64,000 nt of DNA from Tenacibaculum aquimarinum (GTDB taxonomy: Bacteria; Bacteroidota; Bacteroidia; Flavobacteriales; Flavobacteriaceae), in NCBI RefSeq assembly GCF_022478115.1, contig NZ_JAKGSC010000002.1, positions 310,001 to 374,000 of the forward strand, written 5' to 3'. The translations under genes and the position numbers were made by a program. The stretch's first letter is position 1. Each line of letters opens with the position of its first letter. The notes beneath the pieces are model-generated. The model made no database searches, had not been told where the DNA came from, and saw nothing but the letters and a program-made list of their open reading frames with translations. This document shows, piece by piece, positions 1 through 64,000 of the stretch.

Positions 1-290
1 TTAAAAAAGATGTTACTTTAATACGTCATGCTTATGTTAGAACCTTAGCAAGACAAAAAGGAATAGGAAGTAAATTATTAAATCAACTAATTAATCTGTC
101 TGAGACACCAATTCTAATAGGCACGTGGGCTGATGCTTCTTGGGCTATTCGTTTTTATAAAAAAAACGGATTCAAAGTATTGCCAATAGCCGAAAAAGAT
201 AAACTTTTGAAAATTTATTGGGATATTCCTAAACGACAAATAGAAACTTCTATAGTTTTAGCAAGCAATGATTGGAAAAGTTTTGAATAA
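1..290 (+). CDS. GNAT family N-acetyltransferase, 5' truncated by window edge
   Basis: The frame is open from base 3 to the TAA at 288-290 and gives about 95 C-terminal residues. It contains RQKGIGSKLL, which matches the acetyl-CoA pyrophosphate-binding loop (R/Q-x-x-G-x-G/A) of GNAT acetyltransferases. This is followed by WADASWAIRFYKKNGFK, the usual late beta-alpha segment where a conserved Tyr precedes the strand ending in GF. The substrate cannot be told from this fragment; small-molecule or protein N-acetylation are both possible. The start lies outside the window. Family assignment is firm, function is not. Confidence 0.85.
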   Translation, partial: KKDVTLIRHAYVRTLARQKGIGSKLLNQLINLSETPILIGTWADASWAIRFYKKNGFKVLPIAEKDKLLKIYWDIPKRQIETSIVLASNDWKSFE

Positions 291-406
291 AAACTACCTA
301 TAAAACAATATAAAATTAATTGTTTAATCTACATAAACAAGTCATCCTCTACATCGTTAGCAAACAATTAAAAAATAATCACATCTATTTGATAATAACC
401 ATAAAT

Positions 407-802
407 ATGAAAAAAATATATTTATTTATAGCTTTAGTACTATTCGTTTTAACTAGCAATGCTCAAAAACACAAAGAGTATTATGATAGTGGAAAATTAA
501 AAATATACGGAACGAAAAAAAATGATAAAAAGACGGGACAATGGAAATATTATTACAATAATGGAACTCTAAGAATTATTGGAAAATATAAGGATGGAAA
601 AGATATAGGTGTATGGAAGTATTATCACCAAAATGGTGCGTTAAGAGCAATTGGGAATTATGAAAATGGTAAAATGGCAGGTCTTTGGAAATACTATCAC
701 AATAATGGGGAACTAAATAAAATTGGAGAAAAAGAAAATGGTGAAGATGTAGGTGAATGGAAATACTATGATGAGAGTGGTAAGCTTAAAAAAAGAAAAT
801 GA
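407..802 (+). CDS. Secreted MORN-repeat protein, probably the N-terminal half of a frameshifted gene
   Basis: The start at 407 is preferred to an upstream in-frame TTG at 320 because it opens a clean signal peptide (MKKIYLFIALVLFVLTSNAQ). The mature part has four MORN-like units of about 22 residues, each with a G-x-W-K-Y-Y core (GQWKYY, GVWKYY, GLWKYY, GEWKYY) followed by NG or SG. Such repeats occur in the MORN_2/YwqK group, whose 'antitoxin' label is not supported here as no toxin gene is near. The frame stops at 802 just after a run of seven A (788-794), while the next frame continues directly into an NTF2-like domain. The two may be one gene of about 246 codons broken by a one-base insertion. 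Function unknown, likely periplasmic or cell-surface. Confidence 0.75.
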   Translation: MKKIYLFIALVLFVLTSNAQKHKEYYDSGKLKIYGTKKNDKKTGQWKYYYNNGTLRIIGKYKDGKDIGVWKYYHQNGALRAIGNYENGKMAGLWKYYHNNGELNKIGEKENGEDVGEWKYYDESGKLKKRK

Positions 803-1148
803 TAAAGAGGCAATAGCACGTATAATTAATTACTATTTAGATGGGACACGAAGCGACAACCCAGATTTGATGAGAAAAGCATTTCAGCCAGATGTAACTT
901 TGAAGTTTATAGATAAAGAAGGTTCATATAAAATGATACCAATAAAAAAGTTTTTCTCATATTTCACAAATACTAAAAGTAGATTATTTGAAAACAAAAT
1001 ATACTACATAGATATTTCAGGATCAACAGCAAATGTAAAACTTACTGCAAAATATGAGGCATATAAATATATTGACTACATGAATATTCTTAAAACTAAA
1101 AATGGATGGAAAATTGTCAGCAAAATTTCACATCAAGATTTTTTATGA
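753..1148 (+). CDS. NTF2/lumazine-binding-like domain protein, probably the C-terminal half of the preceding MORN gene
   Basis: The 131-codon frame starts formally at a GTG at 753 inside the MORN gene. Recognisable family sequence begins only near 795 with KEAIARIINYYLDGTRSDNP, then DLMRKAFQPDVTLKF and a C-terminal LKTKNGWKIVSKISH strand. This is the pattern of Bacteroidota 'putative lumazine-binding'/SnoaL-like proteins, which usually carry their own signal peptide. None is present here, so the domain would stay in the cytoplasm if translated from 753. Deleting one A from the run at 788-794 joins this frame to the MORN protein and gives it that protein's signal peptide. It is either a separate overlapping gene, a frameshifted half, or a product of slippage. 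Confidence 0.6.
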   Translation: MNGNTMMRVVSLKKENDKEAIARIINYYLDGTRSDNPDLMRKAFQPDVTLKFIDKEGSYKMIPIKKFFSYFTNTKSRLFENKIYYIDISGSTANVKLTAKYEAYKYIDYMNILKTKNGWKIVSKISHQDFL

Positions 1149-1298
1149 TCACAATAACGTTTTCCAACAAAGAAATACTTTAAAAACTACTAAATTAAAC
1201 TTAAGTCCTGTATAATAAATAGCTTGTAGAATGTTCCTTGGATATTTTACATAATGACAAATTATAGCTACACAATAATAAATACAACTACGAAGCCA

Positions 1299-1392
1299 CA
1301 ATTAGCTTGACATAATTGCTATCGATATAAATCTGCGACGTTATATCTGCAATTATGTCAAATATCGCCCAAAAGCACTATTTCGCTAATTG
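1299..1392. repeat. Nested inverted repeat (long imperfect hairpin) in a gene-free stretch
   Basis: The 347-base gap 1149-1495 holds no gene that I can see but contains a nested palindrome. The outer arms are CAATTAGC (1299-1306) and GCTAATTG (1385-1392). The inner arms are TTGACATAATTGC (1307-1319) and GCAATTATGTCAA (1349-1361), perfect over 13 bp. A third pair GATATAA (1324-1330) / TTATATC (1341-1347) closes the loop. A 23-base one-sided bulge lies between inner and outer arms on the right. It could be a degenerate MITE end pair, an attC-like recombination site or an RNA hairpin. No canonical attC core triplet was recognised. Confidence 0.7.
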
Positions 1393-1495
1393 CTATAAAA
1401 TGCACTATAATTAATATTATGTTAAATAGGTTTTATAATATGTATTTAGCATACATACTTTTAATTTAAAGATCATATTTAATTTCATAGTAAAA

Positions 1496-2728
1496 TTATT
1501 TTTGTGTTGGTACACTCGCTTTATAAATTTCTACAGTTTTGTTAGAAGTAATTGTATAGCTAGTATTTGCTTTTATTAAAATAGACTGACCTTTTTTAAG
1601 TTTATACTTTTTATCATTTTGATGTATTGTTGCAAAACCATTTAAAGCAATTAATATCTCAACAGAATTAGAAATTGAATTATGAGTTTTAGAGTTATCC
1701 AATTCAATTTTACTTAATTCAAAATCTTTTGCTGTAGTATTGTAAACAACTTCAGAATTCAATTCATTTTTATTACCATTTAAAATTTCTGGTATCGTTT
1801 CTTCAAATTTAGTATTCTTTAAAAGTTCCACAACATCTATATGTTTAGTTGTTAAACCACCTCTTAAAACATTGTCAGAATTTGCCATTAGCTCAATATT
1901 TTTACCTTCTAAATATGCATGTGGTACGCCAGCATCTTGAAATACAGCCTCCCCTTTTGACACATTTAAAATATTAAAAAAATAAATTGAAAAAATGCCT
2001 CTATCAATATCTGTTGAACCTGTACTTTTAAGTGATTTAGCAGACCAATATTCTGGCGAAGATTTATCTAATTCATTATTTAAAAACTTAGGAAGAATTC
2101 TTTCAACTAAAGGTTTTAAAATATTATTTACTTCTTCTTGAGTATATTCCATTACTGTTCGGTAAAGCTCATAATAACCACCATTAATAAAAGTACTTAA
2201 TAAGAAATTTAATTCTTTTGTTTCACTAAGATTCTTAATCAGTTTTTTTCTTTCTAAAAACCCGTGTAATAGCCAAAAATCGCTCAAAGCAACCATAATT
2301 TCAGGTTTATGGTTCTTATCCTTATAATTTCTGTTTTTTGCAGTTAATAAAATTCCTTTTTTATTTTCGTTATTATACCCTATTTCTGCAGCTTCTTTTG
2401 TAGGATGTACTTGTATAGAAAGCATTTTATTTACATCTAAAACTTTAAATAAATAAGGTAACTTTCCAAAACTATTAGCAACATTTAAACCTAATTTTTC
2501 AATTGGTTTTTGACTTAAAAATTGATTTAAAGATATAATACCTTTTTTAGTTTTTATTAATGAAGGTGCTTTTAAATGTGCTCCTAACCAGTATTCTGCA
2601 TAATTAGAATTAGTAGTATTGTCTTCAGATATTAAATATGGAATAAACTTTTTCCCACCCCAATCATAATTCTGTATTTTTCCTACTATTTGAAAAATGC
2701 TATCTAATCTATTTTCTATTGCTATCAT
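1496..2728 (-). CDS. manA: Mannose-6-phosphate isomerase, class I
   Basis: This 410-residue protein interconverts fructose-6-phosphate and mannose-6-phosphate, the entry to GDP-mannose for polysaccharide synthesis. Family features are the N-terminal QNYDWGG segment, AEYWLGAH, the zinc-site motif SIQVHPTKEAA near residue 105 with HKPEIMVAL shortly after, and FQDAGVPHAYLEG near residue 265 carrying the later metal-binding His. The C-terminal cupin-like region is typical of type I PMI. It is the last gene of a minus-strand run with the GT2-like gene (12 bp upstream) and the REC-GT2 fusion. That context points to supplying mannose units to the local exopolysaccharide rather than only general metabolism. 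Confidence 0.93.
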   Translation of the reverse strand: MIAIENRLDSIFQIVGKIQNYDWGGKKFIPYLISEDNTTNSNYAEYWLGAHLKAPSLIKTKKGIISLNQFLSQKPIEKLGLNVANSFGKLPYLFKVLDVNKMLSIQVHPTKEAAEIGYNNENKKGILLTAKNRNYKDKNHKPEIMVALSDFWLLHGFLERKKLIKNLSETKELNFLLSTFINGGYYELYRTVMEYTQEEVNNILKPLVERILPKFLNNELDKSSPEYWSAKSLKSTGSTDIDRGIFSIYFFNILNVSKGEAVFQDAGVPHAYLEGKNIELMANSDNVLRGGLTTKHIDVVELLKNTKFEETIPEILNGNKNELNSEVVYNTTAKDFELSKIELDNSKTHNSISNSVEILIALNGFATIHQNDKKYKLKKGQSILIKANTSYTITSNKTVEIYKASVPTQK

Positions 2729-2740
2729 AATCTTTTATTT

Positions 2741-3142
2741 TTAAAATTCACTAATACTATAAACCCTTCTTAACAAAACTCTTTCCTCTTTTTTTGCTAA
2801 CCATTCTTGTTCAAAAACTTTAAGTAATTTTTCTATTGATTTAGGGTTTGAAATATTTTTAGGGTTTGTATGAATAATTAATTTTATGTTTTCACTTTGT
2901 GATAAAAACCTTACACCTGCTTTTACAGCTAGTATTAATTTTTTCTCTTTTTTTAAACTTAATATTGAAATATCACATTTTGAAGAATCTTTAAGTTTAT
3001 AAAGTGATTGAAGATTCTTATTGTTATTGCCATTATTGACTAAACAGATTTTAATTTTTTGATTAAAAAAGGATTTAAAAATCAGTCTATTAGTTTCATC
3101 AAAATCTTTTTTTCCGAAAATTATAATGATTCCTTTTTTCAT
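2741..3142 (-). CDS. Small protein resembling a degenerate GT2 N-terminal half
   Basis: The 133-residue protein matches no family I can name with certainty. It has no signal peptide. Its start (IIIIFGKKDF, then FFNQKIKICLVNNGNNN) follows the beta-alpha-beta pattern of GT2 enzymes, where the corresponding stretch reads like 'VVDNGSTD'. Later, VRFLSQSENIKLIIHTNPKN sits where active enzymes carry the DXD metal motif, but no DXD is present. It may be an inactive GT2-like accessory protein. Its start abuts the stop of the REC-GT2 gene with no gap, so it is very probably cotranscribed and perhaps translationally coupled with it. The GT-A relation is inference from pattern, not from a search. Confidence 0.6.
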   Translation of the reverse strand: MKKGIIIIFGKKDFDETNRLIFKSFFNQKIKICLVNNGNNNKNLQSLYKLKDSSKCDISILSLKKEKKLILAVKAGVRFLSQSENIKLIIHTNPKNISNPKSIEKLLKVFEQEWLAKKEERVLLRRVYSISEF

Positions 3143-4360
3143 TTAAGCTTTTTTAAGTTTGTTTAATGAAAAACTAGTTGCTTCATTTGATGAGTAACTT
3201 TCTTTTTTTACATTTTTTTTGTTTCCTCTATAAAACCATGCAATTTGTCCTAATTGTCCCACAATTTTAACAGAATCCTTCATTGATAATTTAGAACCAT
3301 CTGCATGAATCCATCTTTTTAAAGGCTGCTCACAAAGAATTTCTTTTGCTTTTTTTAATCCAAAATGCAATGTTATTCTTCTAAAAATTTCAACATCAAA
3401 AATCCATTGAGTTACAAACTTATCAGCAAACGAAATTTCAATTACATCTTTATGAAAGATTTTAGCTCCACATTGTGTGTCTTTAAAATCCATCTTTAAA
3501 ATTTTTCTGATAATAAAATTAATCGTTAAACTAATAATTTTTCTTGCAGATTCTTTTGTAATATTTGCTCCCATTCTACTAATTCTAGAACCACTAACAA
3601 TTTTATAATTAGAATTTTCTATGGTAGAAACTAAATCGTCGAAATCTGTTAAATCAGTTGATAAATCTGCATCTAAAAAACCTATATAATCTAGATCTTC
3701 TTTCTTAGCCATAAATAACATTCCTTGCCTAACAGCTTCTGCTTTACCTCCATTTTTTTCACAGTCGTAAACTGTTATAAAATCTTCTCTACCTTTTCTA
3801 AGGTTATTTAAAACTTCTAAAGTATTGTCCTTACTTCCATCATTAACAAAACATAAATGATATCCTGAATTTTTAACAATAAAATCTGTAAACTCATTAC
3901 TTAATAGCCTTTCTTCCTCATTATAACAAGGAATAACAACACCAACACATCTTTGTTGAATAATTACACCATTATTTGTTATTACATTATTTGCTATAAC
4001 AGGTGCTCCAATTAATCTTTTTACTCTTGCACAAACTTCTACTAAACTTAGAGGTTTTTTCATGTAATCATTAATTCCTAAATCGAAACCTTCAGTAATC
4101 ATATTATCATCAGTATTACCAGATAAAACCATAATTGGTGTTGATGAGTTTTTAGTTTTACGAATATGCTTTACTACTTCCATTCCAGAAACTAATGGCA
4201 TATTAATATCTACAATTACCAAATCTGGTTTAAAAGACTCATAAGATTCAATTCCTTTTGTTGCGTTTGTTTCAGTAAGAACTTCATACCCTAATTCTTT
4301 TAATCTATTTTCTAAAGGAATTAAAACTAATTTTTGGTCGTCTATTGCTAATACTTTCAT
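3143..4360 (-). CDS. Response-regulator receiver fused to a DPM1-like GT2 glycosyltransferase
   Basis: The 405-residue protein joins two complete domains. Residues 1-118 are a receiver with all key positions: D7 and D8 (AIDDQK), phospho-acceptor D51 (IVDINMP), S80 (VLSGNT) and K101 (YMKKP). Residues 138-370 are a family 2 glycosyltransferase of the dolichyl-phosphate mannose synthase type: VVIPCYNEEERL, FVNDGSKDNT, KNGGKAEAVRQGM and the DXD motif in FLDADLSTD (D230, D232). I see no membrane segment. Receivers normally feed a DNA-binding or enzymatic output by phosphorylation, so sugar transfer is likely gated by a phosphorelay. It heads the run REC-GT2 - GT2-like - manA, with a shared-motif promoter upstream. 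The acceptor is unknown; a polyprenyl phosphate or a protein or glycan is possible. Confidence 0.92.
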   Translation of the reverse strand: MKVLAIDDQKLVLIPLENRLKELGYEVLTETNATKGIESYESFKPDLVIVDINMPLVSGMEVVKHIRKTKNSSTPIMVLSGNTDDNMITEGFDLGINDYMKKPLSLVEVCARVKRLIGAPVIANNVITNNGVIIQQRCVGVVIPCYNEEERLLSNEFTDFIVKNSGYHLCFVNDGSKDNTLEVLNNLRKGREDFITVYDCEKNGGKAEAVRQGMLFMAKKEDLDYIGFLDADLSTDLTDFDDLVSTIENSNYKIVSGSRISRMGANITKESARKIISLTINFIIRKILKMDFKDTQCGAKIFHKDVIEISFADKFVTQWIFDVEIFRRITLHFGLKKAKEILCEQPLKRWIHADGSKLSMKDSVKIVGQLGQIAWFYRGNKKNVKKESYSSNEATSFSLNKLKKA

Positions 4361-4600
4361 AATATTTATTTTTATTGCTTAATTACACTTCAAAAGTAGT
4401 TTTGTTTTAAGGGTAAAAAGGGCTTTAAAGCTTTAAAAGGAGTTTTGTATAGACGAATGGTAGTTAACTGAAGTTAAATAAGATTTTACATATAGTTTAT
4501 ACGATATATCTAATTATAAGTGTACATATAAGAATGAAATAAAAATATAGTAAATACGTAATTACAGTAATCCTGCTTTCAGTATTACTGTAATTAAGTT
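4244..4600. repeat. Duplicated divergent promoter segment, copy A
   Basis: This stretch holds the first 39 codons of the REC-GT2 gene (minus strand), its upstream region, and a decayed copy of the start of the GT-C-like gene (plus strand). It is paralogous to 5457-5820. Shared blocks include the 13-mer TATAGACGAATGG, ATAGTTTA, and a match between 4534-4600 and the true gene start at 5755. In copy A the start reads ATG AAA TAA, so a stop has replaced the third codon. The remainder, 4601-4922, shows no gene that I can recognise and may be decayed coding sequence. Confidence 0.75.
4391..4460 (-). promoter_or_regulatory. Candidate promoter and LytTR-type site upstream of REC-GT2
   Basis: Read on the minus strand, CCATTCGTCTATA (4448-4460) lies 50 bp upstream of TACTTTTG (4391-4398), which fits the flavobacterial -7 box TAnnTTTG about 30 bp before the start codon. 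The same 13-mer occurs at 5662-5674 and close relatives occur before four other genes of this locus at the same distance. A second half-site 21-22 bp away is weak here. Confidence 0.55.
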
Positions 4601-4922
4601 ATGCTTCTTTAATAACATTTTCATAAAAAAGTTTAAGATTATTAAGGTATAATTACTGTTTTTAAACCTCTTTTTAGAAACGCTAAATGTTTTTGGTTAA
4701 TTTTAAATAGAAGTTATTTTTAAGTTCTTTTATATAAATTACGGTTAATGGACTCTAGTAGTTCTGGTAAGTAAGAGTTAAGGAATACTCATACTCTAAT
4801 GTCTTATTAAAATATTTAAAGTAAATGATTCAAATTTTTTATTTGAACTTTTTGTTCTTTTTAATTCGAATTAAAAAAAAGCGAGCGTAAAAACCTTACC
4901 TGAATGGCAACATCAAACTAAT

Positions 4923-5573
4923 TTATATTTTTACAAAAATATTTGTGTAATACCAACGACCGTTACTGTTTTGTCTTGCTATAACATCAAAGTAATTGTA
5001 ATCTCCTTCTATGTTTTTTCTATGTCCATCACTAGCTATCCAAGCATTAACAACACTTTCTGCTGTAATAAAACCAGAGGCAACATTTTCTGCAGCACCA
5101 ATAATACTTGCTTGTTCTACTAGATATTCTGAGCGTTTTTGAAATTCATCATGAGAGATTTCATCTTTCTCAATCATATACAAAGTATGGATAAGTGCAG
5201 GAACTTTTATAATGTTTAATTCCTTTATTAAAGGTAAATTTTTAGATACTCTATAATCATTTATATGATCTAAAATTTCTATTTCTATTGGACGAGCTTC
5301 AATAAAGGTAGTATTTATAATTTGCTCTATAGTTATTTCTTCTTCTTCTTCAACAATAACTTCATCATTAGATGAGCAAGATGTAATAAAAAAAAATAGA
5401 CATAGGATAATAGATAAGAAACTTCGTTTTACTTTTTTCAATCCAAAAAGAACTGTTGATTCATGTCCTTTTGTTAAGTTTAATTCTTTAAGAGCTCTAT
5501 ACTCTAATTCTTTTAATTTGTTTTCTTGAGGAATTGAGACAAATTTTTGGTCATTGATGGCTAGTACATTCAT
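4923..5573 (-). CDS. CAP/SCP-domain lipoprotein with a captured receiver N-terminus
   Basis: The frame encodes 216 residues. Residues 45-66 form a lipoprotein signal (KRSFLSIILCLFFFITSC) with the lipobox Cys at 66, followed by an acidic linker. Residues 97-216 show CAP/SCP features: IEILDHINDYRVSKNLP, SHDEFQKR, AAENVASGF and VVNAWIASDGHRKNI. Residues 1-39 (MNVLAINDQKFVSIPQENKL...) are a degenerate copy of the start of the REC-GT2 protein, not part of a CAP protein. A TTG at 5441 (codon 45) would give a normal 172-residue lipoprotein and is the more likely functional start, with the ATG at 5573 as a fossil or a coupled start. CAP proteins of bacteria are secreted; roles vary and the role here is unknown. 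Confidence 0.85.
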   Translation of the reverse strand: MNVLAINDQKFVSIPQENKLKELEYRALKELNLTKGHESTVLFGLKKVKRSFLSIILCLFFFITSCSSNDEVIVEEEEEITIEQIINTTFIEARPIEIEILDHINDYRVSKNLPLIKELNIIKVPALIHTLYMIEKDEISHDEFQKRSEYLVEQASIIGAAENVASGFITAESVVNAWIASDGHRKNIEGDYNYFDVIARQNSNGRWYYTNIFVKI

Positions 5574-5820
5574 AATTGTTGATTTTTATTGATTAATTTC
5601 AAGTCAAAATTAATTTTGTTTTGAAGTAAAAAATGAAAAAAACACTCTTCTGGAAGTTTTATATAGACGAATGGAAGTTTACTGATGTTAAATAAAATTT
5701 TGCTCATAGTTTAAAAGATTTATATTTACATTATTATACGTGAGTACATTCTTAATGAAAGAAAAATCTAATAAATACTTAATTACAGCAATACTGCTAG
5801 CAGTAATATTCCATGGGTCT
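5457..5820. repeat. Duplicated divergent promoter segment, copy B
   Basis: Paralogous to 4244-4600. It carries the degenerate receiver start (5457-5573, minus strand), a promoter region and the intact beginning of the GT-C-like gene (plus strand). The similarity covers coding and non-coding parts, so it is a DNA-level duplication and not gene-family resemblance. Insertion or retention of the CAP gene between the copies explains the present order. Confidence 0.75.
5605..5674 (-). promoter_or_regulatory. Candidate promoter and LytTR-type site upstream of the CAP gene (shared with the divergent GT-C gene)
   Basis: On the minus strand CCATTCGTCTATA (5662-5674) lies 50 bp from TAATTTTG (5605-5612), a match to TAnnTTTG. 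The region is also the only upstream region of the plus-strand gene at 5740/5755, so one site could act in both directions. It is a copy of the 4391-4460 element. Confidence 0.5.
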
Positions 5821-8800
5821 ACTATTTTCTACACGTTAGAAACTACATATGATGCATTAATACATTTATTTTTTGCTGATCATTATGCTAATAGTTGGTT
5901 TGAACCTTGGAATTACAAGTGGTATACAGGCTTTACAGTTCAAAGTTATCCTCCATTAGTGCATCAATCAATAGCAGCATTATCTTTAATAGGAGGTTTA
6001 AAATTTGGGTTATTTACTGTTGCTTTAATTGCTATTATACTCTTTGTTACAGGAGCTTACAGATATTCTTTATTAATAACATCTAACAGAACTGTTGCTG
6101 GTTATGCAGCTATACTAGCTGTTTTTTCTTCTTCTTTTGTTGAAACGTTACACATTTTTGGTCAATTACCAAGTATAATTGGTGTTTCCGTTTTAATGCA
6201 TGCATTGCCAGAAATCTACTTATGGCTTAAAACAGGTAAGTATAAGTTCTTTTTTACTTCTCTTTCATTAATAGCAGTTACAGTTACATCGCATCATGTA
6301 ACACCAATTTTTGGAATGGTATTTTTTATCTTTCCATTAATATTAACAGTAATAATGGATATTTCAAGAGAAAAGGTTAACTCTTATAAAGAAGTTACAT
6401 TTTCTTTATTCTTTAGAACTTTTCTTAATCAATTAAAGAAAAATGCTGGTTTTAGTTTTTCTGCTTTATTATTAATTATATTTTGTATTTTTCCTTATTG
6501 GTTAAACTCAAAAAAAAATCCAATAACTCAAGTACCAATTCCACATGGATCTAGAGATAGTTTTATAGAAGTAACTTCTTCTGGCTTGGTTTTTTTTACA
6601 ATTCCTTGGGGAATTTTATTATTTATTTTACCATATATTTTTTTTAGATATTATAGTAAACGATACCTGTTTTTTGGTTTATCATTTACTATGCTAGTCA
6701 TTTTAGGAACTGGAGGAACAACTCCAATACCAAAAATGATTTTAGGTGATAATGCATTCAATATTCTTACATTAGATAGGTTTACATTATGGGCAACTAT
6801 AATGTCTATTCCAATATTTGGAGAATTTGCTTATCGATTTGTAGAAGGAGATTTAAAAGTATTAATTCAAAAAAGATTTGGTGCTATTTATCATAGGTTA
6901 TTAGGAGGAATGTTAGCTGGTTTATATGTAGCAATGATTATTTTTACTATGAGTTTAGGGTATTTTAGACCTTCTCAACCTCAAAAAATTAAAATGTTAC
7001 CTATTGTTAATTTTTTAAGTCAAGATTCTCATGATCAATGGAGGTATTTAACATTAGGTTTTGGAGATCAAATGGCTTGGTTAGCAGCACAAACAAATGC
7101 ATTAAGTGTAGATGGAAACTACCACTCCGCAAGACGTTTACCAGAATTAACAACAAGACCTATAGAACGTTTAGAAAACTCTAAATTTAAAGGAGTTGCA
7201 GGTATTGGTTCTCTACAACAATTTCTAACAACTCCAGAAAAGTATAATCTAAAGTATATTTTTTCTAATGATAAATTTTATGACCCTGTATTATTTTTTT
7301 GCGGATGGCAACGTTTATCTCAATTAGAAAATGGAATTATGGTTTGGGAAAAATTAAACGTCCCTCCTATTTCATCTATTCTCCCAAAAGAAGACGTTCC
7401 TACTTGGGTGAAAATAATCTGGGGAATCATTCCATTTTTAACACTGCTAATTGCATTTATACTTAATATCCAATCTTTATTTATTCATAGTCTAAAAACA
7501 AAAGTAAAAGCCGCACCCGATTACTTTAAATTTAAAGTTAACTATAATAAATTTCCTCGAATTGTATTAAAAACACTTCATATTTGGGCAGTAATCTTAA
7601 TTATTACAATAAGTTATGCTTGTTATATGTTTTACATTAAAAATGATACTCAAAGATCTCCAGAAAATGTTGTTAAAGCTTATTATGATGCTTTAGATTT
7701 TAAAGAGCTTAATAAAAGTTTTACATACATAGACCCTAAAAGTGATGTTTCTCGGGATCAATATTTATTAGAAATATCCGTAACCGATGGATTACTAAGC
7801 TCTTACGCAAAACTAGATGCAATAACAGCAGAAGTTTTAAAACAAACTGATAGTTTAACCACATTAAAAGTAGAAACAAAGTGGATTACTCCTCTTGAAA
7901 AACTATCTAAAGTAGAATATCGAACAACTGTTAAAAGAGGTAGAAAATGGTATTTAAAACCAACCAGAAAATCTATAGATTTACCTCCAGATCAATTATA
8001 CTCTAGAAATAGCACGTCTTATTTTAATCAAGGGAGAAGAAGAATTACAACAGAGCAAACACACCATGAAGATGTTTTAAAACAACCGGTTTTAGAAATT
8101 ATTTCTGCTAAGTTGATAAAATTCAACAAACGCTACTCTATCATTGGTATTGTGCAAAATATAGACAATGTACCTTCTGATGTAGTTTTAAAAGGAACGC
8201 TTTACAATGATGATAATAAAGAACTGGCTACTTATAATGCAAAGCATATTTTAAAGCATAAATTAATGCCTAAAGAAATAAGTGCTTTTAGAATTAATTT
8301 TGAAGGTATTGCCTGGTCTAAAACGAAAGATTCTATACCAAAAACGTTTAATCCTGATGAATTTACTCCAGTAGAGCTAAATGAACAACCAACAAAATTT
8401 AATTTACAAGCAGCAGGAAACGTATCTAATTCTGATTTATATAAAGATATTGTTTTAAGCGAAATTAACTTTGGGCCAAACAATATTAGTGGTACTTTAT
8501 TTAATAGTGGAATTCAAGAAATTACTGTTCCACAAATAATTATTACTTTTTATAATGAGAAAAAGGAAATGATTTGGGTAGATAATTTGTTTTTAAAAGA
8601 AGGTATAAGACAAGAAAGAAAACTACGTTTTAATTATTCAATTCCTGAAAATCCAAAAATAAAAACTGTAAGTGATGATATGAATTACTGTTTTGTAAAT
8701 GGATTACCAAATAAAGATATTGCTGCTAAAATAATACCAAATAGAATACACAAGCACACTATAAATAATTTACAAAAAGTAGATCATTCTCTTTTTAGCT

Positions 8801-8844
8801 ATATAAAAATTGAATTAAATATGTATATCGGAAATCCTAAATAA
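5740..8844 (+). CDS. Large GT-C-like polytopic membrane protein (6-pyruvoyl-tetrahydropterin synthase-related type)
   Basis: The 1034-residue protein begins with about ten hydrophobic segments (residues 10-580). After the first membrane helix comes TTYDALIHLFFADHYANSW and WYTGFTVQSYPPLVH, a loop with acidic and His residues as in GT-C glycosyltransferases and the 'PTPS-related' membrane family. A last helix (about 615-640) precedes an NTF2-like domain (about 655-745, VVKAYYDALDFKELNKSF to RGRKWYLKP) and a beta-rich C-terminal region. An ATG at 5755 (residue 6) is the better start: similarity to the decayed copy at 4534 begins there, while 5740 is GTG. It likely assembles or polymerises the exopolysaccharide at the inner membrane. 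Its TAA overlaps the next ATG (TAATG). Confidence 0.8.
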   Translation: MSTFLMKEKSNKYLITAILLAVIFHGSTIFYTLETTYDALIHLFFADHYANSWFEPWNYKWYTGFTVQSYPPLVHQSIAALSLIGGLKFGLFTVALIAIILFVTGAYRYSLLITSNRTVAGYAAILAVFSSSFVETLHIFGQLPSIIGVSVLMHALPEIYLWLKTGKYKFFFTSLSLIAVTVTSHHVTPIFGMVFFIFPLILTVIMDISREKVNSYKEVTFSLFFRTFLNQLKKNAGFSFSALLLIIFCIFPYWLNSKKNPITQVPIPHGSRDSFIEVTSSGLVFFTIPWGILLFILPYIFFRYYSKRYLFFGLSFTMLVILGTGGTTPIPKMILGDNAFNILTLDRFTLWATIMSIPIFGEFAYRFVEGDLKVLIQKRFGAIYHRLLGGMLAGLYVAMIIFTMSLGYFRPSQPQKIKMLPIVNFLSQDSHDQWRYLTLGFGDQMAWLAAQTNALSVDGNYHSARRLPELTTRPIERLENSKFKGVAGIGSLQQFLTTPEKYNLKYIFSNDKFYDPVLFFCGWQRLSQLENGIMVWEKLNVPPISSILPKEDVPTWVKIIWGIIPFLTLLIAFILNIQSLFIHSLKTKVKAAPDYFKFKVNYNKFPRIVLKTLHIWAVILIITISYACYMFYIKNDTQRSPENVVKAYYDALDFKELNKSFTYIDPKSDVSRDQYLLEISVTDGLLSSYAKLDAITAEVLKQTDSLTTLKVETKWITPLEKLSKVEYRTTVKRGRKWYLKPTRKSIDLPPDQLYSRNSTSYFNQGRRRITTEQTHHEDVLKQPVLEIISAKLIKFNKRYSIIGIVQNIDNVPSDVVLKGTLYNDDNKELATYNAKHILKHKLMPKEISAFRINFEGIAWSKTKDSIPKTFNPDEFTPVELNEQPTKFNLQAAGNVSNSDLYKDIVLSEINFGPNNISGTLFNSGIQEITVPQIIITFYNEKKEMIWVDNLFLKEGIRQERKLRFNYSIPENPKIKTVSDDMNYCFVNGLPNKDIAAKIIPNRIHKHTINNLQKVDHSLFSYIKIELNMYIGNPK

Positions 8845-10061
8845 TGAAGTTTAAACAAGGCCTTTTTCTTCTCTTTTTTCAATTAGTAATTGTTTCTTTC
8901 TTTGGTCAAGAAACAGCTACTAAGTCATCTTCTATTGTATTATTATCAACAAAAGCAGAATATATTGTTGATGAAGAAATTACACTTGAATTTAGCTCTG
9001 ATAAAGATGTTCCTTTTCAATTATATTGTGCTAATAGCTATGGATCTACGATTATTGAACCTATAATTTCTAATCAAAATATCAAATTTAAAATACCAAG
9101 GTTTTTAACTAAAAAAAGAGGTGCGTTTTCCTGGAAAACAATTAATTCAGAAGCTAATATTTATGGTAATATTACAATTCTCCCTCAACAACAACCCGCC
9201 ACTATAGAAACCTACTTAGGCCCACCAAGTATAGATGCGGGAGAATCTGATTATACTATGTTAGTTGTAATACCAACAGACAGTTTAGATAATCCAATTT
9301 TAGATAATAGTAAAGTTGATGTAAAGCACCAGTTTTTAAAATCAGAAAAAAAAGAGCCTATTTTAACTGATAAATTAATTGGTTTTAAAAACATTTATTC
9401 TCCTTTAAAAAGCGGTAGGATGATTATTTCATCTGAATCATATGGCTTAAATTCAAAGGAATTCGACATTAATGTTATGCCAGCAATTGCAACTAACTTT
9501 AAACTATTTGTAAAAAGAAATCATGAATACGCAGATGGTAATCAAATAACAACTTTTTTTACATCAGTAATAAGAGATAAAAATAAAAACATAATTAGTG
9601 ATGGTAGTTATATTGAGTTTTATGTCACAAATAAAAAAGGGAATATTTTAAAAACTGTAGGGACTACTATTAATGGAGTTGCTCATGCTAAAATTATACA
9701 TCCAGACTTTGAAGATAATTGGAAAGTAAAAGCTTTTTTTATAGGTATTTCTGAAAGTGACATTTTAGAAATAAATTATAAAAAAGTAATTGAAAACTAT
9801 ACAGTTCTTTTTAAAGATAATAATAGAAATATAAAAGTTGGTCCTTTAAAAAGCTTTATGAATCAGATAATTCCTGATGGATTATCAGTAAAACTATCTA
9901 TTTATAAAGATAATAAGTTAATTAAAGATTTTTTTAAAGAATCCAATAAAGGTTTTGCTAATTTTTATTTAGATCCAAATATTTTTGAAAATGATTTGTA
10001 TAAAATAATAATTGAAGCTGCAGAGATTAAAAAAGAATTTAAAAGTTTTAAATTATGGTAA
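8844..10061 (+). CDS. Secreted Ig-like/invasin-type beta-sandwich protein
   Basis: The 405-residue protein starts with a signal peptide (MKFKQGLFLLFFQLVIVSFFG, then QE). The rest is beta-rich with features of bacterial Ig-like folds: KAEYIVDEEITLEFSS, then YADGNQITTFFTSVIRDKNKN, a pattern close to Big-1 domains where 'A-DG-x-x-x-T-x-T-A-x-V-x-D' marks the fold, then GVAHAKIIHP. No catalytic motif is seen. It is coupled upstream by a 1-base overlap to the GT-C gene and overlaps the next gene by 7 bp. It probably works in the periplasm with both, perhaps guiding the polymer or holding the GH5-like enzyme. The specific role is inference. Confidence 0.65.
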   Translation: MKFKQGLFLLFFQLVIVSFFGQETATKSSSIVLLSTKAEYIVDEEITLEFSSDKDVPFQLYCANSYGSTIIEPIISNQNIKFKIPRFLTKKRGAFSWKTINSEANIYGNITILPQQQPATIETYLGPPSIDAGESDYTMLVVIPTDSLDNPILDNSKVDVKHQFLKSEKKEPILTDKLIGFKNIYSPLKSGRMIISSESYGLNSKEFDINVMPAIATNFKLFVKRNHEYADGNQITTFFTSVIRDKNKNIISDGSYIEFYVTNKKGNILKTVGTTINGVAHAKIIHPDFEDNWKVKAFFIGISESDILEINYKKVIENYTVLFKDNNRNIKVGPLKSFMNQIIPDGLSVKLSIYKDNKLIKDFFKESNKGFANFYLDPNIFENDLYKIIIEAAEIKKEFKSFKLW

Positions 10062-11569
10062 AAACTAATAAACGAATTCTGAGAGGTGTTTTAATGCTCA
10101 CTTATGTAGTAATAATTAGTATCCTTTTATTCTTAATTAGTGCTGTTTATACCTTTTTAAATACTGGTGCAGACAGAAGTAAAATGTTACATACAGAAGT
10201 GAAAAAAGTTCAACAATATTTACCTAAAGTAACTTGGAAAGATGATGGTAATGCTGGAAGAAAAATAAGTTTACAAAAAATAAATGCAGTAGAAAATGAC
10301 TATTTAGATGCTTGGTATGTAAAACAAATTGCTTACAAAACCAATACACGAGTTGGAATAGAAGATTATTTTACAGAAAGTGCTCGAGAAAATATTTATA
10401 ATATTTTAGATTTTAATAAACTTAACAAAATTTCAATAGAATCCACTACCCTACAGCACAATTTAGATATTGAGTTTTTTAGTGAAGATGGTCAGTTAAT
10501 TGTCTTAAAAGACACAAATGCATTAGAATTTAAAAAAGTATTTAAAGATGATAAATTAATTTTACAAACTACAGAGGTTTCAACTTATAGATATGTTTTA
10601 TTACTTGAAGACGGTTTTTGGCGCATAAGGCATGCTGTAAAAGAGTCTTCAGAAAAATTTAAAAATGAATTAACAAAAACCTCAATTGCTTATTTAGATA
10701 TAAAAGGTATAAACTATTATCCACAAGCAACTCCTTGGAATATGTATGGAGATGAATTTGATATTAATATTATTGATAAAGATTTTAAAATAATTAAAGA
10801 ATCTGGCTTAAATTCTATAAGAATATTTGTGCCTTATGAAGATTTTGGTAAGGCTAATGTAAAGTTGGATAAATTAGAAAAACTAAAAAAACTTTTAGAT
10901 ACTGCAGAAAAAGAAAATTTAAAAGTAGTAGTTACATTATTTGATTTTTATGGGAATTATGATATTTTAGATTGGACTTTAAACCATAGACATGCAGAAA
11001 AAATTGTAGAAAAGTTTAAAGATCATGAAGCTATTTTAGCTTGGGATGTTAAAAACGAACCGAATTTAGATTTTGATTCTAGAGGAAAAGAAAACGTAAC
11101 AGCTTGGTTAGATTTTATGATTAATTTAATTAAATCAATTGATACAAAACATCCTGTTACCATTGGTTGGTCTAACACAAAAAGTGCTACTATTTTAAAA
11201 GATAAAGTAGATGTTGTTTCTTTTCATTATTACGAAGATTTAGAAAATTTTGAAAGTGAATATTTAGCTTTAAAAGATACTATAAAAGACAAACCAATCA
11301 TTTTACAAGAATTCGGAGTTTCTTCTTATGGAGGTTTGTGGAGACCTTTTGCGAGTTCTAATGAAGAGCAAGCAAATTATTATAAAGAAATACAAAAAGT
11401 CCTGACAAAGAATTCAATTCCTTTTATGTCATGGACTTTATATGATTTTGATAAAATACCAAAAGAAGTCTTAGGGAGACTTCCTTGGCGAACAAATCCT
11501 CAGAAAAAATTTGGATTTATTACTAGTGATGGAATTAAAAAACCTTCATATAAACATATTTCTAAATAA
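10055..11569 (+). CDS. Membrane-anchored GH5-like glycosidase with an N-terminal NTF2-like domain
   Basis: The 504-residue protein has one N-terminal helix (about 11-33), an NTF2-like region (about 75-205, ending EDGFWRIRHAVKES) and a TIM-barrel domain from about 218. The barrel has GINYYPQATPW, the acid/base Glu E335 in AWDVKNEPNLD and the nucleophile Glu E419 in ILQEFGVSS, the clan GH-A arrangement of GH5/GH39 enzymes. It should face the periplasm. In synthase-type exopolysaccharide loci such hydrolases (for example BcsZ, PslG) trim the nascent chain. Here it closes the GT-C - Ig-like - GH run and overlaps the convergent GT4 gene by 8 bp. The family number is my best guess between GH5 and GH39. 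Confidence 0.85.
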   Translation: MVKTNKRILRGVLMLTYVVIISILLFLISAVYTFLNTGADRSKMLHTEVKKVQQYLPKVTWKDDGNAGRKISLQKINAVENDYLDAWYVKQIAYKTNTRVGIEDYFTESARENIYNILDFNKLNKISIESTTLQHNLDIEFFSEDGQLIVLKDTNALEFKKVFKDDKLILQTTEVSTYRYVLLLEDGFWRIRHAVKESSEKFKNELTKTSIAYLDIKGINYYPQATPWNMYGDEFDINIIDKDFKIIKESGLNSIRIFVPYEDFGKANVKLDKLEKLKKLLDTAEKENLKVVVTLFDFYGNYDILDWTLNHRHAEKIVEKFKDHEAILAWDVKNEPNLDFDSRGKENVTAWLDFMINLIKSIDTKHPVTIGWSNTKSATILKDKVDVVSFHYYEDLENFESEYLALKDTIKDKPIILQEFGVSSYGGLWRPFASSNEEQANYYKEIQKVLTKNSIPFMSWTLYDFDKIPKEVLGRLPWRTNPQKKFGFITSDGIKKPSYKHISK

Positions 11570-12767
11570 CTGTAGCTTTTGAAAAATTATTTTGTTTTGC
11601 ACTTATCATTTCAAATTCTTCTAAATACATATTTGTAATCCTTTCCATTGGAAATGCTGTAGCTGCTTTATAATTTGCATCTCCAAGCTGAACTCTATAT
11701 GTATTATTAGTAACTATTGCCTCAATTGCATCTGCTAAACTTGAAGTGCTTTCTGGCTCAAAAAATTCACCTCTATATCCTTCATCCTCAATTAATGTTG
11801 CTAAATCTCCTAAATTAGGCATTACAACTGCTTTTCCATAACTTCCTGCTTGGTGCAAAACTCCAGAACTACCAGTTGTTGATGTATAAGGAAATACTAC
11901 TACTGCACTTTCATTAAACAATGTTTCTACCTGATTTTCTTCTACATAACCTGTAAAAGTTATTTGAGATACGTATTTATATCTTTCTTTTACACTTTCT
12001 AAATAACCAGGTACATTTGGGTTATCAGTTCCTGCAATTACAATCTCTAAATCTAAACCAGAAGATTTTCTTACCTTCTCTACAGCTTCTATCATCGATT
12101 CTACTTTTTTATAAGTTCCAAATTTTCCAAATGTCATTACTTTTAATGGGCCTTTTGGTAATTGATGTGATGGTTTTTCAGGTATTTCAAACGTTCCATG
12201 AGGAATCATTTTTACATTATCTACCTTATATTTTTCTTGTAGAGTAGTCACATATTTATCCATAGTAACCGCAACTAAATCAGCCTTTAAAATCAATTTA
12301 GTTAAACTAGTTCCTATAAAATTATATACTTTTTGAGCAATTTTATTTGACGTAAATCCTGCACTTTCTAAATCTACTTGTTCTAAAATATTATGTAATA
12401 ACACAATTGTAGGAATTTGTTTTATTTTACAAATTAGAGGCAAAGTTAAACCTAAAGCTGCGGCAACTTTCTTATCTCCAAACTTCATGAATTGTAAGTT
12501 GAATAAAACTGCATCCGGTTTTGTTTTATTGATTGCTCTTGTAACATTAATAATGTTTGCATAACTATTAAACTTCCAACATTCTTTAACTGTAATTTTA
12601 CATCCGTTTTCTGTAAAATTAATGTCTTTTCCTTCTGGAGTATGGTCTGTTAATAAAACTAATTCAGTTACTTTTTCACTTTGTCTAAAGCTTTTTACTA
12701 AATGATATGCATATTCATTTAAAGTTACTTTACTTGGTGGATATGCTGTTACAATTGCTAATTTCAT
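11562..12767 (-). CDS. GT4 family glycosyltransferase
   Basis: The 401-residue protein is a GT-B fold retaining glycosyltransferase: N-terminal MKLAIVTAYPPSKVTLNEYA, linker MIPHGT near residue 190, then LKVMTFGKFGTYKKVESMIEAV and FTGYVEENQVETLFNESAVVVFPYTSTTGSSGVLHQAGSYGKAVV. The last stretch is the acceptor and sugar-nucleotide phosphate region; the usual E-x7-E pattern is replaced by a serine/glycine-rich loop (TTGSSGVLHQA). No membrane segment. It is transcribed alone behind its own candidate LytTR-type promoter and probably adds a sugar to the lipid-linked unit or polymer of the locus. Donor sugar not predictable. Confidence 0.88.
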   Translation of the reverse strand: MKLAIVTAYPPSKVTLNEYAYHLVKSFRQSEKVTELVLLTDHTPEGKDINFTENGCKITVKECWKFNSYANIINVTRAINKTKPDAVLFNLQFMKFGDKKVAAALGLTLPLICKIKQIPTIVLLHNILEQVDLESAGFTSNKIAQKVYNFIGTSLTKLILKADLVAVTMDKYVTTLQEKYKVDNVKMIPHGTFEIPEKPSHQLPKGPLKVMTFGKFGTYKKVESMIEAVEKVRKSSGLDLEIVIAGTDNPNVPGYLESVKERYKYVSQITFTGYVEENQVETLFNESAVVVFPYTSTTGSSGVLHQAGSYGKAVVMPNLGDLATLIEDEGYRGEFFEPESTSSLADAIEAIVTNNTYRVQLGDANYKAATAFPMERITNMYLEEFEMISAKQNNFSKATVI

Positions 12768-12792
12768 GATGTTTTGTTTTTTAATTACACTA

Positions 12793-12862
12793 CAAATTTC
12801 GGACTATATAAATATTTAAATTGCTAGTTGAGGTTGAAATACAATTAAGTGTAGATTAATGG
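12793..12862 (-). promoter_or_regulatory. Candidate LytTR-type direct repeat upstream of the GT4 gene
   Basis: Plus-strand reading shows GTTGAAATACAATT at 12833 and GATTAATGGTAT at 12854, a 21-bp period. The right unit ends 95 bp before the GT4 start codon. A one-mismatch -7 box (GAAATTTG on the minus strand, 12793-12800) lies 54 bp from the right unit, as in the other sites of the locus. Confidence 0.4.
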
Positions 12863-12871
12863 TATAAAGGT

Positions 12872-14128
12872 TTAGATATGCTTTTTAGTTCTTTCTTTTA
12901 AATTAGATAAAATGAAAAATATTAACTGTACTAATAGTAAAATAATCATTGCTATAATTTGCACGTTTACAACTTGTTCTAAAGATGAATGGAAAAAAAC
13001 AACCAAAAGTATTTGAAGCATTCCAAAAATACCTGACAAGATTACTGGGACATATTTTTCTAGAGATAAATAGTAATATGCAAATATATTTGAGATGGCA
13101 AAAATACCAGTTGCTAAAGCGTATTTCCATAATAATGGTGTAATTTCTAAATAACCTTCTCCAAATAATATATTTATTATTTGATCTGGAAAAAGATAAC
13201 AGACTACAACAATAGTTATTGCTATTACACCAATATAACCAACATATTTTAATAAGATTGGTAATGTAGGCTTTCCTTCCTTTTTAAGTTGAACAACAGC
13301 TGGTAATAATAACATTACAAACATCCAAGCAACAAAGTAAACTACTCTTCCAATTAATGCTAAAGATGCATATAAACCAGCTTCATAAGATTCAAAATAG
13401 TGCTTTACTAATAAAATATCGCTATTATTAATTATGATTTGTGTTAGCTCATAAAATGCTGTAATTATAAAAAAATTACGTACCATTTTTGTTTGTGCCT
13501 TTTCTAATTTAATATTGTTAGAAAATGATATTTTTTTAATTTTAAACGGAATTAAACCAAACATAAAAGAACATAAAATACCAGCTGCAATTAATAATGA
13601 AGATTCTATTTGTAGGAAATATAATAATCCAAATGTGATGATTAATCTACTTACCATTTCTAATTGGTATGTCACAGATAGTGAGGTGAGTTCTTTTTTA
13701 CCTTGAAAAACTCCCCTATTTACACTCATTAAAAAATAAAATGGAATTCCTATTCCAAAAATTACAAACATTGATGATGTTGATGTTTTAAAAAAGGTTT
13801 GCAGTTCAGATGAAAACAAGACAACACTTATCCCCAATAAAACACCAACAATTGCAGCATTTTTGTACGTATTAGAAATAAAGGTTTTAAAAATAGTGTC
13901 TTCAAAAATTACAGAAAATTTTGCTGTAACTAATTGAAAGGTCATTGCTACAAAAGAAAGTACCAATAAAAAAGTAATCATAATAGCGGCATCAGCAAAC
14001 TTCTCTGGACCTAAAAACCTACCTAAAACTAAATTATATAAATAGTTACCTGCATTTACTAACAAGCCACTAATCATAAAGATTTGTTCTGGAGTAATTT
14101 TATTTTTTAAAGGAATTGAAATTGCCAT
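12872..14128 (-). CDS. Oligosaccharide flippase (Wzx/MATE-like)
   Basis: The 418-residue protein is almost wholly hydrophobic, with about twelve membrane helices. The first loop has YLYNLVLGRFLGPEKFADA, which matches the helix 1-2 region of polysaccharide-exporting MOP-superfamily proteins ('LGPEEYG' type). Length fits the Wzx group. It would move undecaprenyl-linked sugar units across the inner membrane. It shares a minus-strand run with the STAS gene 30 bp upstream, an uncommon neighbour for a flippase. Together with the GT4, GT2 and GT-C genes it argues for a lipid-linked route of polymer assembly. Confidence 0.87.
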   Translation of the reverse strand: MAISIPLKNKITPEQIFMISGLLVNAGNYLYNLVLGRFLGPEKFADAAIMITFLLVLSFVAMTFQLVTAKFSVIFEDTIFKTFISNTYKNAAIVGVLLGISVVLFSSELQTFFKTSTSSMFVIFGIGIPFYFLMSVNRGVFQGKKELTSLSVTYQLEMVSRLIITFGLLYFLQIESSLLIAAGILCSFMFGLIPFKIKKISFSNNIKLEKAQTKMVRNFFIITAFYELTQIIINNSDILLVKHYFESYEAGLYASLALIGRVVYFVAWMFVMLLLPAVVQLKKEGKPTLPILLKYVGYIGVIAITIVVVCYLFPDQIINILFGEGYLEITPLLWKYALATGIFAISNIFAYYYLSLEKYVPVILSGIFGMLQILLVVFFHSSLEQVVNVQIIAMIILLLVQLIFFILSNLKERTKKHI

Positions 14129-14158
14129 GATTATTTATTTTTATTTACTAAGTTTAAA

Positions 14159-14437
14159 TTAAGCTACATTAAATTGATTAAAATCATCATAAATTTCTTT
14201 ACATCCATACCCAACTATAGAAAACATTTTATTTTCTAAAAGCGCTTTATTGTTTAAACTTCTCATAATTTCTAATCCACTTTTATCAATTTCAATTACA
14301 TTGTCAATATTCATTATCACCTTATTATTTTGAGATAAATTATAATGAAAATATGATTTAAAAGAATTTAAAGTTGACGTGTTAATTTTTCCGTTTACGA
14401 AGAATGTTCCGTTTTGTTCTGATATTTTTAATGACAT
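14159..14437 (-). CDS. STAS-domain protein (anti-sigma factor antagonist-like)
   Basis: Starting at the ATG at 14437 gives 92 residues beginning MSLKISEQNGTFFVNGKI; an upstream start at 14482 would add a hydrophobic leader not seen in this family and is rejected. The pattern fits a STAS domain: a first beta-hairpin ending in GKINTSTLNSF, then KVIMNIDNVIEIDKSGLEIM, where the Ser of DKSG corresponds to the phosphorylated Ser of SpoIIAA/RsbV-like proteins. No partner anti-sigma kinase or PP2C phosphatase is in the window. It may act on the flippase or a distant partner-switch. Its upstream region is shared with the divergent TPR-barrel gene. Confidence 0.8.
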   Translation of the reverse strand: MSLKISEQNGTFFVNGKINTSTLNSFKSYFHYNLSQNNKVIMNIDNVIEIDKSGLEIMRSLNNKALLENKMFSIVGYGCKEIYDDFNQFNVA

Positions 14438-14466
14438 AAGTATATTTTTATTTGTTATTATTACTG

Positions 14467-14540
14467 CAAATATCAGATACATGTCTTAAAAAAAGATCAA
14501 TTGTCGATGAAATGCAATTTCATTAAGGTCAATGAATGAT
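14467..14540. promoter_or_regulatory. Candidate LytTR-type site between the STAS and TPR-barrel genes
   Basis: GATGAAATGCAATTT at 14506 matches the unit at 25119 (GATGAAATGCAATT) over 14 bases, and a weaker unit (GGTCAATGAATG) begins 21 bp later at 14527. A one-mismatch minus-strand -7 box lies at 14467-14474, 53 bp from the second unit. The region serves both divergent genes. Confidence 0.4.
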
Positions 14541-14634
14541 TACTATTGTCTAACTTATAATTAAGGAAAAACAATCTTATTTAGTTGAATGATTAAAACC
14601 TATTGCATAACTTGCATTTAATAAAAAATATAAA

Positions 14635-16680
14635 ATGAAATTTAAATTTTTAGTAATTATAGCCTTTCTTTTTTTTAGTTTTAATGCTTTTACACAAGAC
14701 ATGAAAGAAGGATTTAGTTATTTAGAAACTGGTAAAAATCAAAAAGCAGAAGTTTTTTTTAGAAATATATTAAAAGATTACCCTAGCAATAAAACTGCTA
14801 GACTTTGTTATGGAAGAGCAGTAGGTTTAAATGGAAATGCTTCAAAAGCAGTAACTCTTTTTACAGACCTTTTAAAAGATTTTCCTTCAGATTTTGAAGT
14901 AAAATTAAATTATGCAGAATCATTACTTTGGAGTAAAAAATTTCCAGAAGCAAAAGTATATTATCAAACACTTCTAAAGGAAAATAATAAAAATTTTGCA
15001 GGTTTATTAGGCTATGCTAATACTTTATCTAATTTAAAAGAATATAAATATGCTTTAATTTACGTTAATAAAGCATTAGATGTTTTACCAGGAAACCCAA
15101 ATGCATTAACTTCTAAAAAATACATGTATTTAGGGTATGCTTACCAAAAACAGCAAGCACAAGACTATGTAGCTGCAGAGGCTTTGTTAAAAGAAAACCT
15201 AACGCTTTTTAATAATGATAAAGAGACACTTTTAAATCTAGCAAACTTGTATTTAATTTCAAATCAATTTAATAAAGCAAAAGACACGTATAATATATTA
15301 GCAAAAAATCCTGAAAATAAATTATCAGCATTGAATGGCTTAGCATTAGTTTCGCATTTAAATGGAAAAGAAAAAGATGCCTTAAAAATTAGCAAACTAG
15401 CTTTTGATAGCCTATCAGATTCAAATAAAGCATTAATACAACAAACAACTGAACGTTACATACAAGCATTAATTTGGAATAAAAAATACAAAGCTGCCCA
15501 AATATTAATTAAAGATTTAATTGCTACAAAACCAAATGAAAACTGGATTTTAGCTTTACGAGCAACTTTAAACACTTATAAAGGCGATTTTAAAAAGAGC
15601 CTTAAAGATTACAACAATATTTTAGAAAACGACAGCTTATCTTTTGATGGTAATCTAGGAAAAGCTAATGCACAAAAAGCTTCTAGTTTATATGTTGATG
15701 CTTATGATAGCGCCCAAAAGACCTTATCCATTTTTAAAAATCAAAAAGATGCCATTAATTTTATAAACATCCTAGACAAACAGTTTATACCTTTTGTTGA
15801 AAGTAAAACTGCTTATAGTTTTGATAACGGAAATAATGAAGCTATTACTTCTTTAGTAAATGTAACCATACCACTTTCTACAAAATTACAAGTAAATGGA
15901 GTATATAGTTATCGAGACTCTAAAAACACATTAACTTTAAATGAAGCAAAAGCAAATAATGTATTAATAGGTATCTCTTATTTATTACACCCAAAAATAA
16001 ACATGAGAACACATGTTGGTATTACAGATATTAAAGCAAAAACTACAAATTACACACAGTTTTTAACAGATTTTGTGTTTAATTTAAAACCATTTAAACT
16101 ACAAACTTTAGATCTTGGTTTTAAAAAACAATGGCAAGACTTTAATGCCGATTTAGTAAGTAGAGCAATTGAACAGAACACATTATATGCTAATTACAAC
16201 GTTAATACTAATTTTAAATTAGGTTGGTTTACTCAATACAATTACACATGGCAAAACGATAATAACCAAAGCCACTTACTATTTACCTCTTTATATTATA
16301 ACCTATTAAGTAAACCTGTACTTAAAGCTGGTTTAAATTACCAATACATAACGTTTAAAGATCAAGTACCAACCATATACTTTAGTCCAGAAAAATTTAA
16401 TGTTTATGAAGTATTTTTAGAACTGGTAAAAAACCAAAAAGGTAAATGGTTTTACAATCTAAATGTAGCTACCGGTTTACAGTTTATAGAAGATCAACCA
16501 CAACAAAGCACTTATCGTTTTCAAGGTAAACTAGGTTACAATTTCTCTAATAGATTTTCAGTAAATTTATATGGATTACATAGTAATATTGCTTCTGCAA
16601 CTGCTGCTGGTTTTACTTTTACTGAAGCTGGATTAAGATTAAAGTGGGATTTGTTTAAGAAGCCTATTTTTAGAAAGTAA
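14635..16680 (+). CDS. TPR plus outer-membrane beta-barrel protein, likely polysaccharide export pore
   Basis: The 681-residue protein has a signal peptide (MKFKFLVIIAFLFFSFNAFTQ), about ten TPR-like helical repeats (residues 22-385, for example GFSYLETGKNQKAEVFFRNIL and AESLLWSKKFPEAKVYYQTL) and a C-terminal stretch of alternating beta-strands (390-681) resembling YaiO-type barrels. TPR-then-barrel is the layout of PgaA and BcsC, and of the AlgK/AlgE and PelB exporters, where the repeats guide the polymer to the pore. It lies among EPS genes and shares a regulatory region with the STAS gene. Export of the local polymer is the best inference. A stem-loop terminator follows at 16847. Confidence 0.8.
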   Translation: MKFKFLVIIAFLFFSFNAFTQDMKEGFSYLETGKNQKAEVFFRNILKDYPSNKTARLCYGRAVGLNGNASKAVTLFTDLLKDFPSDFEVKLNYAESLLWSKKFPEAKVYYQTLLKENNKNFAGLLGYANTLSNLKEYKYALIYVNKALDVLPGNPNALTSKKYMYLGYAYQKQQAQDYVAAEALLKENLTLFNNDKETLLNLANLYLISNQFNKAKDTYNILAKNPENKLSALNGLALVSHLNGKEKDALKISKLAFDSLSDSNKALIQQTTERYIQALIWNKKYKAAQILIKDLIATKPNENWILALRATLNTYKGDFKKSLKDYNNILENDSLSFDGNLGKANAQKASSLYVDAYDSAQKTLSIFKNQKDAINFINILDKQFIPFVESKTAYSFDNGNNEAITSLVNVTIPLSTKLQVNGVYSYRDSKNTLTLNEAKANNVLIGISYLLHPKINMRTHVGITDIKAKTTNYTQFLTDFVFNLKPFKLQTLDLGFKKQWQDFNADLVSRAIEQNTLYANYNVNTNFKLGWFTQYNYTWQNDNNQSHLLFTSLYYNLLSKPVLKAGLNYQYITFKDQVPTIYFSPEKFNVYEVFLELVKNQKGKWFYNLNVATGLQFIEDQPQQSTYRFQGKLGYNFSNRFSVNLYGLHSNIASATAAGFTFTEAGLRLKWDLFKKPIFRK

Positions 16681-16846
16681 TATTAGCTCAATTTACCCTT
16701 TAACTTATTCATCATATTACTTATTATTTTATAAGGATTAGATAGTTTAAATTTTGTTACAGTTTATAAATTTAATTGACACCGGACAATCTTAGAAATT
16801 TTATCTATCCAAAATAACATTGTATTTATACCTATTTTAAAAAGCA

Positions 16847-16872
16847 AAGGCAAAAGATTTAACTTTTGCCTT
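16847..16872. terminator. Bidirectional terminator between convergent genes
   Basis: AAGGCAAAAG (16847-16856) and CTTTTGCCTT (16863-16872) form a perfect 10-bp stem with a 6-base loop between the TPR-barrel gene and the convergent 863-residue gene. A second short hairpin (ATCCC/GGGAT, 16876-16890) follows. Confidence 0.8.
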
Positions 16873-16928
16873 ATAATCCCTAAAAGGGATTTCGGGGACT
16901 AATATAGTTTTTTAACTTTTATGATGTT

Positions 16929-19520
16929 TTAATTAATTATTAGTTTAATTGTTTTATAATTTTGAGTTCCTACTATTTTAAAAAAATACAACCCTGAATT
17001 CAAATTATTGTTTATAAAAGTTATTTTATTTAAACCTATTTTTGTCATATGATTATTTATTTCTATTAATCTACCTAACTGATCATAAACTATAAATTTT
17101 ATTTTTTCTGATGTGTTAGATGTAAATTCTATATTTGTAGAACTTGACATTGGGTTTGGTGTTGCTTTAATACTATTTAACTCTTTTTCAAAAGTATTTA
17201 CATTTAAAGCTTCACTATTCGAAAATCTTAAGTCATATAAATTCATTTCTTTTGTTTCAATTTGTCCATTTTCAGCTTCCATTGTAAATACAATTGTTAC
17301 AATATCATCTAATATTAAATCTGTTCCAATAGTAGAGGTAAAACTTGAAAATGGAATTGAAAAATCTTGAAAATTATCTGTTAATATAATTGTAGTTTTA
17401 AATTGTTCTTCCCAATTACTTATACTTTTTTTAACAAAAGTAATTTCAAGTTTTCCAGTACCTTTTGCTTGTAATTTTAAGTTATTATAGTCTATTAAAT
17501 TTACTGGTTTAAATCTTGGTGTAAGGGCTCTGTAAGCAGCAAAATAGGTGTCTGTTGTTGCTTGTAATTTCACATTTCTTTCAATAGGAAAGTCTCCATA
17601 ATCAAAAGTATAATCATTTTGTGAAACCATATACTCGTTAACTGTTGTATTAGTTTGTGAATCATCAACACCCCAAGGTCCATCAGACATAAATAAATCG
17701 TCTGGTATGTTTACCCCATCACCAATTCTAAAACCAACATCAAACAAATGCCCTGTTGGTACTGTTATATCTGTAATATAATTTTGGTTTAAACTAATAT
17801 TAGACGAAGAGTAGTTAAAATCGCTAGTTTCGGTTACTCTATATCCAGAATCGTAAGTAACATCATTAGTAGCATTTGTATTTATAATTTGTAAATCTAA
17901 AGCTCCATTAATATATTTTCCTTTTCTAACAAAAACAGTTGGAGGAGCAGATAATTGATAACTAGATATTGTTTTCTCAGTGTTTAATAAGTATAATACT
18001 TCCTGTGCTAAACTATATAAATCGTCTATAGAATCTGACCAGATTTGAAAATTGTAAAAAGTTTCATTCTCTTGGTATAAATCTAAGTTCCAGTGACTTT
18101 CTATTGCAAAATTAGTGTCGTTATTTTCTGCTTTGGCCGATAGGCTTAAAACATATTCAAAAGAACCATCTGCATTTTTAATAATTGCTTTTATAAAAGG
18201 TTGATCGTTAATTTCTATTGTAGATACTGTTATTAATTCTGCTCCTAATAATCTATCACATATGTATTTAGTGTGTTCATATACTCCGTTTTCTGTTTTT
18301 ATTGCTAAAACAGAAGCAATAGAAGCATCATTTCTCATGTAATCTACAGAGTACACTTCTGTAGCATTTGTAATATTAACTAAATCTGAAGGTGTAGAGT
18401 CTACTACGTAATCTTCATTAATTGTTGTTAAAGGCACAAAGTCTTGTAATTGAAAGCCTGTTGTAGAATTTCTTTGGGTCTGTTGTGTTTCTTTTGTTAC
18501 TCGTTTTGCTGTTAACTGATTGAATTTATAACTTTTTTTAGCACGATTAAAATTACGCTTATTAATTGCTTCAGATAATCTACCATTACTTTCTAAACCA
18601 CCATCCTTAGCTGTAGAAGGAGCTGTAACTACTGCGCAATTTCCAAAACCAGAGCATGAAGGGTCTTCACAATCTATTAAACCATCTCCATCGTCATCGA
18701 TACCGTTATCACAAATCTCTTGCGCAACAGGTGCTGTTGGACAACGTGCTCCATCGTTACTAGCACTAGATGGACCAAAAGCAAATAAATTAGAATCTAT
18801 TGTTGATGTTGGACTTAAATCTTGTACACTTTGAATAACATAAATAGTTCCTGTTTGATTTGCTGATACATAAAAACGTCCATCTGCATCAAAATAAACC
18901 GCACCATAGGTGTAGTTAAGTCCAGATAAAACAGGTACTTCCCCTAGAGTTTCTACAACACTTGTTGTTGGGTTAATACGATACAAAATATTACTATTTT
19001 TTGCTACAGCATATAAATTTCCGTCTACTGCATTAAAAGCCCAATCGTGAATACTAATATTTTGAGATAGTGTTTCAGAAGATAAGTATTGTAAATAGGT
19101 TGGTGAGTCAGGGTTTAAGTCTACTTTGTAATAAGCTGTTCCTCCTGCTTTAAAATAATAAATACCATCTGGGCTAATATCTCCGACATATTTATTACCA
19201 GTAGTTAATTCTGGAAGTGTAAAAGTTGTTGTTTGAAAATTTTTACCAATTCTTACAATAGATTTAGATGGAGCACTTAAATAACCCCAAATATAACCAT
19301 CTGTAGGATTATAAGCAGTAGCATTTATATTTCCTGATGTAATATCTGAAGCTGCTAGGTAAGAATTACCAGATGCTAAATCAACTGCATAAACATCATT
19401 ATATTGAAATAAATATGCACTATAATCACAATTAAAAGGTGTTGTCTGAGCGTAATTTGTAAAAGTAATAACTAATAAAGTAAATCTTAAAATAAGAGAT
19501 TTAAAAGTAATTTTTTTCAT
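16929..19520 (-). CDS. Type IX-secreted multidomain surface protein
   Basis: The 863-residue protein has a signal peptide (ends TFTNYAQ), a beta-propeller-like region (about 30-250, with DGRFYVSANQTGTIYVI), a Ca-binding-like Asp/Gly segment near 270 (NGIDDDGDGLIDCEDPSC), a linker, a low-similarity middle and a CBM-like beta domain (about 640-760, KLQAKGTGKLEITFV). It ends in a Por secretion sorting domain: IKATPNPMSSSTNIEF, VYDQLGRLIE and LNSGLYFFKI. It should cross the outer membrane by type IX secretion and attach to the surface or the polymer. Its promoter carries the locus motif as a clear direct repeat, so it probably belongs to the same regulon, perhaps as a matrix protein. Confidence 0.85.
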   Translation of the reverse strand: MKKITFKSLILRFTLLVITFTNYAQTTPFNCDYSAYLFQYNDVYAVDLASGNSYLAASDITSGNINATAYNPTDGYIWGYLSAPSKSIVRIGKNFQTTTFTLPELTTGNKYVGDISPDGIYYFKAGGTAYYKVDLNPDSPTYLQYLSSETLSQNISIHDWAFNAVDGNLYAVAKNSNILYRINPTTSVVETLGEVPVLSGLNYTYGAVYFDADGRFYVSANQTGTIYVIQSVQDLSPTSTIDSNLFAFGPSSASNDGARCPTAPVAQEICDNGIDDDGDGLIDCEDPSCSGFGNCAVVTAPSTAKDGGLESNGRLSEAINKRNFNRAKKSYKFNQLTAKRVTKETQQTQRNSTTGFQLQDFVPLTTINEDYVVDSTPSDLVNITNATEVYSVDYMRNDASIASVLAIKTENGVYEHTKYICDRLLGAELITVSTIEINDQPFIKAIIKNADGSFEYVLSLSAKAENNDTNFAIESHWNLDLYQENETFYNFQIWSDSIDDLYSLAQEVLYLLNTEKTISSYQLSAPPTVFVRKGKYINGALDLQIINTNATNDVTYDSGYRVTETSDFNYSSSNISLNQNYITDITVPTGHLFDVGFRIGDGVNIPDDLFMSDGPWGVDDSQTNTTVNEYMVSQNDYTFDYGDFPIERNVKLQATTDTYFAAYRALTPRFKPVNLIDYNNLKLQAKGTGKLEITFVKKSISNWEEQFKTTIILTDNFQDFSIPFSSFTSTIGTDLILDDIVTIVFTMEAENGQIETKEMNLYDLRFSNSEALNVNTFEKELNSIKATPNPMSSSTNIEFTSNTSEKIKFIVYDQLGRLIEINNHMTKIGLNKITFINNNLNSGLYFFKIVGTQNYKTIKLIIN

Positions 19521-19541
19521 GATATCTAAATTTTTATATCA

Positions 19542-19633
19542 CAAAAATATACACTAAATGAAGCTTATGTACTTTTTTTCGTTCTCCTCAAATTAACTAT
19601 AGACGAAATGTACATTTTGTATCGATGAAAATT
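19542..19633 (-). promoter_or_regulatory. Candidate promoter with 22-bp-period LytTR-type repeat
   Basis: TAGACGAAAT (G at 19602) and TCGATGAAAA (G at 19624) repeat with a 22-bp period upstream of the 863-residue gene. The minus-strand -7 box TATTTTTG (19542-19549) lies 53 bp from the nearer unit. The far unit touches the stop of the LytTR regulator gene. Confidence 0.55.
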
Positions 19634-20342
19634 ATAATAAATCTAATCTTTTCATTAATTCTGGCCTTTTTGATCTACTTACAGGTATAACATCTCTTTT
19701 TATTAAAACACTATTATCTTCAATATCAATAATTTTTTTTACATTAATAATGTAAGAACGGTGTACTTTAAGGAATAATGAATCTGGTAATTTTTCTTCT
19801 ATTTTTTTTAAAGTAGAATGTACAGTATAATCTTTATCTTCAGTTTTTATTTTTATATAATCTCCTTTAGCTTCAATTAAATAGATGCTAGGTAAATCAA
19901 TTTTAATTAAGCGTCTATCAATATTTACATAAAAATCATTATCTATTTCTTTAGAAGTGGAAGTATTTGAAGAAGCATTGGTCTTAGAAACTTCTTTTTT
20001 TTCTGCTTTATCTATTGCTTTTTTAAAACGAGGTAATTCTATTGGTTTTAATAAGTAGTCAACTATAAAGTCATATTCAAAAGCTTCAATAGCAAATTTT
20101 GGATCTGAAGTTGTTAATATAATCTTTGGTGGATTTTTTAGACTTCTAATAAAGTCTAAACCATTAAAATCAGGCATATGAATGTCAAGAAAAATAAGAT
20201 CTATCTCATTCTCATTCAAAAACTTAATAGCTTGTATTGCATTCGAAAACTCATCAACAATACTTAAAGAACTAATTTCGTTGCATAGAGTTTTAATAAT
20301 AACTCTTGCCATTTTTTCATCATCAACAATAATACAATTCAT
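19632..20342 (-). CDS. LytTR-family response regulator
   Basis: The 236-residue protein has a receiver (residues 1-118: acidic pair D7/D8 in IVDDEK, phospho-acceptor D53 in IFLDIHMP, Thr in ILTTSD, Lys in LLKPIE), a Ser/Thr-rich linker (about 120-132) and a C-terminal LytTR DNA-binding domain (DRRLIKIDLPSIYLIEAKGDYIKI, then FLKVHRSYIINVKKI and VIPVSRSKRPEL). LytTR proteins bind direct repeats about two helical turns apart. It is the last gene of a seven-gene operon that supplies sensors, kinases and an HPt. Six promoter regions of the neighbouring polysaccharide locus carry fitting repeats, so it is the likely regulator of that locus and of its own operon. Confidence 0.95.
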   Translation of the reverse strand: MNCIIVDDEKMARVIIKTLCNEISSLSIVDEFSNAIQAIKFLNENEIDLIFLDIHMPDFNGLDFIRSLKNPPKIILTTSDPKFAIEAFEYDFIVDYLLKPIELPRFKKAIDKAEKKEVSKTNASSNTSTSKEIDNDFYVNIDRRLIKIDLPSIYLIEAKGDYIKIKTEDKDYTVHSTLKKIEEKLPDSLFLKVHRSYIINVKKIIDIEDNSVLIKRDVIPVSRSKRPELMKRLDLL

Positions 20343-20347
20343 AAAAC

Positions 20348-20665
20348 TTATATAGTGTCTATATAGTCTGAAATTGCTTTTAAAATTTTATCAAAATCTT
20401 CCTTCCCTTTTAAATTTAGTTCTCTAAGATTATGCTCAAACTTATTGGCTATTTCATAACTTTTTTCAAGTCCCAAAATACTAATTTTATGTTTAATTTT
20501 ATGAACATTTTCTTCAATTTTTTTGTACTCCTTATTTTCTAGCCTATTATAGTAGTCTTTTTTCTCTTCTGGAAACTCAGTTTTTATTACATCTATTAAT
20601 TCATTTTTAATAGATTGATCTCCTCTTGCTAACTGATTTATATATTCTAAATTAGGTTTTTCCAT
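20348..20665 (-). CDS. Stand-alone HPt phosphotransfer protein
   Basis: The 105-residue helical protein carries EENVHKIKHKISILGL, the HPt signature in which the first His (VHKIK) accepts phosphate from a receiver Asp. The following EIANKFEHNLRE helix fits the four-helix bundle. It lies 5 bp before the LytTR regulator and 1 bp after the second kinase. Since neither kinase in the operon carries its own receiver, the stand-alone receiver at 24616-25029 is the natural intermediate, giving kinase to receiver to HPt to LytTR or REC-GT2. That order is inference. Confidence 0.9.
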   Translation of the reverse strand: MEKPNLEYINQLARGDQSIKNELIDVIKTEFPEEKKDYYNRLENKEYKKIEENVHKIKHKISILGLEKSYEIANKFEHNLRELNLKGKEDFDKILKAISDYIDTI

Positions 20666-20666
20666 C

Positions 20667-21710
20667 TTACTTTTTTATGCTAAAATAAAAAGTTGAACCT
20701 TCATTTAATGTAGATTGTAAATAAATTTCACCTTTATATAATTCAACTATTTTTTTTACAATAGATAATCCAATTCCAGAAGATTGATAATTATCTTCTA
20801 ACTTTTGAAATGCTACAAATATTTTATCGAAATATTTTTTCTCAATCCCTTTACCATTATCCTTTATATAGAACTTCCAATAGTTACTTTCTTCTGTAAA
20901 TCCTATTTCAATACTAATCTGTTTTTTATCATTAAACTTAATAGCGTTGTTTATTAAATGAGAGAATAGTTGTTCTAACCTATAGTTATCTCCTTTAATT
21001 ATTGGTAGTTTATTAGGAATTATAAAAGAAACATTTTCTGTTTGATCTAAGTTATTTATAATATTATTTACTAGGATGTTTAAACTTACATCATATAACT
21101 CTTTTTCAATTTTATCAATTGTAGAATATTGTAAAATCCCTTTTACAAGTGTATCCATTTTTTCTACATTATCTCTAATAAGCTCCAAAGTTTCTTTTCC
21201 AGAAGCATCTAAAACCTCAGAATAATCATCTATAACCCATGTTGTTAAAGCATCTATGCTTTGGAGAGGTGATTTTAAATCGTGAGAAACCATATGAGCA
21301 TAATCATTTAATTCTTGATTTTGGCGTTCTAAACTTTCTACTAATTTATCTTTCTGTTTATTTATTTTTATGATTTCTTTGGTTTGGTTATCAATAAAAT
21401 CAACTAATTTTAATGAATCTGAACTCTCTAATAATTGGTCTTCTTCTAGGTCATAAAATTTTAAAGTGTCTATTAGGTTTTTAAGTTTATCTATTATTTT
21501 TTTTTGTGAATCGGACTCTTCCTTTAATTTTTGATTGGCAGTAAAAAGTTCTTCAGAACTAATGGTTGTTGCTCTTTGCAACATTGTAAATTGCTCTTCG
21601 GAAGTAGTATAAGATCTATTTATAGCATCTAAAAAATTATCCAATTTACTATTAGATTGAAATTCTTTTGGCAGAAATTTTCTTATTTGTCTTTTTAATA
21701 AAGAATTCAT
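20667..21710 (-). CDS. Soluble sensor histidine kinase, partner of the FIST protein
   Basis: The 347-residue protein lacks membrane segments. Residues 1-130 are mostly coiled coil. The HisKA H-box YAHMVSHDLKSPLQSID follows, then the HATPase domain with N-box QLFSHLINNAIKFND, G1 IKDNGKGIEKKYFDKIF and G2 SSGIGLSIVKKIVELYKG. There is no recognisable sensor domain, so input should come from a partner. The FIST gene lies directly upstream with a one-base stop/start overlap, which matches NosP-kinase pairs known in other phyla, where the NO-bound sensor inhibits the kinase. Confidence 0.93.
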   Translation of the reverse strand: MNSLLKRQIRKFLPKEFQSNSKLDNFLDAINRSYTTSEEQFTMLQRATTISSEELFTANQKLKEESDSQKKIIDKLKNLIDTLKFYDLEEDQLLESSDSLKLVDFIDNQTKEIIKINKQKDKLVESLERQNQELNDYAHMVSHDLKSPLQSIDALTTWVIDDYSEVLDASGKETLELIRDNVEKMDTLVKGILQYSTIDKIEKELYDVSLNILVNNIINNLDQTENVSFIIPNKLPIIKGDNYRLEQLFSHLINNAIKFNDKKQISIEIGFTEESNYWKFYIKDNGKGIEKKYFDKIFVAFQKLEDNYQSSGIGLSIVKKIVELYKGEIYLQSTLNEGSTFYFSIKK

Positions 21711-22855
21711 TATTCGCTTATTAATGTAACTGTCATTGTTTGATTATGTAATTGGCAGTTATTTTGTCCTATAAACGGTGCTATTTCTCCATAAGAATAT
21801 AGCCCAGTAATTGTAGTTGAACTCCCTACTACTTCCATAACTTCTTCTACCTCCTCTTCTACTCTTTGATCTAAAACTAATTTTCTACCAATACAGCTTA
21901 CCAAAATGGCCAATTCTGCTTTATTTTTTCTAGTTTCAGATGCGTTAATAGCTGCTTTTTCTGCAGCATTTACAATATTATCTACATTAGTCATCATTAA
22001 TTGTACTTTAGAATTTTCTAAAATATCACCTGCTAAAATCATTGAATTTTCTTCTTCATCAATATTTAAAATAGTTCTAACAATAGAATTATTATCTTCT
22101 ACAGACTTTACATTTAAAGGGTATAAAAGTGCTGCTCCGGGTAATTCTTTTGCTTTATCACCTAAATACTTTTTATATAAATCTAATGCAGGTATATTGT
22201 CTAACTCATATAAAATATTTCCTTTAGATTTTGTTACTGTTCTTTCTGGCCCAAAAGGAGTCCAACCTCCATTAATAGAAAATGAAATCTCTAAAGAATC
22301 TCCGTATAAACCAATTGCAACAATCTCTCCTGCTTTTGGGTTTTCATTATAAGAAGAAATAGTTTTCTCAAATCTTGCAGCATCACCACATAAAGCTCCT
22401 GTAATTAAAAGATTATCATGGGTCGCTGCATTCATCCCTTTAGTTAGTTGACTTCCATTTATAAAACTTCCTTCAGAAAGTACAAAAACGTGTTTTAAAC
22501 CCTCTTGAGGTAATTCATTTATTAAATTTTCACCCACTTTAAAACTATCAATTTCAATACTAGATTTACCCTCAAGTACATTTGTTGTTTTGATAATGAA
22601 TTTACTTTTTTCAAATTCTATTGCAGTTATTGTAATACTATCATCATTGACAGATTGTGTAGAAATATCTCCTGATGCAGAACCAAAAACAATATGACCA
22701 TCTTTAAAAAGATTTTTGATATCATTATAAATAGTATCACTTTCTAACATATATCTATTTCCAAAAACTAAAACTAAAGGTTCTTTTAAATCTATTTTTT
22801 CTGATAAATATTCCCAATCAGTATTAATATTTTTTCTTAATTGTACAGTTTTCAT
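21710..22855 (-). CDS. FIST-domain sensor protein (NosP-like)
   Basis: The 381-residue soluble protein fits the FIST_N/FIST_C architecture: LVLVFGNRYMLE and GSASGDISTQSV at the N side, FINGSQLTKGM and NLLITGALCGDAARF in the middle, and the C-terminal signature GLYSYGEIAPF with CQLHNQTMTVTLI. FIST proteins are sensory; the NosP subgroup binds heme and nitric oxide and controls an adjacent kinase in biofilm pathways. Whether this one binds heme cannot be seen from sequence by eye. Its place between two kinases, in the same operon as an H-NOX sensor, supports the NosP reading. It overlaps the second kinase gene by one base. Confidence 0.9.
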   Translation of the reverse strand: MKTVQLRKNINTDWEYLSEKIDLKEPLVLVFGNRYMLESDTIYNDIKNLFKDGHIVFGSASGDISTQSVNDDSITITAIEFEKSKFIIKTTNVLEGKSSIEIDSFKVGENLINELPQEGLKHVFVLSEGSFINGSQLTKGMNAATHDNLLITGALCGDAARFEKTISSYNENPKAGEIVAIGLYGDSLEISFSINGGWTPFGPERTVTKSKGNILYELDNIPALDLYKKYLGDKAKELPGAALLYPLNVKSVEDNNSIVRTILNIDEEENSMILAGDILENSKVQLMMTNVDNIVNAAEKAAINASETRKNKAELAILVSCIGRKLVLDQRVEEEVEEVMEVVGSSTTITGLYSYGEIAPFIGQNNCQLHNQTMTVTLISE

Positions 22856-22856
22856 T

Positions 22857-24074
22857 TTATTTTATTTTTATTGTAAAGAAAAATGTTGTCCCTTTATTAG
22901 GCTCACTTTCTAACCAAATATTACCATCATATAACTCAATTATTTTTTTAACAATTGATAGACCTATTCCTGTAGAGTCTTCTCTTTTATTTAAAGAGTG
23001 AAAGACTTTAAAAATTTTATCATGGTATTTTTTCTCTATTCCAATACCATTATCTTTAATAGAAAATTGGTGATATTCTTGATTTTCTTTGTAATCTATT
23101 TCTATAATACCAATTTCTTTATCACAAAACTTAATAGCATTGCTTAAAAAATTTTGAAATACTTGCTGAAACTTTGTTGAATCACCTTTTAAAGTAGGTA
23201 ACTTATTTAATTTATTTACAGAAATATGTTTAGGAATGAATAAAAACTCTTTTAAATCATCAACTATTTTATTTAAATCTACTTCAGTTTCATTTCCAAT
23301 ATTTGCACCGGCACTAGAGTACTCTAATACATTAGAGATTAGGGTTTCCATGGTTTCTATAGTAGTTTCTATAAGATCAAAATTCTGAATAGTTAATTCA
23401 TCAAAATTATCTTTATTATCAGACTTTATCCATGAAATTAAGGCATCGATATTTCTTAAAGGAGATTTTAAATCGTGAGAAACAATATGTGCATATTCAT
23501 ACAACTCTTCATTTCTTTTTTCTAACTCTTTTAGTATTTTTTCTTTTTGTTCTTCTAAAGACTTAATAAAAGTTATATCTCTAATTATTCCTTGAGCTGC
23601 AATTGGTTTGTTTTCTTTATCATAAACAATAGTTGCATTTATTAGCAACCATTTTACATCTCCTTTTTTGGTATAAATTCTTGCTGTGTAATTATTAAAA
23701 GCACCCTCTTCATAAAGTTTTTTAAAGGCTTCTCTAGTATATTCTATATCATCTTTATAAACTATCTCAGCAACATTAAACCTTTCTTTTTCGATATCAT
23801 AGCCAAAAAAATCTATAGCAACATCATTCATCCTTAATACATTACCCCACAAATCCATTACTAGATAAGCATCATTAATGTTTTCGAAAATTCCTTTTAA
23901 TGTTGATGATTTCTCATCTAAAAGATCATTTAATTTTAAATTGGAAGTTTTTAATTCTTGAGATATAGCATATAATTCTCTTGACTTGTCTTCAAGAATT
24001 TTCTCTGCAGATTTTCTTGCAGCTTTTTCACGTTTAAGAGCACGTTGTAATATTGCTATTTGATCTTGGCTCAT
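22857..24074 (-). CDS. PAS-containing soluble histidine kinase, partner of the H-NOX protein
   Basis: The 405-residue protein begins with a coiled coil (residues 5-60, rich in K/E: LQRALKREKAARKSAEKIL), then a PAS domain with PAC motif (about 62-170, IFENINDAYLVMDLWGNVLRMN ... GIIRDIT). The kinase core follows: H-box YAHIVSHDLKSPLRNID, N-box QVFQNFLSNAIKFCD, G1 IKDNGIGIEKKYHDKIF and G2 STGIGLSIVKKIIELYDG. No membrane helix. The N-terminal coiled coil is like that of kinases linked to H-NOX genes. Its start overlaps the H-NOX stop by one base. It probably reports H-NOX state, with PAS giving a second input. Confidence 0.94.
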   Translation of the reverse strand: MSQDQIAILQRALKREKAARKSAEKILEDKSRELYAISQELKTSNLKLNDLLDEKSSTLKGIFENINDAYLVMDLWGNVLRMNDVAIDFFGYDIEKERFNVAEIVYKDDIEYTREAFKKLYEEGAFNNYTARIYTKKGDVKWLLINATIVYDKENKPIAAQGIIRDITFIKSLEEQKEKILKELEKRNEELYEYAHIVSHDLKSPLRNIDALISWIKSDNKDNFDELTIQNFDLIETTIETMETLISNVLEYSSAGANIGNETEVDLNKIVDDLKEFLFIPKHISVNKLNKLPTLKGDSTKFQQVFQNFLSNAIKFCDKEIGIIEIDYKENQEYHQFSIKDNGIGIEKKYHDKIFKVFHSLNKREDSTGIGLSIVKKIIELYDGNIWLESEPNKGTTFFFTIKIK

Positions 24075-24613
24075 TAATTCTTATTAACAATAAACCTAAC
24101 TTCTGTACCGTCTTCTTTTATTTTTTCTAAAACAATAGATGCTTTTGAATTAAAATGCTCAAAAGTTTTATTCATTAAACCTAAACCAAAATGATGCATC
24201 GCTCTACTAGATTTATAAACCATTATTATAGAGTTTTCTGTTTTTTCTTCTATTACAAAAGTAGGTAACTCAGCATCTGGATATATTTTTTGTACTTCTA
24301 CATGAATATGATTTTCTATCGAAGCTAACATCTCTATTGGATCTTTATATGTAGCTAAAAGACCTGGATAACTTGATTCAATTACTGAGAAAAAATGCTC
24401 TGCGTAAACTAAAAGTAAATTATCTGTAGAAATACCTGTATTAGTACTTAAATTAGTTACTAATTGTAGCATTTCAGAAAAACTATATGTACCAATTGCT
24501 GTGTAAATACCTTCTGACTCTAATTCTGATTGTAAAATGATCTTATCTACCATTTCTAATCCAAATTTATCTTCTACTAGGTCTAAAAACTCAGTAAATA
24601 CAATACCTTTCAT
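24074..24613 (-). CDS. H-NOX (heme-nitric oxide binding) sensor protein
   Basis: The 179-residue length is that of stand-alone H-NOX proteins. The start MKGIVFTEFLDLVEDKFG is the family signature. The proximal heme His is in ENHIHVEVQKIYPDAELPTF (H102 or H104; the one before VEV by analogy), and the propionate-binding Y-x-S-x-R motif is Y133-S135-R137 (YKSSR). H-NOX proteins of facultative and aerobic bacteria bind NO selectively and regulate an adjacent kinase or cyclase. Here the PAS kinase follows with a one-base overlap. It is the most secure evidence that the operon responds to nitric oxide. Confidence 0.95.
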   Translation of the reverse strand: MKGIVFTEFLDLVEDKFGLEMVDKIILQSELESEGIYTAIGTYSFSEMLQLVTNLSTNTGISTDNLLLVYAEHFFSVIESSYPGLLATYKDPIEMLASIENHIHVEVQKIYPDAELPTFVIEEKTENSIIMVYKSSRAMHHFGLGLMNKTFEHFNSKASIVLEKIKEDGTEVRFIVNKN

Positions 24614-24615
24614 AT

Positions 24616-25029
24616 TTAATATTTTTTTAATTCATTAATACTCCAATAAGATAAAACATTTTCTATTTTTTTAACATAATCATCATACTTTAAAGGTTTT
24701 AAAATATAACCTGAAACGCCTATTTCAAAGCATTTTTCTAAGTCTTTCTGATTATCTGAAGTTGTTAAAATAACTGTTGGAATATGCTTTAAATCATCAT
24801 CTTTTTTTAATATAGTTAGAAATTCAATACCACTTATTTTTGGCATGTTTAAATCTAATAAAATTAAATCAGGAAATTTACTTTTATCTTCTAAAATTTT
24901 TAAAGCTTCTTCTCCGTTTTTAGCCTCATGTATTGTATGATCTAATTTTAATAATGAAATTGTTCTTTTCATTTTCATTATTTCAATTAAATTATCTTCA
25001 ATTAATAAGATGTTTATTTTTTTTTCCAA
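24616..25029 (-). CDS. Single-domain response regulator (CheY/Rcp1-like)
   Basis: The 137-residue protein is only a receiver: E11/D12 in LLIEDN, phospho-acceptor D59 in ILLDLNMPKISG, Thr pair in VILTTSD and Lys in ILKPLKY. There is no output domain, so it must pass phosphate on or act by binding. It is the first gene of the operon, 2 bp before H-NOX. With two kinases lacking receivers and a separate HPt downstream, it is the expected intermediate of a four-step phosphorelay. It could instead be a phosphate sink. Confidence 0.93.
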   Translation of the reverse strand: MEKKINILLIEDNLIEIMKMKRTISLLKLDHTIHEAKNGEEALKILEDKSKFPDLILLDLNMPKISGIEFLTILKKDDDLKHIPTVILTTSDNQKDLEKCFEIGVSGYILKPLKYDDYVKKIENVLSYWSINELKKY

Positions 25030-25056
25030 AATGTCTATAATTATTATACTTAGGTA

Positions 25057-25151
25057 TAAAAGTAGTTTATTTTTTAAATAATAATAATTTACACTAGTTT
25101 AATTACATCTTTTCTATAGATGAAATGCAATTAAGTGTAGACGAATGGAAT
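25057..25151 (-). promoter_or_regulatory. Candidate promoter with 21-bp-period LytTR-type repeat before the NO/phosphorelay operon
   Basis: TAGATGAAATGCAATT (G at 25119) and TAGACGAATGGAATTT (G at 25140) are two near-identical units with a 21-bp period. The minus-strand box TACTTTTA (25057-25064, one mismatch to TAnnTTTG) lies 55 bp from the nearer unit. This is the best repeat pair of the locus and suggests autoregulation. Confidence 0.6.
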
Positions 25152-25259
25152 TTAATAAAATACACTAAAACATAAAACAACAGCTTCAATAAGCTATATT
25201 AATAAGATCTGTTTTAAAATTTTCTATAGTTTTTAATAATTCTATTTTTTCAGTAAAGC

Positions 25260-25427
25260 TTATGAACCAAGTTGTTCAAGTTTCTTCATAACCTCCTCAG
25301 CCTCAAAAACTTTTTGATCACTTAACTTTCTATTTTTAGTAGATAAATTATGACTTTCTTTTAATAATTTAGAATACTGTGCTTGCAGTTTTTCTTTTTC
25401 TGATTTCTTTTTGAATAATCCGAACAT
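25260..25427 (-). CDS. Lacal_2735-type small protein
   Basis: A 55-residue frame from ATG at 25427 to TAA at 25260: MFGLFKKKSEKEKLQAQYSK, then KLLKESHNLS..., ending in EVMKKLEQLGS. The MFGLFKKKSEKEKL start followed by a charged helix is that of a small conserved flavobacterial family annotated as Lacal_2735. It has no signal peptide or known catalytic motif and is likely a cytoplasmic coiled-coil helix. Function is unknown. It stands alone between the phosphorelay operon and the divergent dus gene; the rest of 25152-25611 shows nothing else. Confidence 0.8.
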   Translation of the reverse strand: MFGLFKKKSEKEKLQAQYSKLLKESHNLSTKNRKLSDQKVFEAEEVMKKLEQLGS

Positions 25428-25611
25428 TGTTTTTTATTTATATTTATTAACTTTAGAAATAAAGTTCTAAAAACGTTTTAAAAATACAAATAATTGTTTA
25501 GTTTTTACTCGTCTTTTTTTAAACAAATAAAGAAAAGGTAAATTTAAAATATGAAAAGGAACATACACAAAATACTATACTTCTATTTATATTTGCAGCT
25601 GATTATAAAAT

Positions 25612-26571
25612 ATGAGTTTTAAATTATTAGCTTCACCTTTACAAGGTTTCACAGATTTTCGCTTTAGAAATGCACAAAATAAATACTTTGGTGGAATTGA
25701 TACTTTTTATGCTCCGTATATTCGCTTAAACGGAAAATTAAAAATTAAATCTAGTTATCAGCGAGATTTAGAACTTGAAAATAATACTACTTTAGAAGTT
25801 ATTCCGCAGATAATTAGTAATGATGCTGAAGAATTTCTGTTTGTAACCAAATACATTCAAGAATTAGGTTATAAAGAATTAAACTGGAATTTAGGTTGTC
25901 CATATCCAATGGTTACTAAATCTGGTATGGGTTCTGGATTAATTTGTAATCCGACTAAAATTGATGAAATTCTACATCGTGTTCACAACGAAACAGATGT
26001 TATTGTTTCCATGAAAATGCGAATGGGTTATGAAAATAGCGAAGAAATTCTGCATTCTTTTCCTATTTTGGACAAATATCCGCTTAAAAACATTGCAATT
26101 CATGCAAGAATTGGTAAACAATTGTACAAAGGTGGCGTAGATTTAGATGCTTTTCAGAAATGTATAGAAAACACAAAGCATCTACTCTATTATAATGGCG
26201 ATATTACGTCTGTTAAAAGCTTTAAAAAGATGCAAGAACGCTTCCCCTCTATCAATAATTTTATGATTGGTCGTGGTTTAATTGCAGATCCATTTTTACC
26301 AAGCATGATTAAAGCGAATACAACAGAATATCCTGCAGATCGTTGGGATATTTTTGAAGCTTTTCATGATGAAATTTATCAACAATATGACGAAGCTTTA
26401 TCAGGTCCAACACCTATAAAAATGAAGATGTTAGGCTTTTGGGAATACTTTTCTAAAACCTTTAACAATCCGCAAAAAACCTATAAAAAGATTAAAAAAG
26501 CAACAAATCCGTTTAAGTACAGAAATGCTGTTAAAGATATACTAAATGACGAAAGAAAGCTGAATAATTAG
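25612..26571 (+). CDS. tRNA-dihydrouridine synthase
   Basis: The 319-residue flavoenzyme reduces uridines in tRNA D-loops. It shows the Dus pattern: N-terminal LLASPLQGFTDFRFRN for FMN contact, the catalytic Cys in ELNWNLGCPYPMV followed by GSGLICNP, the VSMKMRMGY strand, IAIHARIGKQLYKG, and FMIGRGLIADPF for the FMN phosphate. The substrate position cannot be assigned by eye; the length suits DusA/DusC-like short forms. It is followed 14 bp later by the MFS gene and probably cotranscribed. Confidence 0.93.
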   Translation: MSFKLLASPLQGFTDFRFRNAQNKYFGGIDTFYAPYIRLNGKLKIKSSYQRDLELENNTTLEVIPQIISNDAEEFLFVTKYIQELGYKELNWNLGCPYPMVTKSGMGSGLICNPTKIDEILHRVHNETDVIVSMKMRMGYENSEEILHSFPILDKYPLKNIAIHARIGKQLYKGGVDLDAFQKCIENTKHLLYYNGDITSVKSFKKMQERFPSINNFMIGRGLIADPFLPSMIKANTTEYPADRWDIFEAFHDEIYQQYDEALSGPTPIKMKMLGFWEYFSKTFNNPQKTYKKIKKATNPFKYRNAVKDILNDERKLNN

Positions 26572-26585
26572 CCTACTTTTGCAGG

Positions 26586-27785
26586 ATGCAAAAACAAAAC
26601 AAAAAGCAATTAGAATTTATAGCATTAATGGCTTCATTAATGTCTTTAGTTGCCTTATCTATAGACGCTTTATTACCTGCTTTAAGTGAAATAGGAAAAG
26701 CAGTTGGCGTTACCCAATCTAATGATAATCAGTTATTAATTACCATGATTTTTTTGGGATTAGGTTTTGGGCAGTTAATTTCTGGACCAATTTCAGACAG
26801 TTTGGGAAGAAAACCCGTAATTTATTTCGGATTTATAGTATTTGTAATTGCAAGTATTATTTGTGTTTATGCAGATAGTTTAGAAATGATGATTTTTGGT
26901 AGAATACTACAAGGAATTGGACTTTCTGCACCAAGAACTATAAGTATTGCAATGGTTCGCGATAGTTTCTCTGGAGATTATATGGCACGTATAATGTCTT
27001 TTGTTGTTGTTATTTTCATTTTAGTTCCCATAGTTGCACCAGCAATTGGTAAAATATTTTTAGACAATTTTGGTTGGCAATCTATCTTTTACAGTCAATT
27101 ATTATTTGGAGTTTTAGTAATGTTTTGGTTGTGGAAAAGGCAGCCAGAAACCTTAAAACCAGCACACAAAAAGCCTTTTAAAGTCAGCTTGTTTGTAGAT
27201 GGAACTAAAGAATTTCTAAAACATAAATCGGCTATTATTTTTACCATAATTTCAGGATTTATTACAGGTTCTTTTATGGTGTATTTATCAGCTTCTCAAA
27301 AGATTTTTGAAGAGCAATATTCGTTAAAGGAAGAATTTCCATTTATTTTTGCAGGCCTAGCTTTTGGTGTAGGTTTAGCAACATTTTTTAACGGAACATT
27401 TGTAGTAAAATACGGAATGTTTAAACTCGTTTCTGTTTTTATGGTTTGCTTTGTGGCTATATCATTAACATACGTACTATTATTTTTTGGAGAAGAAAAT
27501 CCAAGTGCCACTATTCTACTCACATTCTTTGCGTTACAGTTTTTCTCTCTTGGTTTTTTATTCGGAAATATTAGATCATTGGCTATGCAACCAATTGGGC
27601 ATATTGCAGGTGTTGGATCTGCAATAAACGGTTTTGTTTCAACAATAATGGCGGTTCCAATTGCAACATTAATTGGTGCATATGTTACTACCACTTCACT
27701 CCCACTTTTTGTAGGATTTTTTGTGTGTGGAACTATTTCCTTAATTTTACTGCAGTTAGTAAAAAAACAATATGCAAAATCTTAA
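26586..27785 (+). CDS. MFS multidrug exporter, Bcr/CflA type
   Basis: The 399-residue protein has about twelve membrane helices. The first, ALMASLMSLVALSIDALLPAL, carries the Asp typical of Bcr/CflA drug:proton antiporters, and loop 2-3 has motif A in GPISDSLGRKPV. Helix 5 has motif C-like VVIFILVPIVAPAIG. It would export toxic compounds from the cytoplasm using the proton gradient. Its 3' end overlaps the thioredoxin gene by 14 bp. Confidence 0.92.
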   Translation: MQKQNKKQLEFIALMASLMSLVALSIDALLPALSEIGKAVGVTQSNDNQLLITMIFLGLGFGQLISGPISDSLGRKPVIYFGFIVFVIASIICVYADSLEMMIFGRILQGIGLSAPRTISIAMVRDSFSGDYMARIMSFVVVIFILVPIVAPAIGKIFLDNFGWQSIFYSQLLFGVLVMFWLWKRQPETLKPAHKKPFKVSLFVDGTKEFLKHKSAIIFTIISGFITGSFMVYLSASQKIFEEQYSLKEEFPFIFAGLAFGVGLATFFNGTFVVKYGMFKLVSVFMVCFVAISLTYVLLFFGEENPSATILLTFFALQFFSLGFLFGNIRSLAMQPIGHIAGVGSAINGFVSTIMAVPIATLIGAYVTTTSLPLFVGFFVCGTISLILLQLVKKQYAKS

Positions 27786-28818
27786 ATATCTTTTTTTCTT
27801 CGGATGCTTATCTTTTTTCTTTGCGTGTAATCCAAAGAAAGAAAAAAAAGTACCGGTTACTAAGACCTTTAACGAATACACTATTTCTGGTGTAAACTAT
27901 ACAGATTCTGACAGTATTTATCTATTAGGCAGTAATTTAGACATAATTATTAAGTCGAAAATCAGCAATAAAAACATCTTATTAAAAGGTAAAATTAATG
28001 CTCCTTCTGTTGCTTTTTTAAAATTGAATAAAGAAGAAGATGTACATAAAATTATTCTTGAAAATGAATCATATAACGTGCTTTTCTCTAAAAATAACGC
28101 TACAGTTTTAGGCGGAAAATTACATCAAAAATATGCTGATTATCAGAATACTATGCATCAAACTGCAATTTCAAAATCTAAATATGTTGATGACAGTTAT
28201 ATAAACGAAAATTACCTTAACTTCATTCAAGAAAACAGTACAAATCTATTAGGTTTACATCTTATTCAGCAGAAAAAATTATCATCAAAAACCATTGGCG
28301 ATATTCAACAAAGAATAGAAAACTCCACAAACACTGAATTAAAAACCTATTTAGCGGAGCTAAAAAACACGACAGTTATTGCTGAAGCTGCTGCAAAAAT
28401 TGAAAACAGACCTATTGCAAAAGGTTTTTCTGGCACAAATTTAATTGGAAGAGTTACTACACTTGCACAAGTAAAACGTGGTAAAAAAGCAGTATTAATC
28501 GATTTTTGGGCAAGTTGGTGTGGACCATGTCGAGTACTTTCACCAAGAATTAAAAAATTATATGACACGTATAAAAATCAAGGTTTCGATATTGTAACCG
28601 TTTCTCAAGATCGTTCTATAAATGCCTGGGAAAATGGTGTTTATGAAGACGGAATGGAAAATTGGAATCATGTGTATGATGATGATAATGATATTGCCAA
28701 AATGTATGGAGTGCGTGGAATTCCACACATGGTTTTGTTAGATGATAAAGGAAGAATTATCCAAAACAAAATTCCGATTGGAAAATTAGAAGCAGAATTA
28801 GAAAAAATATTTAAGTAA
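27772..28818 (+). CDS. Lipoprotein with DUF4369-like and TlpA/thioredoxin domains
   Basis: The 348-residue protein has a lipoprotein signal (FFFGCLSFFFAC, Cys at 19), an N-terminal beta domain of DUF4369 type (YTISGVNYTDSDSIYLLG, with a later KINAPSVAFLKL) and a C-terminal thioredoxin fold. The redox pair is C250-C253 in WASWCGPC, with cis-Pro in GIPHMVLL. Such proteins reduce or form disulfides, often in cytochrome c maturation, on the periplasmic face of a membrane. It overlaps the MFS gene by 14 bp and abuts the pseudouridine synthase gene. Confidence 0.9.
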   Translation: MQNLKYLFFFGCLSFFFACNPKKEKKVPVTKTFNEYTISGVNYTDSDSIYLLGSNLDIIIKSKISNKNILLKGKINAPSVAFLKLNKEEDVHKIILENESYNVLFSKNNATVLGGKLHQKYADYQNTMHQTAISKSKYVDDSYINENYLNFIQENSTNLLGLHLIQQKKLSSKTIGDIQQRIENSTNTELKTYLAELKNTTVIAEAAAKIENRPIAKGFSGTNLIGRVTTLAQVKRGKKAVLIDFWASWCGPCRVLSPRIKKLYDTYKNQGFDIVTVSQDRSINAWENGVYEDGMENWNHVYDDDNDIAKMYGVRGIPHMVLLDDKGRIIQNKIPIGKLEAELEKIFK

Positions 28819-29523
28819 TTGGATTTAGAAATTATTTTTGAAGATGAATATATCATCTGTGTTAACAAACCTAACAATGTTTTAGTACATCATGCGCGTC
28901 ATTCTAGAAATGTTGCAGATGAAGAATCTTTATTGCAATTGTTAGACGCACAAGTTGGCGGTAAGTTCTACCCTATTCACAGATTGGATAGAAAAACTTC
29001 AGGAATTATTCTTTTAGCAAAAGAAACTAAATATGTTTCTAAGTTTCAAGAGTTGTTTACTGATAATCTGATTGATAAAACCTACTTCGGAATTGTACGT
29101 GGACATGCTCCTGAAACTAAAATCATCGATTCTCCTGTAAAAGGACGTGACGGAAAAGTACACAAAGAAGCAGAAACACATTTAACAACTATTGAAAAAA
29201 TAGTGTTAGACATTCCCGTTAAACCATACGATTCTTCTCGTTATAGTTTAGTTGAATTAAAACCAAAAACGGGTAGAATGCACCAATTACGTGTACATGC
29301 AAATAAAATATCGCACCCATTAATAGGCGATCCTAAATATGGCGATAAAAATCACAATGTAATGTTCGAAGAAAATTTTAGCTGTAAAAACATGTTTTTG
29401 CATGCTGGAACTTTAGAATTTAAACACCCGTTTTTAGAAGAAAAATTATTTCTAAAAGCTACATTTTCAAAAGATTGGATAACATTATTTAAAGTCTTTA
29501 ATTGGACTTCTCCATTAAAGTAA
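28819..29523 (+). CDS. RNA pseudouridine synthase, RluA/TruC-like
   Basis: The 234-residue enzyme isomerises uridine to pseudouridine. The catalytic Asp lies in the signature HRLDRKTSGIILLAK (about residue 55), with YFGIVRGHAPE and KTGRMHQLRVHANKISHPLIGDPKYG further on. The start is a TTG directly after the upstream TAA; no in-frame ATG precedes IIFEDEYIICVNKPNN, the usual N-terminus. There is no S4 domain, as in TruC (tRNA position 65), but rRNA targets are also possible. Confidence 0.9.
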   Translation: MDLEIIFEDEYIICVNKPNNVLVHHARHSRNVADEESLLQLLDAQVGGKFYPIHRLDRKTSGIILLAKETKYVSKFQELFTDNLIDKTYFGIVRGHAPETKIIDSPVKGRDGKVHKEAETHLTTIEKIVLDIPVKPYDSSRYSLVELKPKTGRMHQLRVHANKISHPLIGDPKYGDKNHNVMFEENFSCKNMFLHAGTLEFKHPFLEEKLFLKATFSKDWITLFKVFNWTSPLK

Positions 29524-29549
29524 TTTTCATTTATAGTATTTAAAAAAAC

Positions 29550-31322
29550 ATGCAACATCTAAAAAGCACAGTTGATATTAAAGATAAATCGAAGCCAAAA
29601 GTTACCATGAAACAGGCTTTTAAAACGATTATTTGGCCAAGGCGAAAATTAGTTTTAATCGGTTTGTTATTAATAGTTATTAGAAGTTTATCTGGTTTTG
29701 TTCTACCAATGCAAAGTAAAGTTTTGTTAGACGAAGTTGTTCCTAATAAAGATTACAATCAGTTATACACTTTAATTCTTATTGTTATAGCTGCAATTTC
29801 TGTACAAGCAATCACTTCTTTCTTATTAACTAAAGTACTAAGCATACAAGCGCAATATTTAATTAGCGAATTACGTGCACAAGTGCAAAAAAAGGTGTTA
29901 TCGTTGCCAATCAGTTTTTTTGATAATACAAAGTCAGGTGCGCTAGTTTCTAGAATTATGAGTGATGTAGAAGGCGTTAGAAACCTTATTGGTACTGGAT
30001 TAGTACAATTAGTTGGCGGAACGTTTACAGCAATTCTTACCTTAGTTATTTTACTAAAAATGAATGTTTGGATGACACTTTTCACTTTTGTGCCATTATC
30101 AATATTTGGATTTATAGCTTTAAAGTCTTTCAAATTTATTAGACCTGTTTTTAGAGCCAGAGGAAAAATAAACGCCGAAGTTAAAGGAAGACTAACAGAA
30201 ACTTTAGCAGGTATTAGAGTTATTAAAGCTTTTAATGCAGAAGAACAAGAAAGTCAAATTTTTGAAAAAGGAGTAGCAGATATTTTTACGAATGTTAAAA
30301 AAAGCATGACTGCAACTGCTATTATGACAAGTTCTTCAACCTTTTTAATTGGTTTAGCAACAACTGGCGTTATGGGAATTGGCGGTTATTTTATGATTCA
30401 AGAAACCATGACTTTTGGTGATTTTATACAATTTACCTTTTTATTAGCTTTTATGGTGGCTCCAATTGTACAAATGAGCAATATTGGAAGTCAGTTAACA
30501 GAAGCATTAGCAGGTTTGGATAGAACTGAAGAGTTAATGAACATGACTGCAGAAGACGATAACCAAGACAGAACAACACAATTAAACACTATTAAAGGTG
30601 ATATTGAATTTAAGGATGTTTCGTTTTCTTATGAAGAAGGAAAAGAAGTATTGCATAACATCAACTTTAAAGCACCAGCAGGTTCTGTAACCGCTTTGGT
30701 TGGAAGTTCTGGTTCTGGAAAATCTACAATTGCAGGTTTATCGGCAACATTTTTAACGCCAAAAGACGGTACAGTTACTATTGACAATCAAGATTTAGCA
30801 AAGGTTAAATTAAGTAGCTATCGACAATATTTAGGAGTTGTTTTACAAGATGAGTTTTTATTTGAAGGCACTATTCGTGAAAACATTCTATTTCCAAGAC
30901 CAAATGCAACTGAAGCAGAAGTATTAAATGCTGTAAACGCTGCTTATGTAAACGAATTTACAGATCGTTTTGAGAAAGGGTTAGATACATTAATTGGAGA
31001 AAGAGGCGTAAAACTTTCTGGAGGTCAAAGACAACGTTTGGCAATTGCACGTGCTATTTTAGCAAATCCAAGAGTCCTAATTTTAGATGAAGCAACCTCT
31101 AGCTTAGATACAGAAAGCGAAGCATTGATTCAGAAAAGTTTAGCCGAATTAATAAAAGACAGAACTACCATTGTTATTGCGCACCGTTTAAGCACTATTA
31201 AAAAAGCAGATCAGATTTTGGTTATAGAAGCCGGTAATATTGTAGAACGTGGAACTCATGACGAATTAATTACTCTTGAAGGTAGGTATTACGAGCTATA
31301 CACATATCAATCTAAGATTTAA
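29550..31322 (+). CDS. ABC exporter, fused permease and ATPase (MsbA-like)
   Basis: The 590-residue half-transporter has six membrane helices (about 28-310) and a nucleotide-binding domain (about 345-585). Seen are Walker A GSSGSGKST, Q-loop LQDEFLFEGTIREN, signature LSGGQRQRLAIARA, Walker B VLILDEATSSLD and the H-loop IAHRLSTI. It should work as a homodimer. The substrate may be a lipid, drug or peptide; MsbA-type lipid A flipping is possible but unproven. It lies 26 bp after the pseudouridine synthase gene and ends the plus-strand run from 25612. Confidence 0.94.
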   Translation: MQHLKSTVDIKDKSKPKVTMKQAFKTIIWPRRKLVLIGLLLIVIRSLSGFVLPMQSKVLLDEVVPNKDYNQLYTLILIVIAAISVQAITSFLLTKVLSIQAQYLISELRAQVQKKVLSLPISFFDNTKSGALVSRIMSDVEGVRNLIGTGLVQLVGGTFTAILTLVILLKMNVWMTLFTFVPLSIFGFIALKSFKFIRPVFRARGKINAEVKGRLTETLAGIRVIKAFNAEEQESQIFEKGVADIFTNVKKSMTATAIMTSSSTFLIGLATTGVMGIGGYFMIQETMTFGDFIQFTFLLAFMVAPIVQMSNIGSQLTEALAGLDRTEELMNMTAEDDNQDRTTQLNTIKGDIEFKDVSFSYEEGKEVLHNINFKAPAGSVTALVGSSGSGKSTIAGLSATFLTPKDGTVTIDNQDLAKVKLSSYRQYLGVVLQDEFLFEGTIRENILFPRPNATEAEVLNAVNAAYVNEFTDRFEKGLDTLIGERGVKLSGGQRQRLAIARAILANPRVLILDEATSSLDTESEALIQKSLAELIKDRTTIVIAHRLSTIKKADQILVIEAGNIVERGTHDELITLEGRYYELYTYQSKI

Positions 31323-31366
31323 GCATTTATCATTCCTGTATTTGCAGCAAGTACAGAAAGTTAGCA

Positions 31367-31432
31367 AACAAGTTTAGCCCTGGTTGCAGCGGCATCCTTT
31401 TTGTTTTTCTCAAAAAGATATAGCGAAAAGCA
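31367..31432. other. Structured intergenic element, possibly a recurrent flavobacterial RNA or repeat
   Basis: The stretch GCCCTGGTTGCAGCGGCATC, then CTTTTTG ... CAAAAAG and TATAGCGAAAAGCAGGA, can fold with CTTTTTG pairing to CAAAAAG and outer GC-rich blocks facing each other. I recall similar blocks between genes of many Flavobacteriia. It lies after the ABC exporter gene and may end its transcript. It is more GC-rich than its surroundings. Confidence 0.45.
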
Positions 31433-31448
31433 GGAAATAGCTTCAAAA

Positions 31449-31483
31449 AAAATGTCATCTCCTTTTTACAGAAATGACATTTT
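31449..31483 (-). terminator. Terminator after the CPXCG small-protein gene
   Basis: AAAATGTCAT (31449-31458) and ATGACATTTT (31474-31483) form a perfect 10-bp stem. On the minus strand it is followed by a T run, four bases after the stop codon of the CPXCG gene. Confidence 0.75.
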
Positions 31484-31486
31484 AAT

Positions 31487-31666
31487 TTATTGTTCAATAG
31501 AATTTGCTTTAAAAGAAATCAACTCATTAGTTTCAAAAGTAGGCTTTACTTCTATCGGATTACAGCAAACTTCGCAATCTTCAATATAGGTTTGTTGCCT
31601 TACACTTTGGTCTAAAACCATGGAAATGGATTCCCAACAATGTGGACATTGAAAAAAGTGTTCCAC
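31487..31666 (-). CDS. CPXCG-motif cysteine-rich small protein
   Basis: A 59-residue frame begins at a GTG (31666) that shares its G with the TAG stop of the upstream oxidoreductase gene (TAGTG). The sequence starts MEHFFQCPHCWESISMVLD and continues with IEDCEVCCNPIEV. The two C-x2-C pairs (CPHC and CEVC) suggest a zinc ribbon. This matches the 'CPXCG motif-containing' small proteins of Bacteroidota and Gammaproteobacteria, whose role is unknown. Coupling to the oxidoreductase implies coproduction. A plus-strand frame over the same bases is a shadow. Confidence 0.85.
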   Translation of the reverse strand: MEHFFQCPHCWESISMVLDQSVRQQTYIEDCEVCCNPIEVKPTFETNELISFKANSIEQ

Positions 31667-32670
31667 TACTCCTCTATTACTTTTAGTACTAATTTCCCTT
31701 TTTTATCACCAGTAAATAAACGCTGATACGTTTCGTAGAAATTCTCAATTCCGTTGTAAATATCCTCTTTAGATTTTAATTTTCCTTGCGCCATCCACAT
31801 ACCCATTTCTTGAGCAGCTTTTGCATAATCTTTAGCATAATCCATAACAACCATACCTTGCATAGTAGAACGCGTTACCAATAAAGATAAGTAATTACTT
31901 GGCCCGTTAACTTTAGCTTTATTGTTGTATTGAGAAATTGCACCACAAATTACAACTCTAGCATGCATACGTAATTTTGTTAAAGCCGCATCTAAAATTT
32001 CTCCACCAACATTATCAAAATAGACGTCAATTCCCTTTGGACATTTTTCTTTTAAAGCCTCGTACAAATTGTCTGATTTATAATCGATTGCTCCATCAAA
32101 ACCCAATTCATTTACTAAATAATCGCACTTTTCTTTACCTCCAGCAATACCAATAACGGTACAACCTTTAATTTTTGCAATTTGTCCAACCACACTTCCA
32201 ACAGCACCTGCAGCTCCAGAAACCAAAACAATATCGCCTTCTTTTATTTTACCAACTTGGGTAATTCCAAAATAAGCGGTCATTCCTGGCATTCCTAAAG
32301 TACCTATATACATTGGCATTGGCGCCAATTTATCATCAACTTTATAGTAATTTTCTCCGTTTGTAACAATATATTGTTGCACGCCGCCCCAACCTGTAAT
32401 ACAATCTCCAACTTTAAAAGTAGGATGATTATTGGCTTTAATTACTTTACCAATTGATCCAGAACGCATAACATCATTAATGGCAACTGGCGGAATATAC
32501 GATTTTGTATCATTCATCCAACCACGCATTGCAGGATCTAAAGAAATGTAGTGGTTTTGTATTAAGACTTCTCCGTCTTTTAATTCAGGAATAGGATTGT
32601 TTTGTAATTCAAAAACATCCGATTCTACATTTCCTACTGGTCTTTTTTTAAAGATAATTTGCTTATTCAT
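31666..32670 (-). CDS. NADP-dependent medium-chain oxidoreductase (zinc-independent)
   Basis: The 334-residue protein has the MDR layout of the leukotriene B4 dehydrogenase/CurA-like group: N-terminal GEVLIQNHYISLDPAMRGWM, nucleotide loop VSGAAGAVGSVVGQIAK, then DGAIDYKSDNLYEAL and YFDNVGGEILDA. There are no structural zinc cysteines. Members reduce alpha,beta-unsaturated ketones or aldehydes with NADPH, so a detoxification role is likely. It is coupled by a one-base overlap to the CPXCG gene. Confidence 0.92.
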   Translation of the reverse strand: MNKQIIFKKRPVGNVESDVFELQNNPIPELKDGEVLIQNHYISLDPAMRGWMNDTKSYIPPVAINDVMRSGSIGKVIKANNHPTFKVGDCITGWGGVQQYIVTNGENYYKVDDKLAPMPMYIGTLGMPGMTAYFGITQVGKIKEGDIVLVSGAAGAVGSVVGQIAKIKGCTVIGIAGGKEKCDYLVNELGFDGAIDYKSDNLYEALKEKCPKGIDVYFDNVGGEILDAALTKLRMHARVVICGAISQYNNKAKVNGPSNYLSLLVTRSTMQGMVVMDYAKDYAKAAQEMGMWMAQGKLKSKEDIYNGIENFYETYQRLFTGDKKGKLVLKVIEE

Positions 32671-32689
32671 TATATATATTTAGTTTTTA

Positions 32690-32790
32690 TGGCGCAACCT
32701 AAAGGTCGAGCTTTCGTTACTCGCTTTTTACAAAAAAGTAAAAGAGCTCAAACAGGCCACTCAATCCCTTGCGCGGGTGTACTTGCTAAA
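32690..32790. other. Structured intergenic element of unknown function
   Basis: This GC-richer stretch between the oxidoreductase start and the E1 stop holds GGTCGAGCTTTCGTTACTCG and, after an A-rich loop, GAGCTCAAACAGGCCACTC and CCCTTGCGCGGGTGTACTTG. GAGCT can pair with AGCTC, and a GCGC palindrome lies near the end. I recall closely similar blocks in intergenic regions of other Flavobacteriaceae. It may be a non-coding RNA, a leader or terminator element of the flanking minus-strand genes, or a dispersed repeat. Confidence 0.45.
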
Positions 32791-32803
32791 ATAAGAGTTT
32801 AAT

Positions 32804-34792
32804 TTAATAGTTTAAGACTTCTAACAAACTTTCTTCAAAACGCGCGTTTGCTAAATATTGCTTTTCTAAGTTAGGCTCAAACGGAATTGGAGTTTCTAAA
32901 CTCGCAACACGTTTTACAGGCGAATCTAAATAGTTGAAACAATTTTCTGTAATTAATGCCGACAAATCACTAGCAATACCGCCAAACATAGAATCTTCTT
33001 GCAAAATTATTGCGCGCCCAGTTTTCTTTACCGAAGCATAAATAGTTGCTGTATCTAACGGTTGCAATGAGCGCAAATCAATTAAATCTGCTCTTATTGC
33101 AGTATTCTTTCCTAAGGCTTCTAACGCCCAATGAACTCCTAAACCATACGATATTATGGTAACGTCATTCCCTTCTTTTAAAAGCGAAGCTTTGCCAATT
33201 GGTAACGTAAAATAATCTTCTGATACTTCTTGATAAACAGATCTATACAATGCTTTATGCTCAAAAAACAAAACCGGATTTGGATCATTAATTGAAGCCG
33301 CTAATAAACCTTTTGCATCTTTTGGAAACGCTGGATAAATCACTTTTAAACCAGGTGTTTTGGTAAACCAAGCTTCGTTTGTTTGACTATGAAACGGTCC
33401 TGCTCCAACACCAGCGCCACAAGGCATTCTTACCACTACATCAGCTTTTTCATTCCATCTATAATGCGATTTTGCTAACAAATTCACAATGGGATTAAAG
33501 CCAGAGGAAACAAAATCTGCAAATTGCATTTCCATCACCGCCTTCATTCCGTTTACAGATAAACCATAAGCAGCAGCAACAATTGCCGATTCGCAAATTG
33601 GCGTATTTCTAACACGTTCTTTTCCAAATTGTGCTACAAATCCGTCAGTAATTTTAAAAACACCGCCGTATTCTGCAACATCTTGTCCCATTATAACTAA
33701 GTTATCATAACGTTCCATTGATTGTCTTAAACCTTCTGAAACTGCATCTACAAGACGAATATTATTCTTCTTTTCAGACGGAATTACTTCTTCAAAATCA
33801 TATTCTTTATAAACATCTGAAAGTTCTGTTTCTAAATTTGGAGTTATTTTTTCTTCATTATAAGCTAACTGTAAATGTTCATCGATCTCTGCTGTTATTT
33901 CAGAATGAAAAGCTTCATTTTCTATTTCAGCAAGAATTCCTTCAGCCAATAAATAAGATTTAAAGTTCTTAATCGGGTCTTTCATTGCCCATTCTTCCAT
34001 CAAGTTTTGCGGAACATATTTTGTACCACTCGCCTCTTCATGACCACGCATTCTAAAGGTTTTAAACTCTAATAAAATGGGTCTTGGTTCTTTTCTTATA
34101 CTTTCTGCAAGCTCAGTAACTTTAGTATAGACTTCAATTATATTATTTCCATCAATTACATGGCTTTCCATTCCGTAGCCAATTCCTTTATCAGCTAAAT
34201 CGCTACAATTAAATTGTTCAGAAACAGGAGTTGATAATCCGTAACCATTATTTTCAATACAAAACAAAACAGGTAAATACCAAACTGAAGCAACATTTAG
34301 CGCTTCATGAAAATCTCCTTCACTTGTTCCTCCATCACCAGTAAAAACAGCACAAACTTGTTTATTGTTTTTTAATTTATTGGCAAGCGCTATTCCGTCT
34401 GCAACTCCAAATTGTGGTCCTAAATGAGAAATCATTCCTACAATATTATAGTCTTGTGTTCCAAAATGGAAACTTCTATCTCTTCCTTTTGTAAAACCAT
34501 TTAATTTACCTTGCCATTGCGAGAAAAGTCTATGTAATGGAATTTTACGAGTTGTAAAAACACCTAAATTACGATGCATTGGTAAAATATATTCATCTGA
34601 ATTTAATGCAGATGTTACTCCAACAGAAATTGCTTCTTGACCAATACCAGAAAACCATTTAGAAATTTTTCCTTGACGCAATAAAATCAACATTTTTTCT
34701 TCGATTAACCGAGGCTTTAACATCGATTTGTATAAATGAAGTAATGTAGCTTTATCTATTGTATTTTTTGAATACGAAATTTGATTAGACAT
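32804..34792 (-). CDS. 2-oxoacid dehydrogenase E1, fused alpha and beta subunits
   Basis: Starting at MSNQISYSKN (34792) gives 662 residues; an upstream frame extension is not family-like. Residues 15-330 are the TPP-binding alpha part (RQGKISKWFSGIGQEAISVG, FTGDGGTSEGDFHEALNVASVW, MRGHEEASGTKY); 340-662 are the beta part (MGQDVAEYGGVFKITDGF, MQFADFV, LEDSMFGGIASDLSALI). Fused E1 is common in Bacteroidota. It decarboxylates branched-chain 2-oxoacids or pyruvate and loads lipoyl E2, which is not in this window. It supplies branched acyl-CoA if of the branched-chain type. Confidence 0.93.
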   Translation of the reverse strand: MSNQISYSKNTIDKATLLHLYKSMLKPRLIEEKMLILLRQGKISKWFSGIGQEAISVGVTSALNSDEYILPMHRNLGVFTTRKIPLHRLFSQWQGKLNGFTKGRDRSFHFGTQDYNIVGMISHLGPQFGVADGIALANKLKNNKQVCAVFTGDGGTSEGDFHEALNVASVWYLPVLFCIENNGYGLSTPVSEQFNCSDLADKGIGYGMESHVIDGNNIIEVYTKVTELAESIRKEPRPILLEFKTFRMRGHEEASGTKYVPQNLMEEWAMKDPIKNFKSYLLAEGILAEIENEAFHSEITAEIDEHLQLAYNEEKITPNLETELSDVYKEYDFEEVIPSEKKNNIRLVDAVSEGLRQSMERYDNLVIMGQDVAEYGGVFKITDGFVAQFGKERVRNTPICESAIVAAAYGLSVNGMKAVMEMQFADFVSSGFNPIVNLLAKSHYRWNEKADVVVRMPCGAGVGAGPFHSQTNEAWFTKTPGLKVIYPAFPKDAKGLLAASINDPNPVLFFEHKALYRSVYQEVSEDYFTLPIGKASLLKEGNDVTIISYGLGVHWALEALGKNTAIRADLIDLRSLQPLDTATIYASVKKTGRAIILQEDSMFGGIASDLSALITENCFNYLDSPVKRVASLETPIPFEPNLEKQYLANARFEESLLEVLNY

Positions 34793-34851
34793 TAATAAAA
34801 TAGTTGTTTGTTCCTTACAAACATATACAGAAAAAATATCAATGCATAAAA

Positions 34852-34876
34852 AAATCCTCATTAAAAATGAGGATTT
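34852..34876 (-). terminator. Terminator of the Lrp/AsnC gene
   Basis: AAATCCTCATT (34852-34862) and AATGAGGATTT (34866-34876) form an 11-bp stem with a 3-base loop. On the minus strand a T run follows. It lies 23 bp after the regulator's stop. Confidence 0.85.
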
Positions 34877-34899
34877 GATAATATTTATGCATTTATATA

Positions 34900-35379
34900 T
34901 TATAATTCTTTAAAAATAGCATGCATCATACGTTTTTTATCATTGATACTTTCTTCTAAAGCAATTGTAGTTTCTGTTCTATTAACTCCAGGAATTTCAT
35001 CTATTGCATAAATAATGTCTTTTGCATCATTAGTTCCTTTTGCTCTTACTTTACAAAATATATTATAAACACCTGCTACAACATAAGCTACAGTAACGTT
35101 TGGTATTTTACGTAAATTATCTATTACATCTTGTGTCATAGATGTTTTTTCTAGAAAAATACCTACATGCGCAATAAAAGAGTAACCCATTTTTTCGTAA
35201 TTCAAAGTTAACGTAGAACCTTGAATTATACCTTCATCTTCCATCTTTTTAACACGAACATGAATTGTTCCTGCAGATACTAATAATTTTTTTGCAATAT
35301 CAGTAAACGGAGTTCTAGCATTTTCAATTAAAATATCTAAAATTTGATGATCTATTTCATCTAATACGAATTTCTTCAT
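34900..35379 (-). CDS. Lrp/AsnC family transcriptional regulator
   Basis: The ATG at 35379 (MKKFVLDEIDHQILDIL) is the family start and gives 159 residues; an in-frame start ten codons upstream is less likely. The N-terminal winged HTH is IDHQILDILIENARTPFTDI with TIHVRVKKMEDEGII as recognition part. The RAM ligand-binding domain follows from about 65 (GYSFIAHVGIFLE to TETTIALEES). Lrp proteins sense amino acids. The target is not evident; the E1 gene just downstream is a candidate. Confidence 0.93.
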   Translation of the reverse strand: MKKFVLDEIDHQILDILIENARTPFTDIAKKLLVSAGTIHVRVKKMEDEGIIQGSTLTLNYEKMGYSFIAHVGIFLEKTSMTQDVIDNLRKIPNVTVAYVVAGVYNIFCKVRAKGTNDAKDIIYAIDEIPGVNRTETTIALEESINDKKRMMHAIFKEL

Positions 35380-35464
35380 TTTTTGTGTTTTATTCAAATA
35401 ATACCGCAAAAATATATATTTTTTACAAATAAATGAAAGAAAAAACGAGAAAAATTCAAAAAAA

Positions 35465-36508
35465 TTAACTCTCGAAAACGATTTCGTTGTGTCCTTTCTG
35501 ATTATTTAACTCTTCTTTTTGTATTTCTTCTAGTTTAGAAACAAATTTGCCTTCAATAATTTTATCTATATACTGAAATGCTTTATCATCTTGATTACCA
35601 TATCTATGAATTACATCGAAAAATGATTTTTGATTGTTAGGAATGTCAAAATACAGCTTATACTCATCAAAGTTTTTAGCAATTGCTACATGACAAACTC
35701 CTTGTAAAAGCGCAAAGAAATTAAATTTACGCGCTTCTTCCCTATTATAATCGTCAGGAAAATGACCAGCTTCAATTAAAATTGTATTGTAACCTAACTT
35801 CTGAAAATTATCTCCAGTTGCAGTTGGATAAAACTCATCCGTATAACGCCCAATAAAGTTTGGTATAATTTGTTGCAAAAGTGAATTCATAGCAACAATT
35901 ACATTCATTGTTTGCTTTCTCCCATCAGTTAGCGATCTTGTTTCCTCTTCCGAAGGTGCTAAAAAAGATATAGTTGCAGGGTTTTCTGTTCCCTCTACTC
36001 CAAAAATCGTACGCTGATCATGTAGATTAAAGCAAAATTGCGGCTTAAAATCATCTAAAACCGTACGCAACAATTTACTTTCTTTTGCTTGTAATGCAAC
36101 TGCATCTCTATTTAAATCAATGTTATTTGCATTTACTCTTGTATATGCTTTAGATCCATCTGGATTTAGCATTGGTATAATTTTAATAGTACAGTTATTT
36201 AAAACCTCTTGTACAAAAGTCTCATTACTATTTTCAATAACATTTAACAAATCGAAAACAGCTTTGGTTCCTGTGCTTTCGTTTCCGTGCATTTGAGACC
36301 AAATTAAAATCTTTCGTTTTCCGCTTCCAAATGAGACACTATATATAGGAGTGTTTTTTTCCGAAGTTCCAATTTGTGAAACTTTTGTTTTATTCAATTT
36401 TAAAATATTAGGTTTAATATCTTCAAAAGTAATCCACTTACCAAACAACGAAGTTTCTTTTTGCTGCTGATATATTTTTTGTAATTCTAAAATAGAAAGT
36501 AATTGCAT
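35465..36508 (-). CDS. M14-type zinc carboxypeptidase
   Basis: The 347-residue protein shows the M14 zinc ligands H and E in SQMHGNESTGTKAVFDLL, the substrate-binding stretch MLNPDGSKAYTRVNANNIDLNRDA, a third-ligand candidate in FCFNLHDQRTIFG, and a C-side catalytic Glu candidate in NTILIEAGHFPDD. No signal peptide is seen, so it is probably cytoplasmic, acting on peptides or cell-wall fragments. It is divergent from an XRE regulator across a 331-bp region full of TTAC-N4-GTAA sites, three of which lie just before its start, so control by that regulator is likely. Confidence 0.88.
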   Translation of the reverse strand: MQLLSILELQKIYQQQKETSLFGKWITFEDIKPNILKLNKTKVSQIGTSEKNTPIYSVSFGSGKRKILIWSQMHGNESTGTKAVFDLLNVIENSNETFVQEVLNNCTIKIIPMLNPDGSKAYTRVNANNIDLNRDAVALQAKESKLLRTVLDDFKPQFCFNLHDQRTIFGVEGTENPATISFLAPSEEETRSLTDGRKQTMNVIVAMNSLLQQIIPNFIGRYTDEFYPTATGDNFQKLGYNTILIEAGHFPDDYNREEARKFNFFALLQGVCHVAIAKNFDEYKLYFDIPNNQKSFFDVIHRYGNQDDKAFQYIDKIIEGKFVSKLEEIQKEELNNQKGHNEIVFES

Positions 36509-36522
36509 AGTTCTTTTTTACT

Positions 36523-36846
36523 TGACAAAAGTAACATTTTATTTTAGGATGTTTTACAAAAGTAAATTTATCAATTGTTACAAATGTAAAACGATAATTT
36601 GTGAATTTAATTTACAATTCTATTCAAAAATTATTTTTCATCAAACTCTTTCAATATTAAAAAAACCTCAGCATTGATTTTTATTATATTAATTATTTAA
36701 TCGATTGTTTTTGAGTTTATTAAAAACACTTAAATAAAGTTATTATTTAAATTAATTTTATTGTGCTAATGATTTAACATTGTAAACTTGTAATTGAATT
36801 TTACAAATGTTACATTTGTAACATCGCAAATATGTTACAATGGTAA
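36523..36846. promoter_or_regulatory. Cluster of TTAC-N4-GTAA operators between the M14 and XRE genes
   Basis: Sites are TTACAAAAGTAA (36554-36565), TTACAAATGTAA (36578-36589), TTACATTTGTAA (36810-36821) and TTACAATGGTAA (36835-36846), plus a one-mismatch TGACAAAAGTAA (36523-36534). The third is half of a 21-bp perfect palindrome with a single central base (36801-36821). The fourth contains the XRE start codon (36840). The rest of the gap 36509-36839 is AT-rich with no other signal. Confidence 0.7.
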
Positions 36847-37193
36847 ACACAGCAGATTTTATAAACAGACTTAAAAAAGTGATGGAATTTCACCAATTAA
36901 CGGCATCTAATTTTGCAGATGCAATTGGCGTACAGCGCTCTTCTATCTCGCATATTCTTTCCGGAAGAAACAAACCAAGTTTGGATTTTGTTTTGAAAAT
37001 TACAAACACATACACCGATGTTGATATGTATTGGCTTTTAAATGGAACAGGAAATTTTCCGAAAGAAAAGAGACAAACTACTTCTTCCCTACCAAATTTA
37101 TCGGCTTCAAACAATAACTCTAGGTCTGAGAAAAAGATACAACGAATTGTTGTTTTTTATGAAGACGGTACTTTTGAAGAATACAACAAGTAG
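36840..37193 (+). CDS. XRE-family transcriptional regulator
   Basis: The 117-residue protein has an N-terminal HTH: FINRLKKVMEFHQLTASNFADAIGVQRSSISHILSGRNKPSLDFVLKI, with recognition helix around RSSISHILSG. A C-terminal DVDMYWLLNGTG segment, a Ser/Asn-rich linker and a short beta tail (RIVVFYEDGTFEEYNK) follow; that tail is a feature of several flavobacterial XRE proteins. The start codon sits inside an operator-like sequence, so binding would block its own translation start region and probably its transcription. It likely represses itself and the divergent M14 gene. Confidence 0.9.
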   Translation: MVNTADFINRLKKVMEFHQLTASNFADAIGVQRSSISHILSGRNKPSLDFVLKITNTYTDVDMYWLLNGTGNFPKEKRQTTSSLPNLSASNNNSRSEKKIQRIVVFYEDGTFEEYNK

Positions 37194-37222
37194 AAGAACT
37201 ACTTATCTATTTTAAAATTTTA

Positions 37223-37606
37223 TTACAAAACATATTCATTGAATATATCTTCTAATTCTTTTTGAGGATCAATACATAAACCTGAATGCGTTTTAGAACT
37301 CTGTACAATTGTACTTCTACAAGCTGCCAACCACCTGAATCTATCAGACATTTCAAAAGCTCCAATTTTACCTCCCAAAGAACTTCCTTCGCAAATCAGT
37401 TGCCAAGCTTGTAAGTAATTATTAAAGGTCTCTAGCGTAATCTCAGATGAAAAAGCTATTAACTTATCTGGGTTAACAAAGTATTTTATTCCTAGAAATT
37501 TTTTCCTTTTTGAAAACAAAATAACACCAACATTAAAAAACTCCTCCCTTTCTACTTTAGGAACAATTCTTATAATTGCATATTCAAATGTGTACTTATT
37601 TTGCAT
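37223..37606 (-). CDS. DUF3037 family protein
   Basis: The 127-residue protein shows the DUF3037 pattern: YEYAIIRIVPKVEREEFFNV-like start (here FEYAIIRIVPKVEREEFFNV), GVILFSKRKKFLG, then DRFRWLAACRSTIVQSSKTH. Function is unknown. The family is often found directly after a HipA-like kinase gene, as here with an 11-bp overlap, which implies joint action. No signal peptide. Confidence 0.87.
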   Translation of the reverse strand: MQNKYTFEYAIIRIVPKVEREEFFNVGVILFSKRKKFLGIKYFVNPDKLIAFSSEITLETFNNYLQAWQLICEGSSLGGKIGAFEMSDRFRWLAACRSTIVQSSKTHSGLCIDPQKELEDIFNEYVL

Positions 37607-38375
37607 CTTCAGCCTCTTTTACTAATACATCTATCTTAGAAAACCTTGTGTCAATAAATTTTACATAAGCTTCTCTCATTTCATTAGGACTAAAAACATC
37701 TGACTCACTCAACAACCAATCTTCTGGTATGCTTGCAACAATCGCTGCTATTTTATCTAAATTTAACAACTGTTTAATTTCTTCTGACGCTTCAGCTAAA
37801 CAAGTTGCTTTCTCTAACAAAACATGATCTTTTACAAGTGGAAAGGTTCTAGAAAGGTGATTCTCCCAATTTTTCCAATCGTGATGAAAATAAAAGCTAG
37901 CGCCGTTATCTATAATCCAAAGTTCATTATTCCAATGTAATAGATTAGTGTTTTTTGCTGTTCTATCAATATTACTAATAATACTGTCTAATAAGACTAC
38001 TTTTGAAGCCGTCATCGGATCAACAGTACTTACTAAAGGATCATATGTAATTGCTTCAGATAAAAAATGCAATCCTAAATTTAAACCAACACTAAACTTT
38101 AGTAAGTCTTGTATTTCTTCGTCTGGCTCCGTTTTACTAAAAGAGTCGTCTAAATTCATAAAAACCAATTCCGGAACTTTTAAGCCAATTACTCGCGCAA
38201 TTTCTCCGCCAATAAATTCTGATATTAATGCTTTTTTACCTTGACCTGCTCCTCTAAATTTTAATACATATAAAAATCCGTCATTTGCTTTTACAATTGC
38301 AGGAAGTGAACCTCCTTCTCGTAAAGGACAGAGATACTGAGTAACATCAACTGTTCTAATGTCTAATTTATTCAT
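37596..38375 (-). CDS. HipA-like kinase family protein
   Basis: The 259-residue protein is shorter than classical HipA. It has an N-terminal nucleotide-binding part (GGSLPAIVKANDGFLYVLKF), a catalytic loop-like LDSIISNIDRTAKNTNLL, where N-x-D-R and a later N resemble the HipA/PI3K-type loop, and the metal-binding IIDNGASFYFH. It is paired with DUF3037. Unlike hipBA, no HTH gene precedes it in the same operon; the XRE gene nearby is convergent. A protein kinase or other small-molecule kinase role is possible; toxicity cannot be claimed. Confidence 0.8.
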   Translation of the reverse strand: MNKLDIRTVDVTQYLCPLREGGSLPAIVKANDGFLYVLKFRGAGQGKKALISEFIGGEIARVIGLKVPELVFMNLDDSFSKTEPDEEIQDLLKFSVGLNLGLHFLSEAITYDPLVSTVDPMTASKVVLLDSIISNIDRTAKNTNLLHWNNELWIIDNGASFYFHHDWKNWENHLSRTFPLVKDHVLLEKATCLAEASEEIKQLLNLDKIAAIVASIPEDWLLSESDVFSPNEMREAYVKFIDTRFSKIDVLVKEAEDAK

Positions 38376-38380
38376 CTAAA

Positions 38381-40822
38381 TTATTGCAACAACTTAGCCA
38401 TTGCTTCTTTAATAATAGCTTCGTTTTTATTTCTACTAGAATGATTCGCTTTTCCTTGAAACTGCACCATTTGACGTAATAAATTTACGCCAACTTTATC
38501 AAAACCATATTGTTTGTATTGATTTCCTTTTACAACAACATCATCTACAAGGTTTTGAATCGCTTCAGTGTTATCACTTTTTGCAATAAACTCAAATGCT
38601 TTTTGATAGAATGCTTTGTCTTTGGCAATGTTCGTTAAAAACATACCGCTAAGTATGTGCTTAGCTACAAAAGGTAATTCGCTTTCATCTTTTTCTTCAA
38701 TAAAAATACGTGTTAACGGCGTTGCTAAGACTTTTCTAATTTCATCTGGCATTGCTTTAGATTTTTCGATAGCTACTTTTTTATCCACATAATACAAACC
38801 AACCAAACCTTTACCAATTACTGAATACGATTTACTTTGTAATGCTTTTTCAAAAATTGGTTGCAATTCAGGATCTGTTAATTTACCCAATGTTTCAACG
38901 GCAGCAGCTTGCACCAACGTTTTGACATCATTATTTGCAATTTGCTTAATCTTACTAATAACAGCTTTTTTAGTGTGCTTGTTTATTAAATCGATATTTT
39001 CTAAAGCAAGGATTCTAATTTTATAAAAATCATCACTCATTGCATTTGCAATGGCATTAAACGCATTTTTATCATCTTGTTTTTTAGCAACTTCTAGTAA
39101 AGCTTCCTTTTTATGACCGTAATATTTGGCATGTTTTAACTGATGGATATAATCGCTCAAAACCTTATTCTCAACAATATCTGAAACTAAAACGCCATCT
39201 GTATTTATTTGAATTAAATCGGGATGATTAGTATAAGGTAACGTAAATGAAGCATCTTTTCCGTTTACAAAAACTGTATGACGCGCTGCATTACTTCCTT
39301 CAAAAACATCAATAGCTAAAGGAAATTTAAATTCTTTACCTTGTTGAAGCTGAATAATGTTTACTGTTACTGTTTTTTGAAGCTTATTATAATCGTAAGA
39401 AATTTCTAATTTCGGATGCCCGTTTCCAAAAAACCATTGATTAAAAAACCAATTTAAATCTCTTCCACTTACTTCTTCTAAGGTTAACCTTAATTGATGC
39501 GCTTCTGCAGCTTTGTATTTATAATCTGTTAAATATTTTTTTAATCCAGCATAAAAAGCCTCATCCCCTAAATAGTTACGCAACATATGTAAAATTGCAC
39601 CACCTTTGTTGTAACTAACTGCATCAAACATATCTTCTTTATCAGCATAATCAAATCGGATTAAATGCTTGTCAAAGTTTTGTCCGTTTTTATAACCCTC
39701 TACATCTTCCAACAAATGCGCGTCTGCATCTTCAACCCCATATTTATATTCTCTCCACAAATACTCGCTATAACTTGCGAAACTTTCATTTAAAGCCAAA
39801 TTAGACCAACTTTCTGTAGTAACTAAATTACCAAACCAATGATGAAAAACCTCATGTGCAATGGTGTTTTCCTGTACATTTTGATCTATTAATTGTCCTG
39901 GTTTTTGATACGCTTTTTCTCCATGAATAACAGCAGTTGTATTTTCCATAGCACCAGAAACATAATCTACACCAACAATTTGATCGTATTTATTCCAAGG
40001 ATATTCAACCCCTAATTTATCACCAAAGAAACCAATCATTTCTGCCGTGTGTCCAAAAATTTCTTTTGCATAAGGCGCATATTCTTTAGATACATAATAA
40101 CTTATAGGAAGATTTTTATTCTGTTCTCTTACAATTTCATATTCTCCAACTCCCATAAAAAACAAATATGGTGCGTGCTTTTGATCTAATTTCCAATAAT
40201 CTGTTCTGTTTGTTCCGTTTTTAGTTTGAGAAACTAATTTTCCATTAGACAACGTTTTAAATTTATCTGGAACAGTAATATAAATTTCTTGTGATGTTTT
40301 TTGATTTGGCGAATCAATTGTTGGAAACCAACAACTATTTGCTTCCGTTTCTCCTTGTGTCCAAATTTGTGTAGGTTTATTTTTGTCTAATCCGGTTGGG
40401 TTTATAAAATACAACCCTTTTGCTTGTGTTATTGCTGCACTTCCTTTTTGTTTAACTTTTTCTGGCTGCGCAGTATATTTTAAATAAATAGTAAACTCCT
40501 CATTACGTTTATATTCTCTTCCTAAATCTATAATCAACTTTAAATTGTCATAATTATAATCTAAAGTTCGGTTATTCATTTTTACTTCATGAATAATCAT
40601 TGCTTTTGCATCTAACGTAATTTTATTAGTTGCATAAAAATAAGGTGTAGCGGTAAGCCATTCTTCGCCATTTAATTTTTGCTCTTGAAAATTAAAGTCG
40701 ACCTTTAGTTTTGTGTGAATTAATTTATGTTCTTTTTCCTTTTCCGCTCTATAAGTGGTCGTTTGAGCTGTTGCCACAAGGCTTGTTAAGGCAATTAATA
40801 GTGATAAAATTTTTTTTCTCAT
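38381..40822 (-). CDS. M1 family aminopeptidase
   Basis: The 813-residue protein has a signal peptide (MRKKILSLLIALTSLVATAQ). The M1 signature is complete: exopeptidase motif GAMENTTAVI, zinc ligands in HEVFHHWFGN and the third ligand Glu in LALNESFASYSEYLW. A C-terminal helical HEAT-like part (about 560-813) is present. It trims N-terminal residues from peptides in the periplasm or at the surface, a nutritional role in protein-degrading flavobacteria. Confidence 0.95.
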   Translation of the reverse strand: MRKKILSLLIALTSLVATAQTTTYRAEKEKEHKLIHTKLKVDFNFQEQKLNGEEWLTATPYFYATNKITLDAKAMIIHEVKMNNRTLDYNYDNLKLIIDLGREYKRNEEFTIYLKYTAQPEKVKQKGSAAITQAKGLYFINPTGLDKNKPTQIWTQGETEANSCWFPTIDSPNQKTSQEIYITVPDKFKTLSNGKLVSQTKNGTNRTDYWKLDQKHAPYLFFMGVGEYEIVREQNKNLPISYYVSKEYAPYAKEIFGHTAEMIGFFGDKLGVEYPWNKYDQIVGVDYVSGAMENTTAVIHGEKAYQKPGQLIDQNVQENTIAHEVFHHWFGNLVTTESWSNLALNESFASYSEYLWREYKYGVEDADAHLLEDVEGYKNGQNFDKHLIRFDYADKEDMFDAVSYNKGGAILHMLRNYLGDEAFYAGLKKYLTDYKYKAAEAHQLRLTLEEVSGRDLNWFFNQWFFGNGHPKLEISYDYNKLQKTVTVNIIQLQQGKEFKFPLAIDVFEGSNAARHTVFVNGKDASFTLPYTNHPDLIQINTDGVLVSDIVENKVLSDYIHQLKHAKYYGHKKEALLEVAKKQDDKNAFNAIANAMSDDFYKIRILALENIDLINKHTKKAVISKIKQIANNDVKTLVQAAAVETLGKLTDPELQPIFEKALQSKSYSVIGKGLVGLYYVDKKVAIEKSKAMPDEIRKVLATPLTRIFIEEKDESELPFVAKHILSGMFLTNIAKDKAFYQKAFEFIAKSDNTEAIQNLVDDVVVKGNQYKQYGFDKVGVNLLRQMVQFQGKANHSSRNKNEAIIKEAMAKLLQ

Positions 40823-40887
40823 ATATGTTTCTGGATTTCCTGTAAAAACAGTCTCGAAATTTCAGGATATTTATTTACTTTCTATGG

Positions 40888-40907
40888 ATTCCTGCCTACC
40901 CAGGAAT
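40888..40907. repeat. Dispersed hairpin repeat (ATTCCTG ... CAGGAAT)
   Basis: ATTCCTG and CAGGAAT pair over 7 bp around a 6-base loop; TGATAATG follows. A sister copy with the same arms, loop of six and TGACAA flank lies at 58231-58250. The rest of 40823-41030 shows nothing else. Confidence 0.55.
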
Positions 40908-41030
40908 GATAATGAGTTACTTTCAATAAGTATTCCAAAAATAATAAAGAATAGTATTAAAAAATAAAAACCCATTATGGGTCAAAAATACTAAATAAAA
41001 GATTGTGAGTTGTTAATGCGTAGTTAAAAC

Positions 41031-41065
41031 AAAAAAGCCATAACAGTAATTGTTATGGCTTTTTT
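41031..41065 (-). terminator. Terminator of the sigma/DUF4252 operon
   Basis: AGCCATAACA (41036-41045) and TGTTATGGCT (41051-41060) form a perfect 10-bp stem flanked by A and T runs, 20 bp after the last gene of the operon. Confidence 0.88.
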
Positions 41066-41085
41066 AAAATATATAATTGAGTTGG

Positions 41086-41634
41086 TTATTCTTTTGCCTC
41101 TAAAAGCATTTTAAACTGAGAAAGACTTGCGTTATCTCCGTCTAAATTTACATGTTTCATTGCTTCCATAATTTTTCCAGGATTCATGTTATCTCCTAAA
41201 ATACGTGCAACTCCTACTCCTGCATCTTTACTGTAACCAAAAGCTACAATTTCATCAATTGCATCTGCATCTCCACTATAAAACACTTTTCCGTTTCCTC
41301 TTTTATCTTTAAAAGAAACTAAGCTTTTATATTCTGAAGAATTAGAAAAAATTGCTTTTAACTTGTTCTTTTCAGTTTCATAATTTGCTTCGTTACCCTT
41401 ATATTGCATTGCTACAATATTTACTTTTCTAATACTTTCTAAAGACTCTTTTACATCTGCATTTGCATCTTTTCCTTGAGACATTTTTAAAACACTCGCA
41501 GGAATATCTACAGTCATAAATCCTTTTTTATCTTGACTTTCTACTAAATAGCTTTGTAAAGTTTGTTCTTTTTTACAAGAACTCATCAATAAAACAATAG
41601 CTACTAAAGAAAGTATTGTGGATAGTTTTTTCAT
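41086..41634 (-). CDS. DUF4252 lipoprotein
   Basis: The 182-residue protein has a lipoprotein signal (STILSLVAIVLLMSSC, Cys at 20). The body KKGFMTVDIPASVLKM ... ESIRKVNIVAMQY is of DUF4252 type. Function unknown. The family commonly follows ECF sigma and anti-sigma genes in Bacteroidota and is probably a cell-envelope component of that stress response. It is the second DUF4252 copy of the operon and diverges strongly from the first. Confidence 0.85.
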   Translation of the reverse strand: MKKLSTILSLVAIVLLMSSCKKEQTLQSYLVESQDKKGFMTVDIPASVLKMSQGKDANADVKESLESIRKVNIVAMQYKGNEANYETEKNKLKAIFSNSSEYKSLVSFKDKRGNGKVFYSGDADAIDEIVAFGYSKDAGVGVARILGDNMNPGKIMEAMKHVNLDGDNASLSQFKMLLEAKE

Positions 41635-41665
41635 TTTAAGTTTGATTTTTTTGTGTTGATTTATA

Positions 41666-41692
41666 TTCGAGCGCTTTTTAAAAGCGCTCGAA
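41666..41692 (-). terminator. Hairpin between the two DUF4252 genes
   Basis: TTCGAGCGCTTTT (41666-41678) and AAAAGCGCTCGAA (41680-41692) are perfect 13-bp arms around one base. No long T run follows on the minus strand. It may partly terminate or stabilise the mRNA and so set the ratio of the two genes. Confidence 0.65.
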
Positions 41693-41701
41693 ATAAATAT
41701 A

Positions 41702-42238
41702 TTACTTACTGTTCATTTCTACTTTTACATTGTTATCTTTAGAAAAAGTATCTGCTAGTTTAGACATTTTATTAATATCTATTGTTCCTGTTAAAGAAAC
41801 AATTATAGACTCCATGTTTCCTTTAGATTTTTTACCATCGTTATCTTTGATAAACATTAATACTTCACTAACAAAATCTTTGTTTTTTGTAGCCTTAACA
41901 TAAATCTTTACATGAGAACCCTTGTCTTTAACTCGCATTAATTCTGTAAGGTTAGATTTGCTAACAGCAGATTTCACCATACCTTCCATTTGAGAAGCAA
42001 TACTAGAATTATCGGTAGAAAACATTTTTAATTCTTTTAAATCTTGAATCATTTTAAAGACTTCCATTGCTTCGTTATCTTCAGATTCTACATTAAATTT
42101 AGATAAAATTTCAAATGCATCTTTTGTTACTACTACTGTAGATACATCATCTAAATCTTCTAATTTATCGAACATTGATTGACCAAAAGTTAAACTTGAG
42201 GTAAATACTAGGGCTATTATTGTTATTATTTTTTTCAT
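41702..42238 (-). CDS. DUF4252 secreted protein
   Basis: The 178-residue protein has a signal peptide (ITIIALVFTSSLTFGQ). The mature region (LEDLDDVSTVVVTKDAFEIL, then KIYVKATKNKDFVSEVLMF) is of DUF4252 type. It lies 30 bp after the anti-sigma-like gene, as in many flavobacterial sigma/DUF4252 operons. Function unknown; presumably periplasmic. Confidence 0.85.
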   Translation of the reverse strand: MKKIITIIALVFTSSLTFGQSMFDKLEDLDDVSTVVVTKDAFEILSKFNVESEDNEAMEVFKMIQDLKELKMFSTDNSSIASQMEGMVKSAVSKSNLTELMRVKDKGSHVKIYVKATKNKDFVSEVLMFIKDNDGKKSKGNMESIIVSLTGTIDINKMSKLADTFSKDNNVKVEMNSK

Positions 42239-42268
42239 GGTTTCTTATTTTTACTTGGTTTTACTAAT

Positions 42269-42697
42269 TTACTTGGTTTTAAATATTTTATTAACTGTGT
42301 CTTCGTATGTGTATAAACTTGCTACAGCCTGGTTTCCTTTGTTAAGGTTTGTAGACAACAACTTTAAAGCTTCTGTTACTTGTGCTAACTGTTTTTCTTG
42401 TTGTCTATGCTCGTATTCTCCATAACCTGCATACATACTTATTAATAAGACTACTGACGCTGCAACTTGTAACCATTTCCAATTCTTTCTCTTAGTTTTT
42501 CTAGGTTCTAATTGAATGGTTTTGTTAAAGGTTTCGTCTTTACTTTTCTTAAAATACCCAAACATATAACTATACTCTTGCAAATGCGATGCCACATTTT
42601 CTGAGGCAAAGTATGCACTTAATGTTTTCTCTTCTTGCAAAGTGGTTTCTGCGTTCAGATATTTTTCTACTAATTTTTCTATGTTAGCTAACTCCAT
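42269..42697 (-). CDS. Anti-sigma-factor-like single-pass membrane protein
   Basis: The 142-residue protein has an N-terminal cytosolic helical part with LVEKYLNAETTLQEEKTLSAYF, typical of Bacteroidota anti-sigma proteins, one membrane helix (about 72-90, WLQVAASVVLLISMYAGYG) and a short periplasmic coiled coil. Its start overlaps the sigma factor stop by 14 bp. It probably holds the sigma factor inactive until an envelope signal. It lacks a visible HxxxCxxC zinc motif. Confidence 0.85.
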   Translation of the reverse strand: MELANIEKLVEKYLNAETTLQEEKTLSAYFASENVASHLQEYSYMFGYFKKSKDETFNKTIQLEPRKTKRKNWKWLQVAASVVLLISMYAGYGEYEHRQQEKQLAQVTEALKLLSTNLNKGNQAVASLYTYEDTVNKIFKTK

Positions 42698-43193
42698 AGT
42701 TGTGTTGTTTAATTAATGCTTCTCTTATTGTTTTTCTTGCCCTTGAAAGTGCTACTCTAATGGCTGTTGGTTTCATGTCAACCATTTTTGCAATTTCATC
42801 GAAACTATATTGTTCAATATCTCTTAATTGAATAATAATTTTTTGTTGTTCTGGTAAATCTTCTATCAGTTTATGAACTTTTTCTACACTATCATTATGT
42901 TCAACTTGCTTGTCAAGACCAGTATCTTTCTCTTTATAATTACTGTGTATTAATGTTAAATTACTAGCTTGTTTAGATTTTAATCTATCAAAACAATAAT
43001 TTTTAGTCATTGTCATAGCAAAAGCTTCTACATTCTTATACTCAGACAGTTTTTGTTTATTCTTCCAAAGTTTAAAATACAACTCTTGCGTAGCATCTTC
43101 GGCTTCTTCAGTAGATACAAGTAATCGTTTTGCTAAACGAAATACTTTATCTTTAAACGGTAAAACAGCTTTTAAAAAGTCTGATTGTTTCAT
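42684..43193 (-). CDS. ECF RNA polymerase sigma factor
   Basis: The 169-residue protein has region 2 (KDKVFRLAKRLLVSTEEAEDATQELYFKLWKN, with FAMTMTKNYCFDRLK) and region 4 (DLPEQQKIIIQLRDIEQYSF, DEIAKMVDMKPTAIRVALSR). There is no region 3, as in ECF sigma factors. It heads the sigma - anti-sigma - DUF4252 - DUF4252 operon and is probably autoregulatory. Confidence 0.95.
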   Translation of the reverse strand: MKQSDFLKAVLPFKDKVFRLAKRLLVSTEEAEDATQELYFKLWKNKQKLSEYKNVEAFAMTMTKNYCFDRLKSKQASNLTLIHSNYKEKDTGLDKQVEHNDSVEKVHKLIEDLPEQQKIIIQLRDIEQYSFDEIAKMVDMKPTAIRVALSRARKTIREALIKQHNYGVS

Positions 43194-43403
43194 TTTTATT
43201 AGTTAGATTATTGTAAACTTTTTAGATTAGTAACGTCTAAATTATCAGGTTTACATTATTACGACGAAGCAATATAAATTTTGTTACATCACAAACCTAT
43301 TTATTTTGTAATATTGCTAAAATACCCGCAAAGCGGAAGAAATAAAAAACATATACTATTACTATTCATATTACGTTACCAATATAATAAAGCCTTTAAT
43401 TTT

Positions 43404-44822
43404 ATGAAATTTACACGATTATTTATTTTATTTATCGCCCTTAGTACGTTAATTTCTTGTTCAAAAAACGAAAATATTCCATCGGACATTGAAGTTCAAA
43501 CTTTTGTTTGGAAAGGATTAAACGCCTATTATTTATGGCAAGGTGAAATTCCAGATTTATCTGACAGACGTTTTTCTGCAGACCAACAATTATACAGCTA
43601 TTTACAAGGATTTAGTAATCCAGAAAATTTATTTGAAAGCTTATTATTTGAACGTGGAGTAACCGATAAATTTTCTTGGATTGTAGATGATTACATCGCT
43701 TTAGAAAACTCTTTTGAAGGTACAACTGAAACTTCTGGTATGGAGTTTGGCTTACGTACTTTTGAAAACGATGCAACAAAAGTATACGGATATGTTCGTT
43801 ATGTAGTTCCAGGAACAGATGCCGAAAACAAAGGTGTAACTCGTGGAATGATTTTTACTCAAGTAAACGGAACAGCCTTAACACAAGCAAACTACAGAAG
43901 TCTACTATTTTCTTCAAGCACTTCATATACAATTCAATTAGCAGATTTTAATAGCGGAAATCCAACTGAAAATGGAACTGAAATCGCTTTAGATAAAAGT
44001 CAATTTACTGAAAACTCAGTGCACACAAGTGCTGTTTTTGATGAAGGAACAAATAAAATTGGATACCTAATGTATAACGCATTTACTCCTCAGTTTGATG
44101 ATGAATTAAATGACGTTTTTGCAAATTTTAAAAGTGAATTAGTTACAGATTTAATAATAGACCTACGTTATAATGGTGGTGGATCTGTTAGAACTGCAAC
44201 CTATTTAGCAAGTATGATTACCGGGCAATTTAACGGAGATGTTTTTTCTAAACAAAGATGGAATAGTAAAGTTGAAGAAGCAACAGACACAAGTAATTTT
44301 ATTAATAATTTTACAAATCAAATTGATAACGGAATTGTTAATCAACAAATAAACAGCTTAAACTTAGAGAATATTTATTTTATTACAACAGGAAGCTCTG
44401 CTTCTGCTTCAGAACTTGTAATTAACGGATTAGTTCCTCATATAAATGTAAAGCAAGTTGGTACAAAAACGTTAGGTAAATATGTTGGTTCTATTACTTT
44501 ATACGATTCTCCTAACTTCAATAAAACAGATGTAAATCCAAATCATAATTGGGCAATGCAACCAATTGTTTTAGAAATAGTAAATAAAGATGGTAATAAC
44601 GATAAAGATGGTATTGAGCCAACTGTAGAATTTCCTGAAGATTACGGTAATTTAGGTGTTTTAGGAGACAGAAACGAACCTTTATTAGACAGAACAATTA
44701 CCTTAATAACAACTGGTGCAAGAGGTGTTTTTACTCCTCGAAACACTTATTTTGGTGAAGAAATTTCAAATTCAAAATTACATACACCAACTAGTAACAA
44801 TATGTATGTAGAATTAAAATAA
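43404..44822 (+). CDS. S41 family (C-terminal processing) peptidase, lipoprotein
   Basis: Starting at 43404 gives 472 residues with a lipoprotein signal (LFILFIALSTLISC, Cys at 19); an extension to 43281 would bury it. The mid-part has a PDZ-like domain (about 110-205, TSGMEFGLRTF). The S41 core has LIIDLRYNGGGSVRTATYLAS, the catalytic Ser in TTGSSASASELV and Lys in TLGKYVGS. It cleaves proteins at or outside the inner membrane, probably in the periplasm. It stands alone. Confidence 0.92.
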   Translation: MKFTRLFILFIALSTLISCSKNENIPSDIEVQTFVWKGLNAYYLWQGEIPDLSDRRFSADQQLYSYLQGFSNPENLFESLLFERGVTDKFSWIVDDYIALENSFEGTTETSGMEFGLRTFENDATKVYGYVRYVVPGTDAENKGVTRGMIFTQVNGTALTQANYRSLLFSSSTSYTIQLADFNSGNPTENGTEIALDKSQFTENSVHTSAVFDEGTNKIGYLMYNAFTPQFDDELNDVFANFKSELVTDLIIDLRYNGGGSVRTATYLASMITGQFNGDVFSKQRWNSKVEEATDTSNFINNFTNQIDNGIVNQQINSLNLENIYFITTGSSASASELVINGLVPHINVKQVGTKTLGKYVGSITLYDSPNFNKTDVNPNHNWAMQPIVLEIVNKDGNNDKDGIEPTVEFPEDYGNLGVLGDRNEPLLDRTITLITTGARGVFTPRNTYFGEEISNSKLHTPTSNNMYVELK

Positions 44823-44829
44823 TATTTTG

Positions 44830-44889
44830 CAGATTGTCATAATGTAACCTCATTCTTAAACGTTTGTTTAAAATTATTATGACAATCTG
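44830..44889. terminator. Bidirectional terminator
   Basis: CAGATTGTCATAAT (44830-44843) and ATTATGACAATCTG (44876-44889) are perfect 14-bp arms around a 32-base loop, between the convergent S41 and patatin genes. Confidence 0.7.
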
Positions 44890-44891
44890 TT

Positions 44892-45863
44892 TTATATATT
44901 TTCGTCTAAATTAGACTCTAACAAGCCCTTTTCAACTTCTTTATTTCCAACAAGTTCAGGTCTAAAATCACTCATTAATGAGTCATTTTTAAATTTAGCG
45001 TGATCAAAACCAGCTTTCCACCATATTTTCATCTCTTTTTTATCAAATACTAAAGAATTCTTTGTTAAAACTGTTGGTGTGTAATATAAATTCAACTTAA
45101 CATCTTGGTGTTTTGCAGATAATTTACCAATTGTAACATTATGTTTTTCTACGTGTTCTAACATAAAATCAAAAACATCTAACATTAATGAAAACGGATT
45201 TTTAGCAGGCATTCTATTAATTTGAGTTATTTCTGTTTCTAAAATAATAGCGTCAATTTCTTTTGCTCCGCGTTTTATGGCTTCATGTATTGGAACTAAA
45301 CAACCAAAACCACCATCTGCATATTGGCAATGATTTTTTTCTAACAAACTCATAAAAGGAACATAATTACAAGAACCCCAAATCCAATCGCAGAAATCCT
45401 CATACTCACACTCTCTAATTGACTTATATTCAACTTGGTTAGCTGTTAAGTTAGAAACTGTTACCACAACATCCTTATTACTCTTTCTAATGTTGTTGTA
45501 CATTTCTAAAGTAACATTATTCTTAATTAATTTTCTTAAGTTTTTACTTTCTCCAAAGGTTTTTCTTCCGTTTAAAAAGTTCCAAAATGTACTTCTGTGA
45601 CGTATAGAAATAACTTTTACACCATGCACTCTTTTTACCCTAAAAGGATTATTACTAAATATAGAAGATTGATTTACAGAAGTATACAACTCCTTTAATT
45701 CATCAACCATACCTAAAGCTAAATGAGAAGTCATTAAACTACCTGTAGAAGTTCCTAAAAATAAATCATAGTCTTTTCCGCGTGTTTTCATTAAGTATTC
45801 TGCAACACCTCCTGCAAATGCTCCTTTGCTTCCTCCTCCAGAAATTACTAATGCTTTTTTCAC
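44892..45863 (-). CDS. Patatin-like phospholipase
   Basis: The 323-residue protein has the oxyanion loop GGGSKGAFAGG at residues 9-19, the nucleophile elbow GTSTGS (G-x-S-x-G) and the catalytic Asp in ADGGFG. No signal peptide. Such Ser-Asp dyad enzymes hydrolyse acyl esters of lipids. No secretion barrel domain is attached, so it is likely cytoplasmic or membrane-associated. Confidence 0.92.
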   Translation of the reverse strand: MKKALVISGGGSKGAFAGGVAEYLMKTRGKDYDLFLGTSTGSLMTSHLALGMVDELKELYTSVNQSSIFSNNPFRVKRVHGVKVISIRHRSTFWNFLNGRKTFGESKNLRKLIKNNVTLEMYNNIRKSNKDVVVTVSNLTANQVEYKSIRECEYEDFCDWIWGSCNYVPFMSLLEKNHCQYADGGFGCLVPIHEAIKRGAKEIDAIILETEITQINRMPAKNPFSLMLDVFDFMLEHVEKHNVTIGKLSAKHQDVKLNLYYTPTVLTKNSLVFDKKEMKIWWKAGFDHAKFKNDSLMSDFRPELVGNKEVEKGLLESNLDENI

Positions 45864-45905
45864 CTGTATAAATTTGATTAAATTAGTTGCCTTAAAACTA
45901 CAAAA

Positions 45906-46985
45906 ATGAACCGATTATTTATCCTTTTTTCTTTAGCAATCTTAACTATTTCTTGTAAAAATGAATATCAACCAAGAAATATAGACAAAGTAACCATTCA
46001 AGAATTTAAAATTGATAGTACAAGCATTAGAGCAATTCAGTTTCTTGATGAAAACACTCTTTATTATGCAGGTTCTAAAGGAGATATTGGTTTTACTTCT
46101 GATGCAGGAAAAACTTGGGAAACAATAAACATTAACTATAACGATAGCATAAAACCACATTTTAGAAGTATTGCTTCCAACGGAACAAATATATTCGCCT
46201 TATCTGTAGGAAACCCTGCGTTGCTATATAAAGTTTCTGAAGAAAAAGAAACATTAATCTATAAAGAAGAACATGAAAAAGTTTTTTATGATTCAATGAA
46301 ATTCTTTGCAGATAACAAACACGGAATTGCCGTTGGAGATCCAACTGAAAACTGCGCTTCTATTATTTTAACTTCGGATAGCGGAAAAACATGGTCAAAA
46401 ATACCTTGTGATAAATTACCTGTTTTTGAAGATGGTGAAGCCTTTTTTGCTGCTAGCAATACTAACATTAAAATTATTGGTAATACAGTTTGGATTGCTT
46501 CTGGAGGAAAGAAATCGCGTATTTTAAAATCTGAAAACAAAGGAAAAACTTGGCAAATTTTCGATACTCCAATTATTCAAGGAAACGGACCGCAAGGAAT
46601 TTATTCTATTGATTTTGCTGATAAACAAACCGGAATAGCAATTGGAGGAGATTACTCTAAACCAACAGAAAACAAAGCAAATAAAGCTGTTACAAAAGAT
46701 GGTGGTAAAACTTGGACTTTAATTGCTGATGAACAAGACCCTAATTATAAGAGTTGTGTGCAATATGTTCCAAATACTAACGGAAAAGAAGTTTTTGCAG
46801 TTGGTAAAACAGGAATTTCATTTTCTAATGACGCTGGACAAACTTGGAAAGAAGTTAGCAAAGACTCTTATTATACTATTCAGTTTGTAAATACAAATAC
46901 CGCTTGGTTATCTGGGAATAATAAAATTGGAAAACTAACATTACCTAACATGGAATGGAAAGGTGTAAAAATTAAATTGGATTAA
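45906..46985 (+). CDS. BNR/YCF48-repeat lipoprotein
   Basis: The 359-residue protein has a lipoprotein signal (LFILFSLAILTISC, Cys at 17). The body is a beta-propeller with repeated S/T-x-D-x-G-x-T-W loops: TSDAGKTW, TSDSGKTW, SENKGKTW, TKDGGKTW and SNDAGQTW. That is the Asp-box pattern of sialidase-like and YCF48 propellers. No sialidase catalytic set is seen. Function unknown. The start codon lies 43 bp from the divergent patatin gene. Confidence 0.88.
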   Translation: MNRLFILFSLAILTISCKNEYQPRNIDKVTIQEFKIDSTSIRAIQFLDENTLYYAGSKGDIGFTSDAGKTWETININYNDSIKPHFRSIASNGTNIFALSVGNPALLYKVSEEKETLIYKEEHEKVFYDSMKFFADNKHGIAVGDPTENCASIILTSDSGKTWSKIPCDKLPVFEDGEAFFAASNTNIKIIGNTVWIASGGKKSRILKSENKGKTWQIFDTPIIQGNGPQGIYSIDFADKQTGIAIGGDYSKPTENKANKAVTKDGGKTWTLIADEQDPNYKSCVQYVPNTNGKEVFAVGKTGISFSNDAGQTWKEVSKDSYYTIQFVNTNTAWLSGNNKIGKLTLPNMEWKGVKIKLD

Positions 46986-47049
46986 CAAAATTAGATCTAT
47001 CGTTTAAAACGAGAAACAAAGTGATGAATCTTTATTTCTTATACTGTTA

Positions 47050-47190
47050 GATTCTTCGGTCATGCTTCCCTCTGAATGACAAACTACAAGTGTCATTTCG
47101 AAATGAGTGAAGCATGAACGATTAAGAAATCTTCTTAATTTCTACTCAAAATCTTGAGATTTCTCTTATGGTCGAAATGATGATAAAAAT
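47050..47190. repeat. Dispersed intergenic repeat with nested palindromes
   Basis: The gap 46986-47272 holds TCATGCTTC (47060-47068) facing GAAGCATGA (47109-47117) and a perfect 14-bp palindrome TCATTTCGAAATGA (47093-47106), followed by AGAAATCTTCTTAATTTCT and GAGATTTCTC. I recall this kind of block ('TCATTTCG...GAAATC') as recurrent between genes in Flavobacteriaceae. No coding potential is visible. Confidence 0.6.
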
Positions 47191-47272
47191 AATTTTAATT
47201 TCTTAATATTTTGTTAAACCCAAAGCTTAATCCTATTAAAAGAAATATCTTTAAAAACTAAAAACTAACCAA

Positions 47273-50236
47273 ATGAAAAAACACCTACTATGGTTGTTAT
47301 TTTTATGCACTTCAATATTAAGTGCTCAAGAATACTTTCCAAAAGATGATGGAGTTAAAACTCCGAACAACAAAACAATAGCCTTTACAAAAGCAACTAT
47401 TTATATAACACCTACAAATGTTATAAAAAACGGAACTTTATTAGTTAAAAACGGAAAAGTTGTAAATGTTGGGCGTTCAGTTTCAATACCAAAAGATGCA
47501 CAGATAGTTAATTTAGAAGGTAAAAATATTTACCCTTCATTTATTGATGCTTACACGGATTTTGGAATTGCAAAACCAAAAAGACAAAGAGGAAATCCTA
47601 ATGCAAGTCCACAATACGAACCTGAAAGAAAAGGATATTACTGGAATGATCACATTAGACCAGAAACGAACCCAATAGCCGATTTTAAATTCGATGCTAA
47701 AAAAGCAAAAGATTTATTAAAAGCTGGCTTTGGAGTTGTAAACACGCACATGCAAGATGGTATTATTAGAGGAAACGGTTTATTAGTTTCTTTAAATACC
47801 CAAACTACAAATGCTTATAGAGTTTTAGAAGATAAGTCTGCTCAATATCTTTCTTTTACTAAAAGTAACAAATCAAGACAAATGTACCCAGGATCTTTAA
47901 TGGGTTCTATAGCGCTTTTACGTCAAACTTATAACGATGCAGATTGGTATTTAAAAGGAAATACAAAAAATAAAGATTTAGCTTTAGAAGCTTTAGATAG
48001 AAACAAAAATTTACCTCAAATATTTTATGCAGGTTCAAAAATCAATGCTTTTAGAGCTGATAAAATTGGTGACGAATTTGGAATTCAATACACAATTGTT
48101 GGTGGTGGAGACGAGTTTGAGCGCATAAATGATGTAAGAGCAACAAACGCTACATTTATTATTCCAATCAATTTTAGAGCTGCTTACGATGTTTCTAATC
48201 CGTATTTAGCACAACATGTAAGCTTACATGATATGAGAAAATGGAACCAAGAACCTACCAACCCAAAAGTATTGGCAGAAAATGGTGTAACTTTTTCTTT
48301 AACTACGCATTCTTTAAAAAAAGTTGATGATTTTACCAAGAACATTCAAAAAGCCATCAAATATGGTTTAGATAAAACAAAAGCCCTAGAAGCTTTAACT
48401 ACAGTTCCTGCTAAAATTTTAGGAAAATCTAACATTGGTAACTTACAAACTGGTAGTTACGCTAACTTTTTAATTACTTCTGGAGATATTTTTGACCCTA
48501 AAACTACTTTATATGAAAACTGGACTTTAGGTGATAAAAACGTAATTAATGACATGAATGTTAAAGATATTGCAGGAAATTATGCTTTAGCTTTAAACGG
48601 AAAAACATACGATTTATCAATTACTGGTAAAGGAGCAAAACAAAAAGGAGCTTTAAAATTAGATGATAAAAAAGTGAAGTCTAAATTTTCTTTTAAAGAT
48701 GGATGGATTTTTATGAGTATTCCTTCAGAAAATGATGCAACTAAATTTAATCGTTTAACAGCTAAGATTACTGATAGTCCTGTAATTTTAGGAAAAGTAA
48801 TAAATGAATTTGGAAACGAATCTCAATGGTCTGCAGCTAAAATTGTTAAGAAAGACGATGAAAAATCTAAAGACAAAAAGAAAAAAGACAACAACTCCAC
48901 TCCTACCGTTTTACCTGTTTCTTATCCAAATGTTGGTTTCGGTTTAGCACAACAACCTAAACAAGAAACTATTTTATTTAAAAATGCTACAGTTTGGACA
49001 GGTGAAAAAGAAGGAAACTTAGAAAATACTGACGTTTTAATAAAAAATGGAAAGATTGCTAAGATTGGAAAAAACATTTCCGTTGGAGGCGCAAAAACAA
49101 TTGATGCTACAGGAAAATATGTAACTGCTGGAATTATTGACGAACATTCACATATTGCAACAACTTCAGTAAATGAATGGGCACAAAATTCAACAGCAGA
49201 AGTAACTATTGAAGATGTTGTAGACCCTAATGATGTAAATATTTACAGAAATTTAGCTGGTGGAGTAACTTCTATTCAAATTTTACATGGTTCTGCAAAC
49301 CCAATTGGTGGTCGTTCTGCAATCATCAAACTAAAATGGGGAGAAAATGCAGACAATTTAATCTATAACAATACACCAAAATTTATAAAATTTGCTTTAG
49401 GTGAAAATGTAAAGCAATCTCGTAGCAGAAACGGAACTCGTTTTCCGCAAACACGTATGGGAGTTGAGCAAATGTATATCGATTACTTTACACGCGCTAA
49501 ACAATATGATGCAAAAAAGAAAAGCGGACAAGCTTACAGAAAAGATGCTGAGCTAGAAACACTTGCTGAAATCATCAATAAAGAACGTTTTATTTCTTGT
49601 CACTCTTACGTACAATCAGAAATTAATATGTTAATGAAAGTTGCGGAGAAATTCGACTTTAACATTAACACATTCACACATATTTTAGAAGGTTATAAAG
49701 TTGCTGATAAAATGAAAGAACACGGTGTTGGAGGTTCTACTTTCTCAGATTGGTGGGCTTATAAATACGAAGTAAATGACGCAATACCTTATAATGCTGC
49801 AATTATGCACAACCAAGGAGTTACCGTTGCTATAAATTCTGATGATGCAGAAATGTCTCGAAGATTAAACCAGGAAGCTGCCAAAACAGTTAAATATGGT
49901 GGTATGTCTGAAGAAGAAGCTTGGAAAATGGTTACTTTAAATCCTGCAAAATTATTGCATATAGACAACAAAGTAGGAAGTTTAAAAGTTGGTAAAGATG
50001 CAGATGTTGTTTTATGGAATACAAATCCATTATCTGTATATGCAAAACCTTTAAAAACTATTATTGAAGGAAGAACTTATTTTGATATTGATGCTGATTT
50101 AGCTAAAAGAGAAGCTATTAAAGCTGAAAGAAGCAAGTTAGAAAACATGATGCTTCATGAGAAAATTAATGGCGGTAAAGTGCAACCACCATCTAAAAGG
50201 GTGAAAGAATTATTCCATTGTGAAACTTTAAAATAG
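47273..50236 (+). CDS. Secreted protein with two amidohydrolase-like modules
   Basis: The 987-residue protein has a signal peptide (ends SILSAQ). Module 1 (about 35-435) has the composite-domain start and barrel (NIYPSFIDAYTDFGI) but lacks the first H-x-H of amidohydrolases. Module 2 (about 570-960) has it: AGIIDEHSHIATTSVNEW, then IQILHGSANPIGGRS, and later ILHIDNKVGSLKVGKDADVVLW. A Lys/Asp-rich linker (about 525-545) separates them. Module 2 may be an active metal hydrolase, module 1 is probably not. It forms an operon with the next gene, 7 bp away. Confidence 0.9.
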   Translation: MKKHLLWLLFLCTSILSAQEYFPKDDGVKTPNNKTIAFTKATIYITPTNVIKNGTLLVKNGKVVNVGRSVSIPKDAQIVNLEGKNIYPSFIDAYTDFGIAKPKRQRGNPNASPQYEPERKGYYWNDHIRPETNPIADFKFDAKKAKDLLKAGFGVVNTHMQDGIIRGNGLLVSLNTQTTNAYRVLEDKSAQYLSFTKSNKSRQMYPGSLMGSIALLRQTYNDADWYLKGNTKNKDLALEALDRNKNLPQIFYAGSKINAFRADKIGDEFGIQYTIVGGGDEFERINDVRATNATFIIPINFRAAYDVSNPYLAQHVSLHDMRKWNQEPTNPKVLAENGVTFSLTTHSLKKVDDFTKNIQKAIKYGLDKTKALEALTTVPAKILGKSNIGNLQTGSYANFLITSGDIFDPKTTLYENWTLGDKNVINDMNVKDIAGNYALALNGKTYDLSITGKGAKQKGALKLDDKKVKSKFSFKDGWIFMSIPSENDATKFNRLTAKITDSPVILGKVINEFGNESQWSAAKIVKKDDEKSKDKKKKDNNSTPTVLPVSYPNVGFGLAQQPKQETILFKNATVWTGEKEGNLENTDVLIKNGKIAKIGKNISVGGAKTIDATGKYVTAGIIDEHSHIATTSVNEWAQNSTAEVTIEDVVDPNDVNIYRNLAGGVTSIQILHGSANPIGGRSAIIKLKWGENADNLIYNNTPKFIKFALGENVKQSRSRNGTRFPQTRMGVEQMYIDYFTRAKQYDAKKKSGQAYRKDAELETLAEIINKERFISCHSYVQSEINMLMKVAEKFDFNINTFTHILEGYKVADKMKEHGVGGSTFSDWWAYKYEVNDAIPYNAAIMHNQGVTVAINSDDAEMSRRLNQEAAKTVKYGGMSEEEAWKMVTLNPAKLLHIDNKVGSLKVGKDADVVLWNTNPLSVYAKPLKTIIEGRTYFDIDADLAKREAIKAERSKLENMMLHEKINGGKVQPPSKRVKELFHCETLK

Positions 50237-50243
50237 AAAGAAG

Positions 50244-51542
50244 ATGAAAAATTATATATATACAATAGCTTTTTTACTTTCAATTGGAAGTTTATTTGCA
50301 CAACAAACACCTGCTCCAAAGCAATCTGCAGATTACACCATTGAAGGTGCAACTGCACATTTAGGAAATGGACAAGTAATAGAAAACTCACTAATAATGT
50401 TTTCTAATGGAAAAATTACACACGTTGGTAATGCACTTACTAAAATTGCAAGACGCGGAACTGTAATAGACGCTAAAGGGAAACACGTATATCCAGGTTT
50501 TATAGTTGCTAATACAACATTAGGTTTAGGTGAAGTTGATGCTGTAAAAGCATCAATTGATGAACGAGAAATTGGTACTTATAACCCACATATAAGAAGT
50601 ATTATTGCTTATAATACCGAAAGTAAAGTTGTAGAATCTATGCGTCCAAATGGAGTTTTAATTGTACAAACTACACCACGTGGAGGAACCATTTCTGGAA
50701 CTTCTTCAATAGTTCAATTAGATGCTTGGAACTGGGAAGATGCCATTGTAAAAGAAAACGATGCAATTCATATGAATTGGCCAAGTAGCGTATCGTATTC
50801 TGGAAGATGGTGGGCTGGAGAACCAAGAGTTGTAAAAGAAAGTAAGAATTATACGGAAAACTTAAATAAATTTTCTTCGTATTTACAACAAGCTAAAACA
50901 TATTTAAAAGGAAATAAATCTGAAAAGAACTTACCTTTTGAAGCTATGAAAGGATTATTTAATGGTTCTCAAAAATTATTTATTCACGTTAGTGGAGAAA
51001 GAGAAATTACAGACGCTATAACACTTTCTAAAAAAGAAGGTATTAATAAGATTGTAATTGTACATGGTGGAGATGCAGATAAAGTTGCAGATTTATTGGT
51101 TAAAAACAATATTCCTGTAGTTTTAGAACGCGCTCATAGATTGCCAAATGCAGAAGATCAAGATTACGATTTACCTTATAGAACTGCTAAAATATTAGTT
51201 GATAAAGGTATAACAGTTAGTATTGGTATGGAAGGTGATATGGAACGTATGAGTACACGTAATGCACCATTTTATGCTGGAACGTATGCTGCTTATGGTT
51301 TAGACAAGGAAGAAGCTCTAAAACTAATAACTTCAAATGCGGCTAAAATTTTAGGAATAGATGACAAAGTAGGAACTTTAGAAGTTGGTAAAGATGCTAC
51401 TCTATTTGTTTCTGAAGGAGATGCTTTAGATATGAGAACCAATAAAGTTTCAAACTCTTTTATTAATGGTAGAAAGTTAAGTTTAGAAACACACCAAACT
51501 AAACTTTGGAAACGATACTCCGATAAATATAAAAATCAATAA
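50244..51542 (+). CDS. Secreted amidohydrolase-like protein, metal site incomplete
   Basis: The 432-residue protein has a signal peptide (AFLLSIGSLFAQ). It has the urease-type composite domain (TIEGATAHLGNGQVIENSLI) and barrel, ending in KILGIDDKVGTLEVGKDATLFV. At the place of H-x-H it reads YPGFIVANTTLGLGEVDA, so the metal site is incomplete; IVHGGDADKV and SIGMEGDME mark later barrel strands. It resembles module 1 of the upstream protein and may act as a partner of its active module 2. Confidence 0.88.
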   Translation: MKNYIYTIAFLLSIGSLFAQQTPAPKQSADYTIEGATAHLGNGQVIENSLIMFSNGKITHVGNALTKIARRGTVIDAKGKHVYPGFIVANTTLGLGEVDAVKASIDEREIGTYNPHIRSIIAYNTESKVVESMRPNGVLIVQTTPRGGTISGTSSIVQLDAWNWEDAIVKENDAIHMNWPSSVSYSGRWWAGEPRVVKESKNYTENLNKFSSYLQQAKTYLKGNKSEKNLPFEAMKGLFNGSQKLFIHVSGEREITDAITLSKKEGINKIVIVHGGDADKVADLLVKNNIPVVLERAHRLPNAEDQDYDLPYRTAKILVDKGITVSIGMEGDMERMSTRNAPFYAGTYAAYGLDKEEALKLITSNAAKILGIDDKVGTLEVGKDATLFVSEGDALDMRTNKVSNSFINGRKLSLETHQTKLWKRYSDKYKNQ

Positions 51543-51549
51543 AAAAATA

Positions 51550-51580
51550 AAAGCCTGATAATAAATCAGGCTTTTTTTAT
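51550..51580 (+). terminator. Terminator of the amidohydrolase operon
   Basis: AAAGCCTGAT (51550-51559) and ATCAGGCTTT (51565-51574) form a perfect 10-bp stem followed by a T run, 8 bp after the stop. Confidence 0.92.
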
Positions 51581-51606
51581 ATAATATATTAAGTACTTTT
51601 GCGCTA

Positions 51607-52404
51607 ATGAAAAAACTAACAAGTATACAAAATTCATACATTAAAGACTTAACTAAACTTCAAGAAAAGTCTAGAGAACGCAAGAAAAAAGGGTTATTTC
51701 TTGTTGAAGGAAAAAGAGAAATTTCGATAGCAATACAAGGAAATTATGAAATTGAAACACTATTGTTTGTTGATGAATTATTTTCTCCTTCAGAATTAAA
51801 AAACAACATAAATAATAATGTAGAGTTTATAGAAATCTCTAAAGAAGTGTATCAAAAACTAGCATACAGAGAAACAACCGAAGGCGTTTTAGCTGTTGTA
51901 AAAACCAAAGAATTATCATTAAAGAATGTTGTTTTTAAAAACGAAAATCCGTTAGTTTTAGTTTTAGAAGGAATTGAGAAACCCGGGAACATTGGTGCTA
52001 TGCTTAGAACTGCAGATGCAGCAAATATAGATGCTGTTTTTATTGCAAATCCTAAAACAGATATGTACAATCCAAACATTATACGTTCAAGTGTTGGCTG
52101 TTTGTTTACAAATCAAATTGCTGTTGGTTCTTCTGAAGAAATTGTAACATTTTTACAAGAAAAAAACATTGCTATTTACAGTGCAACGCTACAAAACTCT
52201 AACGAATATCATAAAGAAAATTATAGCAATGCAAGCGCAATTGTTGTTGGTACAGAAGCTACAGGTTTATCTGAAATCTGGAGAGAAAAAGCAACGCAGA
52301 ATATAAACATACCAATGCAAGGTCAAATAGATTCCATGAATGTTTCTGTTGCCGCTGCTATTGTTTTGTTTGAAGCTAAAAGACAACGAAATTTTTCAAT
52401 CTAA
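51607..52404 (+). CDS. TrmH/SpoU-family RNA 2'-O-methyltransferase
   Basis: The 265-residue protein has an N-terminal substrate-binding part (KLQEKSRERKKKGLFLVEGKREI) and the SPOUT core with motif 1 EKPGNIGAMLRTADAANIDA, motif 2 IVVGTEATGLSEIW and motif 3 IPMQGQIDSMNVSVAAAIVLFE. It methylates a ribose 2'-OH in rRNA or tRNA using S-adenosylmethionine. The target nucleotide is not predictable by eye. Confidence 0.93.
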   Translation: MKKLTSIQNSYIKDLTKLQEKSRERKKKGLFLVEGKREISIAIQGNYEIETLLFVDELFSPSELKNNINNNVEFIEISKEVYQKLAYRETTEGVLAVVKTKELSLKNVVFKNENPLVLVLEGIEKPGNIGAMLRTADAANIDAVFIANPKTDMYNPNIIRSSVGCLFTNQIAVGSSEEIVTFLQEKNIAIYSATLQNSNEYHKENYSNASAIVVGTEATGLSEIWREKATQNINIPMQGQIDSMNVSVAAAIVLFEAKRQRNFSI

Positions 52405-52447
52405 CACATTCATCTTTAAAATAATATATTAAAAATCTAAAATAAAA

Positions 52448-53275
52448 ATGAAACACATTTTAATACTTAGTCTAAGTTTATTTTTTGCCTTAACATCATG
52501 TGAAAATGAGAAAAAGGTAGATACACCTTCAACAAATCAAGAGAAAGAAAACACTATATCATTCCAAAATAAAGGTCATGAATTAGTTTATAAAATGACT
52601 CAAAAAGTAGGAGATTATAGTAAGCTTAGCAATAAAAAAGATGTTGTTTATACATACACCTACCAAACTCCTGACGGAAAATCTGATATTTCAACAGAAA
52701 AATACATTTTTAACGGAGAATTATCTTACGGGAAATATAATAAACATCAAAGAACTCTAGCAAACTTAGAAGGAATTATAGAACAAGGCTATGATGGAAG
52801 CGAGTTTTGGCTGAAAAACAATGGGAAGTTAATTAATGATGCTAAAGCTTTAAAAAGAGTTGCTTTTAATAGACCAACAAATTACTATTGGTTTACAATG
52901 ATGCAAAAACTTTTAGATCCAGGTTTAAATTATGAGTATTTAGGTGAAAAAACTATTAATAATTTAAATTACGATATTGTTAAAGTTACTTTTGAGTCTA
53001 AAGAAAATACTCCTAAAGATATTTATCAATTATATATTAATAAAGAAACAAACTTGGTAGATCAGTTTCTTTTTACTGTAATGGATTTTAAAAAAGCTGA
53101 GCCTCTTTTAATGGAGCTTGCATATGAAAATATAGATGGTCTTTTAATACCAACTAAACGTAGATATAAAAATTCTAATTGGAATGCAGATGTTACCGAT
53201 AAACCTTGGATATTAGTAAATTGGACAGATATAAAATTTGACAATAATCTGAATAAAGAGTTGTTTAGAAAATAA
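52448..53275 (+). CDS. Lipoprotein of DUF6503-like type
   Basis: The 275-residue protein has a lipoprotein signal (LILSLSLFFALTSC, Cys at 18). The body is beta-rich (DVVYTYTYQTPDGKSDISTE, then KYIFNGELSYGKY) and recalls LolA/LolB-like folds that shield lipids, and the Bacteroidota DUF6503 group. No catalytic motif. It stands alone with its own terminator. Role unknown. Confidence 0.7.
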   Translation: MKHILILSLSLFFALTSCENEKKVDTPSTNQEKENTISFQNKGHELVYKMTQKVGDYSKLSNKKDVVYTYTYQTPDGKSDISTEKYIFNGELSYGKYNKHQRTLANLEGIIEQGYDGSEFWLKNNGKLINDAKALKRVAFNRPTNYYWFTMMQKLLDPGLNYEYLGEKTINNLNYDIVKVTFESKENTPKDIYQLYINKETNLVDQFLFTVMDFKKAEPLLMELAYENIDGLLIPTKRRYKNSNWNADVTDKPWILVNWTDIKFDNNLNKELFRK

Positions 53276-53286
53276 ATTACACAATA

Positions 53287-53315
53287 AAAAAATCCAGCTT
53301 TTTAGCTGGATTTTT
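53287..53315. terminator. Bidirectional terminator
   Basis: AAAAATCCAGCT (53288-53299) and AGCTGGATTTTT (53304-53315) form a 12-bp stem with a 4-base loop between convergent genes. Confidence 0.92.
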
Positions 53316-53337
53316 AATTTACACTAATAATTTCTTC

Positions 53338-54159
53338 TTACTGATTTCCTAATATAATAGGCATTCCACTATCGCCAGAACCAATAACAATTATTTTACT
53401 ATTTGGAGATTCTGATAACTTAACCGTTGCTTCGATACCTTTATCTTGTAAAATTTTATCAGTTAAAGATGCACTTAAAATACGGTTAGATTCCGCTTTA
53501 CCTTTTGCATCAATAATTACTTTTTCTGCTTCTTTTTGAGCAGTTACTAATCTAAACTCATATTCTAAAGATTCTTGCTCTTGCTTTAACTTACGCTCAA
53601 TAGCTTGTTTAATTGTAGGAGGTAATTTAACATCTTCTACTAAAACTCTTTTTACTGTTAAGAACTGACCTTCTAATAATTTAGTTACTTCGTCTAAAAT
53701 TTCTTGCTCAATTACATCTCTTTTACTAGAATACAATTGTTCTGGCGTATAACGACCAACAACACTTCTTGCAGCAGCATTAATTGCTGGATCTAACAAT
53801 TCGCGCTCATAATCTTCACCTTTTGTTTTTATTAAGCTACCTAAATTTTCAAATTCCGGCTCGTACCAAATTGTTCCGTTTACTTTAACCTCTAGTCCAT
53901 TTACAGAAAGTACATTCATTTCGTCTGAAATTGATTGCTGACGAACCTTTCTTACAATCATTTTGTTCCAAGGAGCAACAATATGAAAACCTTCTCCGTA
54001 TGTTTTTTCTGTATTAATACCTTCTCCAAGAGTTTCAAAAATAACTCCACCTTCACCTGGTCCTACAGTTACTGTAGATTTTGCGAATAATATTAAAAGT
54101 ACCACTACTACTGGAATTAATAATCCCACTTTTGGAAATTCAAATTGTTTTTGTGCCAT
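53338..54159 (-). CDS. Prohibitin/SPFH-domain membrane protein
   Basis: The 273-residue protein has one N-terminal helix (about 9-27), an SPFH/PHB domain (about 32-210, VTVGPGEGGVIFETLG ... VEDVKLPPTIKQAIERKLKQEQE) and a C-terminal coiled coil rich in Glu, Lys and Ala (about 195-235). It is like prohibitins and HflK/HflC, which oligomerise at the membrane and restrain FtsH-type proteases. There is no partner gene beside it. Confidence 0.92.
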   Translation of the reverse strand: MAQKQFEFPKVGLLIPVVVVLLILFAKSTVTVGPGEGGVIFETLGEGINTEKTYGEGFHIVAPWNKMIVRKVRQQSISDEMNVLSVNGLEVKVNGTIWYEPEFENLGSLIKTKGEDYERELLDPAINAAARSVVGRYTPEQLYSSKRDVIEQEILDEVTKLLEGQFLTVKRVLVEDVKLPPTIKQAIERKLKQEQESLEYEFRLVTAQKEAEKVIIDAKGKAESNRILSASLTDKILQDKGIEATVKLSESPNSKIIVIGSGDSGMPIILGNQ

Positions 54160-54198
54160 TGTTTGTTTTATTTTTTAATTATTCAAAAATACAATTAA

Positions 54199-54591
54199 TT
54201 ACTTATCTTTTAATCTATCAGAAACATATTCTACTTTAGTTTTACCATGTTTTTTAGGGTTTCCTTCTTCATCTAAAGAAACCATCACAATTTTATCTAA
54301 AATTATTATAATTTTATGCGTAAGCTTGTTCCTAACTTCACACTTTAAAGTAATTGAAGAATTACCAAAAGCCAAAACTTCCATACCTATTTCTATAATA
54401 TCTCCTTGTTTTGCAGAACTTACAAAGTCAATTTCAGACATATACTTTGTTACTGTTCTTGGTATTTCTAATTGAATAATTGCATAAATACCCAACTCTT
54501 CATCAATCCATTCTAATAATCTCCCTCCAAATAATGTTCCATTTGGGTTTAAGTCTTGTGGTTTTACCCATTTTCTTGTATGAAATTTCAT
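54199..54591 (-). CDS. Acyl-CoA thioesterase, hotdog fold (YciA-like)
   Basis: The 130-residue protein has the hotdog active-site helix NPNGTLFGGRLLEWIDEELG, with the Asp of EWIDE as the likely catalytic residue, and DFVSSAKQGDIIEIGMEVLAFGNSSI as the central strands. It hydrolyses acyl-CoA. Length fits the single-domain cytoplasmic form. Confidence 0.92.
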   Translation of the reverse strand: MKFHTRKWVKPQDLNPNGTLFGGRLLEWIDEELGIYAIIQLEIPRTVTKYMSEIDFVSSAKQGDIIEIGMEVLAFGNSSITLKCEVRNKLTHKIIIILDKIVMVSLDEEGNPKKHGKTKVEYVSDRLKDK

Positions 54592-54665
54592 ATATACTCT
54601 TCTTTTAAATCTATAGCAAAATTCTACAATTAAACCCCCTTAAACAAGCAATATCAATTGCTTTT

Positions 54666-56684
54666 TTAAATTTTACCATAGTATTTTCTAATAAACCATT
54701 CTAACGACAACAATAGCGCAGCTAAAGCTAAAATCCATTTCCAATCTATTAAATTCTGTTCTTTGGGTACAGATTTTAATGTGCTATAATAGTTTTTATT
54801 ATTGATAAGTTCTTGGATAAAGTTATTAGACTGATTCCCGTAAAACAGCTTACCTCCTGTTCTATCTGCTAATTTTTGTAATTTTTTGTGATTTGAGTTT
54901 GTAAATTGTTCCTCAACTTGATAATCGGTAACTTTAAATCTTCCGTATTTAGTAACGTTTTCTCCAACAACAGTTACTTTATAGGTGTAATTACCGGTTG
55001 ATACGTTTTCTAATTCAACTTGATAAGAATTATTTACCAATGAAAAAGGCACCACTTTACTTTCTTTAGAATCGGTATTTGTAAATGTTAATTGTAAAGA
55101 AGCTCTATTATCAAACTGATAATTTTTATCTACATAAAAAGCTGATATAGCAATTGTTGAGTTTGCAGGATATAAACTTTCTGCGTTTACCTCTAATCGA
55201 TTTCTTTTTTTAGTTGAAGCTACATATTGAACCAAATTACCCATAAAAGCGTCAAATTCCTCAAAAGAATTGTCTTGCCTAAAACTTGTAGAACGCCATT
55301 TCCAAAGATTCTCTCCAAAAATTACCGCATATTTTTTATCCGTTTCATCAAAAGTTGCAATTAATGACTGCTCTGTAGCTATTCCTGCAATTTTCTGATA
55401 CACTAATGTTTGATGCGGTTTCGTAATTGTTACTTCTCCAAACTTATCTTCTAAAGGCGGAAAATTTGCAAAACCGATATCTTTCTGTAAGAAAGTTAAA
55501 AAGCTATCATTATAAATTGCAGCATAATCTTCTGGCTGATTTATAGCTTTCTTACTAAATCCTAATTGTTGAGAATTCATAAAATTCCAATCAGTTTTTG
55601 AGCCAGAAACAATCATGAAATTAGATTTTCTTTGCACTAAAAAATCATTAAACTTATTATTCGGTTGATAAAACACAACTAATTGATAGTCATTTATTTG
55701 TTTTTTATAATTATCTATAAGAATAACATCAACTTTACGTTGTTTATTACTTTCTATCGCTTTTTTTAACGCACCAATATCTGGATGTAAAACAGATGTT
55801 AAAATCAATACTTTTGTTTGCTCATCTATAACTTCTACCGAGAAAATTTTACTGTTATTTTTTGTGTTTTTTTCATCTTTTAACTTTCTAACCGAGGCTG
55901 TATAATATTGCTGTCCTTCTGTTGTTGAAGTTAAATTAGCAGTTATTGTTTGCGTTTTTTTATCCGCCGAAAAAGAAACTTTTTGGGTAAAAATAGTTTT
56001 GCCTTTACTATAAATAGAAAACTGTGTAGTTACAGATTCGTTTCCTTCATAATACAATAAAGTTTCTACAGGAAATTTATTCTTTATATAACTGTATTTG
56101 TTAACGTTTAACTTAGAAATACGCACATCTTTATATTGTGTGGTATCTCCAATAATTAATGGATAAACGGCTTGTTTTGTGTTTGTAAACTCATAATCGT
56201 TTCCAATAGTTTGGTTTCCATCAGAAATTAATACGGTTGAAGCAATATTGTCTTTATATAAATTGGCTACAGCTTGTAAACCATTTTCTATATTGGTTTT
56301 AGGCTCATTAAAAGATAAGCTATCTAAGACTTGTGTGTTTTCTCCAATTGAGAAAAAAGAAACATCAAACTTATCGTTTAAATCGCTATTCTCTTTTATA
56401 TTTTTAAGTATTGTCTTTACATTTTCCTCTTGCTTAAAATATTTAGTTGACAAAGAATTATCAATCAAAACTGATAAAACGGGCTTTACAGTTGAAGTTA
56501 CTTCGGATTTTATCTTCGGATTTATAAAAAGTAAACTCAACACAAATAAACTAAATGCTTTTAAAGCAAATAGTAAAACTGTAATTTTTGGCGTTTTCTT
56601 TTCTTTATAAAAATATTGAAAAAAAGCAACTGCAACGCTTATTAAAAGCGCTAGTATTATGTATAAAAGTGTTGTTGTTTGCAA
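54666..56684 (-). CDS. VWA-like membrane protein (BatA-related)
   Basis: The 672-residue protein begins with two membrane helices (about 5-23 and 36-60), as in BatA-type proteins, then a VWA-like domain (about 68-200) with VLIDNSLSTKYF as a MIDAS-like D-x-S-x-S and STVLISDGNQTIGN. A beta-rich region follows, then a glutamine amidotransferase-like stretch (about 290-420) and a last helix (about 648-668, WKWILALAALLLSLEWFIR). Large proteins of this build occur widely in Bacteroidota; function unknown, perhaps envelope stress. Confidence 0.82.
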   Translation of the reverse strand: MQTTTLLYIILALLISVAVAFFQYFYKEKKTPKITVLLFALKAFSLFVLSLLFINPKIKSEVTSTVKPVLSVLIDNSLSTKYFKQEENVKTILKNIKENSDLNDKFDVSFFSIGENTQVLDSLSFNEPKTNIENGLQAVANLYKDNIASTVLISDGNQTIGNDYEFTNTKQAVYPLIIGDTTQYKDVRISKLNVNKYSYIKNKFPVETLLYYEGNESVTTQFSIYSKGKTIFTQKVSFSADKKTQTITANLTSTTEGQQYYTASVRKLKDEKNTKNNSKIFSVEVIDEQTKVLILTSVLHPDIGALKKAIESNKQRKVDVILIDNYKKQINDYQLVVFYQPNNKFNDFLVQRKSNFMIVSGSKTDWNFMNSQQLGFSKKAINQPEDYAAIYNDSFLTFLQKDIGFANFPPLEDKFGEVTITKPHQTLVYQKIAGIATEQSLIATFDETDKKYAVIFGENLWKWRSTSFRQDNSFEEFDAFMGNLVQYVASTKKRNRLEVNAESLYPANSTIAISAFYVDKNYQFDNRASLQLTFTNTDSKESKVVPFSLVNNSYQVELENVSTGNYTYKVTVVGENVTKYGRFKVTDYQVEEQFTNSNHKKLQKLADRTGGKLFYGNQSNNFIQELINNKNYYSTLKSVPKEQNLIDWKWILALAALLLSLEWFIRKYYGKI

Positions 56685-56754
56685 TTTAATTTAAATTTTA
56701 GCCGAATATACGAACTGATACCTAAAAGCTAAAACAAACCTATCTAAAAAATAA

Positions 56755-56784
56755 AAACCTGTAACAATATTATGTTACAGGTTT
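56755..56784 (-). terminator. Terminator after the small secreted protein gene
   Basis: AAACCTGTAACA (56755-56766) and TGTTACAGGTTT (56773-56784) form a perfect 12-bp stem with a 6-base loop. Confidence 0.85.
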
Positions 56785-56805
56785 AAAATATAAAGTAAAT
56801 TTAAT

Positions 56806-57342
56806 TTATTGCTTCGTTTTAATAATATCAAAAGAATCCATAAAACGATTTATACTCTTATTTTCATCATTAGCAGTTAAACAAATAACTTGCACTATAT
56901 ACATAGAGTTTTCAACCAAAATGGCTTTTATATAAATAAAACCACCAGTTATTAAGATTTTAATACTTCTACCTGGATAACCATTAAAATTAATTTTATT
57001 ATCAAAAACTAATTTTCCTTTTACATTATTAACGGCACCATTAACTGCTCCATCTAAAACCCTATCATTATCTTCACTTGTAGTATTCTCAAATTGTTCT
57101 TTCGGGTAATCCGATCTTATAAGACTGTATACAGCATTATCATCTCCAGATGTTGGTGAATGCATTACCATATGCATATCTAAAGTACCAACTGCTGTTT
57201 CTACCTTTTGAATAGTTTTTTCAGGTGTTTGAGGAAAGTACGCAACTAAGTTCAAGTCTTCGTTTTTGTACTTTTCCCATTCTTGGCTCATTAAAACAGT
57301 AACGTTTAATAATAAAGCAATAATTAATAGTTTGTTTTTCAT
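56806..57342 (-). CDS. Small secreted protein of unknown function
   Basis: The 178-residue protein has a signal peptide (LLIIALLLNVTVLMSQ). The mature part opens with YKNEDLNLVAYFPQTPEKTI, then LIRSDYPKEQF and NGYPGRSIKIL, and ends in SINRFMDSFDII. The pattern (F-P-x-x-P near the start, F-x-x-S-F near the end) is shared with small periplasmic proteins that recall PsbP/Mog1-like folds, but I do not recognise a named family. It lies 9 bp after fabG, so it is likely cotranscribed. Confidence 0.7.
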   Translation of the reverse strand: MKNKLLIIALLLNVTVLMSQEWEKYKNEDLNLVAYFPQTPEKTIQKVETAVGTLDMHMVMHSPTSGDDNAVYSLIRSDYPKEQFENTTSEDNDRVLDGAVNGAVNNVKGKLVFDNKINFNGYPGRSIKILITGGFIYIKAILVENSMYIVQVICLTANDENKSINRFMDSFDIIKTKQ

Positions 57343-57351
57343 AATATATTT

Positions 57352-58098
57352 CTAAGTTAGCATTCCTCCATCTACAGATAAAGTTTGTCCTGTAATATAC
57401 GAAGACATATCCGAAGCTAAAAATACACACGCATTTGCGATATCTTCTGGCGTTCCTCCTCGTTTAAGAGGAATACCATCTCGCCAACTTTGTACTGTAG
57501 CTTCGTCTAATTTTGCCGTCATTTCTGTTTCTATAAAACCTGGAGCAACTACGTTAGATCTAATATTTCTTGACCCTAATTCTAAGGCAACCGATTTAGA
57601 AAAACCTAAAATACCCGCTTTAGAAGCTGCGTAATTAGATTGACCTGCATTTCCTTTTAATCCAACTACAGAACTCATATTAATAATTGAGCCTTTACGT
57701 TGTTTCATCATTGGTCTAATAACCGCTTTTGTTAAGTTAAAAACCGATTTTAAATTTACCTGAATTACTTTATCAAAATCGTCTTCAGAAATACGCATTA
57801 ATAAATTGTCTTTAGTAATACCTGCGTTGTTAATTAATACATCTATAGAACCAAATTCTTCTAAAACGTTTTTAGCCAATTCTTGTGCAGCATCAAAATC
57901 TGCTGCGTTAGATTGATAACCTTTAGCATTTACACCTAATGCTTTTAATTCTGTTTCCAATACTGTTGCTGCTTCTACAGAAGAACTAAAGGTAAATGCT
58001 ACGTTACAGCCTTGTTTTGCAAATTCTACAGCAATTCCTCTACCAATACCTCTTGAGGCTCCCGTAATAATTGCAGTTTTATTTTCTAGTAATTTCAT
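57352..58098 (-). CDS. fabG: 3-oxoacyl-[acyl-carrier-protein] reductase
   Basis: The 248-residue short-chain dehydrogenase has the NADP loop TGASRGIGRGIA, NNAGITKDNLLMRIS, the catalytic Ser in INMSSVVGLKGNAGQ and YAASKAG with Tyr and Lys. GQTLSVDGGMLT at the C-terminus is typical of FabG. It reduces 3-oxoacyl-ACP in fatty acid elongation. The TKDNLLMRM-like stretch and length favour FabG over other SDRs. Confidence 0.93.
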   Translation of the reverse strand: MKLLENKTAIITGASRGIGRGIAVEFAKQGCNVAFTFSSSVEAATVLETELKALGVNAKGYQSNAADFDAAQELAKNVLEEFGSIDVLINNAGITKDNLLMRISEDDFDKVIQVNLKSVFNLTKAVIRPMMKQRKGSIINMSSVVGLKGNAGQSNYAASKAGILGFSKSVALELGSRNIRSNVVAPGFIETEMTAKLDEATVQSWRDGIPLKRGGTPEDIANACVFLASDMSSYITGQTLSVDGGMLT

Positions 58099-58148
58099 AC
58101 TTAAATTTTGTTAGTTGTTTTGTGAGACAAATATAGTAAAACAAAAAA

Positions 58149-58176
58149 ACTCGCAATGTATTTAAACATTGCGAGT
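58149..58176 (-). terminator. Terminator downstream of the M16 gene
   Basis: ACTCGCAATGT (58149-58159) and ACATTGCGAGT (58166-58176) form a perfect 11-bp stem; on the minus strand a run of seven T follows. Confidence 0.85.
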
Positions 58177-58230
58177 TTCTTCCGAATAAAAAAAAGAAAT
58201 AATTATGAAATTAAAATTTCTATTATTTAG

Positions 58231-58250
58231 ATTCCTGTTTTCACAGGAAT
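58231..58250. repeat. Dispersed hairpin repeat, second copy
   Basis: ATTCCTG and CAGGAAT arms around TTTTCA, followed by GACAA. It matches the element at 40888-40907. A further hairpin (CCTCGAG 58268-58274 with CTCGAGG 58284-58290) lies between it and the M16 stop codon. Confidence 0.55.
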
Positions 58251-58303
58251 GACAATTTTAATTGAAACCTCGAGATAAAAAACCTCGAGGAAACATTTTT
58301 AAA

Positions 58304-61270
58304 TTACGATTTTATCTCTTTCTTGTCTACATAATTAAATAATTCATCTACTTCTAGTTCTTTAATTTTTCCAAGTTTTTGAAGTGATTTTACATTTAAA
58401 TCTTTCTTGTTACCAACTACCATTACATTGTAAGATTCTCCTTTTACATTTTTATCAAAAAATGCTTTTAAGTCCTCAATTGTCATGTCTTTAATAGTAT
58501 TATACATTGCTTCTCTATGATCATTCTCAATACCTCTTTTCTTTAATGACTCATACGTCCAGAAAATATTAGATTTTGTAATACGCTGAGCTGCAATTTT
58601 CTTTAATGTTGATGCTTTTGCTGCATTAAATTGCTTTTCTGCTTCTGGCATATTGTTCATTAAGTCCATCATTGCATCTACAGCTTGTTCTAATTTGTTT
58701 GCTTGTGTACCAACATACGCCATAACATAATTAGAATCTCCTTTTTTAGAAGCATTACTATAAGAAGCAAATGCAGAATATGCTAACGATTTAGATTCTC
58801 TAATTTCTTGGAATACAATTGAAGATAATCCGCTACCAAAATAGGTGTTAAATAAGGTAGAAGCTGCTAAGTTTTCTGCTTTAAAAGGTTCACCTTTTGC
58901 TAAAAACATCATTTCAGTTTGTACCATATCATAATTTGTAAAGAATACATTTCCACCTGTTTCAGTTTCTTCGTATTTCTTAGCTTCAGGATACTCTTTT
59001 AAATCTCCAAAGATTTTATGGCTTGAGTTTAATGAAGCTATAGCTGCTTCAACATCTTTTCCATAATAGAAAACACGTTGTTTGTAGTTTTTCATATCTT
59101 TTACAATAGAAACTAATTCTTCTGGGTTTATTGCTTTTAACTCATCTATTTGCATGATATCTCTTAAACGAGAGTTTTCACCATATTTACCATAATTCAT
59201 TAAACCATTCCAAAGAATATTTCCTTTTTGAGTTTTACCATCTTGACGACCTTTGTAAATTTTCTCCACATATTTTCCGTACGCTTCTGGATCTGCTTTT
59301 GCATTGTCCCATAAGTGTTCTAACAACTCTAAACCTTTAGATAAATTTTCTTTTAATCCATTTAAACCAACATAGGTTTTATCGCTTCCCGCGCTTACAT
59401 AATAAGAAATACCTAATTTATAAAATTCTTTCTTTAACTCTTCTGCTGAATATTTATCTGTTCCTAAATACTCTAAATAACCTGCTGCTAAAGATAATTT
59501 TTTATCATTATCGCTTCCCATATCAAAAATGATGTTCATGTCGAATAAATCATTTTTTTCATTTTCTACGTAAGAAACTTTAATTCCATTGTCAGTTTTA
59601 GTTTCTTTAATTGCAGTTTTATAATCTACAAACTTTGGCTGTAATGGCTCTGATTCCATTTTATTAAAAGCCGTAATATACTCTGAACTTTTATCTCTAT
59701 TTAAATTAACAGGTGTTATTCCTGGATTAGAAACTTTTACAATATTCTTGTCTGCACCTTTTCTCTTATAAGTAACTACATAGTTGTCTTTGTAAAAAGT
59801 ATTAGCAAAATCTACCAATTCTTGTTTAGATATCTTCTTTAAATCGTTTAAGAAATTTACTTTATCGTTCCAGTTTTCATGGTGAATAAATGCGTTAAAG
59901 TATGCAGAAGCTAACGCAGTATTGTTTTCATACTGACGCGTTTGAGATAATTTTAAATCGTTTACAACAGCTTCAATCATCCATTCGTCAAATTCTCCTT
60001 TCTTTAATTTTTCAATTTCACCTAAAAGCAAACCTTTAACTTCGTCTAAAGTTTGACCAGATTTTGGACTTCCTGTAAATGAGTGATAACCATAATCATT
60101 TAAAAAAGTTGGAGAACAACCTGCTCTTTGCACTAATTGTTTTTGATTTAAGTTCAAATCAATTAATCCTGCGTTTCCGTTAGCCATAATCATATCAGCT
60201 AATGTTACCATTTTCTCATCATTTGTATTTACACCACCAGAACGGTATGCAATTGAAATACTTTCTGAAGTTGGACCAAAAACCTCTCTAACAACTGGGG
60301 CAGTTATTGCTTCTTCTTTTGGCAAAGTTGGATGCACTAATTCTTTCTTTTCAAACTTACCGAAAGCATTATTTACTTCAGCAATAGTTTTATCAAAATC
60401 TAAATCTCCAACTAAAACAACAGCCATATTATTTGGCACATAATATTTGTTGAAATAATTATGAATATCTACCATTGAAGGGTTCTTTAAATGCTCTGCC
60501 GTTCCAATTGTTGATTGTTGCCCGTAAGGATGATTAGGAAATAACCCTTTTAACATAGAAGCGTAACGTTTTCTCCCATCGTTATCTTGCCCTCTATTAA
60601 ATTCTTCAAAAACTGCTTCTAACTCTGTATGGAACAAACGTAAAACTAACGTGCTAAAACGTTCTGCTTCTAAATCTAACCATTTGTTTAATTCATTTGC
60701 GGGTATTTTGTTTTTATATACTGTTTCTTCAAACCAAGTATGTGCATTTGTGCCAGTTGCCCCTAAAGAAGCTGTCATTTTATCGTATTCATTAGCAACT
60801 GAATAGTTAGATGCTTCTAAAGAAATTTTATCAATTTCTTTATATAATGCTATTTTTTTAGCTGGATCTTTTTCTGCCCTGTGTTGTTCGTATAATTCGG
60901 AAATTTTATCTAAATATACTTTTTCTTTTTCCCAATCTACAGTACCAACTTTATGTGTTCCTTTAAAAACCATGTGCTCTAAATAGTGCGCTAAACCTGT
61001 AGATTCTTTAGGATCGTAATTAGAACCTGCTCTAACGGCAATATAAGTTTGGATTTTTGGTTCATCCGTATTTTTACTTAAATATACTTTTAAACCGTTG
61101 TCTAATGTGTACAAACGTAAACCTGTTGGGTCGTTTGTAACCGTTTCATAATTGTAACCGCTTGCGTCCGTATGACTTTCGGTTTTTGCTTCTGTAGAAG
61201 TATTTGTTTTACAGCTTAAAAAAGCGATAAAAGCAAAGCTCATCCACATAATTAGTTTGATGTTCTTCAT
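58304..61270 (-). CDS. M16 family zinc peptidase, two-domain lipoprotein
   Basis: The 988-residue protein has a lipoprotein signal (MSFAFIAFLSC, Cys at 20). Half 1 is active: inverted zinc motif HYLEHMVFKGT (H-x-x-E-H) near residue 90 and the third ligand Glu in ELEAVFEEFNRG. Half 2 (about 540-988) lacks H-x-x-E-H, as in pitrilysin-type fusions where the second half only shapes the chamber. It degrades peptides in the periplasm. It has its own terminator. Confidence 0.94.
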   Translation of the reverse strand: MKNIKLIMWMSFAFIAFLSCKTNTSTEAKTESHTDASGYNYETVTNDPTGLRLYTLDNGLKVYLSKNTDEPKIQTYIAVRAGSNYDPKESTGLAHYLEHMVFKGTHKVGTVDWEKEKVYLDKISELYEQHRAEKDPAKKIALYKEIDKISLEASNYSVANEYDKMTASLGATGTNAHTWFEETVYKNKIPANELNKWLDLEAERFSTLVLRLFHTELEAVFEEFNRGQDNDGRKRYASMLKGLFPNHPYGQQSTIGTAEHLKNPSMVDIHNYFNKYYVPNNMAVVLVGDLDFDKTIAEVNNAFGKFEKKELVHPTLPKEEAITAPVVREVFGPTSESISIAYRSGGVNTNDEKMVTLADMIMANGNAGLIDLNLNQKQLVQRAGCSPTFLNDYGYHSFTGSPKSGQTLDEVKGLLLGEIEKLKKGEFDEWMIEAVVNDLKLSQTRQYENNTALASAYFNAFIHHENWNDKVNFLNDLKKISKQELVDFANTFYKDNYVVTYKRKGADKNIVKVSNPGITPVNLNRDKSSEYITAFNKMESEPLQPKFVDYKTAIKETKTDNGIKVSYVENEKNDLFDMNIIFDMGSDNDKKLSLAAGYLEYLGTDKYSAEELKKEFYKLGISYYVSAGSDKTYVGLNGLKENLSKGLELLEHLWDNAKADPEAYGKYVEKIYKGRQDGKTQKGNILWNGLMNYGKYGENSRLRDIMQIDELKAINPEELVSIVKDMKNYKQRVFYYGKDVEAAIASLNSSHKIFGDLKEYPEAKKYEETETGGNVFFTNYDMVQTEMMFLAKGEPFKAENLAASTLFNTYFGSGLSSIVFQEIRESKSLAYSAFASYSNASKKGDSNYVMAYVGTQANKLEQAVDAMMDLMNNMPEAEKQFNAAKASTLKKIAAQRITKSNIFWTYESLKKRGIENDHREAMYNTIKDMTIEDLKAFFDKNVKGESYNVMVVGNKKDLNVKSLQKLGKIKELEVDELFNYVDKKEIKS

Positions 61271-61305
61271 AGGTATTGATTGATTATTGATTTTGATTAA
61301 TAAAA

Positions 61306-61337
61306 AAATCCGAAGCTAAAGATATAGCTTCGGATTT
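61306..61337 (-). terminator. Terminator of the sucD transcript
   Basis: AAATCCGAAGCTA (61306-61318) and TAGCTTCGGATTT (61325-61337) form a perfect 13-bp stem with a 6-base loop, followed by a T run on the minus strand. Confidence 0.92.
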
Positions 61338-61369
61338 AAAACGTAATTTTTTTATGTATATTTTAACAG

Positions 61370-62245
61370 TTATGCTAATACTTTAGCAACCATTTCTCCA
61401 ATTTTTGCTGGAGAGCTTACAACGTGTACTCCGTTTTCAGCTAATATTTTCATTTTTGCTTGTGCCGTATCATCAGCTCCACCAACAATTGCACCTGCGT
61501 GCCCCATTGTTCTTCCTGCTGGTGCAGTTTGTCCTGCAATAAAACCTACAACTGGCTTTCTGTTTCCATCAGCTTTAATCCATTGAGCAGCTTCTGCTTC
61601 AAGATTTCCACCAATTTCACCAATCATAACAATTGCTTCAGTGTCTTCATCATTCATTAATAACTCTACAGCTTCTTTTGTAGTAGTTCCAATAATTGGA
61701 TCTCCACCAATACCAATTGCAGTTGTAATTCCAAAACCTTGTTTTACAACTTGGTCAGCAGCTTCATAGGTTAAAGTACCAGATTTAGAAACAATACCTA
61801 CTCTACCTTTTTTAAAGATAAATCCTGGCATAATTCCAACTTTAGCTTCATCTGGAGTAATTACTCCTGGACAGTTAGGTCCAACTAATCTACAGTCTTC
61901 TAAACTATCGATATAAGCTTTTACCTTTACCATATCAGCTGTAGGAATTCCTTCAGTAATACAAATAATTACTTTGATACCTGCTTCTGCAGATTCCATA
62001 ATTGCATCCGCAGCAAAAGCTGGTGGCACAAAAATAATTGAAGTATCTGCTCCAACTTCTTTAACTGCATTATCTACAGTGTTAAAAACTGGTTTACCTA
62101 AGTGTTCTTGACCTCCTTTACCTGGAGTTACACCACCAACTACGTTGGTACCGTAATCTATCATTTGACCTGCGTGAAAAGTTCCTTCACTACCAGTAAA
62201 ACCTTGTACTATAATTTTTGAATCTTTATTTACTAAAACACTCAT
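61370..62245 (-). CDS. sucD: Succinate-CoA ligase, alpha subunit
   Basis: Starting at [18 protein letters not shown] (62245) gives 291 residues, the usual length; a ten-residue upstream extension is rejected. The CoA-binding loop is [17 protein letters not shown], then [21 protein letters not shown] and the phospho-His in [13 protein letters not shown]. It forms succinyl-CoA synthetase with SucB, which lies elsewhere, and makes ATP or GTP in the TCA cycle. Confidence 0.97.
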
Positions 62246-62321
62246 TGGTTTGTTTTTTTTATTTTTATAAGACAAGCAAAAATAGTTTTTTGAAATCTAT
62301 ATAAAAAATGATTTGTTACTT

Positions 62322-63248
62322 TTATTTTTTATTAAAATCTTTTACAATTCTTTTAATTGTTGCAAGCTCTCTTAACTTTGTTCTTACCTCTTCTGCTGGA
62401 TAACCAAAATAAGATTTTCCGCCTTCTAAAGACTTACTAATACCAGATTTCGCTTGTATAACCGCGCCTTTACCTATTGTAATTCCGCTTGCCATACCAA
62501 CTTGCCCCCACATGGTAACTTCATCCTCAATAACCACACAACCTGCAATACCTGTTTGTGATGCTATCAAACATTTTTTACCAATTACAGTATCATGTCC
62601 AATATGAACTTGATTATCTATTTTGGTTCCTTCTCCAATAGTTGTATCTCCTGTTACGCCTCTATCAATTGTACAAGAAGCTCCTAAATCTACATTGTTT
62701 TTGATTACAACACGTCCGCCTGAAAGTAATTTATCAAAACCTTCTGGTCTATTTTTATAATAAAAAGCGTCAGCTCCTAATACTGTATTTGCATGTATTG
62801 TTACATTCTCTCCAATTACAGAACCGCTATAAATAGTTACATTTGGATGAATAACACAGTTTTTTCCTATGGAAACATTATCTCCAATAAAAACATTTGG
62901 TTGAATTATCGTTCCTTCACCAATAATTGCAGTTTCAGAAATTGTACTTTTTGATGCTATAAAAGGATTGAAATGCTTCGTTATTTTATTAAAATCGCGA
63001 AAAGGATCATCAGAAATTAGTAAACTTTTACCTTCTGGACAAGCTACTTCTTTATTAATAAGTATTGTTGTAGCATTAGACTCTAAAGCTTTATCATAAT
63101 ACTTTGGATGATCTACAAAAACAATATCACCATTTTCAACAACATGAATTTCATTAATTCCAGTTATAGAAAAATTTGATGCACCAACAAATTCAGCTTC
63201 AATTAAAGAGGCTATTTGCTGTAACGTTTGTGGTTGCTTGAATTTCAT
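62322..63248 (-). CDS. lpxD: LpxD-like UDP-3-O-acylglucosamine N-acyltransferase
   Basis: The 308-residue protein has an N-terminal LpxD domain (about 1-95, VENGDIVFVDHPKYYDKAL) and a left-handed beta-helix of hexapeptide repeats (about 100-265: IIGEGTIIQPNVFIGDNVSI...). The catalytic His is probably that of VHIGHDTVIG. The C-terminal helix is present. It follows efp. Flavobacteriaceae often have a second LpxD-type gene at this place beside a typical lpxD near lpxC, so this may be a paralogue with altered acyl use. Confidence 0.85.
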   Translation of the reverse strand: MKFKQPQTLQQIASLIEAEFVGASNFSITGINEIHVVENGDIVFVDHPKYYDKALESNATTILINKEVACPEGKSLLISDDPFRDFNKITKHFNPFIASKSTISETAIIGEGTIIQPNVFIGDNVSIGKNCVIHPNVTIYSGSVIGENVTIHANTVLGADAFYYKNRPEGFDKLLSGGRVVIKNNVDLGASCTIDRGVTGDTTIGEGTKIDNQVHIGHDTVIGKKCLIASQTGIAGCVVIEDEVTMWGQVGMASGITIGKGAVIQAKSGISKSLEGGKSYFGYPAEEVRTKLRELATIKRIVKDFNKK

Positions 63249-63251
63249 AAT

Positions 63252-63316
63252 TCAGTAGGCAGTGTTCAGTATTCAGTTTTCAGTCTAACTGTTTACTGAA
63301 GACTGAATACTGCTAA
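63252..63316. repeat. CAGT-rich hairpin repeat between lpxD-like and efp genes
   Basis: CAGTATTCAG (63267-63276) faces CTGAATACTG (63303-63312), and TTTTCAGT faces ACTGAAGA inside. CAGT/ACTG words repeat in a nearly tandem way, a style known from Bacteroidota intergenic repeats. It may attenuate the efp - lpxD - sucD transcript. Confidence 0.65.
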
Positions 63317-63323
63317 CTAATTT

Positions 63324-63890
63324 TTACTCTTTAATACGTTCTTGGTAAGTTCCTTTAGTAGTTTCTACTTTAATTTTATCTCCTTCGTTGATAAATAAAG
63401 GTACGTTTACAGACGCTCCTGTTTCTACAGTTGCAGGTTTTGTTGCATTAGTAGCAGTATTTCCTTTAACTCCTGGTTCTGTACTAGTTACTTCTAAAAT
63501 TACACTTGCTGGCATTTCAACAGATAAAGGCATCTCATCCTCAGCATTGATAATAATAGTTACAATTTCTCCTTCTTTCATTAATTCTGGCGCATCTAAA
63601 GCAGCCTTTTCTAATGTAATTTGAGAATAATCTTGTTGATTCATAAAGTGGAAAGTTTCCCCTTCATTATATAAATACTGAAATTTATGTGTTTCAACAC
63701 GAACATCATCAATTTTTCTTCCTGAAGGAAATGTATTATCAATTACTTTACCATTTGTAACACTCTTTAATTTTGTTCTTACAAATGCTGGTCCTTTTCC
63801 TGGTTTTACGTGTAAAAACTCAACAACTTTATAAATATCGTTGTTATATCTCATACATAATCCGTTCTTAATATCTGATGTTGTAGCCAT
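63324..63890 (-). CDS. efp: Translation elongation factor P
   Basis: The 188-residue protein has the three beta domains of EF-P. The loop KPGKGPAFVRTKL near residue 30 carries the Lys that is the usual site of modification or contact with the peptidyl centre. VEMPASVILEVTSTEPG marks the third domain. It relieves ribosome stalling at polyproline. It is between lpxA and the lpxD-like gene, as in related genomes. Confidence 0.97.
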   Translation of the reverse strand: MATTSDIKNGLCMRYNNDIYKVVEFLHVKPGKGPAFVRTKLKSVTNGKVIDNTFPSGRKIDDVRVETHKFQYLYNEGETFHFMNQQDYSQITLEKAALDAPELMKEGEIVTIIINAEDEMPLSVEMPASVILEVTSTEPGVKGNTATNATKPATVETGASVNVPLFINEGDKIKVETTKGTYQERIKE

Positions 63891-63935
63891 ATTTTGGTGC
63901 TTTTTGCTTAATGCAATTATTTATTATTCTATTTT

Positions 63936-64000
63936 TTAATTTGCTTTAAAGTATCCTTTCATAATTCCTCTGTGTGAGTTTTTTATAAAATGAATAATCT
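63936..64000 (-). CDS. lpxA: UDP-N-acetylglucosamine acyltransferase, C-terminal end only
   Basis: The minus-strand frame that ends with TAA at 63936-63938 reads IIHFIKNSHRGIMKGYFKAN. The last residues (SHRGI-KGY) match the end of LpxA from Flavobacteriaceae, and gene order lpxA - efp - lpxD-like - sucD fits. The main part lies beyond the window. LpxA starts lipid A synthesis. Confidence 0.7.
   Translation of the reverse strand, partial: IIHFIKNSHRGIMKGYFKAN

Follow-up and report, generated by a model that had tools for sequence, protein, structure and literature searches.

How two sensor proteins, each encoded beside a histidine kinase, might act through a single regulator is the question raised by a seven-gene operon of Tenacibaculum aquimarinum, located in a 64,000-nucleotide stretch of DNA that we call the window (Table 1). 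A second sensor protein (FIST) is encoded with an H-NOX protein in one block that is common to many relatives; judging from sequence, the two kinases probably feed one relay, and this relay appears to switch nearby surface-sugar and secreted-protein genes. As given in the preliminary description, the seven genes (ORFs with Pfam domains, 25029 to 19632) are tightly packed, with intergenic gaps of 2, −1, 1, −1, 1 and 5 bases from REC to LytTR by ORF coordinates, although the "several" one-base overlaps mentioned there come down to just two. All of the His, Asp, His and Asp domains of a four-step phosphorelay are encoded within the operon, as identified from its ORFs and Pfam matches, with the HPt scoring just below its cut-off.

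Table 1. Genes of the operon, candidate operator sites and predicted target genes in the window.
Feature	Position	Strand	Evidence and remarks
REC, single-domain receiver, Spo0F-like relay position	24616..25029	-	TTG start; Pfam Response_reg 83 bits
H-NOX, heme NO sensor (NO binding predicted)	24074..24613	-	HNOB 135.6 bits; K. algicida H-NOX; 6BDD
HK1, PAS sensor kinase, presumed H-NOX partner	22857..24074	-	Pfam PAS, HisKA, HATPase_c
FIST, FIST_N/FIST_C sensor protein, first gene of the optional cassette	21710..22855	-	Pfam FIST 136 bits, FIST_C 121 bits
HK2, kinase without its own REC, presumed FIST partner	20667..21710	-	Pfam HisKA, HATPase_c
HPt, phosphotransfer protein	20348..20665	-	Pfam Hpt 22.7 bits (cut-off 24.6); acceptor probably His55 in VHKxKHK
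REC-LytTR response regulator, output	19632..20342	-	Pfam LytTR 77 bits, Response_reg 69 bits
Candidate operator, LytTR/AlgR-like box TCCATTCGTCTACACTTAAT and weaker copy 21 bp on	25109..25149	-	Matrix scores 22.0 and 4.7; first base 120 nt before REC start
Box before DUF6923/T9SS gene	19592..19611	-	Score 12.2; 91 nt upstream
Predicted target, 863-aa secreted protein, DUF6923 and Por_Secre_tail (T9SS)	16929..19520	-	Pfam
Box before GT4 gene	12844..12863	-	Score 12.9; 96 nt upstream
Predicted target, GT4 glycosyltransferase	11562..12767	-	Pfam
Box before CAP-domain lipoprotein gene	5656..5675	-	Score 10.4; 102 nt upstream
Predicted target, CAP-domain lipoprotein	4923..5573	-	Pfam CAP
Box before REC-GT2	4442..4461	-	Score 16.0; 101 nt upstream
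Predicted target and possible second relay receiver, REC-GT2 glycosyltransferase fusion	3143..4360	-	Pfam

The operon is not unique to T. aquimarinum. We surveyed gene order within Flavobacteriaceae, a survey that the preliminary description had proposed, using two locus sets that share some genomes: 108 H-NOX neighbourhoods fetched from family genomes and 80 named loci. The full seven-gene order recurs beyond chance, in 48 of the 108 neighbourhoods and 50 of the 80 named loci, and the REC/H-NOX/HK/HPt/LytTR core without FIST and HK2 is found in a further 34 and 22, respectively. The core thus recurs across the family, and FIST-HK2 is an optional cassette, present in 53 of the 80 named loci; the HPt went undetected in two loci of that set. 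A FIST gene lies within 3 kb of H-NOX at 58 of 109 Flavobacteriaceae H-NOX sites, and at 57 of these 58 it follows H-NOX in the same orientation. The cassette is located away from the H-NOX operon in two genomes (G050 and G002). Another genome, G115, retains REC-HK-HPt-LytTR together with the promoter boxes described below and has no H-NOX, which shows that a genome can have the relay and lack this sensor.

The window H-NOX is 86% identical to the H-NOX of Kordia algicida and aligns end to end with PDB entry 6BDD, which we take to be the K. algicida H-NOX and which the PDB table labels an aldolase. Its HNOB score lies far above the curated cut-off of 25.5 bits. The proximal His and YxSxR make up the H-NOX heme motif; HIHVEV and YKSSR are present in the window protein, and among the 48 complete operons a loose His pattern occurs in all 48 and YxSxR in 46. 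Given the identity to the K. algicida protein and the full-length alignment, its earlier designation as a NO sensor is well founded, and we predict that it binds NO. A search of the genome for Cu nitrite reductase (TIGR02376) and RIC (TIGR03652) gave no match; any NO would then have an external source or arise by another route.

The two kinases resemble each other. Their DHp domains share 44% identity, whereas identity to the six other DHps in the comparison is no higher than 22%; another kinase pair of the genome is as similar in DHp (45%). The HDLKS acceptor box is found in HK1 of all 48 complete operons and in HK2 of 47. In the kinase tree, HK1 and HK2 group together, apart from the FIST-hybrid kinases (support 95/92; midpoint root), which does not favour a gain of HK2 along with FIST from those kinases; by sequence, HK2 is a paralogue of HK1. 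Nor is HK2 a NahK/ErcS-type hybrid kinase, as it has no receiver and scores 73 bits against the 400 required by NF041832. The operon HPt is the only HPt match in the genome, which is 99.98% complete. Its Pfam score falls 1.9 bits below the cut-off and the solved HPt 1sr2 was matched weakly (E 0.033); the VHKxKHK acceptor motif is conserved in 47 of the 48 operons. Because HK2 is paralogous to HK1 and the HPt is the sole one found in the genome, convergence of two kinases on one split relay is well supported by sequence. The paralogy, the sole HPt and the conserved acceptor motif likewise agree with the dual-sensor split His-Asp-His-Asp relay with LytTR output that had been put forward for this flavobacterium.

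A different arrangement would have HK1 act on REC, HPt and LytTR while HK2 serves other receivers, for example REC-GT2, with the two pairs lying together because of shared demand. FIST-HK2 is dispensable and in two genomes lies outside the H-NOX operon, HK2 has diverged further than REC or LytTR, with a median pairwise identity of 0.48 versus 0.68, and a longer acceptor pattern that HK1 keeps in 48 of 48 operons is kept by HK2 in 34 of 48. However, HK2 falls within the HK1 kinase family and has a DHp resembling that of HK1, the cassette brings no other receiver with it, and a linked FIST almost always follows H-NOX in the same orientation. We consider such parallel pathways unlikely and favour convergence of both kinases on the one relay. 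The identity of the second sensor is a separate matter. The preliminary description called the FIST protein NosP-type, and this label is rejected on its score, 49.2 bits against the NosP NCBIfam equivalog cut-off of 450. The match to the NosP model is nearly full-length, with both the FIST_N and FIST_C domains present, and five plasmid-borne FISTs from other phyla (Azospirillum, Aliiroseovarius, Sulfurovum, Nostoc) also score 50-95 bits. This suggests that the model covers a narrow group, so that a FIST scoring below the cut-off may still bind heme. A FIST that binds heme and NO would give the operon two NO sensors of different range. This is a possibility that we think somewhat less than even: FIST is 39% identical to Azospirillum FIST proteins whose genes lie ahead of those for a PAS kinase and a response regulator, and the portion of the literature we drew on describes H-NOX and NosP pathways together in V. 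cholerae (PMC8738867). Against it, the near-invariant residues C321, R324, E357 and H370 are common to tandem FISTs of other context, so none is NosP-specific. His370 was rejected as a cassette-specific heme ligand, since other FIST groups conserve it too and it is absent from five of the 110 cassette FISTs, swapped proteins of 18-20% identity. A search of solved structures found no bacterial FIST in which to place a heme. With a NosP score this low, NO sensing by FIST is a guess. In their own tree, the cassette FISTs are sister to the FISTs of FIST-hybrid kinases (support 98/96). The structure model of FIST (pLDDT 88) has as its best match among 50 listed solved structures the FIST of FBXO22 (9-11% identity), followed by chorismatase and cyclic-amide-hydrolase folds, a comparison that is uninformative on heme. 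PHROGs gave no match to FIST or H-NOX.

At the output end, a conserved box, ACCATTCGTC-GACACTTAA, lies upstream of 146 of 168 operon promoters, counted as distinct sequences (178 with duplicates). A second copy is found at +/-21 bp in 100 of the 146 box-bearing promoters, compared with none at eleven other offsets and four at 22. AlgR is a member of the LytTR family, and LytTR/AlgR-type regulators use direct-repeat sites about 21 bp apart. The operon promoters show this spacing together with an AlgR-like core, and the LytTR domain scores well above its Pfam cut-off of 22.6 bits; among 60 listed solved structures, the best-matched stretches of REC-LytTR are in or near the receiver and none is in the LytTR domain. 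The box core CCATTCGTC differs by one base from the published AlgR core site CCGTTCGTC (PMC4064291). From these features we infer that the LytTR protein binds the box. The box could instead belong to another regulator, such as one of the other LytTR proteins, with the operon as just one of several targets. The genome has eight LytTR genes, and with one mismatch allowed a box is present in 14 of 194 genomes without H-NOX (it is absent from 36 of 105 H-NOX genomes). Yet one of these 14, G115, holds the same relay and LytTR, and among the fetched stretches of ~3.3 kb around the eight genes, the operon REC-LytTR alone has a box, with no site scoring above 6 in the other seven. The 21-bp periodicity and the AlgR-like core also fit a LytTR protein. 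We therefore regard ownership by another regulator as improbable and take the operon LytTR as the candidate binder. A general promoter scan was uninformative (47 promoter-like sites versus 44.8 in shuffles).

The box also occurs away from the operon promoter. In 107 loci not selected for boxes, we found 124 sites outside operon promoters, where 12 column-shuffled matrices gave 5.0 on average and 10 at most. A pattern scan of the T. aquimarinum genome allowing two mismatches gave seven matches versus three for the reversed control pattern, and five of the seven lie inside the window, spread over 20.7 kb, with a gene start following 91-120 nt further on. The four window sites other than the operator lack a 21-bp partner. 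Homologues of the genes behind them also carry boxes in other genomes: 73 distinct homologues of the DUF6923/T9SS protein in fetched loci, 27 of GT4 (14 of them from stretches selected for holding boxes), a group of 14 distinct proteins that are CAP-like by inspection, and REC-GT2 homologues in eight loci, all among 20 stretches selected for holding boxes. The presence of the box before the surface genes of the window and before these homologues suggests that a surface-polysaccharide locus is probably under transcriptional control of the relay. The REC-GT2 receiver, named previously as a possible phosphotransfer partner, is tied in through its own promoter box.

We consider it fairly probable that the operon encodes a two-input, Spo0-like split phosphorelay that drives LytTR and acts on the operon itself and on the neighbouring surface-polysaccharide/secreted-protein locus. 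H-NOX/HK1 and FIST/HK2 would each be a sensor-kinase pair, and their paralogous kinases would both phosphorylate the free REC, which would hand the phosphate to the stand-alone HPt, and this in turn to REC-LytTR. LytTR would then occupy the AlgR-like boxes, including the 21-bp tandem repeats at its own operon promoter, and may raise or lower expression of the operon and of the GT4, REC-GT2, CAP lipoprotein and T9SS protein genes. By analogy with studied H-NOX/kinase pairs, NO on H-NOX would most likely reduce HK1 kinase activity and thereby alter surface-glycan expression. More tentatively, with slightly less than even confidence, we speculate that in marine flavobacteria NO sensing is coupled directly to surface-polysaccharide transcription by way of an AlgR-like LytTR relay that does not involve c-di-GMP, that the relay persists as its sensor modules are exchanged, relocated or lost, and that the box-controlled REC-GT2 is a second receiver letting the sole HPt affect polysaccharide synthesis post-translationally.

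In the Bacillus Spo0F-Spo0B-Spo0A relay, a free receiver is shared by several kinases, and a separate phosphotransferase and a DNA-binding regulator follow, as proposed here; Spo0B, however, is not a classical HPt, and the T. aquimarinum operon has separate gas-sensor proteins and a LytTR output. In the H-NOX/HnoK and H-NOX/HqsK systems of Shewanella and Vibrio, H-NOX also adjoins a kinase feeding a phosphotransfer network, and phosphate from HqsK is relayed to LuxU, a phosphotransfer protein (PMC8738867, PMC8846402, PMC12329717), but the outputs are c-di-GMP enzymes or LuxU/LuxO and HqsK has its own receiver, whereas here REC and HPt are free and the output is LytTR. The NosP-NosK/NahK-NosR systems (PMC12570481, PMC8846402) likewise have a FIST gene adjoining a kinase without a recognised sensor domain; in contrast, our FIST scores below the NosP cut-off, HK2 is unfused and of the HK1 family, and the operon has no c-di-GMP domain. 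AlgR of Pseudomonas also regulates exopolysaccharide genes (PMC4064291) but is paired with AlgZ, while here an HPt and gas sensors stand upstream and tandem 21-bp sites lie at the operon promoter. Group 1 of a gene-neighbourhood network contains FIST proteins near hnox (PMC8738867), and section 10 of that paper gives no operon, relay or target for them. The H-NOX and FIST/NosP pathways in the literature surveyed come from proteobacteria, and their targets are mostly c-di-GMP enzymes or quorum-sensing relays; within this partial coverage, in which the AlgR core was sought as text, we found no description of the operon. What is new here is the output, namely the box and its surface-gene targets. 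Since the route apparently leads to a DNA-binding regulator whose operator is visible and whose targets form a short list, flavobacterial H-NOX output becomes directly testable. Marine flavobacteria with the relay include Kordia algicida, the species of a studied H-NOX, and the optional FIST-HK2 cassette, the sensor replacements and the relocations provide a natural series for gain and loss of relay inputs.

The operon is best explained as a two-input split relay acting on transcription: two sensors would feed the relay, which in turn would control a locus of surface-polysaccharide and secreted-protein genes. An ORF scan of the window placed seven genes in the order REC, H-NOX, HK1 (a PAS kinase), FIST, HK2, HPt and REC-LytTR, with successive intergenic gaps of 2, -1, 1, -1, 1 and 5 bases. 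Pfam recognised each domain, HPt alone falling slightly below its cut-off (22.7 against 24.6 bits), so the tight packing and domain content given in the preliminary description hold. In this 2.83 Mb genome (99.98% complete), the HPt is the sole Pfam Hpt match at E up to 0.1. The acceptor Asp of REC and of REC-LytTR is present in the window sequences, as read by eye. The parts are of known kinds, and the assembly itself was not found described in a literature search of partial coverage; a review, in the portion available, mentions one neighbourhood group in which FIST occurs close to hnox and gives no detail (PMC8738867). A 55-codon ORF lies upstream of the operon, past the operator.

Features of the window and predicted box sites (all sites score >8)
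Feature	Window positions	Strand	Predicted site, nt before gene	Site strand
Seven-gene operon (operator)	25029 to 19632	minus	120	minus
55-codon ORF (MFGLFKKKSEKEK...)	25260-25427	minus		
DUF6923/T9SS gene			91	minus
GT4 gene			96	minus
CAP lipoprotein gene	4923-5573		102	minus
REC-GT2 gene	3143-4360		101	minus

The window H-NOX aligns end to end with 6BDD (E 5e-101) and shares 86% identity with the Kordia algicida protein; the closest named protein among the matches listed is from Polaribacter sp. Hel1_85 (94%), which makes a Polaribacter-like source within Flavobacteriaceae likely. The FIST protein had been proposed as a second, NosP-type NO sensor; the HMM comparison does not support the NosP label, as the protein scored 49.2 bits against a NosP equivalog cut-off of 450. 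Its structure model (pLDDT 88.4) resembles the FIST domain of FBXO22, the sole FIST among the solved matches listed. FISTs of the FIST-HK2 pair (hereafter the cassette), of hybrid-kinase loci and of tandem arrays all have C321, R324 and E357 and almost always His370, which are therefore general FIST residues.

In Flavobacteriaceae we found H-NOX in 105 of 299 genomes, FIST in 87 and both in 68. FIST lies within 3 kb of H-NOX on the same strand at 58 of 109 H-NOX sites, downstream at 57 of these. The complete order occurs in 48 of 108 fetched neighbourhoods and REC-HNOX-HK-HPt-LytTR without the cassette in 34, the remainder being variants, contig ends and one fragment. Among named loci (the best 80 of 214 relatives, some genomes common to both sets), 53 have the cassette, 50 of them in complete order, 22 lack it, 2 show no detected HPt and 3 end after H-NOX or HK. 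Full-order carriers include Kordia algicida OT-1, several Polaribacter and Tenacibaculum, Lacinutrix, Olleya, Winogradskyella and Psychroserpens. H-NOX was found in 22 of 296 genomes sampled across the phylum and FIST in 70, and the two are close together in 8 of the 22 (coordinates read by eye), seven being Flavobacteriaceae and one, G448, from another family with REC-HNOX-HK on the H-NOX side. Deviating loci include L127, from the same genus as the window, which lacks the cassette and has HPt-LytTR twice in tandem, and L040 (genome G253), which reads RECx-FIST-HNOX followed by a 1156-residue kinase.

HK1 and HK2 cluster together (support 95/92) in a midpoint-rooted tree of 99 kinase cores, apart from 16 REC-fused kinases that follow other FIST genes. 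In the window genome, where one of nine kinases was not extractable, their DHp domains are 44% identical and match six other kinases at no more than 22%; another pair reaches 45%. In the complete operons, all 48 HK1 and 47 of the 48 HK2 have the HDLKS acceptor box, 48 HK1 and 34 HK2 match a longer acceptor pattern, and 47 of the 48 HPt have the VHKxKHK motif. A REC Asp pattern matched 37 of 48, an uninformative count as the pattern was too narrow, and a G2-box pattern matched none, again too narrow since the window kinases hold TGIGL and SGIGL. HK1 length is stepwise (about 400, 530, 655, 695 and 785 residues), and four longer HK1 proteins have additional PAS domains, two of them GAF too. In three operons without the cassette (L104, L107, L110), the kinase in the HK1 position clusters with HK2, as would be expected had recombination between the two kinase genes removed the cassette; this route of loss is inferred.

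Away from H-NOX, 34 stretches hold FIST genes: FIST precedes a kinase-REC hybrid in 17, tandem FISTs precede a kinase in 10, one has no adjoining kinase and one runs to a contig edge. Four loci (L268, L269, L272, L276) have four FIST genes in a row and then one kinase, in genomes with no H-NOX match. Two genomes (G050, G002) have a cassette-type pair apart from a cassette-less H-NOX operon, and their FISTs nest among cassette FISTs. FIST distances rise with H-NOX distances (Spearman 0.62, a value reached in 0 of 500 permutations), mostly reflecting common inheritance. A distant FIST (18-20% identity) is substituted in 5 of 110 cassette FISTs, a set in which some genomes count twice across the locus sets; these five (L044, L076, L197, L211, L221) lack the conserved His370.

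LytTR proteins, AlgR among them, bind direct repeats spaced by about 21 bp. The matrix derived from sequence upstream of the operons settled on ACCATTCGTCGACACTTAAT, which occurs in 155 of 178 promoters at a median distance of 110 nt from the start codon, and in 146 of 168 distinct promoters. In 100 of these 146 the box is repeated at +/-21 bp; eleven other offsets gave 0 such repeats and an offset of 22 gave 4. The core is CCATTCGTC, and the exact AlgR form occurs in four promoters; the AlgR core consensus is given as CCGTTCGTC in the part of the source available (PMC4064291).

The window has five sites scoring >8, against one in total over six shuffled windows. Genome-wide, the consensus with up to 2 mismatches has seven matches, five being the window sites, against three for a reversed control, and no site was seen around the other seven LytTR genes. 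The box occurs in 69 of 105 family genomes with H-NOX and 14 of 194 without, an association that is partly circular because operon promoters defined the box. Two genomes are useful exceptions: G115 lacks H-NOX yet keeps REC-HK-HPt-LytTR together with boxes, and in G172 a second locus, REC-LytTR-DUF6923-Wzx-GT4 with boxes, lies on a different contig from the H-NOX operon, next to which no LytTR could be seen.

Across 207 fetched loci we found 426 box promoters, of which 165 precede the operon REC and 51 have no ORF in range. Counted once per distinct protein, the non-operon targets include DUF6923/T9SS homologues (73), GT4 (27, 14 from 20 stretches picked for holding boxes), STAS-like (20), a small protein of unassigned family (16), CAP-like (14), REC-containing (11, 8 from the same 20 stretches) and Wzx-, Wzc- and TolC-like proteins (5, 4 and 4), where CAP-, Wzc- and TolC-like are our own readings. 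Boxes precede REC-GT2 homologues in eight loci, all among those 20 stretches. Pfam assigned seven selected targets to STAS, REC-GT2, GT4, Polysacc_synt, DUF6923 with Por_Secre_tail, OEP and Pribosyltran. In 107 loci not picked for boxes, 124 non-operon sites score >9, against a mean of 5.0 (maximum 10) for 12 column-shuffled matrices. The small STAS-like protein (L301, L303, L306, L307 and others; the single one run through Pfam matched STAS) is a hint that this regulon also includes partner switching. The CAP lipoprotein ORF is preceded by the same kind of promoter box as REC-GT2 and its first residues resemble the REC-GT2 start, as though a duplication had copied the promoter together with the 5′ end.
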